Assembly: GCF_037101375.1 (NCBI RefSeq)
Contig: NZ_AP029019.1
Location: 2,790,001-2,854,000, forward strand
Reading direction: 5' to 3'
DNA: 64,000 bases
Origin: Acidovorax sp. DW039
GTDB lineage: Bacteria > Pseudomonadota > Gammaproteobacteria > Burkholderiales > Burkholderiaceae_C
Part shown: piece by piece, positions 1-64,000 of the stretch
Layout of the letters: each line of letters begins with the position of its first letter
How positions within the stretch are numbered: the stretch's first letter is position 1
The notes under the pieces: model-generated
Seen by the model: only the letters and a program-made list of their open reading frames with translations
The model's database searches: none
What the model was told of the DNA's origin: nothing
Translations under genes and position numbers: made by a program

Positions 1-2562
1 CTGCAGCGAATCCCGCCCGAGCAAAAGGAACAAGTCCAGCAATTGCTGCAAGACAGCACGGTTTACTTCGCCCCCCAGCTCAGATCTGTGCAGTGGCAAA
101 TACCGGGCCAGACAACACTGGTTGCCCAACGCCCTCCGGCGTCTTCCGAAGCGCCGGGTTGGTTTGTGCGGCTGGCTGACCTGGGAAGCGCCGAGCTGGA
201 ACTGAAACAGGAGTTGCCAGACACCTCGATGGGCACTCTGACAGTCTCTTTGCAAGCCTCTGTCTTCACAGACGAGATATGGCAACACCTCAGGCAGCAG
301 TCCCGGTTTTCGCTTTTCAACATTCTGTTTGTGATCACCTTGCTGGGGCTGCTGGTGAGCAGGCATGTGCAGCTGGTGGGCCGGAGCCTACGCGCGCTGC
401 GCCAGCTCCAGCGGGGACAGCCGCAGGTTCGCATGAGCGTCACGGGCATGCCTTCTGAGCGGGCGGTGGCAGAACAATTCAATATGGCGGCCGACAAGCT
501 CCAAAGCCAGTGGGAAGAACTGCAAACCACATTGCGGCAGCAGGCTGAACAACTGGAACTGGCGAAGCTACTGATTGCAGCAACACCTCACCCAGTCACG
601 CTGCGCAAGGAAGACGGTACGTGCATTGACGTGCAGGAAGAGTGGATGCAGCGCTTTGGAGAAAGTCTTCCCGTGGTCAACGCCGTGGCGGAGGAATCCG
701 GGCAACAGGATTCGCCTGCTCCTGCAAAGCTGGCACCCGGGGGGCAATCCCGCTCCCGCCTTGACCCCCCTGCCCCCCCTGAGCCCATGACCGGTGCCAT
801 CGCCCATCTGGTCACGGCCAGTGATCGGCACCGTGCACAAGAGGCCCTGCGCCGGGCACACCAGGCAGGCATCACACCGCCCCCCCTCGTTCCGGGAGGG
901 GACGGCGTCATCACCACCGACCTTCAGGGTCATATTGAAACCATCAACGAAGCAGCGCAGTTTTTGACGGGGTTCAAAACCCATCAAGCCATGGGACGGC
1001 CGCTGGAAGAGGTGTTTCGTCTCGCTCAAACCCCATCGTTGCCTGCACCTGCTGACGGGCAAAGCGGCGGCACGGGGGACGCCCTGGCATCTCACCCGGT
1101 GCTCATCCATCGGTCGGGCGAGCGCTATGCCATCGCCTACACAGCCTCCCCTATCCGTAAAAGCAATGGGGTGGCTGTGGGATGTGTGCTGGTGTTCCAT
1201 GACGTATCCGAGAGCCGTCACTTCCGCCACACCATCTCCTGGCAGGCTCACCATGATGCGTTGACCGGCCTGCACAACCGTGCAGCGCTGGCTGAACACC
1301 TGACGCACGGCATCTTCAATGCACAGAGGCATCACACGCTGCTGGCCGTGTGCATGCTCGACCTGGACCATTTTGAGGAGATCAACAAGCTCCACGGCAT
1401 GGCAACGGGTGACCGGGTGCTGCGCGAGGTAGCACTGCGGCTGCGGGCGATGACGGGCGCGCATGACGCAGTGGCTCGCATGGGCGGTGACGAGTTTGTC
1501 GTCATGCTGGGGCAACAGACCGACCGGGCCGCGGTGCAGGCGCAGGCCCAGGAGCTGTTGGCGCAGCTCGCCCAACCCTACGCCATAGATGAGCTTCAAC
1601 TGACCATTACCGCCAGCATTGGCATCGCCCTGTATCCGCAGGTAGACGCGACGCCAACCGCCCTGCTTCGCCACGCTGACCAAGCCATGTGCCTGGCCAA
1701 GCATTCAGGGCGACAGCAGATCCACATCTTTGATCCGGTTACGGACGCGGCAACGCCCACCCCACACACGCTGCAAACCCGCATCGCCCAGGCACTGCGC
1801 ACCGGCGAAATGCGCCTGCACTACCAGCCCCAAGTGCGCCTGGACACAGGTGAAGTGTGTGGTGTGGAGGCGCTACTGCGCTGGCAGCACCCCGATCTGG
1901 GCATTCAGGGACCAGAGCAGGTGCTGCCCTTGATCGAAGATGCTGATCTGGCAGCCGAGCTGGGTGAATGGGTGCTGAAAGAAGCGCTGGCACAACTGCA
2001 GCAATGGCACGCCCGGGGCTTGAACTGGACCGTCGGGGTCAATATCGCCACCCCCCATCTGCTGCGCAGCAACTTTGCAGCCCGCCTACATGACCTGCTG
2101 GCCCTGTTTGAGCCGCTCCCCACCCACTTGCTACAGCTGGAGGTGAAAGAAAGCGCTGGTTTGCACGATCCCCAGGCTGTGCACTCCGTGATGAAGGATT
2201 GCAGGGACCGGCTGGGTATTCGCTGGGCGGTGGATGATGTCGGCATTGGGCAGGCCACCTTGGCCTGGGTGGCACAGCTGCCCGCGGACACTCTCAAGAT
2301 CGATCAGTCCATCGTGAAGGCGGCTTTGCACAGCGCGGAGGATGCGGCCATCGTCAGCACCATGGTGACCATGGCCGAGGCCCTGCAGTGGACTCTGGTG
2401 GCGGAAGGCGTGGAGTCTGTGCCCCACTGCCAAACACTGCGCAAGCTGGGCTGCCACACGGCACAAGGCTATGCCATCGCCCATCCCATGCCCGGGCGAG
2501 AGCTGGCCGACTGGGCTCGGAGCTATCAGCGCAGCCTTTCTCAGGAGTCGCTGTCGCGCTGA
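1..2562 (+). CDS. GGDEF/EAL sensor protein, 5' end outside window
   Basis: Membrane-bound cyclic-di-GMP turnover protein. The reading frame is open from base 1, so the true start lies upstream and 853 residues are visible. In order: the end of an extracytoplasmic domain, one membrane segment (about residues 105-121), a HAMP-like linker, a low-complexity stretch, a PAS domain (about 300-400), GGDEF (about 410-575) and EAL (about 590-835). The diguanylate cyclase signature MGGDEF is intact but the RxxD inhibitory site is absent (GAHD). The EAL motif is intact (VEALLRW). Loop 6, usually DDFGTGYSSL, reads DDVGIGQATL, and the ITES motif reads VKES, so phosphodiesterase activity may be reduced. A LapD-like receptor role is possible. 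It ends 22 bases from the convergent lipase gene. Confidence 0.9.
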   Translation: MQRIPPEQKEQVQQLLQDSTVYFAPQLRSVQWQIPGQTTLVAQRPPASSEAPGWFVRLADLGSAELELKQELPDTSMGTLTVSLQASVFTDEIWQHLRQQSRFSLFNILFVITLLGLLVSRHVQLVGRSLRALRQLQRGQPQVRMSVTGMPSERAVAEQFNMAADKLQSQWEELQTTLRQQAEQLELAKLLIAATPHPVTLRKEDGTCIDVQEEWMQRFGESLPVVNAVAEESGQQDSPAPAKLAPGGQSRSRLDPPAPPEPMTGAIAHLVTASDRHRAQEALRRAHQAGITPPPLVPGGDGVITTDLQGHIETINEAAQFLTGFKTHQAMGRPLEEVFRLAQTPSLPAPADGQSGGTGDALASHPVLIHRSGERYAIAYTASPIRKSNGVAVGCVLVFHDVSESRHFRHTISWQAHHDALTGLHNRAALAEHLTHGIFNAQRHHTLLAVCMLDLDHFEEINKLHGMATGDRVLREVALRLRAMTGAHDAVARMGGDEFVVMLGQQTDRAAVQAQAQELLAQLAQPYAIDELQLTITASIGIALYPQVDATPTALLRHADQAMCLAKHSGRQQIHIFDPVTDAATPTPHTLQTRIAQALRTGEMRLHYQPQVRLDTGEVCGVEALLRWQHPDLGIQGPEQVLPLIEDADLAAELGEWVLKEALAQLQQWHARGLNWTVGVNIATPHLLRSNFAARLHDLLALFEPLPTHLLQLEVKESAGLHDPQAVHSVMKDCRDRLGIRWAVDDVGIGQATLAWVAQLPADTLKIDQSIVKAALHSAEDAAIVSTMVTMAEALQWTLVAEGVESVPHCQTLRKLGCHTAQGYAIAHPMPGRELADWARSYQRSLSQESLSR

Positions 2563-2584
2563 CGTCGGTTTGGCAAGCGGCAGG

Positions 2585-3775
2585 TCAGAGAGAACTCACC
2601 TGCCGCATGTCCGGACGTTCAAGCCACTGGGCAAACTCGTCCGCGAGCTGTTGCGCTGCGCTCGTAGCAGCCTGCCAGGCGCGCATCCGGCCCGGCAAGT
2701 CATGTCCGTAATGCACAAAGTCCTGACGGTCTGGCAGTTTGGCATGAGGCAAGGTCTTTACCCACTCCGGGTCGGGGCAGAGAACAATCATGGACTCCAA
2801 CGCCTGCGTGCTTTTATGCCGCCAGCGCAGTGCCTTGTCCAGCCAGCCCGGAACCACCTGGCGTTGGAAATGGGGGTACAGCACCAAGCCTGCGCATTTT
2901 TGCGCATCGCCATCGGCAGCATCGGATTGCGTACGAGAACTCGCTGCAGCGCCCGCTCTATCAGCGCGGGCAGCTACATTATCCATAGCATCCTGATGCA
3001 GATTGAACTGCAGATGCATGTGGTAGTCCGTCAGCCCGCCATCCCAGTACGCGCCACGCGGAGCCCCGTCAATGTGGGGTACGGCCCGCAGTACAAACGG
3101 TATGGAGCAGCTTGCCTGCAAAGCCGCCCTGAAGTTGCCTTCGGTCAACGCCACCTGCCGGGTGCGAAAGTCTGCTGTGCCAAAAGGAAGCGGAGCCACC
3201 CCGCCTGGCCCCTGCATGGGTGAAGAAAAGACCACCCGCTCCAGCCAGGCACCCAGCGCCTTGCGGTGCAGGGCGTTGCTGAGAAATGCACCCAGATATC
3301 CCACAGGAGTTGCCAGCGGGTGTTCCCGCCCCAGCATGTGACGTCCACGCGCCGCGATCAGGTGCAATCGATAGCGAGGGTGGTGCAGAACCTCACCCAC
3401 CCGACCCGCGTAGAACGTCTGCAGGTTTTGGGAAAACAGCTCACTCACCAGCTCCGCTGGAGGGCGCTTCTTGCCCGGCGGCACTTCGTAATGCTGGCGG
3501 ATATACGCGTCCTCCAGAGCTTGCAGGGCTGCTTCAGGGTCATCGAGACATGCCGTAGCCATGCGCCAGGCACCAATCGAAGCACCCACCAAGTGCACCG
3601 GTTGACGAGACTGCGGCAACCATTGCCCAAAAATAAATCGGTCCAAGGGCCCCAGGATCAGCCCCTTGGGGCCACCCGCAGCTGCGGGCACGGCACCCAC
3701 ATCGTGAGGCCGCAAACCATGTTCGGCGAGGTGGGCCAGGGCGTGCGGCCCGGCGTGAATACGCAATGCTCTCAT
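2585..3775 (-). CDS. Patatin-like phospholipase family protein
   Basis: Predicted serine acyl hydrolase of 396 residues. Patatin features are visible: a glycine-rich oxyanion segment (GGPKG, about residues 34-38), the nucleophile elbow GASIG (about 64-68) and a DGG motif near residue 240 that supplies the Asp of the Ser-Asp dyad. There is no signal peptide, so it is probably cytoplasmic or peripherally membrane associated. Its substrate cannot be told from sequence. It follows the HDOD gene by 38 bases on the same strand and could be co-transcribed with it and tex. Confidence 0.85.
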   Translation of the reverse strand: MRALRIHAGPHALAHLAEHGLRPHDVGAVPAAAGGPKGLILGPLDRFIFGQWLPQSRQPVHLVGASIGAWRMATACLDDPEAALQALEDAYIRQHYEVPPGKKRPPAELVSELFSQNLQTFYAGRVGEVLHHPRYRLHLIAARGRHMLGREHPLATPVGYLGAFLSNALHRKALGAWLERVVFSSPMQGPGGVAPLPFGTADFRTRQVALTEGNFRAALQASCSIPFVLRAVPHIDGAPRGAYWDGGLTDYHMHLQFNLHQDAMDNVAARADRAGAAASSRTQSDAADGDAQKCAGLVLYPHFQRQVVPGWLDKALRWRHKSTQALESMIVLCPDPEWVKTLPHAKLPDRQDFVHYGHDLPGRMRAWQAATSAAQQLADEFAQWLERPDMRQVSSL

Positions 3776-3813
3776 GCAAGGATTGTCGCCGCGCGGCTCA
3801 CCCTGCGGAGCCG

Positions 3814-4641
3814 CTACACCATGTAGTCAGCAGCATCAGGCCGCGCCGTCCAATCGATCGGGTCCTGTTGGAGCACCATATCGATATCCAGGCCCAGCAC
3901 CAGCCCCACCTCTCCGGGAAAAGAAACCGCCAGTTCCTTGTCTGAATACTGGGCTTCGCGTGCGCGCACTCGCCAGGATGCGAGGTGTATTACCCCCGCC
4001 AATGGTTCGTATGCAGTATTTTCAAAAGGGGCTTCGTGGTACTGCAACGCGTCTACCACCACTTGGGGCAACAGCCACCGGCGTGCCAATGCAGCCGAGA
4101 CATCGCTGTAGCAAAAGCCAAAAATCTTGTGCTCCACCTTGCCACGGCGCATGTCCAGCGGCGACACCAGCGTGTTGATGGATTGGGCCTTGTCGGGCCT
4201 GGCAAGGTGGATGACCAGTTCGCCCAGGCCGTGCAAAAGGCCTGCGGTATAGGCTGCCGTGGGATGCTGATACACCACACGCGCCAGCGATTGGGCCAGT
4301 TTGGCCGTATGCAGGCTGTAGCGCCAGAACTGCTGCAGGTTGACACCCGGAATCGACCGGGTTGCCGTACCTAGCGTGGCCGTGGAGACCAGGGCGCGCA
4401 ACTGCCCCACCCCCATCAAAGCCAGCGACTCTGCAATGCCCGCCACTTGACGGGACATCTGCAGGGCTGGCGAATTGGCCGCTTCCAGCAACCGGGCTGC
4501 CAGCGCGGGGTCTGAACCAAACAGCAGATTGAGCCGACGCAAGCTGGGCTCCGGGTGGGCCAGCTCGTTCATCAGCAAAGCCACCGTGCGCGGCAAGCTA
4601 GGCAATGCCACGGGTTGGGCCAGCAGTGCGTTCAGCTCCAT
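3814..4641 (-). CDS. HDOD domain-containing protein
   Basis: Signalling protein of 275 residues consisting of one HDOD domain. The LPSLPRTVALLMNEL opening and the GVGQLRALV region match the family. The histidine of the HD pair is followed by glycine (LLHGLG), as expected for this non-catalytic HD relative. HDOD proteins act in stress, chemotaxis and c-di-GMP signalling, usually as interaction modules. No effector domain is attached. It lies between tex (83 bases upstream) and the patatin-like gene (38 bases downstream), all on the minus strand. The specific role is unknown. Confidence 0.85.
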   Translation of the reverse strand: MELNALLAQPVALPSLPRTVALLMNELAHPEPSLRRLNLLFGSDPALAARLLEAANSPALQMSRQVAGIAESLALMGVGQLRALVSTATLGTATRSIPGVNLQQFWRYSLHTAKLAQSLARVVYQHPTAAYTAGLLHGLGELVIHLARPDKAQSINTLVSPLDMRRGKVEHKIFGFCYSDVSAALARRWLLPQVVVDALQYHEAPFENTAYEPLAGVIHLASWRVRAREAQYSDKELAVSFPGEVGLVLGLDIDMVLQQDPIDWTARPDAADYMV

Positions 4642-4724
4642 GGATCAGGCGATGCCTCGGTTGGTGTTGCGGCGATTATGGCCTTGGCACCCACGGCCCA
4701 AGCCCCAACCGCCGCAGGCAGAGT

Positions 4725-7091
4725 TCAACGCCCCTTGGCCTGTTGCAATTTGGCAAACGCAGAGGCCATGGCCGACTGCTGCACAGGCTCCGGTGCACGG
4801 CGCTGGGGTTGCGCATAGCCCCGCCCTGCACCTTCAAAGCGGTTGTCACGCGAGGCCCCACGGTCGCCCTGCCGCGGTGGTGCGTCGCCCAGCTTCATCG
4901 ACAGGCCGATGCGCTTGCGCTCCACATCCACCTCCATGACCTTGACCTTGACGATATCGCCCGTCTTGACCACCTCGCGCGCATCGTTCACAAACTTGTG
5001 CGCCAGCTGGCTCACGTGCACCAGGCCGTCCTGATGGACCCCCAGGTCCACAAACGCGCCAAACTGGGCCACATTGCTCACGGTGCCTTCCAGAATCATG
5101 CCTTCCTTCAGGTCCTTGATGTCTTCCACGCCGTCATTGAAGCGCGCCACCTTGAAATCAGGGCGGGGATCACGGCCAGGCTTTTCCAGTTCAGAGAGGA
5201 TGTCCTTGACGGTGATGACGCCAAACTTCTCATTGGCAAACAACTCTGGCTTCAGGGTCTTGAGCATGTCTGCGCGCCCCATCAGCTCGGCCACTGGCTT
5301 GCCGGTTTTTTCCATGATCTGCTCGACCACGGGATAGGTCTCGGGGTGGACGCCCGTCATGTCCAAAGGGTTCTCGCCGCCTCGGATGCGCAGGAACCCC
5401 GCGCTCTGCTCAAACGTCTTGGCACCCAGTCCTGCCACTTCCATCAGCTGCTTGCGGCTCTTGAATGCGCCATTGGCCTCGCGCCAACGCACCACGGCCT
5501 TGGCCACGCTGCCCGACAGGCCCGACACACGGCTGAGCAGCGGCACGCTGGCCGTGTTCAGGTCCACGCCCACCGAGTTCACGCAGTCTTCCACCACCGT
5601 GCCCAGGGTGCGTGCCAGCTCGCTCTGGTTCACGTCGTGTTGGTACTGGCCCACGCCGATGCTCTTGGGGTCGATCTTGACCAGCTCGGCAAGGGGGTCT
5701 TGCAAGCGGCGGGCGATGGAGGCTGCGCCGCGCAGGCTCACGTCCACATCGGGCATCTCCTGGCTGGCGTATTCGCTGGCGGAGTACACCGATGCCCCAG
5801 CCTCGCTCACCACCACCTTTTCAATCTTGCGATCCGCCTTGGCGGCCATCTTGATCAGGTCGGCAGCCAGCTTGTCGGTCTCGCGGCTGGCCGTGCCGTT
5901 GCCGATGGCGATCAGGTTCACGCCGTGCTTTTCACACAGCTTGGCCAGCGTGAACAGCGATCCATCCCAATCGCGCTTGGGCTCGTGCGGGTAAACCGTG
6001 GCGGTGTCCACCAGCTTGCCGGTAGCGTCCACCACTGCCACCTTCACGCCTGTGCGGATGCCTGGGTCCAGGCCCATCACCACGCGCGGGCCTGCAGGGG
6101 CGGCCAGCAGCAGGTCGCGCAGGTTGTCGGCAAACACCTTGATGGCCACCTTCTCGGCCTCGTCGCGCAGGCGCGCAAACAGGTCGCGCTCGGTCGATAG
6201 GCTCAGCTTCACGCGCCAGGTCCAGGCCACGCATTTGCGGATCAGGTCGTCCGCCTTGCGGCCCTGGTGGCTCCAGCCCAGGTGCAGGGCGATCTTGCCT
6301 TCGGCGATGCTGGGCTTGCCCGGCTCGGGCTCCACCGGCAGCACCAGCTTGGCTTCCAGAATCTCCAGCCCGCGCCCACGGAACACCGCCAGCGCGCGGT
6401 GCGAGGGCACGCGGCCGATGGGCTCGTCGTAGTCAAAGTAGTCGCGGAACTTGGAGACCTCGGGGTCGTTCTCGTTTTTGGATTCGACCTTCTTGCTGCG
6501 CAGCAGGCCCTCGGCCCAAAGCCATTCACGCAGGTTTTGCACCAGCGCAGGGTCTTCAGCCCAGCGCTCACTGAGAATGTCACGCACGCCGTCCAGCACA
6601 GCGGGCACGGTCGAGAAATCGGCGCCTGGCTTGCCATCGTCCAGCACTTCAGGCGGCTTTGTGAAGGCTGCGGCCTCCACGGCAGGGTCCAGCGTGGGGT
6701 CGGCAAAGAGCTTGTCGGCCAGCGGCTCGATACCGAACTCGCGGGCAATCTGGCCCTTGGTGCGGCGCTTTTGCTTGAAGGGCAGGTAAATGTCTTCCAG
6801 CTCCTGCTTGGTCGGAGCAGCAGCAATGGCGGCACGCAGCGCGTCGGTCAATTTGCCCTGCTCATCAATCGCCTTGAGCACGGCCACGCGGCGGTCTTCC
6901 AGCTCGCGCAGATAGGACAGGCGCGCCTCCAGCTCACGCAGCTGAATATCGTCCAGCCCGCCCGTCACTTCCTTGCGGTAGCGGGCAATGAAGGGCACGG
7001 TAGCACCTCCGTCCAGCAGCTCCACCGCTGCACGTACCTGCTGTTCTCCTACTTTGATTTCTGCGGCCAGCTGCCGGATGATCTGCTGCAT
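4725..7091 (-). CDS. tex: Tex family S1 RNA-binding transcription accessory protein
   Basis: Nucleic-acid-binding protein of 788 residues, the normal Tex length. Visible in order: a helical N-terminal region (residues 1-200), an RNase H-like YqgF fold starting at MGLDPGIRTGVKVAVVD (about residue 340), helix-hairpin-helix repeats (about 500-560, VSGLSGSVAKAVVRWR and VAGLGAKTFEQSAG) and a C-terminal S1 domain (about 650-725, LEGTVSNVAQFGAFVDLGV) with a basic, Gly/Arg-rich tail. Tex is conserved across bacteria and acts in transcription and RNA metabolism. It is probably the first gene of a tex-HDOD-lipase run. Confidence 0.96.
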   Translation of the reverse strand: MQQIIRQLAAEIKVGEQQVRAAVELLDGGATVPFIARYRKEVTGGLDDIQLRELEARLSYLRELEDRRVAVLKAIDEQGKLTDALRAAIAAAPTKQELEDIYLPFKQKRRTKGQIAREFGIEPLADKLFADPTLDPAVEAAAFTKPPEVLDDGKPGADFSTVPAVLDGVRDILSERWAEDPALVQNLREWLWAEGLLRSKKVESKNENDPEVSKFRDYFDYDEPIGRVPSHRALAVFRGRGLEILEAKLVLPVEPEPGKPSIAEGKIALHLGWSHQGRKADDLIRKCVAWTWRVKLSLSTERDLFARLRDEAEKVAIKVFADNLRDLLLAAPAGPRVVMGLDPGIRTGVKVAVVDATGKLVDTATVYPHEPKRDWDGSLFTLAKLCEKHGVNLIAIGNGTASRETDKLAADLIKMAAKADRKIEKVVVSEAGASVYSASEYASQEMPDVDVSLRGAASIARRLQDPLAELVKIDPKSIGVGQYQHDVNQSELARTLGTVVEDCVNSVGVDLNTASVPLLSRVSGLSGSVAKAVVRWREANGAFKSRKQLMEVAGLGAKTFEQSAGFLRIRGGENPLDMTGVHPETYPVVEQIMEKTGKPVAELMGRADMLKTLKPELFANEKFGVITVKDILSELEKPGRDPRPDFKVARFNDGVEDIKDLKEGMILEGTVSNVAQFGAFVDLGVHQDGLVHVSQLAHKFVNDAREVVKTGDIVKVKVMEVDVERKRIGLSMKLGDAPPRQGDRGASRDNRFEGAGRGYAQPQRRAPEPVQQSAMASAFAKLQQAKGR

Positions 7092-7165
7092 GTGTGGCGA
7101 ACTCTCTGAGACTCAAACAAACGGAAAAGGCGAAGCGCGGGAGTTTGCCACAGAGGATCTGCACC

Positions 7166-7435
7166 AGAGTCTGTTTACGATCTCGCAGGGGATCGCGTTG
7201 AAGCGCAATCGGGATGAGTGGTTGCTTCGGGTGCGCCGCATGGGTTCATGCCCATGCAAGCAGCCGGAGCATTCAATCGCCCGATTTCGCTCCAACCCTC
7301 CGGGCAGCGGTCTTTGCGGGCGGTCTGCTGCGTTGCGGCGCTTGTGGATAGCCAGGCTATCCACTGCGCACCGCGCCTGGCAGCCCATCCCGAAAAGACC
7401 GCTGCGCGACCCCTGGGAGATCGCAAACAGGCTCT
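7166..7435. mobile_element. MITE-like element with about 30-bp inverted ends
   Basis: This 270-base non-coding element occupies most of the 398-base gap between the divergent tex and DUF72 genes. Its ends are imperfect inverted repeats. The left end reads AGAGTCTGTTTACGATCTC and the complement of the right end reads AGAGCCTGTTTGCGATCTC; similarity continues through CAGGGG and TCGCG. A second nested inverted pair (AGCGGTCTTTGCGGG with CCCGAAAAGACCGCT) and a central hairpin GTGGATAGCC/GGCTATCCAC (7341-7361) lie inside. No transposase is encoded. No clear target duplication is seen. Short open frames across it look fortuitous. Confidence 0.6.
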
Positions 7436-7489
7436 AATCCGCCCCGCTCCTAGATCCTTTGACGCTACGGACTGTTACACCGCGCCTTG

Positions 7490-8563
7490 ATGCAAGAAGA
7501 CCTTTTTGGCGAACCGACTCTACCTCCGCCATCGCCTGCAGACAAAGAGCAACCCCACAGCCAGGCCCCAGCAAAGCCTGCCCGACGAAAAGCAGGGCTG
7601 CGCGTGGCTGCAGCAGAGCAGCCAGATGCTGTCCATGCCTTGGCGGCTGCCCTGCCCCCCAGCTTGCGGCTGGGCACTTCGTCCTGGACTTACCCCGCCT
7701 GGAAAGAGCTGGTGTGGGACGCGGAATATGAGGAAACCCAGCTCTCCAAGCAAGGTTTGGAGGCCTATGCGAAGCACCCGCTGCTGCGCACCGTAAGCCT
7801 GGACCGCAACTTTTATCGGCCACTGACGGTGAGCCAGTACCTGCGCTATGCCGAGCAGGTACCAGACGACTTCCGGTTTGTGGTCAAAGCACCCTCGCTG
7901 GTTACCGATGCTCTGGTCCGTGCGGAAGATGGTCGCGGCAAGCAGGCCAACCCCGCCTTTCTGAGCCCGCAACTCGCCTGCAGTGAGTTTGCAGAGCCAG
8001 CGCTGGAGGGGCTGGGGGCAAAACTGGGAGCGCTGGTCTTTCAGCTCAGTCCCTTGCCGCAGGGCCTGCTGCACCGCCTGCCCGCCGTTCTGGAACAGCT
8101 CAGGACCATGTTGCAGGCGCTACCCGCACTGCAGCCCAGAGCGCCAGACGCAGTCGTCGCGGTAGAGGTTCGTGACCCCGAGTGGCTGATCCCCGAATTC
8201 GCAGCCGTGCTGCGCGAAACCGGAGCCACCTATTGCCTGGGTCTGCACCCCAAACTGCCACCCCTGGCGCACCAGTTACCCGTGCTGCGCGCTCTATGGC
8301 CCACGCCTTTGGTGTGCCGCTGGAACCTCAACGTCATCCACGGGCCCTACGGCTACGAAGAGGCGGAGCAAAAATACGCGCCATACGACAGGCTGCGAGA
8401 TCTGGACCCAGACACCCATGAGGCGCTGGCGAAGGTGATCCAAGGCGTGACCGGAGCCGGTCACAACGCCTATGTGACCATCAGCAACCATGCCGAAGGA
8501 TGCGCGCCACTGACAGTGCAAAGGCTTGCACAACACGTATCCCGCGACAAACCAGCTTTTTGA
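7490..8563 (+). CDS. DUF72 (YecE-like) family protein
   Basis: Protein of 357 residues from ATG 7490; a TTG lies one codon earlier. After a 55-residue Pro/Ala-rich leader the DUF72 TIM-barrel-like domain begins at LRLGTSSWTYPAWKELVW and includes SLDRNFYRPLT, FRFVVKAP and the C-terminal VTISNHAEGCAPLTV. The family is widespread, but its biochemical activity is not established, so no reaction is assigned. It is a single-gene unit bounded by the MITE-like element upstream and a two-hairpin repeat downstream. Confidence 0.85.
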   Translation: MQEDLFGEPTLPPPSPADKEQPHSQAPAKPARRKAGLRVAAAEQPDAVHALAAALPPSLRLGTSSWTYPAWKELVWDAEYEETQLSKQGLEAYAKHPLLRTVSLDRNFYRPLTVSQYLRYAEQVPDDFRFVVKAPSLVTDALVRAEDGRGKQANPAFLSPQLACSEFAEPALEGLGAKLGALVFQLSPLPQGLLHRLPAVLEQLRTMLQALPALQPRAPDAVVAVEVRDPEWLIPEFAAVLRETGATYCLGLHPKLPPLAHQLPVLRALWPTPLVCRWNLNVIHGPYGYEEAEQKYAPYDRLRDLDPDTHEALAKVIQGVTGAGHNAYVTISNHAEGCAPLTVQRLAQHVSRDKPAF

Positions 8564-8577
8564 TCAGTATGTTTTTC

Positions 8578-8626
8578 AGCCCCTAGCGCTTATAGGAAAA
8601 GCGCAAGCAGCTATAAAAAGCATAGC
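8578..8626 (+). repeat. Two-hairpin dispersed repeat, copy A
   Basis: Near-complete copy of the family described in the findings. The first arm is AGCGCTTAT...AAAAGCGC and the second is GCTATAAAAAGCATAGC. It lies between the convergent ends of the DUF72 gene and the chemoreceptor gene, touching the latter's stop codon, so it may act as a bidirectional transcript end. Confidence 0.7.
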
Positions 8627-8628
8627 AA

Positions 8629-10620
8629 TCAATTCTCCAATTGCGGCAAGTCAGCACCGCCTGTGGCCTGATGTGACAGACGGAACTGGGCTACCGCATC
8701 CACCATTTGCTCGGCCTGGGTACGCAAGCTGCTGGCGGCAGCGGCCATCTCTTCCACCAAGGCCGCGTTTTGCTGGGTAGTCTGATCCAGCTGGGTGACG
8801 GCAGTGCCGACCTGTCCCACGCCGGAGCTTTGTTCGTTGGTGGCCGCGCTGATTTCGGAGACGATGTCCGACACCCGGCGGATGGCATTGACCACTTCGC
8901 CCATCGTGGTGCCTGCCTTGTCGGCCAGCACCGATCCCTCCTGCACCATGGCGCTGCTGGCTCCGATCAGTTCCTTGATGGCCTTGGCCTCTGCGGCGGT
9001 GCGCTGCGCCAGGCTGCGCACCTCACTGGCCACCACGGCAAAGCCGCGGCCTTGCTCACCTGCACGGGCTGCCTCTACGGCAGCATTCAAGGCCAGGATG
9101 TTGGTCTGAAAAGCGATGCCGTCGATCACACCGATGATGTCGGCAATCTTCTGGCTGCTGCTGTTGATGTTGTGCATGGTGGAGACCACTTGGGCCACCA
9201 CCTGCCCACCCTCCTCTGCCACCTGACTGGCACCTACGGCAAGTTTGCTGGCCTGCACAGCGTTGTCGGCGTTGTGACGAATGGTGGAGCCCAGCTCTTC
9301 CATGCTGGCCGCCGTCTGTTGCAGAGAACTGGCCTGGGTTTCCGTCCGGGCCGAAAGGTCGTGATTGCCCTGCGCGATTTCGTGGCTGGCAGACGAGACG
9401 CTTTCGGCACTGCGACGCACCGTGGCAAGGCTTTGCGCCAGACGCTGGCGAAAACCCTCCATGGCCTGACCCAGCGCACCGATTTCATCGTTGGACTGGA
9501 TATCCACCGGCTGGGTCAAGTCTCCTTGCGAGAGATGCACCAGCGCTGCACTGAGACGCTGCACCGGTCTGCCCACCAGCCTGCGGGTGGCGTAGATGAG
9601 CACCAGGGTCAGCAGAACGAGCGCCGAAAAGACGCCCACCCACAGCCAGATCAGCACCACGCGGGCATCTTCCATCATTTCAGCCAGGGGTGCCTCAGCC
9701 AGGATGACCCAGTTCCAGGGTTTGTAACGTTCGACTGCGACAAAGTGCCGCCCGTTCTTGCTTCCCCCCGATCTCGGCGTCCAGGAAGTTTCAAATTCAG
9801 CGGCCTGCTCCTTGGCTGCGACCATTCCCATCCAGGCGTTGCCTTCTTCCGTTTTCTCGTCCACAGGCGCAGTAGCTGCAGACAGCCCGGACAGCTTGCC
9901 CCGCGCTGGACCTGAGGACACGTTGACGGCATACACCGCACCACTGTCAAAGAGCTTCTGCCCCGCCATGGCCTGCCCGAGCTTGTCGAGAATGCCGCCG
10001 ATGTCTGTGCCGATGAACAGGATGCCAATCGTCTGGTTGCCCGCCCGGATGGGCTCATACACCGTCATGTACTCCTTGCCAAAAAGGCTGGCTCTGCCGA
10101 TGTAGGTCTTCCCCTCGTTCATCAGTGGATAGGCAGGGTGATTGCGATCCAGCAGGGTCTTGTAGGCTCGCTCGCCGTCCTGCTTCTTCAGCGACGTAGT
10201 AACACGCACGAAGTCATCGCCCGTGCGGGCAAAGATGGTGGCAATGGATCCCGAGCTGTTTTTGGTGAAACGATCCACGACCTCGAAATTGCCGTTCAGC
10301 GCAGCACCGCCGTAGCTCAGCACGGCCTCCTTTTTCCCATCCCCCCCTTCAGACTCGGAAACACTGAAAGACTCTGGAAAGTTGGCTTTGAACTGCCCAA
10401 AATCCCGGCGCGCCTGGTCTTGCGCTGTTTCATCAAAGCTCTGAACCAGGGTGCGCACCTGGGCCGCATACTGGCGCGTGGCAGTGCGGGAGATGTCGCC
10501 AAAATCCTGCCAGATGAACACGCTGACCACGGTCATCGTGCCCAGCAAAACCAAAAGCAGGCTAAGAAGCGCTGCTGCAGACAACTTGAACGCGACAGAT
10601 CGCCGGGGAGTGGAGTTCAT
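8629..10620 (-). CDS. Methyl-accepting chemotaxis protein, periplasmic Cache type
   Basis: Transmembrane chemoreceptor of 663 residues. It has an N-terminal membrane helix (about residues 10-35), a large periplasmic ligand-binding region of the Cache_3-Cache_2 type (about 40-325, containing [17 protein letters not shown] and [16 protein letters not shown]), a second membrane helix (about 330-350), HAMP (about 350-405) and the MCP signalling domain with the conserved hairpin tip ([36 protein letters not shown]). There is no C-terminal NWETF-type pentapeptide for CheR docking. An FNR-type box lies about 100 bases upstream and may make expression oxygen-responsive. The ligand is unknown. Confidence 0.93.
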
Positions 10621-10706
10621 AGCACCCTCTGCATATTTAATTTTTATATCAATTCAATCACTTAAAAGAGCGAAATGCAAACTTTGCTTACATGATATTT
10701 ACAAAA

Positions 10707-10732
10707 TTGATATTGATATAAATCAATATCAA
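10707..10732. promoter_or_regulatory. FNR/ANR-type palindromic box
   Basis: A perfect palindrome with 11-base arms and a 4-base centre sits in an AT-rich divergent intergenic region. Its core, TTGATATAAATCAA (10713-10726), matches the FNR/ANR/CRP-FNR consensus TTGAT-N4-ATCAA at every defined position. It is centred about 72 bases before the pseudouridine synthase start and 100 bases before the chemoreceptor start, so it could serve either or both. Confidence 0.7.
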
Positions 10733-10791
10733 AAAGAAGAGAACTTTTTACAACAATTGCCATTCGTGTTTACCCCTAACTTCGTTCTGCA

Positions 10792-11721
10792 ATGAGCCGC
10801 CCTCGCCTTCCTTTTTTGCCCATACCCATGCGCGATGGTGTGAGCCCCAGCTCTGTGGTGCTCCCCCAGAAGGGACCTGCGACCGTGCTGGAATTTCTGG
10901 CAACTCATTTGCGGGCTATTTCCCAGGAGGAGTGGCATCGCCGTTTGCTGGCCGGGGATGTGGTGGACCACGCTGGCGTGCCTATCGCACCCAGCCAGGC
11001 ATTTGCGCCGGGCGCGCGGCTCTTCTACTACCGCCATCTGGAGCACGAAGCGGAGTTGCCCTTTACCGAGCAGGTGCTGTACCAGGACGAGCACTTGCTG
11101 GTGGCGGACAAACCGCACTTCATGCCGGTCACCCCTACTGGCAAATACGTGCAGCAGTCCCTTCTGGTGCGGTTAAAGCGCCAACTGGGGCTGCCAGAGC
11201 TCTCCCCCATCCACCGAATTGACCGGGATACCGCTGGCCTGGTGCTCTTTTCTGTTCAGCAGGGCACGCGCGGCGCATACCAGACGCTGTTCCGCGATAG
11301 AGCCATTCACAAGCACTACGAGGCTGTCGCTCCATACAACCCAGCCATGGTGCTACCGATGGATTACGCAAGCCGCATGCAGGAAGCGCCTCAGTTTTTC
11401 CGCATGCAGGAGGTGGCAGGTGAACCCAACAGCCTCACCCACATCGAGCTGAAGGCGATCCATGGAGACTGGGCGCTGTACCAGCTGTCACCCATCAGCG
11501 GCAAACGCCACCAGCTCAGGGTGCATATGGCGGCGCTCGGTCTGCCTCTCCGCAATGATCCGTTTTACCCGGAAGTCAACGACCCACCAGAGGGCGACTA
11601 TTCGCGCCCGCTTCAGCTGCTGGCGCGTAGCCTGCATTTTCAGGACCCACTGACAGGCGAGCTGCGGCACTTTGAAAGCGCAAGACAGTTGCAGTGGCCA
11701 CCGCCCACCAGCACACCCTAG
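10792..11721 (+). CDS. RluA-family RNA pseudouridine synthase
   Basis: Protein of 309 residues that isomerises uridine in rRNA or tRNA. The catalytic motif HRIDRDTAGLVLFS (about residues 140-153) carries the invariant Asp, and the downstream KHYEAVAP and GKRHQLRVHMAALGLPLRNDPFYP segments are typical. An S4-like N-terminal part (residues 30-85) is present. It resembles the RluA/YciL-type stand-alone enzymes of betaproteobacteria; the exact target nucleotide is not deducible. It starts 60 bases downstream of the FNR-type palindrome and is followed by the cytX riboswitch leader. Confidence 0.9.
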   Translation: MSRPRLPFLPIPMRDGVSPSSVVLPQKGPATVLEFLATHLRAISQEEWHRRLLAGDVVDHAGVPIAPSQAFAPGARLFYYRHLEHEAELPFTEQVLYQDEHLLVADKPHFMPVTPTGKYVQQSLLVRLKRQLGLPELSPIHRIDRDTAGLVLFSVQQGTRGAYQTLFRDRAIHKHYEAVAPYNPAMVLPMDYASRMQEAPQFFRMQEVAGEPNSLTHIELKAIHGDWALYQLSPISGKRHQLRVHMAALGLPLRNDPFYPEVNDPPEGDYSRPLQLLARSLHFQDPLTGELRHFESARQLQWPPPTSTP

Positions 11722-11730
11722 GCAACGCCC

Positions 11731-11736
11731 TACAAT
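11731..11736 (+). promoter_or_regulatory. Candidate -10 element for the cytX leader RNA
   Basis: TACAAT lies 40 bases before the 5' boundary of the TPP riboswitch. No convincing -35 hexamer is visible at the proper spacing, so this is only a plausible start region. Confidence 0.3.
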
Positions 11737-11775
11737 CCGCAACCGCCTGGGGACTTCCCGGTCTCCAGGCCTGCT

Positions 11776-11952
11776 AGGGGTGTCGCCTGTTTGGCGTTAC
11801 CAGTGCTGGGAACCATGCGCAAACATCTCTTCCTTTCCCGGAGTGCTGGACAACGTCAAGGGGCGGCTGAGAGAGTCCCTTTGAACCTGAATGCACTGAA
11901 GGCAAAGCCCGCTTTGCCCACAGTCCGAGATCATCCTCGCGCAGGGAAGCGA
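11776..11952 (+). promoter_or_regulatory. TPP riboswitch upstream of cytX
   Basis: The conserved thi-box strings are present: GGGGTG at the 5' side, GGCTGAGAGAGTCCCTTTGA then ACCTGA in the centre, and the 3' part ATCATCCTCGCGCAGGGAAG. It binds thiamine pyrophosphate and should reduce cytX expression when thiamine is plentiful. It is longer than usual because about 50 extra bases (around 11800-11855) form an additional arm between the 5' strand and the CTGAGA box, in the variable P3 position. About 80 bases separate it from the cytX start and would hold the expression platform. Confidence 0.9.
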
Positions 11953-12034
11953 TACCGTGTGGCCCGTCGCCAAAAGGCATGGCCAGTTCGGGCGCGTTTT
12001 CCGGCGCACACCCGATTTGCCACGGAGTTTCCAC

Positions 12035-13312
12035 ATGCCATCGTCCGAACCCGGTATCCCGTCTAACGAAGCTCTACGCCCCGTACCGGCGGGCGAGCGC
12101 GTCTTCCGTTGGCATGACCATGCTTCGTTGTGGTTCAGCCTTGGGGTTGGGCTGCTGGTCATGCAAGTCGGGGCCTACCTGATGCCTGCGCTTGGAACGC
12201 AAGAGGCCATTGCCGCCATCGTTGCAGGATCGGTCATCGGCGCAGGCCTGCTGGGTTGGGTTGCCCGCCTGGGCTGTGACAGCGGCCTGGCCAGCGCAGG
12301 CCTCATGCATGCCGTCTACGGGCGCAGCTTTGCGGGACTGCCCATCGGGCTCAATATTGTTCAGTTGATGGGCTGGGGAACGTTTGAACTGGTGGTCATG
12401 AGAGATGCCACCGTGGCCATCGGCGGGCAGGCTGCAGGGCTGTCAGGATCGCATTGGCCCGTTCTTGCAACGCTGCTGTGGGGAGCAGTGGTGATGGCGC
12501 TTATCAGCGGGTCCATGGTGCGTCTGGTGCGCAAGGTCGTGGCACGCGTGGCTTTGCCCCTGGTGGTGCTGTCGTTGCTGTGGCTGAGCTGGCAATTTCT
12601 CATGCTGGCTCATGCCCAAGGCCTGGAAAACCTGTGGCACAGGCGCGGCGAGGGAGGGATGGCCGTGTTGCCCGCGCTGGATCTCGTCATCGCCATGCCC
12701 ATTTCCTGGCTTCCGCTGGTGGCAGACTATGCGCGCCATGGCACCAGCGGTGCCGGTGCTCAGCGGGGCACGTGGCTGGGATACGCGCTCGCGAACATCT
12801 GGTGCTACGCCTTGGGGGTACTGGTGGCGTTGACGCTGCCATCCAAAGACCTGGTTCAGGCCCTGCTGCTAGCCCAGGGCGGCCTGATTGCCCTCTCTCT
12901 GATACTGATTGACGAGGTGGACAACGCTTACGGCGACGCCTACTCAGGTGCAGTCTCCGCCCACAGCCTGCTGCCGCGCTGGAGCGTACGCCGCTGGGGC
13001 CTGGGCATGGCAGCCGCTTGCACCGCCATGGCACTGGTGCTGCCTATGCACAGCATCGAGCCGTTCCTGTTGCTGCTCAGCTCGGTATTTGTGCCGCTGT
13101 TCGGTGTCATCCTCGGTCGCTTGGCCTTCGGTGCGAACACGCTGGCGTTGCTGCAGCGCGCACCACGGGTGAACTGGCTGCCCGTAGGCATCTGGCTTTT
13201 AGGCATCGCAGTCTATCACTTGGCACCTCGCCTCGTGCCCGAAGCAGGCTCTGCCTTGCCTGCGCTGTTCTTGAGCTTTGCCGTCGCTTGGGCTACGCGC
13301 CCAAGGCACTAA
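12035..13312 (+). CDS. cytX: Putative hydroxymethylpyrimidine transporter CytX
   Basis: Inner-membrane permease of 425 residues in the NCS1 (purine-cytosine permease) family. About twelve hydrophobic segments run from residue 30 to the end, beginning with WFSLGVGLLVMQVGAYLMP. I chose ATG 12035, which has GGAG ten bases before it; the open frame extends 26 codons further but into the riboswitch spacer. CytX proteins take up the thiamine pyrimidine precursor HMP and are typically TPP-riboswitch controlled, as here. It ends 12 bases from convergent thiD, whose product phosphorylates HMP. Confidence 0.9.
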   Translation: MPSSEPGIPSNEALRPVPAGERVFRWHDHASLWFSLGVGLLVMQVGAYLMPALGTQEAIAAIVAGSVIGAGLLGWVARLGCDSGLASAGLMHAVYGRSFAGLPIGLNIVQLMGWGTFELVVMRDATVAIGGQAAGLSGSHWPVLATLLWGAVVMALISGSMVRLVRKVVARVALPLVVLSLLWLSWQFLMLAHAQGLENLWHRRGEGGMAVLPALDLVIAMPISWLPLVADYARHGTSGAGAQRGTWLGYALANIWCYALGVLVALTLPSKDLVQALLLAQGGLIALSLILIDEVDNAYGDAYSGAVSAHSLLPRWSVRRWGLGMAAACTAMALVLPMHSIEPFLLLLSSVFVPLFGVILGRLAFGANTLALLQRAPRVNWLPVGIWLLGIAVYHLAPRLVPEAGSALPALFLSFAVAWATRPRH

Positions 13313-13324
13313 CAACGTAGGCCA

Positions 13325-14176
13325 TTACAGCACCCGCTGCGCCACGGGTGCATAACCGTGGTTCAGCGGGCCGTGCCCCTGGCCGGTCACCACATCAGCA
13401 CCTGCAGCGATAGCCCCCAGGATGTAGCTGCGCGCTTGCTCCACGGCTTGCTGCAAGGGCAAACCCAAGGCAAGGTGTGCAGCAATGGCAGATGACAGCG
13501 TGCAGCCTGTGCCGTGACCGTTATGGGTGGCAATCCGCGGAGATTGCAGACGGTGAAGGGCCTGGCTGCCACGCACGGCCAGCACATCCACCACCAGATC
13601 GCCTGGCAAATGCCCCCCCTTGAGCAAAGCCGCGTTCGCGCCCAAGGACACAAGATCCAGCGCCGCAGTCTCCAGCATTTCCACCCCACTGACCTGCCGC
13701 TTGAGCAACCAGCCCGCCTCATCCAGGTTGGGGGTGATCACCTCAGCCAACGGGAAAAGCTCACTCACCAAAACGCCCACCGTTTCCTCCGCAATGAGGC
13801 GGTCACCGCTGGTAGCGACCATCACCGGATCAAGCACCACATGCGGCAGGCGATAGGAGCGGATGGCTTGCGCCACGATCTCCACCACCTCGGGGGAATG
13901 CAGCATGCCGATCTTCACAGCGTCCACGCCGATGTCCTGCACCACGGCATCAATCTGGGCCTTGAGCATCTCAGGCGGCACGCCATGAATGCCCGTCACA
14001 CCACAGGTGTTTTGTGCCGTGATGGCCGTAATGGCAGTCATGCCATAGCACCCCAGCGCACTGAGGGTCTTGAGATCGGCCTGAATGCCTGCTCCACCGC
14101 CACTGTCAGAGCCAGCAATGGAGAGAACACGTGCGTATCGACGGCCTGCTTCGGGCCTGTGGCTGTGAGAAATCAT
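13325..14176 (-). CDS. thiD: Hydroxymethylpyrimidine/phosphomethylpyrimidine kinase
   Basis: Cytoplasmic ribokinase-fold enzyme of 283 residues that phosphorylates HMP and HMP-P to HMP-PP. Diagnostic segments are VLSIAGSDSGGGAGIQADLKT (near the N terminus), HVVLDPVMVATSGDRL, VITPNLDEA and the anion-hole motif HGTGCTLSSAIAAHLA near the C terminus. It is tail-to-tail with cytX and head-to-head with the thiO leader. No thi-box is seen on its own strand, so it may not be TPP-controlled. Confidence 0.95.
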   Translation of the reverse strand: MISHSHRPEAGRRYARVLSIAGSDSGGGAGIQADLKTLSALGCYGMTAITAITAQNTCGVTGIHGVPPEMLKAQIDAVVQDIGVDAVKIGMLHSPEVVEIVAQAIRSYRLPHVVLDPVMVATSGDRLIAEETVGVLVSELFPLAEVITPNLDEAGWLLKRQVSGVEMLETAALDLVSLGANAALLKGGHLPGDLVVDVLAVRGSQALHRLQSPRIATHNGHGTGCTLSSAIAAHLALGLPLQQAVEQARSYILGAIAAGADVVTGQGHGPLNHGYAPVAQRVL

Positions 14177-14251
14177 GGCAAAAATTATGGCCTATGCGCC
14201 AGGTCAAGCGCAGCAAAAGAAGGATGTGCTGTAATTCTTTTCTCGGACGAA

Positions 14252-14365
14252 ACAGGGGTGTCCTGCCGCAGCAATGCGGTGTGTGGCTGAGAAATACCCT
14301 GGGGCCCGCTGGCACCAGCACTGCGCCCCGCTACCCGATCCAGATCATGCTGGCGTGGGGAGTTT
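14252..14365 (+). promoter_or_regulatory. TPP riboswitch upstream of thiOSGE
   Basis: Compact thi-box of about 114 bases: CAGGGGTGTCC at the 5' side, GGCTGAGAAATACCCT in the centre and CGATCCAGATCATGCTGGCG with TGGGGAG at the 3' end. The central CCTTTGAACCTGA string of the first copy is here replaced by a GC-rich arm (GGGGCCCGC...GCGCCCC), a common variation. It should repress the thiazole-branch operon at high thiamine pyrophosphate. Confidence 0.88.
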
Positions 14366-14434
14366 CCTTCAACGGCACGGAGCCTTCCGTTTTGTCCACT
14401 GTTGCCCTTTTACAGACGGACGTTGCACGGACCT

Positions 14435-15568
14435 ATGCCATTACCTTCTTCCTCGTTCACCATCCTGGGTGCCGGCCTCATGGGCCGGCTGCTTGCGGTA
14501 GAACTGGCCCGCCAGGGCCACAGGGTGGACATCTACGATGCCGGTGGCCCTGCGGCCGAACACTCCGCGGCAACCGTGGCTGCGGCCATGCTGGCCCCTC
14601 TGGCCGAGTCCGCCATTACAGAACCGGGTGTGGTACGGATGGGGCATTACGCCCTGCCACGTTGGCAGCAGATTCTGGCGAGCCTGCCAGAACCGGTCTT
14701 CTTCCAGCAGGCGGGAACGCTCATCGTGTGGCACCGGCAAGATATCGCCGAGGCACAGCGCTTCACCAAAGTGCTGGAAGCCAACCAGCGCACCACCCCG
14801 GAGTTGCCTGCGCTGCAAAAACTCGACAGCACCGCACTTGCGGCTGCAGAGCCCGCTCTGGCACAGCGCTTTGCCCAAGGGCTTTACCTGCCCGGAGAAG
14901 GACAACTGGACAACCGCCAGTTGCTCGCCGCACTGGTGACCGAAATGCAGCGACTGGGCGTGCAAGTGCATTGGGGTACCTCGCGCACGCCACAGGAATT
15001 TCAACCCGGAACCCCAGGGCAACCCGACTGGCTGCTGGACTGCCGCGGCCTGGGTGCCCGCATGGATTGGACGCACCTGCGCGGCGTGCGTGGCGAAGTG
15101 GTGCGACTACACGCCCCGGGCGTCACCCTTCAGCGCCCCACCCGTCTGGTGCACCCACGCTACCCGATCTACATCGCCCCCAAAGAGAACAACGTTTTCG
15201 TGATCGGAGCCACCGAGATCGAGTCTGACGACATGTCTGCAGCCAGTGTGCGCTCCACACTGGAGCTGCTCAGCGCAGCCTATGCGGTGCACCCCGGCTT
15301 TGCGGAAGCCCGCGTCATTGAAATGGCGACCCAATGCCGCCCCACATTGCCCGACAATCTACCCGCCATCCGGCAGCCCAGCCCCAGGGTGCTGGAGGTC
15401 AACGGCCTGTACCGTCACGGCTTCATGATTTCCCCCGCCATGCTGGATGTGACGATGGAAATCCTGAACACAGGACAATCAGCGCTTTCACAACGTTTCG
15501 ATCTGCGGCTGGAACTACAGCAGGAGCCACACAAAGCCCCTGCCAGCACGGCCCCTGCTCTTGCATGA
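14435..15568 (+). CDS. thiO: Glycine oxidase-type FAD-dependent oxidoreductase ThiO
   Basis: FAD enzyme of 377 residues that oxidises glycine to the imine used in thiazole formation. It has an N-terminal Rossmann motif FTILGAGLMGRLLAVELARQG with VDIYD at the end of beta-2, and the C-terminal family segment NGLYRHGFMISPAML. ATG 14435 is preferred over an in-frame TTG at 14402 because it places the dinucleotide motif at the usual distance from the N terminus. Its stop overlaps the thiS start (ATGA), indicating translational coupling. Confidence 0.9.
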   Translation: MPLPSSSFTILGAGLMGRLLAVELARQGHRVDIYDAGGPAAEHSAATVAAAMLAPLAESAITEPGVVRMGHYALPRWQQILASLPEPVFFQQAGTLIVWHRQDIAEAQRFTKVLEANQRTTPELPALQKLDSTALAAAEPALAQRFAQGLYLPGEGQLDNRQLLAALVTEMQRLGVQVHWGTSRTPQEFQPGTPGQPDWLLDCRGLGARMDWTHLRGVRGEVVRLHAPGVTLQRPTRLVHPRYPIYIAPKENNVFVIGATEIESDDMSAASVRSTLELLSAAYAVHPGFAEARVIEMATQCRPTLPDNLPAIRQPSPRVLEVNGLYRHGFMISPAMLDVTMEILNTGQSALSQRFDLRLELQQEPHKAPASTAPALA

Positions 15569-15762
15569 AGATTTTCATCAACCAGACTCCTCACGAACTG
15601 CCCGATGGTGCCTCGGTGGCTGATGCTGTGGCGGCCATTGCCGCGCGCCCACCATTTGCTGTGGCAGTCAACACCACCTTTGTGCCCAACACGCGTTACG
15701 CAAACCATGTGCTGCAAGCGGGCGACCGGGTGGAAATCATTTCTCCTGTGACGGGCGGCTGA
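15565..15762 (+). CDS. thiS: Sulfur carrier protein ThiS
   Basis: Ubiquitin-like sulfur carrier of 65 residues. It begins [18 protein letters not shown] and ends in the required Gly-Gly (SPVTGG) that is adenylated and converted to thiocarboxylate. The size is normal for the family. It starts inside the thiO stop codon and precedes thiG by 13 bases. The ThiF/ThiI/IscS activation partners are not in the window. Confidence 0.95.
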
Positions 15763-15775
15763 TACCGCACATTCC

Positions 15776-16588
15776 ATGACAACGCACACTCCCCAAGACG
15801 CCCTGGTCCTTTACGGGCAAACTTTTGCAAGCCGCCTTCTGCTGGGCACCTCCCGCTACCCCTCGCCCGCCGTACTGGAGGCTGCTGTGCGCCGCTCCCG
15901 ACCCGCGATGGTGACTGCATCGCTCCGCCGCCAGGGCAGCAACCCGGCAGAAAGCGGAGCCAGCTTTTGGGAACTGCTGAACAAACTGAACGTTCCCGTG
16001 CTGCCGAACACGGCGGGTTGTCACAGCGCACAGGAGGCCATCACCACGGCGCAGATGGCACGCGAGGTGTTCAACACTCCCTGGATCAAGCTGGAGCTGA
16101 TCGGGGACGACTACACACTGCAACCTGACACACTGAACCTGGTGAGCACCGCAGAGCACCTCATCAAAGAGGGGTTTCAGGTGCTGCCGTACTGCACTGA
16201 AGATCTGGTGCTGTGCCAGCGCCTTGTCGATGTAGGCTGCCAGGCCGTCATGCCGTGGGCTGCCCCCATTGGCACGGGCCGAGGCCCCGTCAACCCCTAC
16301 GCTTTGCAAACCCTGCGCGAGCGTCTGGATGTACCGCTGCTGGTGGATGCGGGCCTGGGCCTGCCATCACATGCCTGCCAGGTCATGGAATGGGGCTACG
16401 ACGGTGTGCTGCTCAACACCGCAGTGGCGTTGGCGCAAGACCCTGTAGCCATGGCTGGTGCGTTTGCTGACGCGGTTCATGCCGGACGCGCGGCCTACCA
16501 AGCCGGTGCGATGACTGCGCAAAACTCCGCACAACCCAGCACCCCCGTTCTCGGCACCCCCTTCTGGCACCATGATGACCACGCCTGA
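15776..16588 (+). CDS. thiG: Thiazole synthase ThiG
   Basis: Cytoplasmic TIM-barrel enzyme of 270 residues that joins deoxyxylulose phosphate, the glycine imine and the ThiS thiocarboxylate sulfur into the thiazole. Diagnostic segments: [36 protein letters not shown] carrying the Schiff-base lysine, [13 protein letters not shown] and [16 protein letters not shown]. The 3' end overlaps thiE by 17 bases, consistent with tight coupling in the thiO-S-G-E operon. Confidence 0.97.
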
Positions 16589-17480
16589 CGCTTCCGCTCT
16601 GGCGCAAGCCATCTACACGCTGCATGCGCAGACTTTTGCCGGCTTCGAGCCGCTGCCCCGCCCCTCGCCAACCCTGACATCCGCAGCTTATCTTGCTGCG
16701 CTTGAAGCCTGTAGCAGACTGGGCTTCATACCCCACGACGCAGAGTGCCTGGCCAGAGCGTGGCATGCCCAAACCGAACGATTGGGAAAGCTGGACCCCG
16801 CACTCTGGCCCTGTGAGCCCGAAGACTTCGGCCTCCAGCCCGTGCCTCGCTCACAAAGATTCGCAGAATGCCCACCCCGCCTCGGGCTGTATGGAGTGCT
16901 GCCCGATGCACAGTGGGTGGGACGCATGGCGCGTGCTGGGGTACCTACCGTTCAATTGCGCTTCAAGTCCGCGGATCTCGACGCCGTGGCAAGAGAAGTG
17001 CGCGCAGCGGTGTCTGCAGTACAAGGCACAGGTGCGCTCCTGTTCATCAACGACCACTGGCGCGAGGCCATCGCAGCAGGAGCATATGGCGTACACCTGG
17101 GGCAGGAAGACCTGGACGCCTTGACGCCCCAAGAGCTGCAGACCCTGAGGCAATCAGGCGCGAGGCTTGGCGTCAGCACGCATGGCTATGCAGAAATGGT
17201 GCGGGCGGACGCGGTAGGCCCCAGCTACATTGCCATGGGTGCAGTGTTCCCCACCACGCTCAAGAAAATGGCAACCGCCCCTCAGGGCCTGGGCCGCCTC
17301 CACGCCTACGCCCGGTTGATGCGCCACTACCCCCTGGTAGCCATTGGAGGCATTGGGCAAGAGCAGTTCGCGGAAGTGCAGGCCACCGGCGTGGGGTCCA
17401 TTGCCGTCGTTCGCGCATTGGTCAACGCAGACCACCCGGAGCAAGCAGCAACTGCACTGATGAAATCACTCCAAGGCTGA
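16572..17480 (+). CDS. thiE: Thiamine phosphate synthase ThiE with N-terminal extension
   Basis: Condenses HMP-PP with thiazole phosphate to give thiamine phosphate. The catalytic TIM barrel occupies about residues 98-302: [77 protein letters not shown] and a [10 protein letters not shown] end. Ordinary ThiE proteins are about 210 residues. Here about 95 extra N-terminal residues of no recognised domain precede the barrel. The ATG lies within thiG; the extension keeps a coding character, so I retain it. It is the last gene of the TPP-controlled operon. Confidence 0.92.
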
Positions 17481-17482
17481 AC

Positions 17483-17513
17483 CGGAAAAGAAAAGGCCAG
17501 CGCGTGGCTGGCC
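17483..17513 (-). terminator. Rho-independent terminator for the fimV-like gene
   Basis: On the minus strand the perfect 7-bp stem GGCCAGC/GCTGGCC with a 5-base loop is followed by TTTTCTTTT. It lies about 33 bases beyond the FimV-like stop. On the plus strand there is no T-run, so thiE probably does not use it efficiently. Confidence 0.75.
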
Positions 17514-17545
17514 TCCGAGTGACTCCCTTGGATTGACTCCCCAGT

Positions 17546-19804
17546 TCAGAGTTTCTTTTCGCCAGGCTTGAGAGGCTCCAACTCCAGACTCAACTCCATC
17601 AGATCGTTGGATGAACCAAAACCGATGGGTTGCCCCGGTGGCGGCGGAGGGGTCACTGGAACGGGAGGCAAGTCGCTGATCGTGATGGGCACGGGATCAG
17701 ACAGATCAATGTCCAGCGTGAAAGTGGAGGCAGGCGCTGCCACTGTGGCTGCAGGGCGATAGGCACGCGATGCACCAGCCAGCGGCGCCGGAGCGGATAC
17801 CACGAGATCTGCCAGCAAAGGCGCCTGGGGCATCGTCTCAGGCCCCTTGGCTGCATCCACTTCCTGCAAGGATGCCTCGGGCTCCACGGCTGCAGACACA
17901 GGAGGTGCCGGAGGTGCGGGCGGCTCGAACCCGAACTCCAGCGCAGCCGCCAAAGAATCCAGCGGAAAGTCCGGTGTGGTGTCCATGGGACTCAAGGGCG
18001 TCAGCGCGCTCAGTGCATGTGCCGCCGCGGCCTCGAACGACTGAGGCATGGGCGTCGTCCGTTTGCGCGGTGGTGGAGCCCCCCGCGCGGTGGCAGGCGT
18101 AGTCTGTGCAATGGCCAGCAACAGCAGCAAATCGTCGTAGGCCGCCAGATCAAATGCTGTCTTGCGACCTTCACCAGATCTGTAGAACATGTGCTTTTCC
18201 AGCACATACAGCACTTCCGGCGAACTCCACTGGGCTTCGATCTCTGCTAGCGCGTCCAGGTATTGATCCAGCGACTTGCCCCGGCGGTCAAACGACGCAA
18301 ACTCAGGCACATTGGCATTGAAATGCCGCATGAAACGCTGGCGCAGCACGTTGAAATCAGCAGCGCGGCTGAGTGTCCGGTAAAGACGCAGCAACTCCAG
18401 ATACGCAACAGGCGAGGTTTCCTCGTGCGCGTCTATGTGCTGGCGCAACACCTCAACGGCTTGATCGTGCTCGCCCACAGAAACGAAGAACTCGGCCTGC
18501 TGCTGGATGTCAAACAGTTCCTCCGGGTTGATGATGTGCTGCAGCACGGGTTCTGGGTTACCACCCGCCACCACAGGGGTCTCAACAAAACCCGCCATCT
18601 CAGGGGTAACGTGCTCTGGCTCCAGCAAGATGTCCACGCTGCTGGCAGCAGAGGACGGTTTGGCAGCCGCAGGCGAGGATACAGGGCGCCCCCAGCGGTC
18701 GGCGGGGTGGGAAGGAACTTCTTCCAGCCGCTCCAGTTCGACAATGTCCTTGGGCTCGGCCTTGCGTTTGCTGACTGCCACCGACTCCCGCCATGAGCGG
18801 GCAGCTGTGGCAGCAGTTTGGCCGCTGCGTCGCCACATCCATGCCATACCGCCCAAAGCTGCGGCCAATGCGGCAGCCAAGGCGTAAACAATCCAGGGGT
18901 CAAAGCGTCCCTCAGCCTCGTCCAACTGACGCTGCAGCTCCACGGCGGCTGCCTGGTCGCGTGTCGTGCGAGCCTGCAACTGGGTCAGTTCGCTCTCCAG
19001 CTTGCGCCGAGCATCTACATCCTCGACTGGCGCCTGAGGATCTCTATTGAGGTTCCGCCACAGGGCTGCGGCCTGCTCACGCTGCGGGTTGGTCTCGGAA
19101 GCAGGGGCCTGCGGCAGCTCCAGAGTGGAGCGCAGGGTGAGGGGTACCTCCAGCCATGTGTCCAAAGGCTCCATGACCAGACGCGATCGATCAGCATCCT
19201 TGGGAGCTACCGCGCGCGCAGATCGGGAAGATGCCTTGTCAACACCGCCCGCCGCAGGGGCGGGACGTGCCTCCTTGCGCACCGACGGGGTGCGGTAGGG
19301 AGGACGGGGTTGTGACGAAGCCTTCGACGACGCACCAGTGTCAGCCTCGACGACCGGGGGCACTGTGCGATCACGAGCCGCCTCCACCACCAGCGGTACT
19401 GAGGCCAGAGGCGTAGTCCCTGCAGGTGCGCGCCCCCCACGCTGCAAAGCCTGAGGCGGGTCAGCCAGGAAGGTGTAGGTGCGGGTGGTGCGACCAGCGC
19501 AGCCTGCAGACAAGGTGACAAGCACGACAGGTTCGTCCACAACATTGCGAACCTGCACCCGAACGCCCGCGGCCAGAGGAGTGAGGCGGACCTGGGCATC
19601 GCTCAACGGGATGTCGCCGGCCTTCACGCTGGCCGTCACGCAGGAGGATGCGACATCCGTCCCTGCATCAGGCTGGACTTCAAAGGTCAGATCCAGCGGA
19701 CTTCCAAGCACCACAGAGCCCCGGCTCGCCCCGAGCGAGAGCGCAGAAGCGCCGGCGGCAACCACCCACAAACCGGCTCCCAGAATGGCGTTACGGATTT
19801 TCAC
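17546..19804 (-). CDS. FimV-like cell-pole / type IV pilus assembly protein
   Basis: Protein of 752 residues from a GTG at 19804, giving a signal peptide (KIRNAILGAGLWVVAAGASA). A longer in-frame ATG at 19840 would put 12 residues before it. The mature N terminus (LSLGASRGSVVLGSPLDLTFEV) matches the FimV N-terminal domain. A coiled-coil region (about residues 270-310), one membrane segment (WIVYALAAALAAALGGMAWMW, about 320) and a cytoplasmic TPR-like region (EELFDIQQQAEFFVSVGEHDQAVEVLRQH) with an acidic Pro/Ala-rich tail follow. I do not see a LysM peptidoglycan-binding domain, unlike Pseudomonas FimV. It probably recruits or stabilises pilus and polar components. Confidence 0.75.
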   Translation of the reverse strand: MKIRNAILGAGLWVVAAGASALSLGASRGSVVLGSPLDLTFEVQPDAGTDVASSCVTASVKAGDIPLSDAQVRLTPLAAGVRVQVRNVVDEPVVLVTLSAGCAGRTTRTYTFLADPPQALQRGGRAPAGTTPLASVPLVVEAARDRTVPPVVEADTGASSKASSQPRPPYRTPSVRKEARPAPAAGGVDKASSRSARAVAPKDADRSRLVMEPLDTWLEVPLTLRSTLELPQAPASETNPQREQAAALWRNLNRDPQAPVEDVDARRKLESELTQLQARTTRDQAAAVELQRQLDEAEGRFDPWIVYALAAALAAALGGMAWMWRRSGQTAATAARSWRESVAVSKRKAEPKDIVELERLEEVPSHPADRWGRPVSSPAAAKPSSAASSVDILLEPEHVTPEMAGFVETPVVAGGNPEPVLQHIINPEELFDIQQQAEFFVSVGEHDQAVEVLRQHIDAHEETSPVAYLELLRLYRTLSRAADFNVLRQRFMRHFNANVPEFASFDRRGKSLDQYLDALAEIEAQWSSPEVLYVLEKHMFYRSGEGRKTAFDLAAYDDLLLLLAIAQTTPATARGAPPPRKRTTPMPQSFEAAAAHALSALTPLSPMDTTPDFPLDSLAAALEFGFEPPAPPAPPVSAAVEPEASLQEVDAAKGPETMPQAPLLADLVVSAPAPLAGASRAYRPAATVAAPASTFTLDIDLSDPVPITISDLPPVPVTPPPPPGQPIGFGSSNDLMELSLELEPLKPGEKKL

Positions 19805-19877
19805 AATAAATTCTGTTTGAGGTGCGTCCCATTCTTGCACATAAGTGCGCGCCCAGGGCCACAGCCATAATGGCGCT

Positions 19878-21401
19878 ATGAAAATTCAATTTTCCACCAT
19901 CGCCATCGTGGGAGCCGGGGCCATGGGCCGGGGCATCGCGCAAATCGCTGCACAAGCTGGCAGCCAGGTCTGGTTGCTGGACACCCAACCTGGGGCGGCA
20001 GAAAAGTCCAGGCATTTAATTCAGGAGCAGTGGAGCAAGCTTGTAGTCAAAGAACGCATCACTGCCGAGCAAGCCAAAGCTTGGGGTGAACAGTTGCAAA
20101 TAGCCAACACCGTTGCCGACCTGCAGCCCTGCCAGCTGGTGATTGAGGCAGTGGTAGAGCGACTGGACATCAAGCAAGCCCTCTTCGCAGAGTTGGAACG
20201 CACGCTGCCCGCCTCGGCCGTGTGGGCCACCAATACGTCTTCCTTGTCTGTCACGGCCATTGGCGCAGCGCTGAAGCAGCCCGAGCGGCTCGCAGGCTTT
20301 CACTTCTTCAACCCCGTTCCCCTGATGAAAGTGGTGGAAGTGGTGGCAGGCCTGAAGACAGCACCTGCCCTGTGCGAAGCCCTGACCACTTATGCACGCC
20401 AGATGGGCCACACCCCCGTGCAGGCGCAGGACACGCCAGGCTTCATCGTCAACCACGCGGGCCGCGGTTTTGGCACCGAAGCCCTGCGCATCGTGAGCGA
20501 AGGTGTGGCGGACTTTGCCACGGTGGATCGCATCCTGCGTGATCAGGTCGGCTTCAAGCTGGGCCCGTTTGAGCTGATGGACCTGACAGCACTGGATGTC
20601 TCCCATCCGGTCATGGAGTCCATCTACCACCAGTACTACGAGGAACCGCGCTTCAGGCCCAGTGTCATCACTGCGCAGCGTCTCGCGGGTGGCGTTCTTG
20701 GCAAGAAGGTGGGCGATGGTTTTTATCGCTACGCCGATGGCATAGCCCAGGTGCCGGCAGAACCACCTGCACCCGTCGTACAGGACATTCCGCCAGTGTG
20801 GGTCTCTCCCCGGGCTTCTCGCCGCATGGAGATTTACCAACTCCTGAAGGACCTGGGCGCCACCATTGAGACAGGCAGCTCGCCCTCTGTCCAAGCCATC
20901 ACCCTCGTGGCCCCGCTGGGGTTTGATGTGACAACCGTGGCGGTGGTGGAACGGCTGGACCCTGCCCGCACCATCGGTATCGACATGCTGGTGGAGGAAA
21001 GCGCCACCAAACGGCGAGTGCTCGCCACCAACCCGGCCACCCGGGTAGACATTCGCAACGCTGCGCACGCCCTTTTCGCGCGGGACGGCAAACCCGTGAG
21101 CGTGATCCGTGACAGCGGCGGCTTTGTCACACAGCGCGTGGTAGCCACCATCGTCAATATCGCCAGCGACATCTGCCAGCAGGGAATCTGCTCTCCAAAA
21201 GATCTGGAAACCGCCGTGACACTGGGCCTGGGCTACCCGCTGGGGCCGCTGGCGATGGGCGACCGTTGGGGCCCCACCAACATCCTGGAGGTGCTTTTCA
21301 ACATGCAGACCGTCTACGGAGACACCCGCTACCGCCCCAGCCCCTGGTTGCGCCGCCGCGGTGCCATCGGGCTGAGCCTCACCCACGTGGAAGAGAACTG
21401 A
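19878..21401 (+). CDS. 3-hydroxyacyl-CoA dehydrogenase (PaaH-like)
   Basis: NAD-dependent dehydrogenase of 507 residues. Rossmann motif IAIVGAGAMGRGIAQIAAQAG at the N terminus, the active-site region GFHFFNPVPLMKVVEVV and two C-terminal 3HCDH domains (about residues 185-285 and 410-500, the latter with LGLGYPLGPLAMGDRWG). This two-C-domain architecture is typical of PaaH/PaaC 3-hydroxyadipyl-CoA dehydrogenases, but general beta-oxidation enzymes share it. ATG 19878 is chosen over an upstream in-frame GTG-type start because it begins directly before the NAD motif. The next gene starts 2 bases after its stop. Confidence 0.9.
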   Translation: MKIQFSTIAIVGAGAMGRGIAQIAAQAGSQVWLLDTQPGAAEKSRHLIQEQWSKLVVKERITAEQAKAWGEQLQIANTVADLQPCQLVIEAVVERLDIKQALFAELERTLPASAVWATNTSSLSVTAIGAALKQPERLAGFHFFNPVPLMKVVEVVAGLKTAPALCEALTTYARQMGHTPVQAQDTPGFIVNHAGRGFGTEALRIVSEGVADFATVDRILRDQVGFKLGPFELMDLTALDVSHPVMESIYHQYYEEPRFRPSVITAQRLAGGVLGKKVGDGFYRYADGIAQVPAEPPAPVVQDIPPVWVSPRASRRMEIYQLLKDLGATIETGSSPSVQAITLVAPLGFDVTTVAVVERLDPARTIGIDMLVEESATKRRVLATNPATRVDIRNAAHALFARDGKPVSVIRDSGGFVTQRVVATIVNIASDICQQGICSPKDLETAVTLGLGYPLGPLAMGDRWGPTNILEVLFNMQTVYGDTRYRPSPWLRRRGAIGLSLTHVEEN

Positions 21402-21403
21402 CC

Positions 21404-22183
21404 ATGCCCGCCCAATTGCTGAGCACGAGCGAAGGCCAGACCCTGGTCCTGACCCTGAGCAACCCCGAGTTGCGCAATGCCATCGAACCCACCATGTACT
21501 GGGCGGGCATCGAAGCGCTCAATGTGGCCGAGCGCAGCCCTGACGTGCGCAGCGTCGTCATTACCGGCGCGGGGGGCATGTTCTGCTCCGGCGGCAACCT
21601 GCAGCGCCTGCAGGCCAACCGCCAGCAGCCCGCGGAAGTGCAGGCGCAGAGCATTGAAGGCCTGCACCAGTGGATTGAGACTATCCGCACCTTTCCCAAA
21701 CCCGTCATTGCAGCGGTAGAAGGTGCCGCAGCAGGTGCGGGCTTCTCGCTGGCCCTGGCCTGCGACATGGTAGTGGCTGCACGCAATGCTGTCTTCCTGA
21801 TGGCATACAGCAACGTGGCGCTATCCCCCGACGGAGGAGCCAGCTGGAGCCTGGCCCACGCCCTGCCCCGCACGCTGGCCACAGAACTGCTCATGCTGGG
21901 CGAAAAGATGCCTGCAGAGCGCCTTCACGCCCTCGGCCTGGTCAACCGCCTGAGCAACCCAGGTGATGCACTGAACACCGCGCTGCAGCTGGCAGAACGA
22001 CTGAACCAGCGGGCCCCCAATGCCCTTGCCAGCATCAAGGAACTGCTGGGCGAAGCGCCCCACCAGCCGTTGAGCACCCACCTCAACAGCGAGCGGGACC
22101 ACTTCGTCAGAAATCTACACCACCCCAACGCCGGAGAAGGCATCGCCGCCTTTCTGGAAAAACGCAGCCCGCGCTACGAATGA
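21404..22183 (+). CDS. Enoyl-CoA hydratase/isomerase family protein (PaaG-like)
   Basis: Crotonase-fold protein of 259 residues. The oxyanion-hole segments VVITGAGGMFCSGGNL and KPVIAAVEGAAAGAGFSLALACD are clear. At the second catalytic position it has LSPDGGASW, with Asp in place of the Glu of typical hydratases, as in PaaG-type isomerases. It therefore more likely isomerises an unsaturated or epoxide-type acyl-CoA than hydrates one. It is translationally linked to the preceding dehydrogenase (2-base gap), which supports a joint role in aromatic acid or fatty acyl-CoA breakdown. Confidence 0.88.
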   Translation: MPAQLLSTSEGQTLVLTLSNPELRNAIEPTMYWAGIEALNVAERSPDVRSVVITGAGGMFCSGGNLQRLQANRQQPAEVQAQSIEGLHQWIETIRTFPKPVIAAVEGAAAGAGFSLALACDMVVAARNAVFLMAYSNVALSPDGGASWSLAHALPRTLATELLMLGEKMPAERLHALGLVNRLSNPGDALNTALQLAERLNQRAPNALASIKELLGEAPHQPLSTHLNSERDHFVRNLHHPNAGEGIAAFLEKRSPRYE

Positions 22184-22221
22184 AGCCACCGAGGCAACGC
22201 AGCCCCTGGCCTTTTGAAACG

Positions 22222-22255
22222 ATGCCCTGTGCCCTCCGGCCAGGGCATTTTTGTT
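22222..22255 (+). terminator. Rho-independent terminator after the hydratase gene
   Basis: Stem ATGCCCTG/CAGGGCAT with a GC-rich 11-base loop followed by TTTTTG, 38 bases after the hydratase stop. It separates the acyl-CoA pair from the Crp/Fnr regulator. Confidence 0.8.
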
Positions 22256-22375
22256 GGAGCACCAGCCATACGCTTGCAACCCATTCTTGAGAGACACACA
22301 GGTGACAACCCTCGGCAAATGGCCGGGTCCCTCACGCGACAATGAAGCTGTTTCCAGTCACGCAAAAGACAGACC

Positions 22376-23095
22376 ATGGACGACCCGATTCTTACCATCG
22401 AAGAACGTGAAGCGATCAATTCCGGTCGCTGGTTTTCATCCCTTTCACCTTCGCTACGCCACGACATCCTCCGATGCGCCTACGTCAAACGCTACAAGGA
22501 CGGCGCCCTGATTTGCGCACGCGGCGATCCGCCAGAGGAGTGGATCGCCTGCGCCCGCGGTGCCGTGCGGGTGAGCTCCACATCCATTTCCGGCAAACAG
22601 ATCACGCTCACCTACGTGGAGCCGGGCATCTGGTTTGGCGACGTAGCGATCTTCGACGGGGACCGGCGCACGCACGATGCCTATGCGCATGGCGACACCA
22701 CCATCCTGTGTGTGTCCAAGCCCGATTTCAAGAAGATTCTGGCCTCGCATGTGGAGTTCTACGAAGCCATGCTGCGGTTGCATGCACGGCGCATTCGCCA
22801 GCTCTACGGTCTGGTGGAAGACCTCAACACCCTGCCCCTTCGCGCGCGTCTGGCCAAGCAGCTGGTGCACTTGGTGCGCAGCTATGGCATCCCCAGCCTG
22901 TCGGATGGCAGCGAGATGCGCATCGGCCTGCAGCTGGCGCAGGAGGAACTGGCCCAATTGCTGGGAGCCTCACGCCAGCGCGTCAACCAGGAGCTCAAAG
23001 CCATGGAGCGCGAGGAAGCCATCCGCATCGAACCGGGCGGCTTGGTGGTGCGGGACCGCGAAGCGCTGATGCGCATTGCCGAAGCAGACGCCTGA
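22376..23095 (+). CDS. Crp/Fnr family transcriptional regulator
   Basis: DNA-binding regulator of 239 residues: cyclic-nucleotide-binding-like beta-roll (about residues 25-130, with GVRVSSTSISGKQITLTYVEPG-like strands and WFGDVAIFDG), a long dimerisation helix (about 130-155) and a C-terminal winged helix-turn-helix (LAQEELAQLLGASRQRVNQELKAME). The N-terminal cysteine cluster of FNR is missing, so it is not an oxygen-sensing iron-sulfur FNR; cAMP or another ligand is possible. The neighbouring acyl-CoA genes are possible targets, but no operator is evident. Confidence 0.9.
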   Translation: MDDPILTIEEREAINSGRWFSSLSPSLRHDILRCAYVKRYKDGALICARGDPPEEWIACARGAVRVSSTSISGKQITLTYVEPGIWFGDVAIFDGDRRTHDAYAHGDTTILCVSKPDFKKILASHVEFYEAMLRLHARRIRQLYGLVEDLNTLPLRARLAKQLVHLVRSYGIPSLSDGSEMRIGLQLAQEELAQLLGASRQRVNQELKAMEREEAIRIEPGGLVVRDREALMRIAEADA

Positions 23096-23102
23096 TCGCC
23101 CC

Positions 23103-23160
23103 AGCCACCCGTCTGACCGCCGGTCTGGATCAGTCGGCGGGTGGCTCTTCCACCTTTTTT
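23103..23160 (+). terminator. Terminator after the Crp/Fnr regulator
   Basis: Nine-base stem AGCCACCCG/CGGGTGGCT closing a 26-base structured loop. The run of six T residues begins only about nine bases after the stem, so strength is uncertain. The rest of the 237-base gap up to 23332 shows no other feature. Confidence 0.55.
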
Positions 23161-23332
23161 GTCTCCCTCCCCACAGGCCAGTCCGCAGCGAGCAGCGGAC
23201 AGGTTGCCTTGCCCGCGCACGCGTTCACAGCACAGGATGCAGTAGCGCACACCGGGCGCCCCTCCGATCCTTGCACCCACCGCACGCCAAAGCCTGTCCG
23301 CAGGGAAGGCTTGTTCACATCCCCTTCTCCCC

Positions 23333-24418
23333 ATGAGCAACTTTGACCACTTCGTAGGCACACGCCCGGTTTCCGAACAGCACGCGTTTGACGTGGCCGC
23401 GCTGACCGAATGGCTCACCCGCCACATGCCCGGGTTTGCAGGCCCGCTCACGGTAGAGATGTTCAAGGGTGGCCAGTCCAACCCCACATACAAACTCATC
23501 ACTCCGGCGGCCAGCTATGTGATGCGTGCCAAACCCGGGCCGGTGGCCAAGCTGCTGCCGTCCGCGCACGCCATCGAGCGCGAGTTTGCCGTGATGAGCG
23601 GGCTGTATGGCACCGATGTCCCCGTGCCCCGGATGCATGTGCTGTGCGAGGATGAATCCGTCATCGGCCGTGCGTTTTATGTCATGGAGTGCATGCAAGG
23701 CCGCGTGCTGTGGGACCAGACCTTGCCGGGCATGACGCCCAGCGAGCGCACGGCGATTTATGCAGAGATGAACCGCGTGATTGCCGCGCTGCACACCGTC
23801 AAGTTTGCAGAGCGCGGCCTGGCAAGCTACGGCAAGCCCGGCAATTACTTCGAGCGCCAGATTGGCCGCTGGAGCAAGCAGTATGTGGCCTCCATCACCC
23901 AACCCATCGAGGAGATGGACCGGCTGATGGAATGGCTGCCCGCCCACATGCCCGCTAGCGCACGGGATGAAACCCAGGTATCCATCGTGCATGGAGACTT
24001 CCGGCTGGACAACCTCATGTTCCACCCCACCGAAGCCCGCGTGATCGCCGTGCTGGACTGGGAACTGTCCACGCTGGGCCACCCCCTGGCCGATTTCAGC
24101 TACCACTGCATGAGCTGGCACATCCCCGCATCGCTGGGCCGTGGCATCGCGGGGCAGGACCTGGCTGCGCTTGGCATTCCTGACGAGGACAGCTACATCC
24201 GCAGCTACTGCGAGCGCACCGGCATTGCCACGCCAGACGCACTGCGGGCCGACTGGAACTTCTACATGGCCTACAACATGTTCCGCATCGCAGCCATCCT
24301 GCAAGGCATTGCCAAACGGGTGGAGGCTGGCACGGCCTCCAGCGCACAGGCCAAGGCATCAGGCGAAACCGCCCGGCCCATGGCCCAGCTCGCCTGGTCA
24401 TTTGCCCAGCGCAAATAA
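23333..24418 (+). CDS. Aminoglycoside-phosphotransferase-like kinase (ACAD10/11-type)
   Basis: Protein of 361 residues with an APH/choline-kinase fold. The substrate-lid region SNPTYKL, the catalytic HGDFRLDNLMFH (about residues 220-231) and the metal-binding VLDWELSTLGHPLADFSYH segment are all intact. It is followed by an acyl-CoA dehydrogenase gene. In vertebrate ACAD10 and ACAD11 the same two domains are fused, where they process 4-hydroxy acids by phosphorylation of the hydroxyl group. A similar role here is inference. Antibiotic resistance is unlikely. Confidence 0.88.
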   Translation: MSNFDHFVGTRPVSEQHAFDVAALTEWLTRHMPGFAGPLTVEMFKGGQSNPTYKLITPAASYVMRAKPGPVAKLLPSAHAIEREFAVMSGLYGTDVPVPRMHVLCEDESVIGRAFYVMECMQGRVLWDQTLPGMTPSERTAIYAEMNRVIAALHTVKFAERGLASYGKPGNYFERQIGRWSKQYVASITQPIEEMDRLMEWLPAHMPASARDETQVSIVHGDFRLDNLMFHPTEARVIAVLDWELSTLGHPLADFSYHCMSWHIPASLGRGIAGQDLAALGIPDEDSYIRSYCERTGIATPDALRADWNFYMAYNMFRIAAILQGIAKRVEAGTASSAQAKASGETARPMAQLAWSFAQRK

Positions 24419-24502
24419 CGCTCCACACCAGCTCAACAGCCGCACAACACCTGCCGGGCAGCACCCCACCGCACACCAAGAATCACCAACGGAGAAGACC
24501 CC

Positions 24503-25777
24503 ATGGACTTTGAATACTCCCCCAAAACCAAGGAACTGCAGGCCAAACTGCTCCAGTTCATGGACGACTACATCTACCCAGCAGAAGCCGACTACAAAGC
24601 CGAACTGCTGGCCAACACCGCAGCAGGAAAGCGGTGGACTCCCCTGAGCACCATTGAAAACCTCAAGCCCAAGGCCCAGGCTGCGGGGCTGTGGAACCTG
24701 TTCCTGCCGGTAGACAGTGCCGCCGCCTCAGGCTACGACGGCGCAGGCCTCACCAACCAGGAGTACGCGCCGCTGGCAGAAATCATGGGGCGCGTGCAGT
24801 GGTCAAGCGAGGTGTTCAACTGCTCGGCCCCAGACACCGGCAACATGGAAACCATTGCCCGCTACGGCAGCGAAGAGAACAAGGCCCGCTGGCTCAAGCC
24901 GCTGCTCGAAGGCAAGATCCGCTCGGCCTTTGCCATGACCGAGCCCGATGTGGCCTCCAGCGATGCGACCAACATCGAAACCCGCATCGAACGCCAGGGC
25001 GACGAATACGTCATCAACGGGCGCAAATGGTGGATTTCGGGCGCGGCAGACCCGCGCTGCGCCGTGTTCATCACCATGGGCAAAAGCGACCCGGACGCCC
25101 CCAAGCACTCGCAGCAAAGCATGGTGCTGGTGCCTGCGGATACCCCCGGTATCAATATCATCCGCCCGCTGAATGTGCTGGGCTATGACGACGCGCCGCA
25201 CGGCCATGTGGAGATGACATTCACCCACGTGCGCGTGCCTGCATCCAACATCCTGCTGGGCGAAGGCCGGGGCTTTGAAATTGCCCAAGGCCGCCTGGGG
25301 CCTGGGCGCATTCACCACTGCATGCGCCTCATTGGCCTGGCAGAGCGCGCGCTGGAGCTGATGTGCAAGCGCGCCAGCAGCCGCGTGGCCTTTGGCAAGA
25401 CGGTGGCCCAGCAGACCGTGACGCAGGAGCGCATTGCCGAGGCACGCTGCAAGATCGACATGGCCCGCCTGCTGACCCTGAAGGCCGCCTGGCTGATGGA
25501 CGTGGCAGGCAACAAGGTGGCCAAGACCGAAATCGCCATGATCAAGGTGGTGGCCCCCAGCATGGCCTGCCAGGTGATCGACTGGGCCATGCAGGCCCAC
25601 GGGGGCGGCGGCATGTGCGATGACTTCCCGCTGGCCTACGCCTACGCCAACGCACGCACACTCCGATTTGCCGACGGCCCGGACGAAGTGCACCGCAACG
25701 CCATTGCCAAGTGGGAGCTGGGCAAGTACGGCAGCTACGGGCGCGATGCATCCGTGCCCATCACACGCGGCTCCTGA
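24503..25777 (+). CDS. Acyl-CoA dehydrogenase (ACAD10/11-like)
   Basis: FAD flavoenzyme of 424 residues. Acyl-CoA dehydrogenase landmarks: [18 protein letters not shown] (FAD/substrate motif, about residues 145-165), [11 protein letters not shown], and the C-terminal [22 protein letters not shown]. It lies 84 bases after the APH-like kinase gene on the same strand. The pair resembles the fused mammalian ACAD11, suggesting a shared pathway for hydroxylated or branched acyl-CoAs. A strong terminator follows. Confidence 0.93.
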
Positions 25778-25824
25778 TTCAATTGCCGCCGATGCACCCC
25801 GCTGGTGGGTGCGCGCAACGCACA

Positions 25825-25858
25825 GCCCGTGGCGTCCCCGGACGCCACGGGCTTTTTT
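25825..25858 (+). terminator. Strong Rho-independent terminator
   Basis: Thirteen-base stem GCCCGTGGCGTCC/GGACGCCACGGGC with a 2-base loop followed by TTTTTTG, about 48 bases after the acyl-CoA dehydrogenase stop. Confidence 0.92.
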
Positions 25859-25976
25859 GCATCTGGGCTTTCCCCCGCCCACAAAAGGCAGCAACCGGGC
25901 GCGGCACAATGGCGCATTCCCGCCTTGCCCCAGCCTTGAAGTGACTAATCTGCCCTACTCCGCCAACGCGTCCACC

Positions 25977-26627
25977 ATGACCCGCCGCCAATGGGCCAGC
26001 CGGGCGGCGAGCGCGCTGGCTTTGGGCGGTGGACTGGCACCGTGGATTCAGCCAGCGCACGCGCAAGACAGGGGTAACGGCGACTGGGACGCATCGCCCC
26101 AGGCACGGCAACTGCTGCGCTGGGTGGCCGCGACAGCCGACAACCAGCGCATGCCTTTCGTGGTGATCGACAAGCCCGAAGCCCGGGCCCATGTGTTTTC
26201 TGCCCAGGCCCAATGGCTGGGCAGCGCCCCGGTGCTGCTGGGGCTGGCACTGGGCGACCGCACCGTGCCCGGCATTGGCCAACGCCCGCTGGCGCAGGTA
26301 CGCCCCCACGAGCGCACCACGCCCGCAGGCCGCTTTGTGACCGAGCCCGGACACAACCTGCAAGGCGAAGACGTGGTGTGGATCGACTACGACGCGGCCG
26401 TCTCGCTGCACCGGGTGCGCAGCGCCACGGCGGTGGAGCGGCGCCTGCAGCGCCTGGCCAGCCCGCGTGTGCGCGACCGGCGCATCAGCTACGGCTGCAT
26501 CAACGCGCCAGACGCGTTTTACAACCAGCACGTAGCCCCTTACCTGGGCCAGATGCATGGGGTGGCCTATGTACTGCCCGACACGGAATCTTTTGCTACA
26601 TTTTTTGAAGCTGCCAGCGCTTATTGA
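25977..26627 (+). CDS. L,D-transpeptidase (YkuD family), exported
   Basis: Periplasmic cell-wall enzyme of 216 residues that forms 3-3 peptidoglycan cross-links or attaches proteins. MTRRQWASRAASALALGGG followed by PAHAQ is a twin-arginine-like signal ending about residue 29. The catalytic motif appears as RISYGCINAPDAFY (about residues 170-183) with Cys as nucleophile. I prefer ATG 25977 to an in-frame GTG 36 bases upstream because it starts the signal peptide. The last 13 codons (SFATFFEAASAY and stop) are written by a dispersed repeat, so the original C terminus may have been different. Confidence 0.85.
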   Translation: MTRRQWASRAASALALGGGLAPWIQPAHAQDRGNGDWDASPQARQLLRWVAATADNQRMPFVVIDKPEARAHVFSAQAQWLGSAPVLLGLALGDRTVPGIGQRPLAQVRPHERTTPAGRFVTEPGHNLQGEDVVWIDYDAAVSLHRVRSATAVERRLQRLASPRVRDRRISYGCINAPDAFYNQHVAPYLGQMHGVAYVLPDTESFATFFEAASAY

Positions 26628-26648
26628 ATAAGCGCTGGAGGGCTATTG
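26593..26648 (-). repeat. Two-hairpin dispersed repeat, copy B
   Basis: Contains a perfect 25-base palindrome (26614-26638: CCAGCGCTTATT, one base, and its complement). The second hairpin element is partially degraded (TTTTGCTACATTTTTTGAAGC). It provides the last codons and stop of the L,D-transpeptidase gene and sits between convergent genes. Confidence 0.75.
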
Positions 26649-26752
26649 GGCTTCAAAACTCAGTTTGAGAGCCCGAGACCCGTTAGAGCACTTTGGCCCT
26701 GTCAAACGTTTCAGAGCCTGACGCCCCCCAAAGAGCGTCAGGCGCCAAAACA

Positions 26753-28834
26753 TCAGAACGCCACCTTCACCCCCACGCTGATGTTGCGCCCCATCAGCGG
26801 CGCAGCCGACTTGATGAACGAGGTGTGCGCGTAAGCAAGGCGATCCGTCAGGTTGTAGCCCTTGATGTAAAGCTGCCAGGGCGATCCGTTGGCCAGCTTG
26901 CCGTTGTAAGCCGCGCCCAGGTTCAGCATGCCGTAGCCAGGGGTTGCAGTTTCAAACTCGGCCACGCGGTTCTGGCGGGCCACCTGCACCCATTCCACCT
27001 GCCCCTCCCACGCAGCCCAGTTGGCGTCAAGGCGCAAACCGGCGCGGGTGGCTGGAATGCGCGGCAGGTTGCCGCCGCCGTCCAGCTTGGCGCGCACCGT
27101 GTCGCCAAACAGTGTGATGCCCAGGTTGCGGGTGATGGCCTGGCGCACCTGCCCCTCGATGCCGGTGAAGGTGGCATCAGCCTGGCTGTACTGCAGCAGT
27201 TGCAGGCCATCCAGCGCATCGAGCGTGCGGCCGTAGATGTAGTTGTTGATCTTGTTGTGGAACACGCTCACGCCAAAGGTGGTGTCGCCGCTGGTCTTTT
27301 TCAGGCTCAGGTCCACGTTCTGCGAGGTTTCCGAGCGCAGGTCGGCATTGCCCCGCTCGTAAGTGCTGGTGGCCATGTGCAGGCCACGGGCGTACAGCTC
27401 TTCTGCCGTGGGGGCGCGGCTGGCGCGGGTGAACGACGCCCCGGCAGAATACCCGGGCATGAAGCGCCACACCGCCCCGATGGACGCCGATGTGCCGTTG
27501 TGGCTGCGCTCAATGCCCGTGGTCTGCGCCTCTGCCGTCTGGCGGTCATGGCGCAGCGCGCCTTCAAAGCGCCAGTCACCCAGGCGGTATTCCTCCAGCA
27601 CGAACAGGCCCGTCTTGCGGGTGATGGTGGGTTCCACGTAGGCCTCTTCCCCATCGGCGCTGAACTTGCGCTGCGAGGTCTGCACGCCCACCAGGCCCTT
27701 GAACCCGGCGATGGGCTCATGCTGCAGTTCGATGCGCGTGTCGTAGGCCTTGTTCTTGAAGGTGGTGCTGATGGCACCGTCTTCCACCTCGTCGTGCACG
27801 TAGTCAGTCACCCCGGCACGCAGGCGCAGGGCTGAGAAGCCGACAAAGGGGTTGCGCAGTTCGCCGCGCACATCCAGGCGTTCGCTGCGCAGGTCCACCA
27901 CAGGCACATCCGCAGGGTCATGCACCTCGGCAGGGCCATCGGCGGGCGGGCAGCCCAACCGGTTACCCACCGCACCGCAGCCTTCAAAGCCGTGGTTGTG
28001 GCCTGGCAGGCCGTACTTGGCTGTCTGGCGGGTGTAGGCCGCGCCCAGATAGCCCCGATCACCCACCCACGACAAGCCCACGCTGCCCGTGTCGGTGCGG
28101 TTGAAGCTGCCGGGCACCTTGCTGCCGCCCGACCAGCCCTTGCCTACGCGGTAGTCATTGGCATCGCGGGTTACGCCCTCCACATGCACAGCCAGGTTGC
28201 CCGCGCCGCCGGTCAGCGATACCGCGCCCGCCCCCTCACGTGCGCCGGTGTTGGCGCGCAGCTCTGCGCTGCCTTCGTATCCTTTTTCAGGGATGGCGGT
28301 GGGAATCTTGCCGTCCAGCACATTGACCACACCACCCACGGCACCGCTGCCATAGACCAAGGCCGAGGGCCCGCGCAGCACTTCGACCTGCGTGGCGAGC
28401 AAGGGCTCAGAGACCACGGCGTGGTCGGGGCTGATGGTGGAGGCATCGTGCAGCTCGGCACCATCGCTGAGCACACGCACGCGGGGGCCATCCATGCCGC
28501 GGATGATGGGGCGGCTGGCACCAGCGCCGAAATGGCTGCTGTGGATGCCCGGCTCGCTGTTCAGCGTCTCGCCCAAGGTGGCCTCGCGGCGGCGCACCAG
28601 CTCATCGCCCTCCAGCACGGTCACGGGGGTGGTCATTTCGCTGGCACCCAGTTGCAGTCCGCTGGCAGACACCGTGACGGAAGGCAGGCTGGGGGCGGCT
28701 GCGGCAGCACTGGCATCGGCAGACGCTGCAGACTGCGCTTGCGCCAGCCCGGTACCCGCAACGGCCAGCATGGCCACGGCCATCGCCACAGGTCGCAAGG
28801 CCGGGCGGAAAGGAGAGAGGGAGGAAGTCATCAT
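26753..28834 (-). CDS. znuD: TonB-dependent receptor, ZnuD-like
   Basis: Outer-membrane receptor of 693 residues. Signal peptide (residues 1-33, ending AQAQ), plug domain (about 50-165: VTVLEGDELVRRREATLGETL, RPIIRGMDGPRVRVLSDG, VEVLRGPSALVYGSGAVGGVVNV) and a beta-barrel ending in the outer-membrane signature ISVGVKVAF. An extracellular loop (GHNHGFEGCGAVGNRLGC, about residues 285-302) has the His/Cys-rich character of ZnuD zinc receptors. It lies at the 3' end of a Zur-led minus-strand cluster, supporting zinc or zinc-chelate uptake. Heme or another metal complex cannot be excluded. It is 262 bases from the next cluster gene and may have its own promoter. Confidence 0.85.
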   Translation of the reverse strand: MMTSSLSPFRPALRPVAMAVAMLAVAGTGLAQAQSAASADASAAAAAPSLPSVTVSASGLQLGASEMTTPVTVLEGDELVRRREATLGETLNSEPGIHSSHFGAGASRPIIRGMDGPRVRVLSDGAELHDASTISPDHAVVSEPLLATQVEVLRGPSALVYGSGAVGGVVNVLDGKIPTAIPEKGYEGSAELRANTGAREGAGAVSLTGGAGNLAVHVEGVTRDANDYRVGKGWSGGSKVPGSFNRTDTGSVGLSWVGDRGYLGAAYTRQTAKYGLPGHNHGFEGCGAVGNRLGCPPADGPAEVHDPADVPVVDLRSERLDVRGELRNPFVGFSALRLRAGVTDYVHDEVEDGAISTTFKNKAYDTRIELQHEPIAGFKGLVGVQTSQRKFSADGEEAYVEPTITRKTGLFVLEEYRLGDWRFEGALRHDRQTAEAQTTGIERSHNGTSASIGAVWRFMPGYSAGASFTRASRAPTAEELYARGLHMATSTYERGNADLRSETSQNVDLSLKKTSGDTTFGVSVFHNKINNYIYGRTLDALDGLQLLQYSQADATFTGIEGQVRQAITRNLGITLFGDTVRAKLDGGGNLPRIPATRAGLRLDANWAAWEGQVEWVQVARQNRVAEFETATPGYGMLNLGAAYNGKLANGSPWQLYIKGYNLTDRLAYAHTSFIKSAAPLMGRNISVGVKVAF

Positions 28835-28910
28835 GAAGGGCCTTGAATTGAAAAATCAGCAACACCGCTGCGCAGCCCGACCAGCCCGCAGCGGTACATA
28901 ACAAAACTGC

Positions 28911-28958
28911 CTGCAGCGCTTTACCAACAAGCGCAGACAGCTATTAAATAAGTAGCAA
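28911..28958 (+). repeat. Two-hairpin dispersed repeat, copy C
   Basis: AGCGCTTT...AAGCGC followed by AGCTATTAAATAAGTAGC. It lies in the 262-base gap upstream of the ZnuD-like receptor gene, close to where its promoter would be. The rest of the gap shows no other feature. Confidence 0.65.
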
Positions 28959-29096
28959 AAAGAAAAGTAATGGGGAGCGGCGCAGTACAGGCGCTGCCAT
29001 CAGCCATCCGCCACGAACCCTCAGCGCGCACATGCGCGCATCACCGGCGAGCCAGAGCAGCACCGGGACGAAGGGCAGGAATTTGCGTAGAGAGGG

Positions 29097-29627
29097 TTAC
29101 GCCCGCTGCAGCGGGGGCGCACGGGCTTGGAACACCGCCGCGTGCAGCGCATGCCGCGGCTCAGCCCAGAGAGAGGGGGTTGCGTGAGCCGCCTGCTGCA
29201 GGGGCAAACCCAACGAGGGTGGAAGAAGAACATCTGCCAGCGCCAGCTGGTCCAGCAGAAGGCAGTCCACGCCTGCAGCGTGGGCAGGCATGAAGCCGTC
29301 TGGCGCGGCGCCCCCCTGCCCCGCAGACTTTTGCGCCACCTCCCCGAAATCCGCCCTGCCCGGTAGAGTTGCCAAAGGGCTCCCACCGGCACGGTAGGCC
29401 GCCACATGCCCGGCCCCGTGTGCAGACCAGTGCACCGAATGGTGCATGCGGCCCAACATGGGAACCAACACCAAAGCCCACACCAGGGCGGGCAACCACC
29501 AGGCCAGCGTGGCCCTGCCCGGCCTGGCAACCGCACGCGGCCGACGCACCGCCCCGCTGCCTGAGGGCAAGCGCAACCCCAGAAAGGGCACGTTGTGCGG
29601 GACGCGGGACATGAAGTTGGGGAGCAA
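29097..29627 (-). CDS. His-rich single-pass membrane protein of the zinc cluster
   Basis: Protein of 176 residues that I recognise only by context and by a loose resemblance to DUF2946-type proteins found beside TonB receptors. A membrane segment (WWLPALVWALVLVPMLG, about residues 42-58) is followed by a histidine cluster (MHHSVHWSAHGAGH) and by a segment with DCLLLDQLALAD, recurrent in such proteins. The C-terminal region is Ala/Pro-rich with more His. The start could be ATG 29627 or ATG 29612. It is 33 bases downstream of the DUF3299 gene. A metal-handling role is inference. Confidence 0.65.
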   Translation of the reverse strand: MLPNFMSRVPHNVPFLGLRLPSGSGAVRRPRAVARPGRATLAWWLPALVWALVLVPMLGRMHHSVHWSAHGAGHVAAYRAGGSPLATLPGRADFGEVAQKSAGQGGAAPDGFMPAHAAGVDCLLLDQLALADVLLPPSLGLPLQQAAHATPSLWAEPRHALHAAVFQARAPPLQRA

Positions 29628-29660
29628 TCTGAAATCAGTGCAGCGAGGTGCGAAACGCCG

Positions 29661-30254
29661 TCACTTTACCGCCTCGGCATCCACCATGCGGTAGAACAGG
29701 CCATAGGGATCGTTGGTGAGCACGCTGAACTTACCCTCGACCACCACGGGCTCAAGCGAGTAGCGCACAGGGGTCTTGGTCTTGACCTCGACCATGCTCT
29801 CCGGCCCGCCCGGAATGCAGAAGGCGCAGGTCAGAGGCACGGATGTCAGCAAAAAGTGCCGTTGGGTGGGCTTGGCATCCATGGGCACCATAAAGCCCTG
29901 AATGCGCTGCACCGTCTGGTGCATGGCCTGTTGCTGGGCGCTGAACACCGGCACCACCGCCGTCTTGGTAGTCTTCTTGGTCAGGTCGCTCAGCACCGAC
30001 CAAGGCACCACATCGTTGCGCTGGGGCAAGGGGGCAATCGGGCTGTTGGGGCTGTGGTAGCCCGGGCCCGACCCCGAGGGCAAGGCGGCACCGCCCGCGC
30101 CCTGCGGCAAGGGGGAACTCAACGCGGGAGTGGCCGCCCCTTGCGCACCTGCCACACCCGACAACGCCACCAAAGCGCCCACACTGGCAGCAAGGCACAG
30201 CCTGCGCAGCCACAGGGTGGTATGCGACGGTGCGGTTGTCACATCAAAGTGCAT
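29661..30254 (-). CDS. DUF3299 family exported protein
   Basis: Protein of 197 residues. A signal peptide or membrane anchor (LWLRRLCLAASVGALVALSGVAGAQ) is preceded by about 14 residues. The C-terminal half is DUF3299: IQGFMVPMDAKPTQRHFLLTSVPLTCAFCIPGGPESMVEV, with a CAFC motif. In vibrios, DUF3299 proteins are part of Zur-regulated zinc ABC systems (zrg type). The position between an FtsX-like permease and a zinc-type TonB receptor fits that. It likely works in the periplasm in substrate delivery; the molecular activity is unknown. Confidence 0.8.
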   Translation of the reverse strand: MHFDVTTAPSHTTLWLRRLCLAASVGALVALSGVAGAQGAATPALSSPLPQGAGGAALPSGSGPGYHSPNSPIAPLPQRNDVVPWSVLSDLTKKTTKTAVVPVFSAQQQAMHQTVQRIQGFMVPMDAKPTQRHFLLTSVPLTCAFCIPGGPESMVEVKTKTPVRYSLEPVVVEGKFSVLTNDPYGLFYRMVDAEAVK

Positions 30255-30361
30255 GAGAGCTTCTCCTGGCGGCGAAAGGCAAAACGACGGGGGCTTGGAG
30301 CGGCTTGGAGCGGGTTCGAGGGCAATGGTTCACCGCAACGCAAGGCGCGCACCGGCAAAAA

Positions 30362-30613
30362 TCAGTGCGCGTGCTTCATGCCGCAGTACTTGCCGATGGC
30401 CAGATTTTTGCAGGCGGCCTGCAGCTCCTTCATGCACTGGTCTTCGCCCTTGCCCGATTCGAGGCACTTGGCAGCAGCCTCATGTGCAGCAGCCATGGCG
30501 CGGTGGCGCTGGATGTCTTCCTTGGTTTCCTTGTCCGAGTGGGACTGGGCCAAGGCCTGGGCCCCCGCCAGTAACAGAGGGGCAAGGCACAGGGCCGTCC
30601 AGAGCTTTTTCAT
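30362..30613 (-). CDS. Small periplasmic four-cysteine protein
   Basis: Protein of 83 residues from ATG 30613 (MKKLWTALCLAPLLLAGAQALAQ signal, cleavage near residue 22-23). The mature part of about 60 residues is helical and charged, with four cysteines at residues 50, 60, 68 and 75 (C-x9-C-x7-C-x6-C), several histidines and a GMKHAH C terminus. The cysteines could form two disulfides or a metal site. An upstream in-frame start (30637) lacks a proper signal sequence. I do not recognise the family. Its place between the zinc ABC permease and the DUF3299 gene suggests a periplasmic metal-binding or chaperone role. Confidence 0.75.
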   Translation of the reverse strand: MKKLWTALCLAPLLLAGAQALAQSHSDKETKEDIQRHRAMAAAHEAAAKCLESGKGEDQCMKELQAACKNLAIGKYCGMKHAH

Positions 30614-30664
30614 GGTGATTCCTTTCGGGTTGAACAAAACACAAATTTCAGAAGAGACCGGTGC

Positions 30665-31900
30665 TCAGGGCTGCACCAGCAAATCAGCCACATCGGTGCG
30701 GTAGGCCTGCATGGCTGGCAGCAAGGCAGCCGCCGCAGCCACCAGCCCAGCCAGCAAAGGCACGCCCGCTTCCTCGGGCAGCCACAGGGCACCCGTCACG
30801 GGCAGCAGCCCCTGTGCCTGCAGGGCCCAGCCCATGGCATGCGCCAAGCCGTGCCCCAGCAACAGCCCCAAACCGCTGGCCAACACGGCGAGCCACAGCG
30901 CCTCGCACAGCACCAGCCCTGCCACGCGCCCCGGTGGAGCGCCCAGCATGCGCAGCATGGCCAGGTCAAAGCGACGCTCGCGCACGGCATTCCACAAGGC
31001 AATGAATACGCTGAGCGCCGCCACCGCCAGCAGCACGCCACCGAAGGCGCGCAGCACATCGGCCCCCACGCCCAGCAGCCGCAGCAGGCGAGAGATTTCC
31101 ATCGCAGGCGCTGCTGCCTGCATGGAGGTGTTGGCGTTGACGCTGCGCGGCAAAGACACAGCGGCCAGCGGGGTGCGGTAGCGCACCAGGGCTACGGTCA
31201 CCTCACGCTCCTGCTTCAGGATTTCCAGGTCTTCCGGATCGTCAGCCGTGGCGGTTTCATGCACCAGCCAGACGGATTCGCTGCTGGTCAGGATGAGTCG
31301 GTCCAGCACGCAGCCGCAGGGCTGCAGCACCCCGCTCACGCGGTACGGATGCTCCCCATGCGCGTGCCCGCCTGCGCCCAGGCCATGGGTACCGATAAAG
31401 GTCGCCCCCACAAGGGCTGTCTGCTCGTGCCCTGGCTGCACAATGGCGCGGGCCACCGAAGCGCCCAGCACCGCGTCCATGGGCTGGCTCCACAGCGCGC
31501 CCTGGGCCATGGATGCGCCGTAGTGCGCCACATAGTCAGGCGTGGTGCCCACGATGCGAAAGCCCTGGTAGCTGTCGCCCAGACTCAGCGGTATCACCTG
31601 CGCCACCAGCGGGTTCTTCTGCAGCGCTTGCACCTCTTGCAGCGGGATGTTGCCGGTAGGCGCATCAATGTGGAACACCCCGGCCAGAATGAGCTGCAGC
31701 GGGCTGCCCTTGGCACCCACCACCAGGTCAATCCCGTTCAGGTCGCGCTCGAAGGCGCGGTCCACCTGCGCGGCCACCAGCATCACCAGCGTCATGGCCG
31801 CCAGCCCCAGCGTGAGCAGCAGCAGGTTGAGTGCAGCAGCCAGCGGCCGCGACCAGAGGTAGCGCCATGCCAAGGCAGCGATTTTTGCTATATTTTTCAT
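30665..31900 (-). CDS. FtsX-like ABC transporter permease, zinc cluster
   Basis: Inner-membrane permease of 411 residues with the MacB/FtsX topology: a first membrane segment (about residues 16-42), a large periplasmic domain (about 45-260) and three C-terminal segments (around 275-300, 320-345 and 370-395). The periplasmic domain has a His-rich stretch (GTHGLGAGGHAHGEHPYR). Such permeases are paired with LolD-like ATPases and, together with DUF3299 proteins, form the vibrio Zrg zinc system. The start codon and the first codons (MKNIAKIAA) are supplied by a dispersed repeat, leaving a poor ribosome-binding site 12 bases after the ATPase stop. Confidence 0.88.
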   Translation of the reverse strand: MKNIAKIAALAWRYLWSRPLAAALNLLLLTLGLAAMTLVMLVAAQVDRAFERDLNGIDLVVGAKGSPLQLILAGVFHIDAPTGNIPLQEVQALQKNPLVAQVIPLSLGDSYQGFRIVGTTPDYVAHYGASMAQGALWSQPMDAVLGASVARAIVQPGHEQTALVGATFIGTHGLGAGGHAHGEHPYRVSGVLQPCGCVLDRLILTSSESVWLVHETATADDPEDLEILKQEREVTVALVRYRTPLAAVSLPRSVNANTSMQAAAPAMEISRLLRLLGVGADVLRAFGGVLLAVAALSVFIALWNAVRERRFDLAMLRMLGAPPGRVAGLVLCEALWLAVLASGLGLLLGHGLAHAMGWALQAQGLLPVTGALWLPEEAGVPLLAGLVAAAAALLPAMQAYRTDVADLLVQP

Positions 31901-31945
31901 AGCTTTTTGCGCTTATTCATTAGGCGCTAGAGCCTGATTTGGCTT
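31882..31945 (-). repeat. Two-hairpin dispersed repeat, copy D
   Basis: On the minus strand: AGCGCCTAATGAATAAGCGC then AGCTATGAAAAATATAGCAAA. It encodes the C terminus and stop of the ABC ATPase (last codons APNE), the 12-base intergenic spacer, and the ATG and first codons of the permease. Confidence 0.75.
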
Positions 31946-32602
31946 GGGAGGATGACCTGCATTCAAGTCCAACCGCTGCAGGCGCGGCACGCCTGACAGC
32001 GCTTGCACGACGCGCTGGTCGTGCGTGGCAATCACCAGGCTGGCACCGCACGCCGCCGCGCTGCCCTGCAGCAGGGCCAGCGCGTCGGCACAGGCGTCGT
32101 CATCCAGGCTGGCCGTGGGCTCGTCGGCCAGCAGCAATTCAGGCTGCAACAGCACGGCGCGGGCCAATGCCACACGCTGGGCCTGCCCGCCCGAGAGCTG
32201 GTGGGGCCGCCGCTGGGCAAGATCCGCCACGCCCACCCGGGCCAGCGCCTCGGCAATGGCCGCATCATCGCGCGGGCGACCCGCTGCAAAGTAGGCCAGC
32301 GCCAGGTTGTCTGACACGGTCAATGCCGGGCTCAAATGCAGCTTTTGGGGCAGGAAGCCAATGCAGCGGGCACGCCAGGCATCCAGCTCTGCCCCCCTTT
32401 GGGTGCCAAGCTGAATGCCCGCCACAAACAAGTCCCCTCCGCAGGCCGCGCGCAGCCCGGCCATCAGAGACAGCCAGGTGGATTTGCCTGTGCCAGAGCG
32501 GCCCTGCACCATCAAAACGCCGCCCTGCGGCAAGTCGACATCGGCAAAACGGATTTCTGGCCCTTGCGGGTAGCGGTAGGCAAGGCCTCGGGTGCGGATC
32601 AT
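31913..32602 (-). CDS. ABC transporter ATP-binding protein, zinc cluster
   Basis: Cytoplasmic ATPase of 229 residues in the LolD/MacB class. Walker A GRSGTGKST, Q-loop FLPQKLH, signature LSGGQAQRVALARA, Walker B LLLADEPTASLDD and the switch His (IATHDQ) are intact. The start at ATG 32602 overlaps the zur stop codon (ATGA), so zur and the ATPase are translationally coupled. It pairs with the FtsX-like permease that follows. The usual C terminus has been replaced or extended by codons of a dispersed repeat. Confidence 0.92.
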   Translation of the reverse strand: MIRTRGLAYRYPQGPEIRFADVDLPQGGVLMVQGRSGTGKSTWLSLMAGLRAACGGDLFVAGIQLGTQRGAELDAWRARCIGFLPQKLHLSPALTVSDNLALAYFAAGRPRDDAAIAEALARVGVADLAQRRPHQLSGGQAQRVALARAVLLQPELLLADEPTASLDDDACADALALLQGSAAACGASLVIATHDQRVVQALSGVPRLQRLDLNAGHPPKPNQALAPNE

Positions 32603-33105
32603 GCTGCCGCCCCGCTGTGGAGTTGTGGCTGTGGATGTGCGCACCCTGCACAGCGACCTCTCACGGCAATGTCCACGGCAAGCCCTTCATGCCCGGCAGA
32701 AGCCAGGGCATCCAGCACCTGTTGCAGGGCAGCCTGCACGGGCTCTGCCCCCTCAGACAGACGAAACTGTCGATGGCAGTCATCGCACTCGAAGCGAGGG
32801 GCCGCACCGTCCCCCTCGGAGGGGGCCAGCGCATAACGGGTGACCCGGGCAGCGTCCACCACCTTGTGCAGCAGGCCGGCTGCGGCAAAGCGGTCCAGCA
32901 TGCGATAGGCCGTCACCTTGTTGACGGGAGCCCCGAGGGCCGCCAAGCCCGCCTCCACCTCAGCCCCCGAAAAGGCCGCCTCAGGACGCAAGCGGTACAA
33001 CTGGGCCAGAGCCCGGGTTGCGCGGGTGGCCCGCATCCGGGCGGGAAGCGTCCAAGCTACGTTGGCAGGGTGTTCAGAAGTCGCGGAAGGAGAAAGGACA
33101 GTCAC
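32599..33105 (-). CDS. zur: Fur-family transcriptional regulator, probable Zur
   Basis: Protein of 168 residues from a GTG at 33105; an ATG at 33036 is an alternative. A winged-helix DNA-binding domain (about residues 30-95; FSGAEVEAGLAALGAPVNKVTAYRMLDRFAAAGLLHKV) is followed by a dimerisation domain with a structural zinc site formed by two CxxC pairs (CDDC and CAGC). The short C terminus and CxxC arrangement fit Zur better than Fur. It is the first gene of the zinc transport cluster and lies directly behind a 27-bp palindrome, consistent with autoregulation. Zinc specificity is inferred from the neighbours. Confidence 0.8.
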   Translation of the reverse strand: MTVLSPSATSEHPANVAWTLPARMRATRATRALAQLYRLRPEAAFSGAEVEAGLAALGAPVNKVTAYRMLDRFAAAGLLHKVVDAARVTRYALAPSEGDGAAPRFECDDCHRQFRLSEGAEPVQAALQQVLDALASAGHEGLAVDIAVRGRCAGCAHPQPQLHSGAAA

Positions 33106-33117
33106 GGCGAGCCAGAG

Positions 33118-33144
33118 GCATAACGCAATCGGGTTGCATTATGC
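33118..33144. promoter_or_regulatory. Palindromic operator before zur (probable Zur box)
   Basis: Inverted repeat GCATAACGCAA, five bases, TTGCATTATGC: 10 of 11 positions are complementary. It is centred 26 bases upstream of the zur GTG, where it would cover the promoter of the zinc cluster. I did not find a second full copy in the window. Confidence 0.65.
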
Positions 33145-33226
33145 ACGGGCATCACAGCCGGTTGGCGCGATAACCGCACGAGCCAGCGAATCTTTCCGCC
33201 ATCAGGTGTATGAATCAGTCCTTGAA

Positions 33227-33763
33227 TCAGTCTTTGAGGTAGCGCACAAACGTCTTGCGAAACTTTTCCACCTTGGGGCCCACCACAAAGGCGCAGTAGC
33301 CAGCATTGGGGTGCTTTGCGAAATAGTCCTGGTGGTAAGCCTCCGCCACGCTGTAGTTGGACAGCGCCTGCACCTCGGTCGTGATGGGGGCGGCAAAAAC
33401 CTTGTCCTGCGTCAGGCGGCGAATCATCTCGCGGGCCAACTCACCATGCTCAGGCGTCTCGTAGTAGATGCCGCTGCGGTACTGCGTGCCTACATCGTTG
33501 CCCTGGCGGTTGAGCGTGGTCGGGTCGTGGGTGTGGAAGAAGATTTCCAGAATCTCCTCCAAGCTGATCTCGTCGGCATCAAACGTCAGGCGCACCACCT
33601 CGGCGTGGCCGGTGTCGCCCTGGCAGATCTGCTCGTAGGTGGGGTTGAGGGTGTGGCCGTTGGTGTAGCCGCTTTCCACGTCGGTGATGCCGCGCACGCG
33701 GTCGAACACAGCTTCGGTGCACCAGAAGCAGCCGCCGCCGAGGGTGATGGTTTGCAGGGTCAT
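33227..33763 (-). CDS. msrA: Peptide-methionine (S)-S-oxide reductase MsrA
   Basis: Cytoplasmic repair enzyme of 178 residues reducing methionine S-sulfoxide. The GGGCFWC active-site motif lies at residues 9-15 from ATG 33763, and the family segments GYTNGHTLNPTYEQIC, GHAEVV and YHQDYFAKHPNAGYC follow. Five codons upstream another in-frame start exists, but the chosen one gives the canonical N terminus. It stands 121 bases upstream of zur on the same strand and is probably independent. Confidence 0.95.
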   Translation of the reverse strand: MTLQTITLGGGCFWCTEAVFDRVRGITDVESGYTNGHTLNPTYEQICQGDTGHAEVVRLTFDADEISLEEILEIFFHTHDPTTLNRQGNDVGTQYRSGIYYETPEHGELAREMIRRLTQDKVFAAPITTEVQALSNYSVAEAYHQDYFAKHPNAGYCAFVVGPKVEKFRKTFVRYLKD

Positions 33764-33945
33764 GGAACGAATCCTCAAAGACGGGTATCAGCAGGAAGAG
33801 CCAGACATTATTCCCCGATGGTGAAAACCCTGGCCGCTTGCAGGTTCGCAACGCTGCAATCACCTTCGCGACACGCCCTCCCTCCCACACGCCTTGCGCC
33901 CCACCAGACAAGTTCGCATTGACTGGTGGGGAGTGGGTAGATACA

Positions 33946-33967
33946 TTACTAACCAGTCAGTCAGTAA
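33946..33967. promoter_or_regulatory. Candidate TetR operator
   Basis: Imperfect dyad TTACTAACCAG / TCAGTCAGTAA two bases before the tetR start codon. Half-sites TTACTAAC and TTACTGAC are related. The position suits autorepression of tetR and control of the downstream efflux genes. Confidence 0.5.
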
Positions 33968-33969
33968 AA

Positions 33970-34692
33970 ATGCCACGCACTACTTTGAACGATCTTTCTG
34001 CCGAAGCCGCAGCGCCCAAACGCAGTCGCCGCAAGGAGGCCCGCCCCGGCGAGTTGCTGGAGGCGGCCCTGGATCTGTTCGTGGAAAAAGGCTTTGCCGC
34101 CACCCGGGTAGACGAAGTGGCTGCGAGGGCCGGGGTCTCCAAGGGCACTCTTTTCCTTTACTTTCCTAGCAAGGAAGAGCTGTTCAAAGCTGTGGTGCGC
34201 GAGAACATTGCCGGTCGCTTTGCAGAGTGGAACACCGAGCTGGAGAGCTTTGTGGGCACTACCAGCGATGTGCTGCGCTATTGCTACCAAGTCTGGTGGG
34301 AACGCATTGGCGCCACCAAGGCGTCGGGCATCACCAAGCTGATGTTCAGCGAGGCCCAGAATTTCCCGGAAATCGCCCAGTTCTATCAGCAGGAGGTCAT
34401 CCTGCCCGGGCGTGCACTGGTCCGGCGGATTCTGCAGCGCGGCGTAGAGCGGGGTGAGTTCCAGGCGATAGATCTGGACTACGGTACCTACATTGTTCTG
34501 GCACCCATGATGTTCCTGATGCTCTGGAACAACTCGATGGGACCTTGTTCCCTGCCAGACGAAAACTTTTCGCCCGAAGAGTATTTGCGCACCCAGGTGG
34601 ACAACATGCTGCATGGTCTGTGCATAAGGCCCGGCCCGGCAGCCACGCCCCCTCCTGTGGCCTGTTGCCCCCCTCCGTCGACCTCATCCTGA
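33970..34692 (+). CDS. TetR/AcrR family transcriptional regulator
   Basis: Repressor of 240 residues. The helix-turn-helix lies about residues 30-75 (LLEAALDLFVEKGFAATRVDEVAARAGVSKGTLFLYFPSKEELF) and a C-terminal ligand domain follows. ATG 33970 is used because the open frame upstream has no TetR homology and would include the operator. It stops 13 bases before the adaptor gene and is co-directional with the RND pump, so it most likely regulates that system. Its inducer is unknown. Confidence 0.9.
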   Translation: MPRTTLNDLSAEAAAPKRSRRKEARPGELLEAALDLFVEKGFAATRVDEVAARAGVSKGTLFLYFPSKEELFKAVVRENIAGRFAEWNTELESFVGTTSDVLRYCYQVWWERIGATKASGITKLMFSEAQNFPEIAQFYQQEVILPGRALVRRILQRGVERGEFQAIDLDYGTYIVLAPMMFLMLWNNSMGPCSLPDENFSPEEYLRTQVDNMLHGLCIRPGPAATPPPVACCPPPSTSS

Positions 34693-34705
34693 CTCCCTAC
34701 GCCCC

Positions 34706-35899
34706 ATGAAACGCTGGATCACCTGGACGGCCGCTGGCCTGGTTGTAGTGCTGCTGGGCTCGGGCGCCTGGCGTTCCATGGCGGCGCGAAACGCCCAGCA
34801 AAAAGCCTTGGCTGCGGCAGCGAGCCAGCGAGAGCAGGCCCCTTTGCAGCTGGGGGCAGACGAAATCCTGACCGTGCAAAAGCAAATGCTGGATCTGGGT
34901 GTTCCGGTATCGGGCGCATTGCGCGCAGTGGACTCGGCCATGGTGAAGGCACGCGTAGCGGGTGAGCTGCAAGGCTTGACATTGCGCGAAGGCGACAGCG
35001 TGCGCGCCGGGCAGATCGTGGCCCGCATTGACCCCACGGAATCCCAGGCGCGCCTGCGCCAGGCCCAGCAACAGGCCGATGCCGCCAAAGCCCAGGTAGA
35101 CATCAACCAGCGGCAGTTGGACAACAACAAGGCCTTGGTGGAACAAGGCTTCATCTCCGCGACCGCCCTGGTCAATGCACAGGCCAGCCTGCAATCTGCA
35201 CAGGCCACCTATGAGGCAGCCCGAGCCGCTGCCGATGTAGCGCGCAAAGCGCTGGACGACACGGTACTGCGCGCCCCGATTTCCGGGCAGGTATCCCAGC
35301 GCCTGGCGCAACCGGGAGAACGTGTGGCCATCGATGGCCGTGTGCTTGAAATCGTGGACCCCACACGGCTGGAGCTGGAGGCCCTGCTGAGCCCCGCAGA
35401 CTCCCTCGCGGTGAAACTGGGCCAGAAGGCCCAGCTGGATCTGGAGGGGTCTAGCCGCTCCGTGTCTGCCACAGTGGTCCGCATCAACCCCAGTGCGCAG
35501 GCAGGCAACCGTGCGGTGCCTGTATATCTGCGCATAGACGGAGCCGAATCCAACGCAGCGTTGCGTCAGGGCCTTTTCGTGCAGGGCACCCTGCGCACCG
35601 GGCAGGCCGAGGTGTTGGCGGTGGAGCTGGACGCTGTGCGCACCGACAAGCCACAGCCCTATGTGCAAGCGGTGCAAAACGGCCGCGTGGCGCACCTTAC
35701 CGTGGTGCCTGGCATGCGGGCCACGGTGCAAGGCAAAACGCTGGTTGCCATTGAAGGCGCACCCGCGGGCACCCGGGTGCTTGCGGGGCGCTTGGGCTCA
35801 CTGCGGGAAGGCACTGCTGTCACAGCAGCTACAGATGCGCCTTCCGCAGTGCCAGCACAGCAGGCATCCCAAGCCGCAGCCAGCACAGCGACCCGGTAA
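34706..35899 (+). CDS. RND efflux periplasmic adaptor subunit
   Basis: Membrane fusion protein of 397 residues. An N-terminal membrane anchor or signal (WITWTAAGLVVVLLGSGAW), a lipoyl half-motif (VKARVAGELQGLTLREGDSVRAGQIVARID, about residues 78-110), a coiled-coil hairpin (about 112-180), the second lipoyl half (LRAPISGQVSQRLAQPGERV) and a beta-barrel domain (LEALLSPADSLAVKLGQKAQLDLEG). It links the inner-membrane pump to a TolC-type channel. A TolC homologue is encoded 4.5 kb downstream. The RND gene begins 6 bases after its stop. Confidence 0.93.
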   Translation: MKRWITWTAAGLVVVLLGSGAWRSMAARNAQQKALAAAASQREQAPLQLGADEILTVQKQMLDLGVPVSGALRAVDSAMVKARVAGELQGLTLREGDSVRAGQIVARIDPTESQARLRQAQQQADAAKAQVDINQRQLDNNKALVEQGFISATALVNAQASLQSAQATYEAARAAADVARKALDDTVLRAPISGQVSQRLAQPGERVAIDGRVLEIVDPTRLELEALLSPADSLAVKLGQKAQLDLEGSSRSVSATVVRINPSAQAGNRAVPVYLRIDGAESNAALRQGLFVQGTLRTGQAEVLAVELDAVRTDKPQPYVQAVQNGRVAHLTVVPGMRATVQGKTLVAIEGAPAGTRVLAGRLGSLREGTAVTAATDAPSAVPAQQASQAAASTATR

Positions 35900-35905
35900 T
35901 CCGCC

Positions 35906-38900
35906 ATGTGGTTCACCAAAGTCAGCCTCAAAAACCCGGTGTTCGCCACCATGGTCATGATGGCTATCGTGGTGCTGGGCCTTTTCTCGTACCAGCGGCT
36001 CAAGGTAGACCAGTTTCCCAATATCGACTTTCCCGTAGTGGTCGTCACAGTGGACTACCCCGGTGCATCCCCTGAAATCGTCGAAAGCGAAGTCACCAAG
36101 AAGATCGAAGAAGGCGTCAACTCCATTGCAGGCATCAATGCGCTGACCTCGCGCAGTTACGAGGGCACTGCGGTGGTGATCATCGAGTTCCAGCTGCACA
36201 TCGATGGACGCAAGGCGGCTGAAGATGTGCGCGAGAAAGTGGCTACGGTGCGCCCCAACCTTCGCACCGAAGTGAAGGAGCCCCGCGTGCTGCGGTTCGA
36301 TCCGGCCAGCCGGGCCGTCTGGTCGCTGGCCGTGCTACCTGATGACAAGCCATCCAGCGCGTCGCAAGGGGATCGCCCGTCAGCGCAACCCTCCGCGGTG
36401 GAGCTGACAACGTGGGCAGAGCAAGTGCTCAAGAAGCGGCTCGAAAACGTGCGCGGCGTCGGTGCGGTGAACCTGGTCGGTGCCACCAAGCGCGAAATCA
36501 ACATCTACCTCAATCCTCAGGCACTGGAAACGTTCGGCATCACCCCCGATCAGGTGGTGGCTGCGGTGCGCAATGAAAATCAGGATCTGCCGGTGGGCGC
36601 CATTCGCTCACTCGCGCAGGAACGGGTGGTTCAAATTGACGCACGCATGGACCGCCCCGAGGACTTTGGCCGGATCATCGTTGCCCGCAGGGGCGCGGCA
36701 GCCAACGGACAGGTGGCCGCTGGAGCGCCCATACGCCTGGACCAGCTGGCGCGCATCCAGGACGGTGCGCAGGAACTGGAGAGCCTGGCCCTCTACAACG
36801 GCCAGCGCACGCTGCTGCTGTCCGTGCAGAAAGCGCAAGGCGACAACACCATTGAAGTGGTGGACGGGCTGAACGCGGCGGTCGTGGACATCCGCAAGCA
36901 ACTCCCGCCCGGCGTGCGGCTGGAAGTGATTGGCGACAGCTCCCGCCCCATCCGCGTGGCGGTCAACAATGTGCGCCAGACACTGATTGAAGGTGCCATC
37001 CTCACGGTGCTGATCGTGTTCCTGTTCCTGAACTCATGGCGATCCACGGTGATCACGGGGCTGACGCTGCCGATTGCGCTGATCGGCACCTTCCTGTTCA
37101 TGAACATGTTTGGTTTCACCATCAACATGATCACGTTGATGGCACTGTCACTGTGCGTGGGTCTGCTCATTGACGACGCCATCGTGGTGCGCGAGAACAT
37201 CGTGCGCCATGTGCAAATGGGCAAGAATGCTTATGCAGCAGCCATGGACGGCACGCAGGAGATCGGTCTGGCCGTTCTAGCCACCACCCTGTCCATCGTC
37301 GCGGTGTTCATGCCCATCGGGTTCATGGGCGGCATCATCGGCAAGTTCTTTCATGAATTCGGCATCACCATCGTTGCTGCGGTGATGATTTCGATGTTCG
37401 TGAGCTTTACGCTGGACCCCATGCTCTCCAGCGTGTGGCATGACCCGAGCATCCACCACCACGGCCAGCGCTCGGAGCCTGTGACGCTGTACGACAAGAC
37501 CCTGGGCCGCGTCACCGGCTGGTTTGACCGCGCCACAGATGCTCTGGCAGAGGGCTACCAGCATATCCTGCGGTGGTCTTTAGTGCACAAGCTGAGCACG
37601 CTGCTGATTGCCCTGGCCATCTTTGTGCTGAGCATTTTCATGGTGCCGCTGCTGGGTACCGAGTTTGTGCCCAAGGCAGATTTTTCAGAAACCACCGTCA
37701 GCTTCTACACCCCCGTGGGCTCGTCGCTGGAGGCCACCGAGGCCAAGGCTCGCCAGGTGGAAGGCATCCTGCGCCAGATGCCAGAGGTGCGCTACACCCT
37801 TACCACCATCAACACGGGCAACGCCCAGGGCAAGATGTACGCCAGCATCTACGTTCGGCTGGTAGACCGCAAGGATCGCAGCCGCAGCGTGGATCAGATG
37901 TCGGATGTGCTGCGCGAACAATTGGCTAAGGTCGCGGGTATCACCGTCACCCATGTGGGTCTGCTCGACGCAGTGGGCGGGCAAAAGCAGGTGGAATTCT
38001 CCCTGCAGGGGCCGGATCTCAAAGAACTGGAACGGCTGACCCAACAGGTGACGGCCCGCATCCAGGGCATTCCTGGGCTCGTCGATCTGGACACCAGCGC
38101 CAAACCCGACAAGCCCGTCATCGCCGTGGAAGTGCGTCGCGATGCGGCATCGGACCTGGGACTCGGGGTTGCACAGATGGGCGCATCCTTGAGGACACTG
38201 GTGGCGGGCACGACCGTAGGCAACTGGCGGGCACCCGACGACCAGACTTATGACGTGAACGTGCGGCTGGCCCCCGAGGCACGCACCACCCCGCTGGACC
38301 TGGAGCGCCTGCCCTTTGCCCTGATCAATACAGACGGCACCAGCCGCATCGTGCGTCTGAACCAGGTGGCGAAAGTGACCGAGTCCACGGGAGCCAACCA
38401 GATCAACCGGCGCGATCTGACCCGCGAGGTAGCTATCAATGCCAACGTGGCCCAGCGCTCCGCCGGGGAGGTATCGGCAGACATCAAGAAGGCGCTGGAT
38501 GACGTGCCCTTCCCGCCCGGCTACCGCTATCAGTTTGGTGGCTCTACCAAGAACATGGCGGAGTCTTTTGGCTATGCCATATCGGCGCTGGCCATGGCCA
38601 TCATCTTCATCTACATGATTCTTGCCAGCCAGTTCAAGAGCTTCCTGCAGCCGCTGGCACTGATGACATCGCTGCCACTCACCCTGATCGGGGTGGTGCT
38701 GGCCTTGCTCATGTTCCGCTCCACGCTGTCCATGTTCTCCATCATTGGGGTGGTGATGCTGATGGGGCTGGTGACCAAGAACGCCATCTTGCTGGTGGAC
38801 TTCGCCATTCGCGCCCGCGAGGAACACACGGACGATCAGGGCAACACCGTTCCGGGGCTTCCAAGGGCTGAGGCCCTGCTGCTGGCCGCAAGAGTTCGCC

Positions 38901-39157
38901 TGCGTCCCATCCTCATGACCACGCTGGCCATGATCTTTGGCATGGTGCCCCTGGCCTTCGCGCTGTCAGAAGGCTCTGAGCAACGCGCCCCCATGGGCCA
39001 GGCGGTGATTGGTGGCGTTATTACCTCCTCACTTTTGACCCTGGTGGTCGTGCCTGTGGTGTATTGCTACATGGATGATCTGGCCCGGTGGGCACTTGCC
39101 CGCATGGGCCGTGGTCAGGGAGCCTCCAGCCCATCTAAAATTCAGGGTTTGTCCTGA
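35906..39157 (+). CDS. RND family efflux transporter permease
   Basis: Proton-driven inner-membrane pump of 1083 residues with the two-fold RND repeat. The N-terminal helix ([24 protein letters not shown]) precedes the first porter domain. TM4 carries the proton-relay Asp pair ([12 protein letters not shown]). The second half begins around residue 560, and TM10-12 include [17 protein letters not shown]. Features resemble the MdtB/MuxB-like subgroup, but only one permease is present. Substrates are unknown. It forms an operon with the upstream adaptor and TetR genes. Confidence 0.95.
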
Positions 39158-39181
39158 CCCGCACTCCACCGGAGACCTTCG

Positions 39182-39895
39182 ATGAATTTGCCACTGAACA
39201 CGTCCGCCAACATCAGCGACCCGATCGCCCAGGCCCGCTACAACATGATCGAGCAACAGATCCGCCCCTGGAACGTGCTGGATGCCGACGTGCTGGAGCT
39301 GCTCTCCGTGGTGCGGCGCGAAGACTTCGTGCCCGCGGCCTATCGCAACCTGGCCTTTGCCGACATTGAAATCCCTCTGCTGGGCGACGATGCCGAAGAA
39401 GCCGTTCGCCTGGGCCAGAGCATGCTGCAGCCCAAGATTGAAGCCCGCATGGTGCAAGATCTGCGCATCCAGCCTACCGACAAGGTTCTGGAAATTGGCG
39501 CAGGCTCTGGCTACATGGCGGCGCTGATGGCGCACCGCGCAGAACGCGTGGTGTCGCTGGAAGTCAACCCTGCACTGGCCAGCATGGCCCGTGACAACCT
39601 GCGTAACGCTGGCGTGCAGAACGCCGATGTGCGCCAGGCCGATGCCGCACGCGATGCCATTCCCGATGGCCCCTTTGATGTGATCGTGCTGAGCGGCTCT
39701 GTCGCGCAGGTTCCGCAAAACCTGCTGTCTTTGCTGCGTGAAGGTGGTCGTCTGGGCGCGGTGGTGGGCAACGACCCCGTCATGCGCTTTACGCTCACGC
39801 GCCGCGAAGGAGACCGATTCGTGACGACATCCCCCTGGGACACCACTGCCCCCCGCCTGGTGAACTTCCCTGAACCTTCCAGCTTCTCGTTCTGA
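39182..39895 (+). CDS. Protein-L-isoaspartate O-methyltransferase family protein
   Basis: SAM-dependent methyltransferase of 237 residues. N-terminal NMIEQQIRPWNVLDADVLELLSVVRREDFVP matches the Pcm family, and the SAM-binding motif is VLEIGAGSGYMAALMA with VVSLEVNP at the acidic loop. It is annotated as Pcm in related betaproteobacteria. Loop residues differ from E. coli Pcm, so repair activity is probable but not certain. It begins 24 bases after the RND gene, and leads the pcm-rhodanese-tolC unit. Confidence 0.88.
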   Translation: MNLPLNTSANISDPIAQARYNMIEQQIRPWNVLDADVLELLSVVRREDFVPAAYRNLAFADIEIPLLGDDAEEAVRLGQSMLQPKIEARMVQDLRIQPTDKVLEIGAGSGYMAALMAHRAERVVSLEVNPALASMARDNLRNAGVQNADVRQADAARDAIPDGPFDVIVLSGSVAQVPQNLLSLLREGGRLGAVVGNDPVMRFTLTRREGDRFVTTSPWDTTAPRLVNFPEPSSFSF

Positions 39896-39920
39896 CCCCC
39901 TCCTTCCTTCGGAGTTTTGC

Positions 39921-40262
39921 ATGATCACTCGCGTACGCCCTGCCCAGCTTGCTGAATGGTTTGCCACACATCCTGCAGCTGCCCAGCCCTTGGTGCTGGA
40001 TGTACGCGAGCCATGGGAACTGCAGACGGCCAGCGTGCGCGCCCAAGGGTTTGAACTGAAAGCGATTCCCATGGGTGAGATTCCCGCCCGCCTGGCAGAA
40101 CTGCCCAAGGACCAGCCGATTGCCTGCCTTTGCCACCACGGCATGCGCAGCATGAATGTGGCGGCTTTTCTGGAACAGCATGGTTTTGAGCAACTGGCCA
40201 ATATCTCAGGCGGCATTGATGCGTGGTCCCACGAAGTAGACCCCCAGGTTCCCCGCTACTGA
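39921..40262 (+). CDS. Rhodanese-like domain protein
   Basis: Single-domain rhodanese of 113 residues. It contains LVLDVREPWELQTASV and the active-site loop CLCHHGMRSMNVAAFL with the sulfur-accepting Cys. It could be a thiosulfate sulfurtransferase or a persulfide carrier. It sits 25 bases after pcm and about 96 bases before tolC, all co-directional; this trio order is typical of Burkholderiales. Confidence 0.92.
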   Translation: MITRVRPAQLAEWFATHPAAAQPLVLDVREPWELQTASVRAQGFELKAIPMGEIPARLAELPKDQPIACLCHHGMRSMNVAAFLEQHGFEQLANISGGIDAWSHEVDPQVPRY

Positions 40263-40358
40263 AAGAGGCCAATCCCTGGGCGGTATTCGCACTTGCACGC
40301 TCACAACAACGGGTCAGCAGTTTTTCCATCCTTTTGTGCAGACACTCTGAGGACATCC

Positions 40359-41702
40359 ATGATCGTTTTCCGGCTTCTTCCCCTGACATTGGCGCTCGGC
40401 GCCGTACTCAGTGCCCCGGCGCACGCCCAGAGCCTGATGGAGCTGGTGGAATCAGCCCGCACTTACGACACGGCCTGGCAGTCGGCCCGCGCCCAGTTGG
40501 ATGCGGCGGCACGCCGCGCTGATCAGGCAGAAGCAGGCCTGCTACCCAGCGCTGCCCTCACCTCAGGCATCACAAGGGCCCAAACTGATGTGAGCCGACC
40601 CAGCATTGAACGCACGGCCAGCACGCAAACACTGGGGGTGAACGCTTCGCAGCCCCTGTACCGCCCCGCCAACCGCATCACGCTGGAGCAAAGCCAGCGT
40701 AACGTGGACGTTGCACAAGCGCAGCTGGATGCCGCCACTCAAGATCTGCTGGTGCGGGTGAGCCAAGCCTATTTTGATGTTCTGGCCGCGCAAGACACAC
40801 TGACCTTCGTGCAGGCGCAAAAGGCTGCGGTGTCTGAGCAATTGGCCTCGGCCAAGCGCAATTTTGAGGTGGGCACCTCCACCGTGACAGATTCCCGCGA
40901 AGCGCAGGCACGATACGACCTGGTGATTGCCCAGGAAATTGCCGCAGAGAATGACCTGCGCGTCAAAAAGCTGGCACTGGATCAATTGGTGGGCGTGACC
41001 AACGCACAGCCTGTCCCGCTGGCGCAACCTTTGCAGCTGCCCAACGTGGAGCCTGCGAATGTGAGCCACTGGGTTGATCTGGCGCGTGACCAGCAGCCCA
41101 ATGTGAGGCAGGCCGCCATCGCGCTGGACATTGCACGCCTGGAAACCAAAAAGGCCGAAACGGGCCACCGCCCTACCGTTGACCTGCAGGCAGGCTACAA
41201 CATCACCCGCAACCCTACAGGCACCATCACCACCCCCGGCGTGAACAGCCGCACCAACGTGGCAAGCGTTGGTGTTGCTTTCAACCTGCCCCTGTTCGCT
41301 GGCTTTTCGGTTCAGAACCGCGTGAAGGAAACCCTGGCGCTGGAGACCAAGGCAGAAGCCGACCTCGAAACGGCCCGCCGCAACGTGGCGCAAGCCACTC
41401 GGGCCGCCTTCTTCGGCGTGCAGTCCGGACAGGGCCAGGTCCAGGCGCTGGAAGCTGCCGAAGCCTCCAGCCAAAGCGCCCTGGATGCCAACAAGCTCGG
41501 CTACCAGGTGGGTGTGCGCATCAACATCGATGTGCTCAATGCCCAGAGCCAGCTCTACCAGACAAAACGCGATCTGGCCCAGGCGCGCTACAACGTGCTG
41601 CTGGGCAATCTGAAACTGCGCCAGGCGGCAGGCACGCTGACGGTAGAAGACGTCGGCCGTATCAACGCGCTGCTGCAAACACCGCAGACCAAGCAGCCCT
41701 GA
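40359..41702 (+). CDS. tolC: TolC family outer membrane channel
   Basis: Outer-membrane efflux protein of 447 residues. A signal peptide (residues 1-21, ending AHAQS) is followed by two TolC repeats with long helices (LMELVESARTYDTAWQSARAQLDAAARRADQAEAG) and the conserved SLTSGITRAQ-type beta segments, ending in VGVRINIDVLNAQSQLYQTKRDLAQARYNVLLGNLKLRQAAG. ATG 40359 is preceded by GAGG at proper spacing. It is the likely exit duct for the RND pump encoded upstream and for other systems. Confidence 0.94.
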   Translation: MIVFRLLPLTLALGAVLSAPAHAQSLMELVESARTYDTAWQSARAQLDAAARRADQAEAGLLPSAALTSGITRAQTDVSRPSIERTASTQTLGVNASQPLYRPANRITLEQSQRNVDVAQAQLDAATQDLLVRVSQAYFDVLAAQDTLTFVQAQKAAVSEQLASAKRNFEVGTSTVTDSREAQARYDLVIAQEIAAENDLRVKKLALDQLVGVTNAQPVPLAQPLQLPNVEPANVSHWVDLARDQQPNVRQAAIALDIARLETKKAETGHRPTVDLQAGYNITRNPTGTITTPGVNSRTNVASVGVAFNLPLFAGFSVQNRVKETLALETKAEADLETARRNVAQATRAAFFGVQSGQGQVQALEAAEASSQSALDANKLGYQVGVRINIDVLNAQSQLYQTKRDLAQARYNVLLGNLKLRQAAGTLTVEDVGRINALLQTPQTKQP

Positions 41703-42058
41703 AGCGTTGATTGCGCGCGCGGGTAACCACCCGAGGCAGAACCTTTGATGCATCAGGTAGCTGCGCCAGTTGGTACTCCAAGGAGGCCCTGAGGGGCGCT
41801 GCCCCTCAGCCCTGCGCGGTCACCCGCCTTGCGCGGCATGGACGCCACAGCGGCAGCCCCCATTGGGTTGGGGGCGTAGTACGGGCCGGGTTTTACGCGG
41901 ACAATCACAAAGTTTGCCGGCAGTGCAAAGATGCACTACTGGCAGCGAAAGCGCGCGCACGAGCACATGCGAAAGTTTCGGCAAAGGCGGGCGCGTCGTG
42001 AAAGTGCTTTGTCCCACACAACGCCCCCTGCCAGGCGCCACGCAATCTACGCGACTTC
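41703..42058. other. 356-base gap after tolC, no recognisable gene
   Basis: GC-rich stretch. The only clear structure is the hairpin TGAGGGGC/GCCCCTCA (41790-41808), which has no T-run on either strand. An open frame of 96 codons at 41711-42001 ends in an Ala/Lys/Arg-rich tail, has no good ribosome-binding site and no recognisable domain, so I do not call it. Confidence 0.5.
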
Positions 42059-43585
42059 ATGAAGAAGAACCCGTTCTATCTGGTGTGCTACTACGGTCAG
42101 ACCACAGGCGCCTCAGACCGCTCGCAGTCCATCAGCAGCCTGATCGAGACCTCTCAGGAGTTTGCTCGCAAACACCACCTCACCGGCCTGCTGGCGGTGG
42201 CTGATGGCTACTACCTGCACCTCGTCGAAGGCGAGCGTGAGGCGGTCCAGGGGCTGGTGCATCGCATCAATGGTTTCTGGGGCAACACGCCCCCCACCGT
42301 GCTGCTGTCTCTGGCTGTGCCCCGACAACGATACGCGCAGTGGAGTGCCAATCTGGTCGCACGGCCGCATGCTGTCAGCGGCATGGAGGAACGGCTCGCT
42401 CATATGCGCAAGTTCATTGCCCAGGATGCAATGGCCGCGTTGCCCGACCTGTTTCGCTACTTTCTGATGCCGAGCGCACCAGCAGAGGTACCCGCGAAGC
42501 CCACCCAACCAAGGGGGCAGGTGCGGCAGGTGGCCGTATTCAGCAGTTCGCTGCTGTGGTTCAACCCCATCTTCAGCCACGTCGCCATGCGCTACCGGGG
42601 CACGCCCCACACCCTCAAGGCGTCCAGCACGGGACGCGATGCAGACACGTTTCCGATCGACTATGTGGACGTGTCCGCAGGCCCGCTGGGTGCCGTACGC
42701 ATGGTGGGAATCAGTCTGGATCTGCTGGGCTCCACCTTGTCCCATCCCCTGTTGAGCAAGGTAGAAGTGGCTGTTTTCCTCACGCGGAACAATGCAACGG
42801 GCAAAGACGTTGCCCTGGTGGAGCAAGCACTGAGCCACCCGGCCATGCTGCACTCCCGCCCTCGACTCCTGTTTGTCACCTCAGGCAAAGACGAGGATTT
42901 GGCGGCATCCTTTCAGGCCATGGCATCGACTGCGGGGTTACCAACGACCGAGCTGGCTTCTTCGGTGCTTTCCGGAGAGCCCATCTGGACTGCCATTGCA
43001 AAAATGCTCGAAGCCCACCCTCAGCAGCCCATCCCTCCCTTGCACTTGGCGACGGACACCCAGGAGATTCCCTCCAAGGCTCCATGGCGCCCTGCAACAT
43101 TGCAGGAATACAGTCCAAAGCCAGAGATATCGGTTCAGGTTCCAACCCCCGTCATGGCCTCTGCCTCTACTGCAACAGGGGCTACCGCAGTACTGCAACA
43201 GACTCTGGAGGATGCGGTGGCCATCCTTCCGCAAGGCAGCTGGGGCGGCTGGCTGGACCTATCCAAGGGTCAGTGGTCCGGGACCGCAGGCGCCCTGCCC
43301 GATCCGGTGACGCTACTGACCTACGCGCAGCGCATGACTCAGGACGACACAGCCATGCAATTTCATCAAGGCGCCCAAAGCCGGAATGTGCCCGATCTGA
43401 AGGTCACGTCACTGGAGGCGCATTACCAGTTCAACCTCTTCTTGCCTCAGGAACCATCGCTGTTGCTGCACCTGCAGGCCCCCAAGGATGGCACTCCACT
43501 GGCCCGAGCCCAGCTGCTTTTGCGGCTGGCATTGGAGAAGGCCCATGCCCTCTTGGCAACGGGCGTGAGCACCTCTGCTCAATGA
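42059..43585 (+). CDS. Degenerate BLUF-like sensor protein with two unassigned domains
   Basis: Soluble protein of 508 residues. Residues 1-105 resemble a BLUF domain ([37 protein letters not shown]). However, the flavin-contacting Asn (NxxTG position) and Gln (QxLEG position) of photoactive BLUF proteins are replaced, here HH-LTG and HLVEG, so it may not bind flavin or sense light. Residues about 165-330 alternate strands and helices like a small GTPase or receiver fold ([46 protein letters not shown]) but lack a P-loop. The last 140 residues have a Roadblock/LC7-like pattern. The function is unknown. Confidence 0.7.
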
Positions 43586-44973
43586 AGCTCTGACGCAGCG
43601 GGGACCGTATCCAGGGCTGACAAAGTCCAGCCCAATACGTGAGCAATCTGCCGGGCCGTAGCGCGAGCCGCCCCACGGTGCGCCTTGGCAAAGGCATGTG
43701 CGGCAGCACGGGCCTCTTTCAATTCCGCAGGCTTCAAGGCCAACGTGCAAGCCCTTTCGGCAGCCGCATGAAGATTGGGGGCACGCCAGGCAGCCTTGGC
43801 ATCCAATGCCAGATCGGTGGCCTCGGCAAAGTTGAAAGTGTGCGGGCCCACCATCACGGGGCAACCGCATGCAGCCGCCTCGATCAGGTTCTGCCCGCCC
43901 AGCGGTGCAAAACTGCCGCCCAGCAACACCACGTCGGCCATGGCGTAGTAGGCAGCCATCTCGCCTACCGAATCGCCCAGCCACACATCGGCTGCCGCCG
44001 GAAAGCCCTGTTGCCAGCTGCTGCGGCGCGACACGCTGAGCCCTGCGCCCTGCAGCAGTTGCTGCACTTCGTCAAACCGGTGCGGGTGCCTGGGCACGAT
44101 CAGCCACTGCACATCAGGGCCGAGCGAGCTTGCTTCACTTTTTATAGCATCTTGCGCTTGCTGTTCCTGCGCTGGCAGCCTTTTTGATCGTATGTATTCC
44201 AGCCACAGCGTTTCTTCCCCTTCGCGGCTGCTGGCCAGCATCACCACTGGTCGCTGCGAGGCAGCCCGCCAACCGCGCCCCATCTCCATGAGGGTGGCAT
44301 CGGGCACAACATCAAATTTCAGATTGCCCAGCACGCCCTGTACGGGGGCACCCAGGTCTTCCAGCCGCCGAGCATCGCTGGCCGACTGCGCCCACACTGC
44401 GGCCAAACCCTGGTATGCGGGCAAAGCCAGCGGTGCAAGGCGGCGCGCACCGCGCCATGACTTCTCGTTCAACCGGGCGTTGGCCAGCACCAGCGGTATG
44501 CGACGCTCCTGGCAGGCGGCAATCAGGTTGGGCCAAACCTCCGTCTCCATCAGCACCCCGACGGCAGGGCGGAATTGCTGCAAAAAGCGGTGAACAGCGC
44601 CCGGAGTGTCCCAAGGCAGCCACACCTGCACATCGCCCGGCTGCAGCAGCTTTTCTCCTTCTGCCCGGCCCGTGGCGGTGCCGTGCGTCAACAACAGGCG
44701 CATGCCGGGAATGGCGTTGCGCAGTTCACGCAGCAGAATGTCTGCCGCTCGGGTTTCGCCCAAAGAAACCGCGTGAATCCAGACAAACCGCCCCATCAAA
44801 TCCACGCTGCTGTGCGCCACCAAACTGTCCATGGGCTGGTCGTAGCGGCCAAATCGCTCATGAACGGCCACTGCATAGCCTGGCTCTGCACGGGCACGGC
44901 GGCGCAATTTGCGCCTCAGCAAAGGTTGCGCCCCCCAAACGACTGCGCTGTACAAAGCCCGAGCCCAGTTCAT
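43579..44973 (-). CDS. waaA: 3-deoxy-D-manno-octulosonic acid (Kdo) transferase
   Basis: Inner-membrane-associated GT-B glycosyltransferase of 464 residues that adds Kdo to lipid IVA. An N-terminal anchor helix ([13 protein letters not shown]) precedes the acceptor domain ([31 protein letters not shown]), and the CMP-Kdo domain contains [30 protein letters not shown] and [14 protein letters not shown] 44973 overlaps the stop of the upstream amidase gene (ATGA). Around residues 262-282 an extra stretch ([19 protein letters not shown]) is encoded by a copy of the dispersed repeat. The 3' end overlaps the convergent BLUF-like gene by 7 bases. Confidence 0.94.
44130..44190 (-). repeat. Two-hairpin dispersed repeat, copy E, inside waaA
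   Basis: On the minus strand it reads CCAGCGCAGGAACAGC then AAGCGCAAGATGCTATAAAA, closely matching copy A. It adds about 15-20 codons in frame to the waaA coding sequence between the Rossmann core strands. Confidence 0.7.
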
Positions 44974-45779
44974 GGCGAGGGCACCTCGACAGGGACCACC
45001 GCCCCCACCCACGAACCCGCCTGGCGACGGCCCACCACCAAACAGCTACCCACACCTTCGGCCGCGACCACCAGCGAGCCCCCCTCAGCCCACAACGCAC
45101 TGCGCCCTGCACATTGGTAGCCCCCTGAAGGAGCACCAAAATTCGCCATCAAAACAGCCATGTCATGTTCACGCGCATAGGACTGGAGCATGGCGCTTTC
45201 TGGGGCATAGCCCTTCTCAGACAAGAGCATGCTGCATGCATACAGCGCGGCACCTGCGTTGCTGGCGGCCTGCGCGTGCTCGGCATGGGTGATGTCTGCA
45301 CACACTGCCAGCCCCACGGGCTGGCCTGCCAGCGGGGTGATATGCGCCGCCGCGGCCCCTGGACTGGCAAAGCGCTCTTCTCCGCCATGCAGGTGGTGCT
45401 TGCGATACACCTCTGTGCGGCCCGAGGGATGAAACACCAGCGCGCCAATCGAGGGCAGCAAATGCCCTGCTGAGGCCTGGGCGTCTGGCACAACAGCGGC
45501 CCCCACCACCAGTGCCATGCCATGGTACGTGGCCGCCTCACGCAAGGGGGCAAGGCGCCCGTCCTGCATGTCGTGCATGTCCATCACGTGGTTTGCCATG
45601 TGATCCGGTTCATACCCGATCAGAGACAGCTCAGGAAACAACAGCAAGTTCACCTTATGAAGGGCTGCGGCCTGGACAAATGCCAAGTGCTGGCGCAGGT
45701 TGGCCGCGAGATCACCTGCCACGGGCAAGGTTTGTGCGGCGGCAACCACCAATGGTGAATCGGAATGGGAAAAGCGCAT
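44970..45779 (-). CDS. Carbon-nitrogen hydrolase (nitrilase superfamily)
   Basis: Amidase-type enzyme of 269 residues with the Glu-Lys-Cys triad: Glu in LLLFPELSLIGYEP, Lys in VYRKHHLHGGEE and Cys in VGLAVCADITHAEH. The substrate is not evident; the family includes omega-amidases, carbamoyl hydrolases and glutamine amidohydrolases. Its gene overlaps the waaA start by four bases, so the two are co-translated, although no functional link is known to me. Confidence 0.9.
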   Translation of the reverse strand: MRFSHSDSPLVVAAAQTLPVAGDLAANLRQHLAFVQAAALHKVNLLLFPELSLIGYEPDHMANHVMDMHDMQDGRLAPLREAATYHGMALVVGAAVVPDAQASAGHLLPSIGALVFHPSGRTEVYRKHHLHGGEERFASPGAAAAHITPLAGQPVGLAVCADITHAEHAQAASNAGAALYACSMLLSEKGYAPESAMLQSYAREHDMAVLMANFGAPSGGYQCAGRSALWAEGGSLVVAAEGVGSCLVVGRRQAGSWVGAVVPVEVPSP

Positions 45780-45843
45780 GGACGAAATCTGGGGGGAAGT
45801 TCAGCAAGGGCCGCCTCCCCGCCGCGGGGCTATTCCCCGCAAC

Positions 45844-47232
45844 TCAGTGGCTGGCCGCGCCTACGGTGGCGCCTGGCTTGACCCGCTCCAACAGTGCCAA
45901 CATGGCTTTCTGGATGCGGTGCAAAGCCTCTGGAGTATGCCCTTCAAAACGCAGCACCAGAACGGGTGTGGTGTTACTGGCACGAATCAGGCCAAAACCA
46001 TCGGGCCAGTCCACGCGCAGGCCGTCGATGGTATTGATCTGTGCAGCAGCATCAAAAGCACCAGCCGCCAGGGTCTGCAACTCTGCAGTCAGGCGGTGGG
46101 GTTCACCCTCTGCGCAGCTCACATTGAGTTCGGGCGTTGAATGGCTGGTGGGCAGCGCGTTCAGCACGCCACTCGGGTCCGCACTGCGGCTGAGGATTTC
46201 CAGCAAGCGGCACCCTGCATAGGTGCCATCATCAAAGCCGAACCACCGCTCCTTGAAAAAAATGTGGCCGCTCATCTCCCCGCCCAGCGGTGACTGCGTT
46301 TCCTTCATCCGGGCCTTGATCAGGGAGTGGCCGGTCTTGAACATCACTGGCATCCCTCCGGCGGCCGTAATGGCCGGGGCGAGGCGCTGGGTGCATTTCA
46401 CGTCAAACACGATTTCGCCACCAGGCACCCGCGAGAGCACATCCTGGGCAAACAGCATCATCTGACGGTCGGGGAAGATGTTGGAGCCGTCCTTGGTCAC
46501 AATGCCCAGGCGATCGCCATCTCCGTCAAAAGCCAACCCCAGCTCTGCGTCGGTACTCTGCAGCGCAGCCATCAGGTCTTTGAGGTTTTCGGGCTTGCTC
46601 GGGTCAGGGTGGTGGTTGGGGAAATTGCCGTCCACTTCGGAAAACAGCTCGATCACATCACAGCCCAGTGCACGGAAGATGGCCGGGGCCGAGGCACCAG
46701 CCACGCCATTGCCACAGTCCACCACCACTTTCATCGGGCGGGCCAGCTTCACATCGCTCACGATGCGCTCCTGGTAAGCCGCCAACACGTCCGCCTGACG
46801 CACCTTGCCACCGGGTACAAGGGTCCAGCTCTCTGCCTCCATGGTGCGGCGCAGGTCCTGGATTTCCTCCCCATAAATGGCGCGGCCGTTGAGCACCATC
46901 TTGAAGCCGTTGTAATCCTTGGGGTTGTGGCTGCCAGTGACTTGAATGCCACTCTGGCACAGCGTGTGTGCTGCAAAGTAAAGCATGGGTGTCGTGACCA
47001 TGCCGACATCAATCACCTCGATGCCCGCCTCCACCAACCCCTGAATCAAGGCGCCCGCCAAAGCGGGCCCAGATAAGCGGCCATCGCGCCCCACGGCCAC
47101 CACCGTTTGCCCTTGTGCACGGGCCGCCGTGCCAAATGCGCGCCCCAGGCCCAGTGCAACAGATTCATGAAGGGTGGAAGGCACGATGCCACGGATGTCA
47201 TAGGCTTTGAAGATGGCGGGCGTTACTTGCAC
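45844..47232 (-). CDS. Phosphomannomutase/phosphoglucomutase
   Basis: Alpha-D-phosphohexomutase of 462 residues, AlgC/ManB type. The N terminus VTPAIFKAYDIRGIVP is followed by the phosphoserine loop VTGSHNPKDYNGFKM, the metal loop LAFDGDGDRLGIV, the sugar-binding GGEMSGHIFFKER and the C-terminal phosphate loop VLRFEGHTPEAL. GTG 47232 with an AAAGG box is preferred over a longer ATG start at 47295 that adds 21 non-homologous residues. It supplies mannose-1-P or glucose-1-P for LPS and exopolysaccharide, consistent with waaA nearby. Confidence 0.93.
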   Translation of the reverse strand: MQVTPAIFKAYDIRGIVPSTLHESVALGLGRAFGTAARAQGQTVVAVGRDGRLSGPALAGALIQGLVEAGIEVIDVGMVTTPMLYFAAHTLCQSGIQVTGSHNPKDYNGFKMVLNGRAIYGEEIQDLRRTMEAESWTLVPGGKVRQADVLAAYQERIVSDVKLARPMKVVVDCGNGVAGASAPAIFRALGCDVIELFSEVDGNFPNHHPDPSKPENLKDLMAALQSTDAELGLAFDGDGDRLGIVTKDGSNIFPDRQMMLFAQDVLSRVPGGEIVFDVKCTQRLAPAITAAGGMPVMFKTGHSLIKARMKETQSPLGGEMSGHIFFKERWFGFDDGTYAGCRLLEILSRSADPSGVLNALPTSHSTPELNVSCAEGEPHRLTAELQTLAAGAFDAAAQINTIDGLRVDWPDGFGLIRASNTTPVLVLRFEGHTPEALHRIQKAMLALLERVKPGATVGAASH

Positions 47233-47507
47233 GTAGAGCCTTTCAGCAATAGGAAAAGTGGACACAAGGGCTGCGGGCTTGCCGCAATCAGGCATTGGGG
47301 ACCTGTTCGAAAACGGCTACACGACCCCACGAAGCGACCTTGGCTAGGCATTCCGTGGCCGGAACAGCGACGCCACAGGTTGTGTTAACCGCTTCAAGAG
47401 GATGCCCTCAAAAAGACCGCCGCATTGTAGGTGCGAGGCGAACCGTGCTGTCACACGTTTGCTCAACAGGGCCTCTGCTCATACTGTGGCCGCCGTATCG
47501 GAGGAAC
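47233..47507. other. Divergent intergenic region, nothing recognised
   Basis: Between the phosphohexomutase start and the leader ORF of alkA I see no repeat, riboswitch or clear operator. Promoters for both divergent genes should lie here. Confidence 0.4.
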
Positions 47508-47549
47508 ATGTCCGAAAACGACCAGTCAAAACGCGGGGGCAGCCTATGA
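47508..47549 (+). CDS. 13-codon leader ORF before alkA
   Basis: ATG with a near-ideal Shine-Dalgarno (GGAGG, 47500-47504) encodes MSENDQSKRGGSL and stops at TGA 47547-47549. It is in the same frame as alkA, whose own ATG follows the stop by nine bases and has no good Shine-Dalgarno. Either this is a leader whose translation drives re-initiation at alkA, or the original N terminus of alkA interrupted by a nonsense codon. Confidence 0.45.
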   Translation: MSENDQSKRGGSL

Positions 47550-47558
47550 TCCCCAGAC

Positions 47559-49127
47559 ATGAACCCCTCCAGCCAGCCATCTCCGGCCACGCCTGAACAG
47601 CTTGAACAGGACGAAGGGCGCTACCTGGCCCTGCAGACCCGGGATGCCCGTTTTGATGGGCGTTTCTTCACGGGCGTGACCTCTACCGGAATTTACTGCC
47701 GGCCCGTGTGCAGTGTTCGGACTCCCAAGCGCGAGAACTGCCAGTTTTTTGAACTGGCTGCGCAGGCCGAACGCGCAGGATTCAGGCCCTGCCTGCGCTG
47801 CAGGCCCGAGGTATCGCCCGCCCGGCTGCACTGGTCTACGCAAGACGCCAGCCAGCTCCTGGTGCAACACGCCCTGCGCCTTCTGGAGGCCCCGGATGCT
47901 CCACAGGGCACTGGCCACCTCGCGGAACGCCTGGGGGTCAGCGACCGGCACCTGCGCAGACTCTTTGAGGCACAGCTGGGGCTGTCTCCCCTGCAATACC
48001 TTCAGACCCGCAGGCTGCTGACTGCCAAGCAGTTGCTGACGGATACCCACCTGCCCGTCACCCAGATTGCCTTGAGCAGCGGTTTCGGCAGTGTGCGCCG
48101 CTTCAACGCAGCCTTTGCCCAGCACTACGGTCTGAGCCCCACTGCGTTGCGACGCACTGGAGCCCCCTCGGGGGAAGGGGCAACAGGTACGCTCAGATTG
48201 GCCTACCGCCCCCCGCTGGACGCCCAAAGCCTGTTGGCCTTTTTTGCCAAACGCCAGTTCCACGGTGTGGAATGGGCCGCGCCGGAGGCCGCCATGCCCG
48301 GCATTCGCCGCACCGTCCGCTGGACGGTGGCCCATGCTGCTGCGGCGCCGATCACGGGATGGATAGACGCGCGGTTTGATCTGGAGCGCCACCAGGTCCT
48401 TTTGCAGACAAGCGACACGTTGTACCCCGTGCTGCCTGCCGTCATTCGCAGGGTGCGCGCGATGCTGGACCTGGATGCAGACCCCGGCCCCATCAATACC
48501 CTGCTTCATGCAGACTTTCCTGCGTCAGATGGCCTTCGGGTCCCGGGGGCTTGGGAAGGTCTGGAACTGGCGGTACGCGCAGTGCTGGGTCAGCAAATCA
48601 CGGTGGCAGCGGCCCGCACCCTGGGGCAACGTTTGGTCGAGCACTTCGGTGAGCCCATGGAGACCCCGTGGCCCCAGCTCACCCGCCTGTTCCCGACCGC
48701 AGAGGTGTTGGCCAGGGCTGAGGGAGAAGCGCTGGGACAGCTGGGCATTGTTCGTCAACGGCAGGCCGCCATCGTGGCTCTGGCCCAGGCGGTGGACAGC
48801 CAGCAGCTCACACTCGACAGCACCGCGGATGTGCACACCACCGTGCGCGCGCTATGCGCCCTGCCTGGCATTGGCGACTGGACTGCCCAGTACATCGCCA
48901 TGCGCGTGCTGCGCTGGCCTGACGCCTTCGTCGCAGGAGATGTGGCCCTGCACAAGGCACTGGGGGTGCAAGGGCAAAAGAACCCCGCGCAGGCGGCAAC
49001 CCAGACCTCCATGCGCTGGCAGCCCTGGCGCAGTTATGCCGTGATGCGGGCCTGGGCCAGCCTGGAGACGTCCCACAACAATATGAAGCACTCCCCCGAG
49101 GGGCAGAAACCGCTATCAAAAATATAG
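47559..49127 (+). CDS. alkA: Ada-type activator / DNA-3-methyladenine glycosylase fusion
   Basis: Protein of 522 residues combining alkylation sensing and repair. Residues about 17-88 form the Ada methylphosphotriester domain with four zinc cysteines (YCRPVC and CLRCRPE). Residues about 90-195 are an AraC-type helix-turn-helix (ERLGVSDRHLRRLFEAQLG, QIALSSGFGSVRRFNAAF). Residues about 210-505 are an AlkA glycosylase with HhH-GPD motif (LCALPGIGDWTAQYIAMRVLRWPDAFVAGDVAL, including the catalytic Asp). It removes 3-methyladenine-type lesions and may activate its own operon. The final residues PLSKI and the stop are encoded by a dispersed repeat. ogt follows 42 bases later. Confidence 0.95.
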   Translation: MNPSSQPSPATPEQLEQDEGRYLALQTRDARFDGRFFTGVTSTGIYCRPVCSVRTPKRENCQFFELAAQAERAGFRPCLRCRPEVSPARLHWSTQDASQLLVQHALRLLEAPDAPQGTGHLAERLGVSDRHLRRLFEAQLGLSPLQYLQTRRLLTAKQLLTDTHLPVTQIALSSGFGSVRRFNAAFAQHYGLSPTALRRTGAPSGEGATGTLRLAYRPPLDAQSLLAFFAKRQFHGVEWAAPEAAMPGIRRTVRWTVAHAAAAPITGWIDARFDLERHQVLLQTSDTLYPVLPAVIRRVRAMLDLDADPGPINTLLHADFPASDGLRVPGAWEGLELAVRAVLGQQITVAAARTLGQRLVEHFGEPMETPWPQLTRLFPTAEVLARAEGEALGQLGIVRQRQAAIVALAQAVDSQQLTLDSTADVHTTVRALCALPGIGDWTAQYIAMRVLRWPDAFVAGDVALHKALGVQGQKNPAQAATQTSMRWQPWRSYAVMRAWASLETSHNNMKHSPEGQKPLSKI

Positions 49128-49157
49128 CTTTCTGCGCTTTTACTGATTGCTCTTAGC
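49111..49157 (-). repeat. Two-hairpin dispersed repeat, copy F
   Basis: CGCTATCAAAAATATAGC, then TGCGCTTTTACTGATTGCTC and TTAGC. The alkA stop codon (TAG 49125-49127) lies within the AT-rich hairpin, and the repeat fills most of the alkA-ogt spacer. Confidence 0.7.
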
Positions 49158-49169
49158 AAGGTTTTCAAT

Positions 49170-49733
49170 ATGAAATTTCCATCTATCCTGCTCCAGACAT
49201 GCATAGAAACATCGCAGGGCCCGGTATGGCTGGCAGCCAGTCCTCAGGGCCTTGCAGGCCTGTGGTTTGCGGGACAAAAACACCTTCCCGCGCAGCTCGC
49301 CATCGGCCCCTCTTGGCAACACGCAGATGACCATCCGGTGCTGCAGCTAGCCGCTCGGCAATTCAAGGAGTACCTGGCAGGACAACGCCAAGTGTTCGAT
49401 GTGCCACTGGACTTATCGAGCGGCAGTGCGTTCCAGCAGTCTGTGTGGCAAGCCCTGCTAGACCTGCCCTTTGGCACCACGACGAGCTACGGCGCACTGA
49501 GCGAGCGGCTGGGCACCCCGAGCGCCGTGCGGGCCGTCGCCGCCGCAGTGGGGCGCAACCCGGTCAGCGTGTTGGTGCCCTGCCACCGCGTGTTGGGTGC
49601 TCGTGGAGATCTCACCGGCTATGCAGGCGGGCTGGAGCGCAAGGCGGCACTGCTCAGGCTGGAAGGAACGCTTACGGTCAGTATGGCGGACCTACCGCGT
49701 TCAGCCCCGTTATTCGCTGAGCCCTCTATCTGA
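49170..49733 (+). CDS. ogt: Methylated-DNA--protein-cysteine methyltransferase
   Basis: Suicide DNA repair protein of 187 residues that takes the alkyl group from O6-methylguanine. Hallmarks: GSAFQQSVWQALLDLPFGTTTSYGALSERLG, the recognition helix with RAVAAAVGRNP and the active-site motif VLVPCHRVLGARGDLTGYAGGLERK. Co-directional with alkA, it supplies the cysteine methyltransferase function missing from the Ada-AlkA fusion. Together they form a compact adaptive-response unit. Confidence 0.96.
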   Translation: MKFPSILLQTCIETSQGPVWLAASPQGLAGLWFAGQKHLPAQLAIGPSWQHADDHPVLQLAARQFKEYLAGQRQVFDVPLDLSSGSAFQQSVWQALLDLPFGTTTSYGALSERLGTPSAVRAVAAAVGRNPVSVLVPCHRVLGARGDLTGYAGGLERKAALLRLEGTLTVSMADLPRSAPLFAEPSI

Positions 49734-50008
49734 GGCTCTGGAGCCAGACCCGAGGCGAGCAGTGAATTGTCAACCGGGCATTTCAGAGGGCCCGGCACAC
49801 ATCCCAAAGGCATTGAACCCGCCTAAACTCGGGGCATGGTGGGAACAGGCCTTTCAGCACAAAAAGACACGACGGCACTCCTGAGGGCATCAGGACCTGC
49901 GGCCTCTTTTGGCGGCATTCAACCCGCAGAGCCAGGTGCCTACTTTGCCGATGGCCCCCACCCTGAACCGCGCAGTATCCCCCTGTTCCGAAGCGGCGCG
50001 CTCGCGGC

Positions 50009-53000
50009 ATGACAGCCCTGCTACTCCTCGCCGGTGGCTTGCTGGCATTGATCGTCGTCACCCTCGTGTGGCTGGAGCCAGAGCAGGTCTTGCACCCCTC
50101 TCTTCGCAGCCAGGTCATTGCTGGTGTGGTGGGCGGCTTTGTTTCCGCATTGTTGCTTGTCACCCTCCGCGCGAGTGAGCCCAATCTGGGGGTGGTGGTG
50201 CATCCCACCGCTACCGCATTTCTCGGCCTTTATTTCGGGCCGGTAGCGGCCACGCTCACGGCCGCTATTGCACTGATCGCCCAGCTATGGATTCCGGAGG
50301 CCCCCTGGGCAGCAGTGGCCAGCGTGCTCGCTGCCGCGTGGCTGCTGGGTGCTGCCGGACGATGGCACGCCAGGCGTGCGCAGGGGGCTGTGGTGCCGTG
50401 GCTTGCCATGTCGGCAGTGGCTGTTTTGCTACCCGTCTTGACTTACGCCTGCATGGTGCTGACCGGAGAATGGCCCCTGCCCGAGGATGCGCTGCACGCT
50501 TTCTCGCTCATGCCATGGCATCACGGGGGAGGCATCGTGCTGCTGGGCACAGGCAGACACCTGATCGCTGCCAGAGCGCAAGCCGCGCGGGCGCTACGCA
50601 ACGCCCACAACGCCCTGGCCGAACGCGAAGAGCAACTCCGGCTGGCGATGGAGTCACTCAACGGTGGCCGCTGGGAATGGGATGTCCGATCGAGGAAGTT
50701 CCACTGTGAAGGCCAGTTCTATCAGGCCTTCGGTATTGACAATGTTCATGCGCCTGACCTGTGGCAACTCTGGTACGGAAAACGCCACCCTGCGGATGTA
50801 GAGCGCACCGCGGCCTACCTCGCCCGTGCCATGAATGGGCTGGAAGAGTCTTACGAAGCGGAATTCCGCGTGAAGAACACTGCGGGCGAATGGCGCTGGA
50901 TCATGTCTCGCGGCACCGTGGCCGAGCGAGACGCTGAAGGCCGCCCGGTGCGCCTGGCTGGCATGGATGTGGACATCACCGCACACCACGATGTAGAGGA
51001 CGCGCTTCGCGCCTCAGAGGCCAAGTCCAGCACCATCTACCTCACCCTGCCCGACCCCGCAGGCATTACCGCCATGAGGGATGGGCGGATGCTGGAAGCC
51101 AATCCGGCATTCTGCGAGCTGGTGGGATTACCACGCGATCAGATCCTGGGCCGGACGGCGGAGGAGCTGCACCTGTGGGCTCGCCCAGGCGAGCATGCGC
51201 GCCTGCTCAACACCGTGCTGCGTGATGGTCAGGCCCACCAGTTGCCCATGCTGGCGCGGCGGCATGACGGCGCGATGGTATCTGGCCTCATGTCAGCCCG
51301 CCCCGTGCAAATGGACGGGCAGCAAGGCATGGTGTTCGTCTTTCACGACATGACCGAGGCCGAACGCACCAGCGACGAGCTCAAGGCGCGCAACAGCCTG
51401 CTGCAACAGGCAGGACGTCTCGCCCGCCTGGGCGCCTGGGAACACGATGTGGATCGCGGGCTGGTGTACTGGTCAGACATGTGCTTTGAGATACATGGCC
51501 TCGCCCTGGGCAGCCCGTTGCCAACGCACGACTACATACAGCGCTACGTGGCAGAGGAGTACCGCGAAGAGGTGTTGGAAAAATTCCGCTCCACCATTTA
51601 CCACCAGCAGGAGTGGAGCATGGAGGTAGAGATCGTCCGCGCAGACGGCCGGAGGCTGTGGGTACGATCACGCGCCGAGCCTGTGCTGGAGAACGGGCAG
51701 GTCACCCGCGTGCGGGGCGTGATGCAGGACATTGACGAGGCATACAGGGCGCGCCTGCGGTTGAAGCAGTCGGAAGAACGCTTTTCTCGCATCTTCCAGC
51801 TCATGCCCTTCCCCATGGGCCTGTCCCGTTGCCGTGATGGGCAGTACATGGAAATCAACCCTGCGTGGGAAGAGATGATTGGCATTTCTCGCAGTGAGAT
51901 GCTGGGGCGCAACTCTGTGGAGATGGGTATCTTCAAGGCAGAGGACCGCGCCAACCTCATCCGCGCAGCCGAACCCACGGGCCAGCTCAACAGCTACGAA
52001 GTCACCATCTACCCCCGCAACAGCCCACCGCGCACCGTGCTGCAGTCCATGCGCATGACGGACTTCGACGGTGAGCCTTGCTGGATGTTCTCTGTGCAGG
52101 ACATCACCGACCGCAAACGCAACGAGGAAAAGATACGGGAGCGCGAGGAACTGCTGTCGCTCACGATCTCGGCGGCATCGCTGGGCCTGTGGGACTGGGA
52201 TTTGAAGACGGGCACCATCACCGGGGACAGCCGCTGGCGCGCACTGCGCGGCCCTGTGGGAGATGCACCTGCCGCAGCACCAGATGCGCAAAGCAACGCG
52301 CAGCCCATTGAATGGACCCAGACAGTCAGTGCGGACGACGTGGACCGCATCACTGCCGAAATCGCACGGCACGCCAGCCACCATGCCACCCCGTTTGACG
52401 CAACTTGGCGCATGAAGGGCAATGGCAGCTCTCCACGCTGGGTTCGCAATCTGGGCAAGATCGTCAGCTTTGATGCGCGCGGGATTCCGCAGCGCATGCT
52501 GGGCGTGGCCATTGACGTCACACCGCAGCGCGAACAGGAAGTGCTGCTGCAAAAACTCGCCCACTACGACGCGCTGACAGGCTTGCCCAACCGCGTGCTT
52601 CTGGCGCGCAAACTGCAGGAAGCCATGGCACTTGCAAGCGCCAACCAAAAGCTGCTGGGCGTCGCTTACCTGGACCTGGATGGATTCAAACCCGTCAACG
52701 ACCGTTTTGGGCATGGCGCGGGCGACCGCTTGCTGATGGCCGTAGCGGGGCGACTCTCCCGCGCTTTACGGCCCCAGGACTGCGTTGCGCGCCTGGGTGG
52801 CGACGAGTTCGTCATCCTCCTCCCAGACCTGGAATCCCCGGCTGAATGCGAAGGACGCCTGCACCGCGTGATGGACAGCGTGGCCTCACCTTATCCGCTG
52901 GATTCCGAGCGGGTGGTGGTCACAGCCAGCATTGGGTACACGCTTTATCCTTCGGACGACGCCGACGCTGATGCATTGCTTCGCCACGCAGACCAGGCCA

Positions 53001-53875
53001 TGTACGCCGCCAAGCAGGCGGGGCGCAACCGGTTTCACATGTTCGATGCGGTACAAGACCGGGCACTGCAACTGCTGCGCGAACAAGCCAAGCACCTGCG
53101 AAACGCGTTGGACGAAGCACAGTTCACCCTGTACCTCCAGCCAAAGGTGGACATGCGGACCGGCGCACTTGTGGGCGCGGAAGCTTTGGTGCGCTGGCAG
53201 CATCCCGAAAGAGGTCTGCTCACTCCGGGAGATTTCCTCCCGCTGATCGAGGGCACCGAGCTGCATGTGGTGTTTGGTCAGTGGGTCATGGAGGCAGCCT
53301 TTACGACACTGGAGCAATTGCAGGCGCTCCAGACCCCGCTGCCCGTCAGCGTCAACGTGGGGGCGCAGCATCTGCAGCAGGAAGGCTTTGCCGAGTGGAT
53401 GCAGCAGGTCCTCACCCGGCACCCCCAGGTCTCCGGTCACCTTGTAGAAATTGAAATCACCGAGAGCGCAGCTCTGTATGACCTGCATGCGGTTACGACG
53501 ACGCTGCAGGCGCTGCGCGCATTGGGCGTGAGCGTATCGCTCGATGATTTCGGGACGGGGTATTCATCTTTGACCTATCTGCGCCGGCTGCCCATGGACA
53601 CGCTCAAGATCGACCAGAGTTTTGTGCACGGCATGATGCACGACCCTGGCGACCTTGCCATCGTGCAGGGCGTGATAGGACTGGCCCGCTCCTTTGGTTA
53701 CCGCGTCATTGCTGAGGGAGTCGAAACCCTGGAGCAAGGGCAGATGCTCATGCAGCTGGGGTGCACACAAGCCCAGGGCTTTGCCATCGGGCGCCCCATG
53801 CCGCTGCGGGATTTCATCCAGTGGAGCCAGGCATGGCAAGCGCCTGAGGAGTGGCGCAGGTACCAGCGTGGTTGA
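50009..53875 (+). CDS. Membrane multi-PAS GGDEF/EAL protein
   Basis: Cyclic-di-GMP enzyme of 1288 residues. An N-terminal membrane domain (about five to six segments, residues 3-190) resembles 5TM sensor modules. About five PAS/PAC domains follow (roughly 205-330, 335-455, 460-580, 585-705 and 710-840), each with W-x-W or FHDMTE-type strands. GGDEF (about 850-1010, RLGGDEFVILL) and EAL (about 1025-1275) follow. EAL catalytic motifs are intact: GAEALVRW, VNVGAQHL, EIEITESA, DDFGTGYSSLTYL and AEGVET. Both activities are therefore possible. The 275-base region before it shows no other feature. Confidence 0.93.
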   Translation: MTALLLLAGGLLALIVVTLVWLEPEQVLHPSLRSQVIAGVVGGFVSALLLVTLRASEPNLGVVVHPTATAFLGLYFGPVAATLTAAIALIAQLWIPEAPWAAVASVLAAAWLLGAAGRWHARRAQGAVVPWLAMSAVAVLLPVLTYACMVLTGEWPLPEDALHAFSLMPWHHGGGIVLLGTGRHLIAARAQAARALRNAHNALAEREEQLRLAMESLNGGRWEWDVRSRKFHCEGQFYQAFGIDNVHAPDLWQLWYGKRHPADVERTAAYLARAMNGLEESYEAEFRVKNTAGEWRWIMSRGTVAERDAEGRPVRLAGMDVDITAHHDVEDALRASEAKSSTIYLTLPDPAGITAMRDGRMLEANPAFCELVGLPRDQILGRTAEELHLWARPGEHARLLNTVLRDGQAHQLPMLARRHDGAMVSGLMSARPVQMDGQQGMVFVFHDMTEAERTSDELKARNSLLQQAGRLARLGAWEHDVDRGLVYWSDMCFEIHGLALGSPLPTHDYIQRYVAEEYREEVLEKFRSTIYHQQEWSMEVEIVRADGRRLWVRSRAEPVLENGQVTRVRGVMQDIDEAYRARLRLKQSEERFSRIFQLMPFPMGLSRCRDGQYMEINPAWEEMIGISRSEMLGRNSVEMGIFKAEDRANLIRAAEPTGQLNSYEVTIYPRNSPPRTVLQSMRMTDFDGEPCWMFSVQDITDRKRNEEKIREREELLSLTISAASLGLWDWDLKTGTITGDSRWRALRGPVGDAPAAAPDAQSNAQPIEWTQTVSADDVDRITAEIARHASHHATPFDATWRMKGNGSSPRWVRNLGKIVSFDARGIPQRMLGVAIDVTPQREQEVLLQKLAHYDALTGLPNRVLLARKLQEAMALASANQKLLGVAYLDLDGFKPVNDRFGHGAGDRLLMAVAGRLSRALRPQDCVARLGGDEFVILLPDLESPAECEGRLHRVMDSVASPYPLDSERVVVTASIGYTLYPSDDADADALLRHADQAMYAAKQAGRNRFHMFDAVQDRALQLLREQAKHLRNALDEAQFTLYLQPKVDMRTGALVGAEALVRWQHPERGLLTPGDFLPLIEGTELHVVFGQWVMEAAFTTLEQLQALQTPLPVSVNVGAQHLQQEGFAEWMQQVLTRHPQVSGHLVEIEITESAALYDLHAVTTTLQALRALGVSVSLDDFGTGYSSLTYLRRLPMDTLKIDQSFVHGMMHDPGDLAIVQGVIGLARSFGYRVIAEGVETLEQGQMLMQLGCTQAQGFAIGRPMPLRDFIQWSQAWQAPEEWRRYQRG

Positions 53876-53944
53876 GTTCTGGAATGGACTGGCCCTCAGA
53901 ACGGATGGTTCCACACCAAAGGCACCGTAATCCCTTTACATACG

Positions 53945-53974
53945 TGCGCAAACAGCTATCAATGAAGTAGCAAA
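53945..53974 (+). repeat. Two-hairpin dispersed repeat, partial copy G
   Basis: Only the second half is clear: GCGCAAACAGCTATCAATGAAGTAGC. It lies between the convergent GGDEF/EAL and chemoreceptor genes. Confidence 0.55.
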
Positions 53975-54032
53975 CTTGACTCCGCCATCAGTGTGCGCAC
54001 CTCTGGCATGGCAAACGCACAACCTGAATACG

Positions 54033-55523
54033 TCAGCGGGCTGCGAGCGCTTTATAGACACCGCAACCAACAAACCAGCCGTCGATTTCATGGACGAATG
54101 ACATCTTGGTCTGTACCACGCCGGTTGCGGGGTTGGTGATGTCGTACTCCACCCAGCCGGGGCCGTGACGGGCCTGGTTCACGATATCGCGCACCAGCTT
54201 GTCTCCCGCAATGCCCGGAATATCCTGCACCCGCGTACCCACCTTTGCGGGGTTGCCGCCGAAGGCCAGGTAACGGCCATTCTCGTCCAGCACAAAGACA
54301 TACATGTCACGGTCGTGGAAACCGCTGGAAGGATCGGTAATGCGGCGTAGGAACGTGTCACCGCCGCCACTTGCGCGGCGTAGGGCCACCGCCTTGCGAA
54401 CCAGTTCGACCGCCTCATGTGCCGTACCTTGCTGAAGGCGGAATGCTGCTACGGCCTGGTTCAGCGTGCTGGCGCGGTGCTCCAGGGCCTCAGCCTGCTG
54501 CACGGCCAAGCCCACCATCTGGGCGTTGTCCTGGGTAATCTGGTCCAGCTGTTGCACGGCGCCGCTGATTTCCTTGAGGCCTGTGCTTTGTTCGTGGCTG
54601 GAGCTGGATATCTCGCTCATGCTGGCAGCCACGCTGTGAATTCCGCTCGCCATGGCCGAAATCCCTTCCCCTGCAGAACGGATCAGCTCGGCACTGGACT
54701 CCACTTGCTCCACAGAAGTCTGGATCAGGTCCCTGATCTCCCGTGCAGCCTCGCTGGAACGCTGGGCAAGCATCCGGACCTCAGAAGCCACGACTGCAAA
54801 TCCGCGCCCTTGCTCACCAGCCCGGGCAGCTTCCACGGCTGCATTCAGGGCCAGGATGTTGGTTTGAAACGCGATGCCGTCAATCACCCCGATGATTTCG
54901 CTCATACGGCGCGCACCCTGCTGAATTGCCTGCACAGAATCCACAGCCTTGGCCATTGCATGGGCACCGCTGTCTGCAGCCTGGCGTACAGCCCCCGCCC
55001 GCTGGTCTGCCGCCAATGCGGTCTGCGCATTGTTTTGCACGGTCGACGAAAGCTCTTCCACGCTGGCTGCGGTTTGCTCCAGATTGGCCGCCTGCTGTTC
55101 CGTACGGTCGGATAAAGCTCTGTTGCCCTGTGCCAGACTCTCGCCCGCATGGGCCACCAAGGCAGCGTTGCTGCGAATGTCAGCCACCATGGCCGACAGC
55201 TTGTAAACCATGTGGTCCAAAGCGACAGCCATTTCAGACAATTCATCACGGCCCCGCAAGCGGGCTTGCACGGTGAGATCGCCCTGCGTCGTCTTGAGCA
55301 TGGAGCCTGACAGCACATTCAGGTCTTGTGCCAGGCTGCCCCACAGTGCCCACTGCATGTAGAGAAACAGCGTCACAACCAGGGCAACGAGCCAGACGGG
55401 TGCCGAAAAAGCACACAAGGCAACAGCCAGTAATGCGGGCCCAGTGCAGCACAGAAGTTTGCTGGCAAGACGCATCTGCCGCATGCACCTTGGGCCCACT
55501 TCCCACAGAGAAAACTTTGCCAT
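54033..55523 (-). CDS. Chemoreceptor with C-terminal Cache domain
   Basis: Protein of 496 residues with an unusual domain order. One or two hydrophobic segments (about residues 22-57) with almost no periplasmic loop are followed by HAMP (about 58-115) and the MCP signalling hairpin ([33 protein letters not shown]). After the hairpin, residues about 375-496 form a single Cache_2-like domain ([32 protein letters not shown] ... [12 protein letters not shown] ... [17 protein letters not shown]). Because it follows the signalling domain it should be cytoplasmic, sensing an internal ligand. No CheR-docking tail is visible. Confidence 0.9.
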
Positions 55524-55685
55524 CTTGTCTCCTGTTCTATTTGTCTCTGACCCATGCTAGGAAGTCGCTCTTACGTCGGGTTGACGAATCGGCAACGCTT
55601 CGGGTTAACGATAGGTTCAGAATGTCCGATCTGCTCACCCTTGCAGCCGAAGCCATGGTGCATGCATCCACCATAATGCAACCCC

Positions 55686-56891
55686 ATGAATTCCCTGCTC
55701 TCTCTCCTGCAGCCTTACCCCTTTGAGCGGTTAAAGCAGCTCTTTGCCGATGTCACGCCCCCCGCCCAGTACTCTGCGATCAGTCTGGGCATGGGAGAGC
55801 CTCGTCACCCGACACCGCAATTCATCAAAGACACACTTTGCAACAATCTGGAGGGACTCGCCAGCTACCCTGCTACGGCTGGGGACATTCGCCTGCGCAC
55901 GGCCTTTACGGACTGGATCGCGCGTCGCTACCAGTTGCAGCTGGACCCCGTCACTCAGGTACTGCCGATCAATGGCTCGCGCGAAGCCTTGTTCGCTTTC
56001 GCCCAAACAGTGATCGATGCGGCACAACCTGACCCCGTCGTGGTGTGCCCCAACCCGTTCTATCAAATCTACGAAGGCGCAGCATTGCTGGCCGGGGCCA
56101 CGCCCTACTACGCGCCCAGTGACCCGGCGCGCAACTTTGCGGTGGACTGGGACAGCGTGCCCTTGGAGGTCTGGAAGCGCACCCAGCTGATTTTTGTGTG
56201 CTCCCCCGGTAACCCGACAGGCGCGGTGATGCCGCTCAATGAATGGCACAAGCTGTTTGCCCTCAGCGACCGCTATGGTTTCGTCATCGCATCCGATGAG
56301 TGCTACAGCGAGATCTACTTCCGCGATGAGCCTCCGCTGGGTGGCCTGGAGGCTGCCAAAAAACTGGGACGGCATGATTTCAGGAACCTGATTTCCTTCA
56401 CCAGCCTGTCCAAGCGCAGCAACGTGCCGGGGCTGCGCAGCGGCTTCGTGGCGGGCGATGCAGCCCTCATCAAGAGCTTCCTGCTGTATCGCACCTACCA
56501 CGGCAGCGCCATGAGCCCCATTGTTCAGGAGGCGAGCATTGCGGCCTGGGCCGATGAGGAACACGTCATCCAGAACCGTGCGCTGTATCGCAAAAAGTTT
56601 GCACAGGTCACCCCTTTGCTGGCCGGTGTGATGGAACTGGCCCTGCCAGACGCCAGTTTTTACCTGTGGGCCAAGGTTCCCGATGCCCTGGGCATGACCG
56701 ACGCCGAATTCGCGAAGGCCCTGCTGGCTCAATACAATGTCACCGTGCTGCCCGGCAGCTACCTGGCCCGCGAGGCCCAGGGCAGCAACCCCGGTGCGCA
56801 GCGCGTGCGCATGGCCCTCGTGGCCGACACCGAAGAATGCGTGGAAGCCGCACTGCGCATCGTCCAATTCATCCAATCCCGTACTGCTTGA
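55686..56891 (+). CDS. dapC: Succinyldiaminopimelate transaminase
   Basis: PLP-dependent class I/II aminotransferase of 401 residues for the succinylase branch of lysine and meso-diaminopimelate synthesis. Its N terminus [20 protein letters not shown] matches the DapC family. The PLP lysine is in [18 protein letters not shown], and other landmarks include [31 protein letters not shown] and [10 protein letters not shown]. It is followed five bases later by dapD. Confidence 0.94.
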
Positions 56892-56896
56892 ACACC

Positions 56897-57730
56897 ATGA
56901 GCCAACAACTGCAAAACATCATCGAAACCGCATGGGAGAACCGTGCCAGCCTCTCCCCTGCTTCGGCCCCCAAGGAAGTTGCAGATGCGGTGGAACAGGT
57001 GATTGCTGAACTGAACAACGGCAGCCTGCGCGTGGCGACCCGCGAGGCTGTGGGCCAGTGGACCGTACACCAGTGGGTCAAGAAGGCCGTGCTGCTGTCC
57101 TTCCGCCTCAAGGACAACGAAGTCATCCAGTCGGGCGACCTGACCTTCTATGACAAGGTACAGACCAAGTTTGCGCACCTGAGCGCAGACGAACTCAAGG
57201 CCACCGGCGTGCGCGTGGTGCCCCCTGCCGTGGCGCGCCGCGGCAGCTACATCGCCAAGGGTGCCATCCTGATGCCCTCTTACGTGAACATCGGCGCCTA
57301 CGTGGGCGAAGGCACCATGGTGGACACCTGGGCCACCGTGGGCTCTTGCGCACAGATTGGCGCAGGCGTGCACCTGTCTGGCGGCGTGGGCATTGGCGGC
57401 GTGCTGGAGCCCCTGCAGGCCGGCCCCACCATCATTGAAGACAACTGCTTCATCGGCGCACGCTCCGAAGTCGTCGAAGGCGTGGTGGTGGAAGAAAACT
57501 CGGTGCTGGGCATGGGCGTGTACCTGGGCCAAAGCACCCCCATCTTCAACCGCGCCACCGGCGAAATCAGCTACGGCCGCGTGCCTGCCGGCTCCGTGGT
57601 GGTCAGCGGCAACCTGCCCAAGACGGCGGCCAACGGCGCACCTTACAGCATGTACGCCGCGATCATCGTCAAGCAGGTGGATGCACAGACACGTTCCAAG
57701 ACCAGCATCAACGACCTGCTGCGCGACTGA
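56897..57730 (+). CDS. dapD: Tetrahydrodipicolinate N-succinyltransferase
   Basis: Left-handed beta-helix transferase of 277 residues that succinylates tetrahydrodipicolinate using succinyl-CoA. An N-terminal helical domain (residues 1-100) precedes hexapeptide repeats ([58 protein letters not shown]). The family's C-terminal segment is INDLLRD. ATG 56897 gives the standard N terminus [15 protein letters not shown]. It lies in the dapC-dapD-pilU-dapE-prmB run. Confidence 0.96.
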
Positions 57731-57845
57731 TGGCGCAAGCCGCGTGGCAATGTTGATCTGAACCCGTTGATGAACTGATCACCCATAGCACCTGAAAACA
57801 GGCACGCCGAGGCTGTTGGCCGACCGATAACGAGAGGGAAACACC

Positions 57846-59006
57846 ATGAGTACGATGGAGCGGATTCTTCGCCTGATGAGCGAGAAAAAGGCATCAGACG
57901 TCTACCTGTCTGCCAACGCACCGGCGCTGATTAAGATCAACGGGGAGTGCATCCCCATCAACAACCAGATTCTTCCGGCAGACGCGCCACGCAACCTGCT
58001 GTCAGAAATCGTTCCCCCGGACCGTATCGAGGAGCTGGAAGAGACGGGCGAGCTGAACATGGGGGTGCCACTGAGCGGCGTGGGGCGTTTCCGTGTCAGC
58101 GCAATGCGCCAGCGGGGAAGCTATGCGGTCGTCATCCGCTTCATCTCGCAGCAGATTCCAGAGTTTGAGACGCTGAACCTGCCCCCCGTGCTCAAGGACC
58201 TGATCATGGAAAAGCGGGGACTGATTCTGGTGGTGGGCGCCACTGGTTCAGGCAAGAGCACCACGCTGGCCTCCATGATCGACACCCGCAACAACGCGAT
58301 GTCGGGCCACATTCTCACCATCGAAGACCCGGTGGAATACCAGTTCCGCAACAAGAAGTCGATCGTGAACCAGCGCGAGATTGGCAGTGACACCCAGTCG
58401 CTGCAGACAGCGCTGAAGAACGCGCTGCGCCAGGCCCCGGATGTGATCCTGATTGGCGAAATCCGGGATCGCGAGACCATGTCTGCCGCAATTGCCTACG
58501 CCCAGTCGGGCCACCTGTGCCTGGCCACCCTGCACGGCAACAACAGCTACCAGGCCCTGAACCGTATCCTCAGCTTCTACCCGGTAGAAGTGCGCCCCAC
58601 CATGCTGGGCGACCTGGCATCGGCGCTCAAGGCCATCATCTCCCAGCGCCTGGTGCGCACGCTGGATGGCGGGCGCGTGCCCGCTGTCGAGGTCATGCTC
58701 AACACCAAGCTGGTATCCGATCTGGTGGAAAAAGGCGACTTCTCTGGCGTGCGTGAAGCCATGGAGAAGTCCATGGCCGAGGGCTCGCAGACCTTCGAGG
58801 AAGCGCTGGCCCACCTGATCATGGAAAAGAAGATCGACCGCAAGGAAGGCATGGCCTACGCCGACTCGCCAACCAACCTGATGTGGCGTCTGCAAAACGA
58901 CTTCGCCCTGGCAGCCAATGCAGCCAAGGCACAAAAAGAAGCCCGCGAAACACCCGACGACCAGCCCTCCTTCACCGAGATCGTGCTGGACGTCAAAGGG
59001 GGCTGA
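57846..59006 (+). CDS. pilU: Type IV pilus retraction ATPase, PilU type
   Basis: Hexameric cytoplasmic motor ATPase of 386 residues. N-terminal PAS-like PilT domain (ERILRLMSEKKASDVYLSANAPALIKINGECIP), Walker A VGATGSGKSTTLASMID, Asp box and Walker B (APDVILIGEIRDRETM) and His box (LATLHGNNSYQALNRI). The C-terminal extension past residue 340 is typical of PilU rather than PilT. The partner PilT is not in the window. It sits between dapD and dapE, unrelated in function to either. A 115-base gap from dapD suggests its own start signals. Confidence 0.88.
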   Translation: MSTMERILRLMSEKKASDVYLSANAPALIKINGECIPINNQILPADAPRNLLSEIVPPDRIEELEETGELNMGVPLSGVGRFRVSAMRQRGSYAVVIRFISQQIPEFETLNLPPVLKDLIMEKRGLILVVGATGSGKSTTLASMIDTRNNAMSGHILTIEDPVEYQFRNKKSIVNQREIGSDTQSLQTALKNALRQAPDVILIGEIRDRETMSAAIAYAQSGHLCLATLHGNNSYQALNRILSFYPVEVRPTMLGDLASALKAIISQRLVRTLDGGRVPAVEVMLNTKLVSDLVEKGDFSGVREAMEKSMAEGSQTFEEALAHLIMEKKIDRKEGMAYADSPTNLMWRLQNDFALAANAAKAQKEARETPDDQPSFTEIVLDVKGG

Positions 59007-61246
<2,240 letters not shown>

Positions 61247-61436
61247 GGCAGCCTTGCGGGGGAAGGTTCCGCACACCGTACTCGGAACGCCACCTGCCTA
61301 CCCAAGCGCAACCAACGATAATCAGTAGATTTCGAGCGCTTCCCGACCCGCAAAGTCAGCCTGTGCTGACCCGCTGTGAAGCCCCACTGCGAAGGCACGC
61401 ATCCGCTGCGCTTGCGTCCTTCTTGCCTGCATTTTC

Positions 61437-63500
61437 ATGATCACTCTCAAAAACATCGTCCTGCGCCGTGGCACCAAGGTGCTGCTGGACAACGTCTCCA
61501 CCACCATCAACCCCGGCGAAAAGGTGGGCCTGGTGGGGCGCAATGGCGCAGGCAAATCCACCCTGTTTGCCCTGCTGAACGGCAGCCTGCACGAGGACGG
61601 TGGCGACTTCTCCATTCCCCGTCAGTGGCGCATGGCTCAGGTGGCGCAGAACATGCCCGAGACAGATGAGACTGCGACCGCCTTTGTGCTGGCCGGTGAT
61701 ACCCGGCTGGCAGAACTGAAGGCAGAGCTGGCGCGCCTGGAAGGCAGTGATGCAAGTGACGACGATGCCGAGCACGGCATGGCCATCGCCCAGGTCTACA
61801 CAGACTTGGCCGATGCAGGCGACCATGACGCTGTGCCGCGGGCCCAGGCCCTGATCCTGGGGCTGGGCTTTCAATCGCACGAGCTGGACCGGCCAGTCAA
61901 CAGCTTCTCAGGCGGGTGGCGTATGCGGCTGCAGCTCGCGCGCGCGCTGATGTGCCCCTCAGACCTTCTGTTGCTCGACGAACCCACCAACCACTTGGAC
62001 CTGGATGCGCTGGTCTGGCTGGAAGCCTGGCTCAAAAAGTACCCCGGTACGATGATCGTGATCAGCCATGACCGGGAGTTTCTGGATGCAGTGACCAACG
62101 TGACGCTGCAAATCGACAGCGCTCGCCTCACCCGATACGGCGGCAACTACAGCAAGTTTGAAGAGCTGCGCGCCCAGCAAATGGAACTGCAACAGGCGGC
62201 ATACGCCAAGCAGCAGGACAAGATTGCCCACCTGCAAAAGTTCATTGATCGCTTCAAGGCCAAGGCCAGCAAGGCCAAACAGGCCCAAAGCCGCGTCAAG
62301 GCGCTGGAGCGTATGGAGAAAGTAGCGCCGCTGCTGGCTGAAGCGGAGTTCACATTCGAGTTCAAGGAACCCGTCAACCTGCCCAATCCCATGCTCGCCA
62401 TCAGCGAGGCCTCGTTTGGCTACGTCGGCGAGGACGAAGTCAAAACCATCCTGCGCGGAGTGAACCGGTCCGTTCTGGCAGGCCAGCGCATCGGTATTCT
62501 GGGTGCCAACGGCCAGGGTAAGTCCACCCTGGTCAAAACCATTGCCCGCGAAATGGCTCCGTTGGCAGGCAGCGTGACCGAAGGCAAGGGCCTGTCGATA
62601 GGCTACTTTGCGCAGCAGGAGTTGGACGTGCTGCGCCCTGCCGAGAACCCCTTGGAACACATGATCCGCTTGGCACGCGACATGGGTTCCGCCGCCAGGG
62701 AGTCCACCCGCGAGCAGGATCTGCGCAGCTTCCTGGGCAGCTTCAATTTCTCGGGCGATATGGTGAAACAGCCGGTGGGCACCATGAGCGGTGGAGAAAA
62801 GGCACGACTGGTGCTGGCCATGATGGTGTGGCAACGCCCCAACCTGCTGCTGCTGGACGAGCCGACCAACCACCTGGATCTGGCAACCCGTGAAGCCCTG
62901 TCCATGGCCCTCAATGAGTTTGAGGGCACCGTGATGCTGGTCAGCCATGACCGCGCACTGCTGCGCGCCGTGTGTGACGAGTTCTGGCTGGTGGGTCGAG
63001 GCGTGGTCGGCCCCTTTGACGGGGATCTGGACGACTACCAACGCTACCTGCTGGAGGAATCCAAGCGCCTGCGCGAGCAAGCGAAGCTGGACGAAATCGC
63101 AGCCAAGGCCAATGAGAGTGCACTCCCCCCCGTTGAGAAGCCTTTGGCTTCCATGGCTTTGACGCAGCAACCAGCCCTGGTCATCAAGAGCCCGCAGCCT
63201 TCAGCAGCCTCGCGCGACAGCAAGGAACAGCGCAAGCTGGAAGCCCAGGCCCGCCAGCAACTGGCAGAGAAAACGCGCCCTTTGAGAAAAGAGCTGGAGC
63301 AAATCGACAAAAGGTTGGCTCAGTTGTCTGCGGAACGGGCAGAGCTGGAGGACCGCCTGGCTCAACCCATCCCTCCCGCAGAGATCGCAGAGTGCGGCAA
63401 GCGCCTCAAACAGGGGGGCGATGAGATAGCTGCACTGGAGGAACGCTGGCTGGAAATTTCCACTGCGCTCGAAGAAATGGGATCTACAACTGTGAACTAA
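61437..63500 (+). CDS. ABC-F family ATP-binding cassette protein (YheS-like)
   Basis: Soluble translation-associated ATPase of 687 residues with two nucleotide-binding domains and no membrane part. Walker A motifs are GRNGAGKS (about residue 36) and GANGQGKS (about 355). Signatures are SFSGGWRMRLQLARAL and TMSGGEKARLVLAMM, with Walker B plus NHLDL in both halves. A P-site tRNA interaction linker (about 240-300, KQQDKIAHLQKFIDRFKAKASKAKQAQSRVKALE) lies between them, and a C-terminal coiled coil covers 590-680. This domain layout with a C-terminal coiled coil fits YheS. It probably relieves ribosome stalling. Confidence 0.93.
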   Translation: MITLKNIVLRRGTKVLLDNVSTTINPGEKVGLVGRNGAGKSTLFALLNGSLHEDGGDFSIPRQWRMAQVAQNMPETDETATAFVLAGDTRLAELKAELARLEGSDASDDDAEHGMAIAQVYTDLADAGDHDAVPRAQALILGLGFQSHELDRPVNSFSGGWRMRLQLARALMCPSDLLLLDEPTNHLDLDALVWLEAWLKKYPGTMIVISHDREFLDAVTNVTLQIDSARLTRYGGNYSKFEELRAQQMELQQAAYAKQQDKIAHLQKFIDRFKAKASKAKQAQSRVKALERMEKVAPLLAEAEFTFEFKEPVNLPNPMLAISEASFGYVGEDEVKTILRGVNRSVLAGQRIGILGANGQGKSTLVKTIAREMAPLAGSVTEGKGLSIGYFAQQELDVLRPAENPLEHMIRLARDMGSAARESTREQDLRSFLGSFNFSGDMVKQPVGTMSGGEKARLVLAMMVWQRPNLLLLDEPTNHLDLATREALSMALNEFEGTVMLVSHDRALLRAVCDEFWLVGRGVVGPFDGDLDDYQRYLLEESKRLREQAKLDEIAAKANESALPPVEKPLASMALTQQPALVIKSPQPSAASRDSKEQRKLEAQARQQLAEKTRPLRKELEQIDKRLAQLSAERAELEDRLAQPIPPAEIAECGKRLKQGGDEIAALEERWLEISTALEEMGSTTVN

Positions 63501-63555
63501 TTTGCAACCACTTGTATTCAAAGGTGGCTATTTTTGCCGTCAGGCCACGCCAATA

Positions 63556-63580
63556 CTGCGCAAGCTGCTATCTTTTTTGA
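63556..63580 (+). repeat. Two-hairpin dispersed repeat, partial copy I
   Basis: TGCGCAAGCTGCTATC followed by a T-rich run and GAAAAC, about 55 bases after the ABC-F stop. Only the central GCGCAAG-GCTAT portion matches. It may serve as a transcript end for the ABC-F gene. Confidence 0.45.
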
Positions 63581-63678
63581 AAACTTTCGGGCAATCTAGA
63601 GGGCTTGCAAATTTTTTCAAAATGGCGTCAACCAAGCGGTGAGGCTGGGCGTTGTGGAGTCATATCAGGAGCAATTCC

Positions 63679-63753
63679 ATGACCCACACCGCAAACACCA
63701 CAGTCTGGCCTAACGATGAGCGTGACCGCAAGCGCGCTCCATACCTCGGCTGA
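63679..63753 (+). CDS. Tandem micro-ORF 1, 24-residue basic peptide
   Basis: MTHTANTTVWPNDERDRKRA followed by PYLG and TGA. A good Shine-Dalgarno AGGAG (63667-63671) lies seven bases before the ATG. The core NTTVWPNDERDRKR is repeated in the second micro-ORF 97 bases downstream, with synonymous differences (CCT/CCA, GAG/GAA, CGC/CGT). There is no signal peptide, cysteine or hydrophobic segment; the second half is highly charged. I do not recognise the family. It could be a small functional protein, a peptide precursor or a regulatory leader. Confidence 0.65.
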   Translation: MTHTANTTVWPNDERDRKRAPYLG

Positions 63754-63849
63754 CCCGGCGATCTAAAAATTTTTTTGCGCAGCGTGCAAAACAAGGTCAA
63801 CCGCAAAGCAGCCCACTGCGTTACAGGTACATCTCAGGAGTTTTTGGTT

Positions 63850-63927
63850 ATGAACACCCAAGCAATGAACACAGTCTGGCCAGATGATGAACGTGACCGC
63901 AAGCGTTCCCCTGCGGCTCGCGGTTGA
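63850..63927 (+). CDS. Tandem micro-ORF 2, 25-residue basic peptide
   Basis: MNTQAMNTVWPDDERDRKRS followed by PAARG and TGA. The Shine-Dalgarno AGGAG (63836-63840) lies nine bases before the ATG. Twelve of thirteen residues of the VWPxDERDRKR-containing core match micro-ORF 1, while the ends differ. The 22 bases upstream of both starts are also related (CGTT...CAT.TCAGGAG), suggesting duplication of leader plus ORF. An internal ATG at codon 6 could give a shorter form. A terminator follows 51 bases later. Confidence 0.65.
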   Translation: MNTQAMNTVWPDDERDRKRSPAARG

Positions 63928-63978
63928 GCGCTTTGTATTTCCAGACACACTAAAAACATAAGTTCCGTGTTGTCCTTT

Positions 63979-64000
63979 AGCCCCGCACTGCGGGGCTTTG
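63979..64000 (+). terminator. Terminator closing the micro-ORF unit
   Basis: Perfect 8-bp stem AGCCCCGC/GCGGGGCT with a 3-base loop, followed by TT at the window edge, so the full T-run cannot be seen. It shows that the two micro-ORFs end a transcript. Confidence 0.75.

Follow-up and report, generated by a model that had tools for sequence, protein, structure and literature searches.

A tandemly duplicated micro-gene with a nearly invariant promoter-like element in Acidovorax and related genera

What are the two open reading frames of 24 and 25 codons that follow each other behind an ABC-F gene of Acidovorax sp. DW039, and are frames of this size genes at all? They are located at the end of the window, i.e. 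the 64,000-nucleotide stretch of DNA that was analysed (G000:C1:2790001-2854000 of the 5.2-Mb genome). A preliminary description of the window had read them as a duplicated gene cassette. Comparative analysis shows that the repeat is a micro-gene with a nearly invariant promoter-like element that has been duplicated in situ up to three times within one bacterial family. In the reading that we favour and consider probable, the micro-gene would belong to an ECF-type regulon and encode a micro-protein that is made under stress and perhaps binds to RNA, ribosomes or RNA polymerase.

The micro-gene array and its coding capacity

Both frames proved to be real, each with an AGGAG box shortly before its ATG (Table 1). 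The preliminary description had placed them between the ABC-F gene and a terminator; the upstream border stands, the downstream border does not. The array comprises three tandem micro-genes, not two, with the third starting 94 bases beyond the end of the window, and the hairpin that had been taken as the border lies between copies 2 and 3. Copy 3 has a GTCAAC-N17-CGTT element of its own and is followed by a strong terminator-like hairpin, stronger than the one after copy 2; no such hairpin is evident directly after copy 1. Past copy 3 the genes phaB, phaA and phaC (names from reading the open frames) are located on the other strand. A degenerate pattern of the core, with up to 3 mismatches allowed, matched 3 times in the whole genome, each time in the array, and the reversed control gave 0 matches, indicating that the array is not a product of chance.

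Table 1. Coordinates of the features of the array, in window positions unless stated otherwise
Feature	Position	Strand	Basis or remark
Micro-gene copy 1, 24 aa MTHTANTTVWPNDERDRKRAPYLG	63679..63753	+	sequence and comparison
Micro-gene copy 2, 25 aa MNTQAMNTVWPDDERDRKRSPAARG	63850..63927	+	sequence and comparison
Micro-gene copy 3 MKHTALLNAWPDDERDRKRAPLTV	L002:9095-9169, genome C1 from 2854094		outside the window
AGGAG ribosome-binding site, copy 1	63667..63671	+	sequence; 7 nt spacing to ATG
AGGAG ribosome-binding site, copy 2	63836..63840	+	sequence; 9 nt spacing to ATG
AT-rich tract (UP-element-like) 5' of the -35 box of copy 1	63605..63618	+	sequence
AT-rich tract 5' of the -35 box of copy 2	63765..63779	+	sequence
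ECF-type promoter (predicted), copy 1, GTCAAC-N17-CGTT	63627..63653	+	sequence comparison
ECF-type promoter (predicted), copy 2, GTCAAC-N17-CGTT	63796..63822	+	sequence comparison
Intrinsic-terminator-like hairpin after copy 2 (L002 8980-8998)	63979..63997	+	between copies 2 and 3
ABC-F ATPase gene upstream of the array	61437..63500	+	neighbour in most loci, outside the unit

Throughout the family the peptides share the core W-P-x-D-[E/D]-R-D-R-[K/R]-R, usually followed by [A/S]-P, with W-K-K and D-A-R as rare exceptions. From the longer core proposed for the two frames, NT-VWP-(N/D)-DERDRKR, the WPxDERDRKR part is thus kept, and the 'NT-V' part is not conserved across the family. The N-terminal part is variable in length, sizes being mostly 18-40 residues, and several genera lack the tail after the core, their proteins terminating at DRKR. 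The peptide is charged, with a computed net charge of only about +0.5 at pH 7, and by eye has neither a signal sequence nor a hydrophobic stretch, unlike the membrane-spanning peptides of type I toxins.

Selection on the peptide rather than on the DNA had been deduced from the two frames alone, and the codon comparisons bear this out. In the 12 core codons copies 1 and 2 show 6.0 synonymous differences in 7.7 sites and 2.0 non-synonymous differences in 28.3 sites. For the family as a whole the core pN/pS is 0.064 (twelve core codons, 79 distinct core DNAs from 115 copies), and pairs within the same array gave a pS of 0.493 and a pN of 0.036 (27 pairs, 13 arrays). Pairwise identity of the core among 112 copies is 98.7% at codon positions 1+2 and 68.5% at position 3; in the 3' flank of these copies it is 29% in the 24 nt past the stop and 27% in the next 36 nt. 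Arginine is encoded by CGC or CGT in 451 of 454 cases, a bias typical of well-expressed genes. As far as substitution patterns tell, the comparison shows that the micro-genes are protein-coding and under strong purifying selection.

Distribution and genomic neighbourhood of the family

The cassette has homologues in related genomes, and their tandem copy number varies from one to three, in agreement with its interpretation as a duplicated unit. In the genus Acidovorax 42 of 47 genomes have a match at E<=5e-4 and 44 of 47 at E<=10; three of the five genomes missing at the stricter threshold are without a match, and the other two have matches at E 0.03 and E 5.7. A scan of named genomes, of which the best 80 of 110 loci were kept, found the family in Acidovorax, Paracidovorax, Diaphorobacter, Comamonas, Simplicispira, Giesbergeria, Alicycliphilus, Extensimonas and other bins. 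With a broader profile 56 of the 299 genomes of the GTDB family, from 25 of 141 genera, match at E<=0.02, and 50 are left at E<=1e-3. At the level of the order 20 of 399 genomes match at E<=0.05, 13 of them outside the family with E 0.0055 or worse over 8-16 positions; none of these 13 loci contains the full core, and we found no credible relative elsewhere in the order among the 399 genomes.

Genes of this length had been expected to escape annotation, and they are indeed located outside the profile libraries. A Pfam scan with three family members gave 0 families at E<=1, and so no DUF1127 match, no NCBIfam model fits, and neither PHROGs nor, by sequence profile, the solved structures contain a relative. 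Plasmid and phage records gave no match at E<=1. Among the literature matches listed (titles and abstract beginnings) the family is not described, and Comamonas testosteroni has a 40-aa relative that carries the label 'hypothetical protein'. The WPxDERDRKR peptides thus seem to form a hitherto undescribed family of micro-proteins within a single bacterial family, which adds a conserved set of genes, mostly for 18-40 residues, to those outside the libraries searched. As far as profile, structure and literature searches go, both the family and its putative dedicated promoter element are new.

Genomic context was compared in 81 loci, i.e. the 80 named loci and the window. The ABC-F gene is present in 79 of them, phaB on the other strand in 75, and both in 73. 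In 71 of the 81 loci phaB is convergent and its start is located no more than 600 nt from the last core; in four (L057, L059, L064, L067) it is 2.5-3.8 kb away. Where phaB was not found (6/81 loci) the followers vary and are partly co-directional open frames, and some of these loci are at contig ends. The flanking genes in Acidovorax are prmB, ABC-F, phaB, phaA and phaC, and among the best 80 of 110 loci the closest ABC-F neighbour is that of Acidovorax temperans (87%, L113). However, 11 of 19 divergent loci with the core show neither ABC-F nor phaB in the 2.5-3 kb fetched, which suggests that phaB is probably a bystander of the micro-genes, and no constant set of flanking genes is found across the family. 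Copy number was scored by script in 75 loci, giving one copy in 66, two in 4 and three in 5; these numbers are minima because the script requires a Shine-Dalgarno match and overlooked six loci.

The promoter-like element and its other occurrences

The strongest feature was absent from the preliminary description, namely the predicted ECF-type promoter of every copy. The leaders of the two frames had been recognised as related, and their likeness is explained by the element GTCAAC-N17-CGTT, which both hold. We collected 136 distinct copies by peptide similarity, or in stretches around such matches or around the ABC-F gene, leaving out those that lie no more than 170 nt from the end of their locus. 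The exact element is located upstream of 129 of these, 4 have exact boxes with N16, and the remaining 3 have a one-mismatch form, one of them with N16. In a set of 115 upstream regions the element occurs in 112, as compared to 0.025 expected from shuffled upstreams, and the six named loci overlooked by the first script also carry it. Joint comparison of promoter and core can thus establish micro-genes that are hidden by length cut-offs.

The distance of 17 nt is maintained, with the spacer itself being only 32.5% identical; the identities of the two boxes, 91% and 88%, are inflated because copies had been chosen for exact boxes. Many of the 109 distinct promoters compared have a T-tract at -18..-11, counted from GTCAAC. 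With an AAC-type -35, a CGT-type -10, fixed spacing and an unconserved spacer the element has an ECF-type layout and resembles a promoter for an ECF sigma factor, with one such element for each copy, the ECF class being what we infer from this layout. In PMC6180224 ECF promoters of S. meliloti are given a -35 ending in AAC/CAC and a -10 of CGTT/CGTC/CGAA. As we read the sequences tabulated there, RpoE2/ECF15-type regulons resemble our case in the -35 ending AAC, the -10 CGTT and comparable spacing, and differ from it in the -35, which is TGTCAAC here and not GGAAC, and in their targets.

Which sigma factor might read the element was addressed by inspecting stretches upstream of sigma genes of the window's genome (eleven Pfam Sigma70_r2 matches and a DUF3619-linked ECF gene). 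None of them contains the exact motif; two weak sites with two mismatches precede the sigma loci L053 and L054, and one match, inside the DUF3619-linked ECF gene, was put down to chance. At L042:1038-2095 this ECF sigma gene is followed by the DUF3619 gene, possibly its anti-sigma partner, making it a candidate regulator without an upstream motif. A tblastn search of 387 loci with nine ECF proteins of this genome matched only their own sigma loci, which served as positive control, so that no ECF gene was detected beside the micro-genes.

Alternatively, GTCAAC-N17-CGTT might be an operator or a variant of a sigma-70 promoter. Such a reading is consistent with the missing motif in front of the ECF genes, with the TACAAT found in motif sites of cytochrome c genes (see below), and with the window's genome, where the plain motif is not in excess (10 sites, 3 of which are these copies, vs 16 for the reversed control). 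Against it, the two boxes are asymmetric, stand at a constant distance although the sequence between them is not conserved, and are preceded by a T-tract, and a sigma-70 scan of the array gave one site, on the opposite strand. We regard an operator or sigma-70 variant as unlikely.

A stricter motif, TGTCAACS-N16-CGTTG, has no site in the window's genome. In 150 family genomes it gave 94 sites in 74 genomes, as compared to 35 sites for the reversed motif (table tally), and in an earlier set of 16 genomes 16 sites vs 4. The genes behind 77 sites (L276-L351) were classified; this set is not random, as already known micro-gene sites or earlier-seen sites among the 94 were mostly left out. The WPxDERDRKR family follows 8 of the 77 sites, a second micro-protein 12, Ala/Lys-rich exported proteins 20 (one of them, L276, doubtful as it is located within a long open frame), cytochrome c genes 3 and SlyB-like lipoproteins 2. 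The other 32 sites are unclassified, which is about the number of chance sites predicted by the reversed control; by eye some of them precede small genes (L328, L334, L338, L302, L305, L343, L350), and many are located inside long frames. A HiPIP-like gene (L338) and a gene for a DUF1328-like small membrane protein (L305), both named by eye, are among the genes behind the motif.

Occurrence of the same element before several kinds of genes in other genomes of the family, i.e. those for the second micro-protein, the Ala/Lys-rich proteins and the SlyB-like lipoproteins, suggests a regulon. Since the motif is not enriched in the window's genome and its strict form has no site there, the putative regulon partners are known from other genomes only. 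The promoter element is defined to the base and linked to other small genes, so that a probably stress-related regulon in a large environmental family becomes directly testable. Cytochrome c genes were not counted as firm members, as TACAAT is present inside the GTCAAC..CGTT spacer (L044, L286, L296, L322), perhaps reflecting overlapping promoters. The Ala/Lys-rich exported small proteins (L279, L282, L284, L303, L314, L320, L337 and others) appear to be co-regulated with the micro-proteins but differ from them in having export signals, as judged by eye. We take them to be acid-shock-like proteins resembling Asr.

The second micro-protein, found in other genera of the family (L358-L385, L387), comprises about 52-62 aa with the pattern ...KGRKHEAFE...DRRSLARA.RFDRKR and likewise ends in DRKR; profile comparison detected no homology between the two families. 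A protein search found it in 52 of 299 genomes at E<=0.01 and in 46 at E<=1e-3. TCAAC-N17-CGTT is present within 300 nt in 29 of 29 scored loci (30 kept), the background being 93 of 4862 300-nt windows in the 80 named first-family loci, own promoters included. This test is not fully independent because the search profile was built from sites found via the promoter. No Pfam model fits the second family, and PHROGs gave one match only, at chance level (E 0.21). In Roseateles and Pelomonas its relatives go under the name of hypothetical proteins, and in several of eight loci an SNF2-like helicase gene, named by eye, adjoins the second family.

At E<=1e-3 the first family is found in 50 and the second in 46 of the 299 genomes, and none has both. 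Fisher's test gave p 1.5e-4 with genomes taken as independent, a value that relatedness makes too small, and with relaxed thresholds a single genome, G063, combines a second-family match with a weak one to the first family (E 0.015). Tentatively, a lineage-specific ECF stress regulon of Comamonadaceae and relatives might have two unrelated families of micro-proteins as output, the 24-aa WPxDERDRKR and the ~52-aa ...KGRKH...DRKR proteins, which would substitute for each other from genus to genus behind one and the same promoter. They would fill one functional slot, with the dose being tuned by in-situ tandem duplication; we consider this model a serious possibility rather than a probable one.

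Possible roles of the peptide

In the favoured reading each repeat would be a one-gene transcription unit made of an AT-rich tract, the -35 box GTCAAC, a 17-nt spacer, the -10 box CGTT, a short 5' UTR, a good Shine-Dalgarno sequence and a gene of ~24 codons, with a terminator after copies 2 and 3 in this array. An ECF sigma factor would read the element, and if the element is an ECF promoter the peptide would be made on a stress. The charged core with its invariant Trp might then bind RNA, the ribosome or RNA polymerase and thereby adjust gene expression in stress, and additional tandem copies would raise the dose of the peptide.

RNA, the ribosome or RNA polymerase are held to be the most likely partner by analogy with small Arg-rich DUF1127 proteins. 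PMC10253847 describes CcaF1 of Rhodobacter sphaeroides as an RNA-binding protein with an influence on stress resistance, encoded behind an RpoHI/RpoHII promoter, whereas PMC11707872 reports no RNA association for Salmonella YjiS. The DUF1127 proteins are, like the WPxDERDRKR peptides, short, conserved and Arg-containing, and CcaF1 shares with them a position behind the promoter of an alternative sigma factor. The WPxDERDRKR peptides differ in lacking a DUF1127 profile match, in size (71 residues for CcaF1), in their core and in their ECF-type promoter; moreover, no co-transcribed CcsR-type RNAs were seen, and CcaF1 is from another class of bacteria. The low net charge is weak for a nonspecific RNA binder and counts against RNA binding. 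That the core binds RNA, the ribosome or RNA polymerase to adjust expression in stress, as CcaF1 does via RNA, is thus a possibility that we rate well below the probable, and as a partner RNA or the ribosome is similarly doubtful on this analogy. A sigma factor or RNA polymerase as partner seems less likely still.

The latter partner would be in line with a small anti-sigma or RNAP-binding peptide, one that feeds back on RNA polymerase or on the sigma factor behind its own expression instead of binding RNA or the ribosome. The tight linkage of promoter and peptide, seen in the 136 copies as well as in the scored second-family loci, and the lack of a genome with both families at E<=1e-3 speak for feedback, but such linkage is equally expected of any regulon member, and no ECF gene was found beside a micro-gene among the 387 loci. 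We consider feedback regulation unlikely.

Small regulatory or dual-function RNAs, with an ORF of little weight, are improbable. Tandem copies are found for many stress sRNAs, and a short transcription unit that has a promoter to itself and in many cases a terminator would suit an sRNA. The conservation pattern points the other way, being concentrated in codon positions 1+2 of the core and lost in the 3' flank. Folding z-scores of the three copies are -0.92, -0.08 and 0.57, and Rfam gave two matches only, both in the region of the ABC-F gene and far below gathering scores. On the basis of Rfam, folds and flank identity an RNA function was rejected as main role.

The preliminary description had also raised the idea of a precursor for modification, which did not hold up: past position 64000 there are the third copy, phaB, phaA and phaC and, by eye, no maturase or exporter. 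A precursor whose Trp-Pro core is modified in RiPP-like fashion or secreted as a signal would agree with the variable N-terminal part, the highly conserved core and the tandem copies, and transporter-like frames are located near two divergent copies (an ABC-2-type permease-like ORF at L170, ABC-transporter genes at L182). These are not conserved, however, and visual inspection of the Acidovorax flanks and the 11 divergent loci revealed no recurrent maturase, protease or exporter; in addition, the peptides lack a signal sequence by eye and those of some genera end with the core, making a precursor very improbable. Least probable of all is a leader peptide (uORF/attenuator) controlling a downstream gene, which would fit a very short ORF with a terminator close behind and a co-directional follower in few loci (L126, glyoxalase-like, 60 nt past the core; L113, long), but conflicts with the oppositely oriented phaB found no further than 600 nt away in 71 of 81 loci (the remaining 10 being arranged differently), with the different neighbours of 11 of 19 divergent loci and with the frequent synonymous codon changes.

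As a minor observation on the stress-induced micro-protein favoured here, three loci (L167, L168, L169) contain unequal pairs, in which a version of 38-40 aa with the core WPWDDRDRKR, whose 40-aa form is related to the protein annotated in Comamonas testosteroni, is followed by a 19-aa version ending at DRKR.
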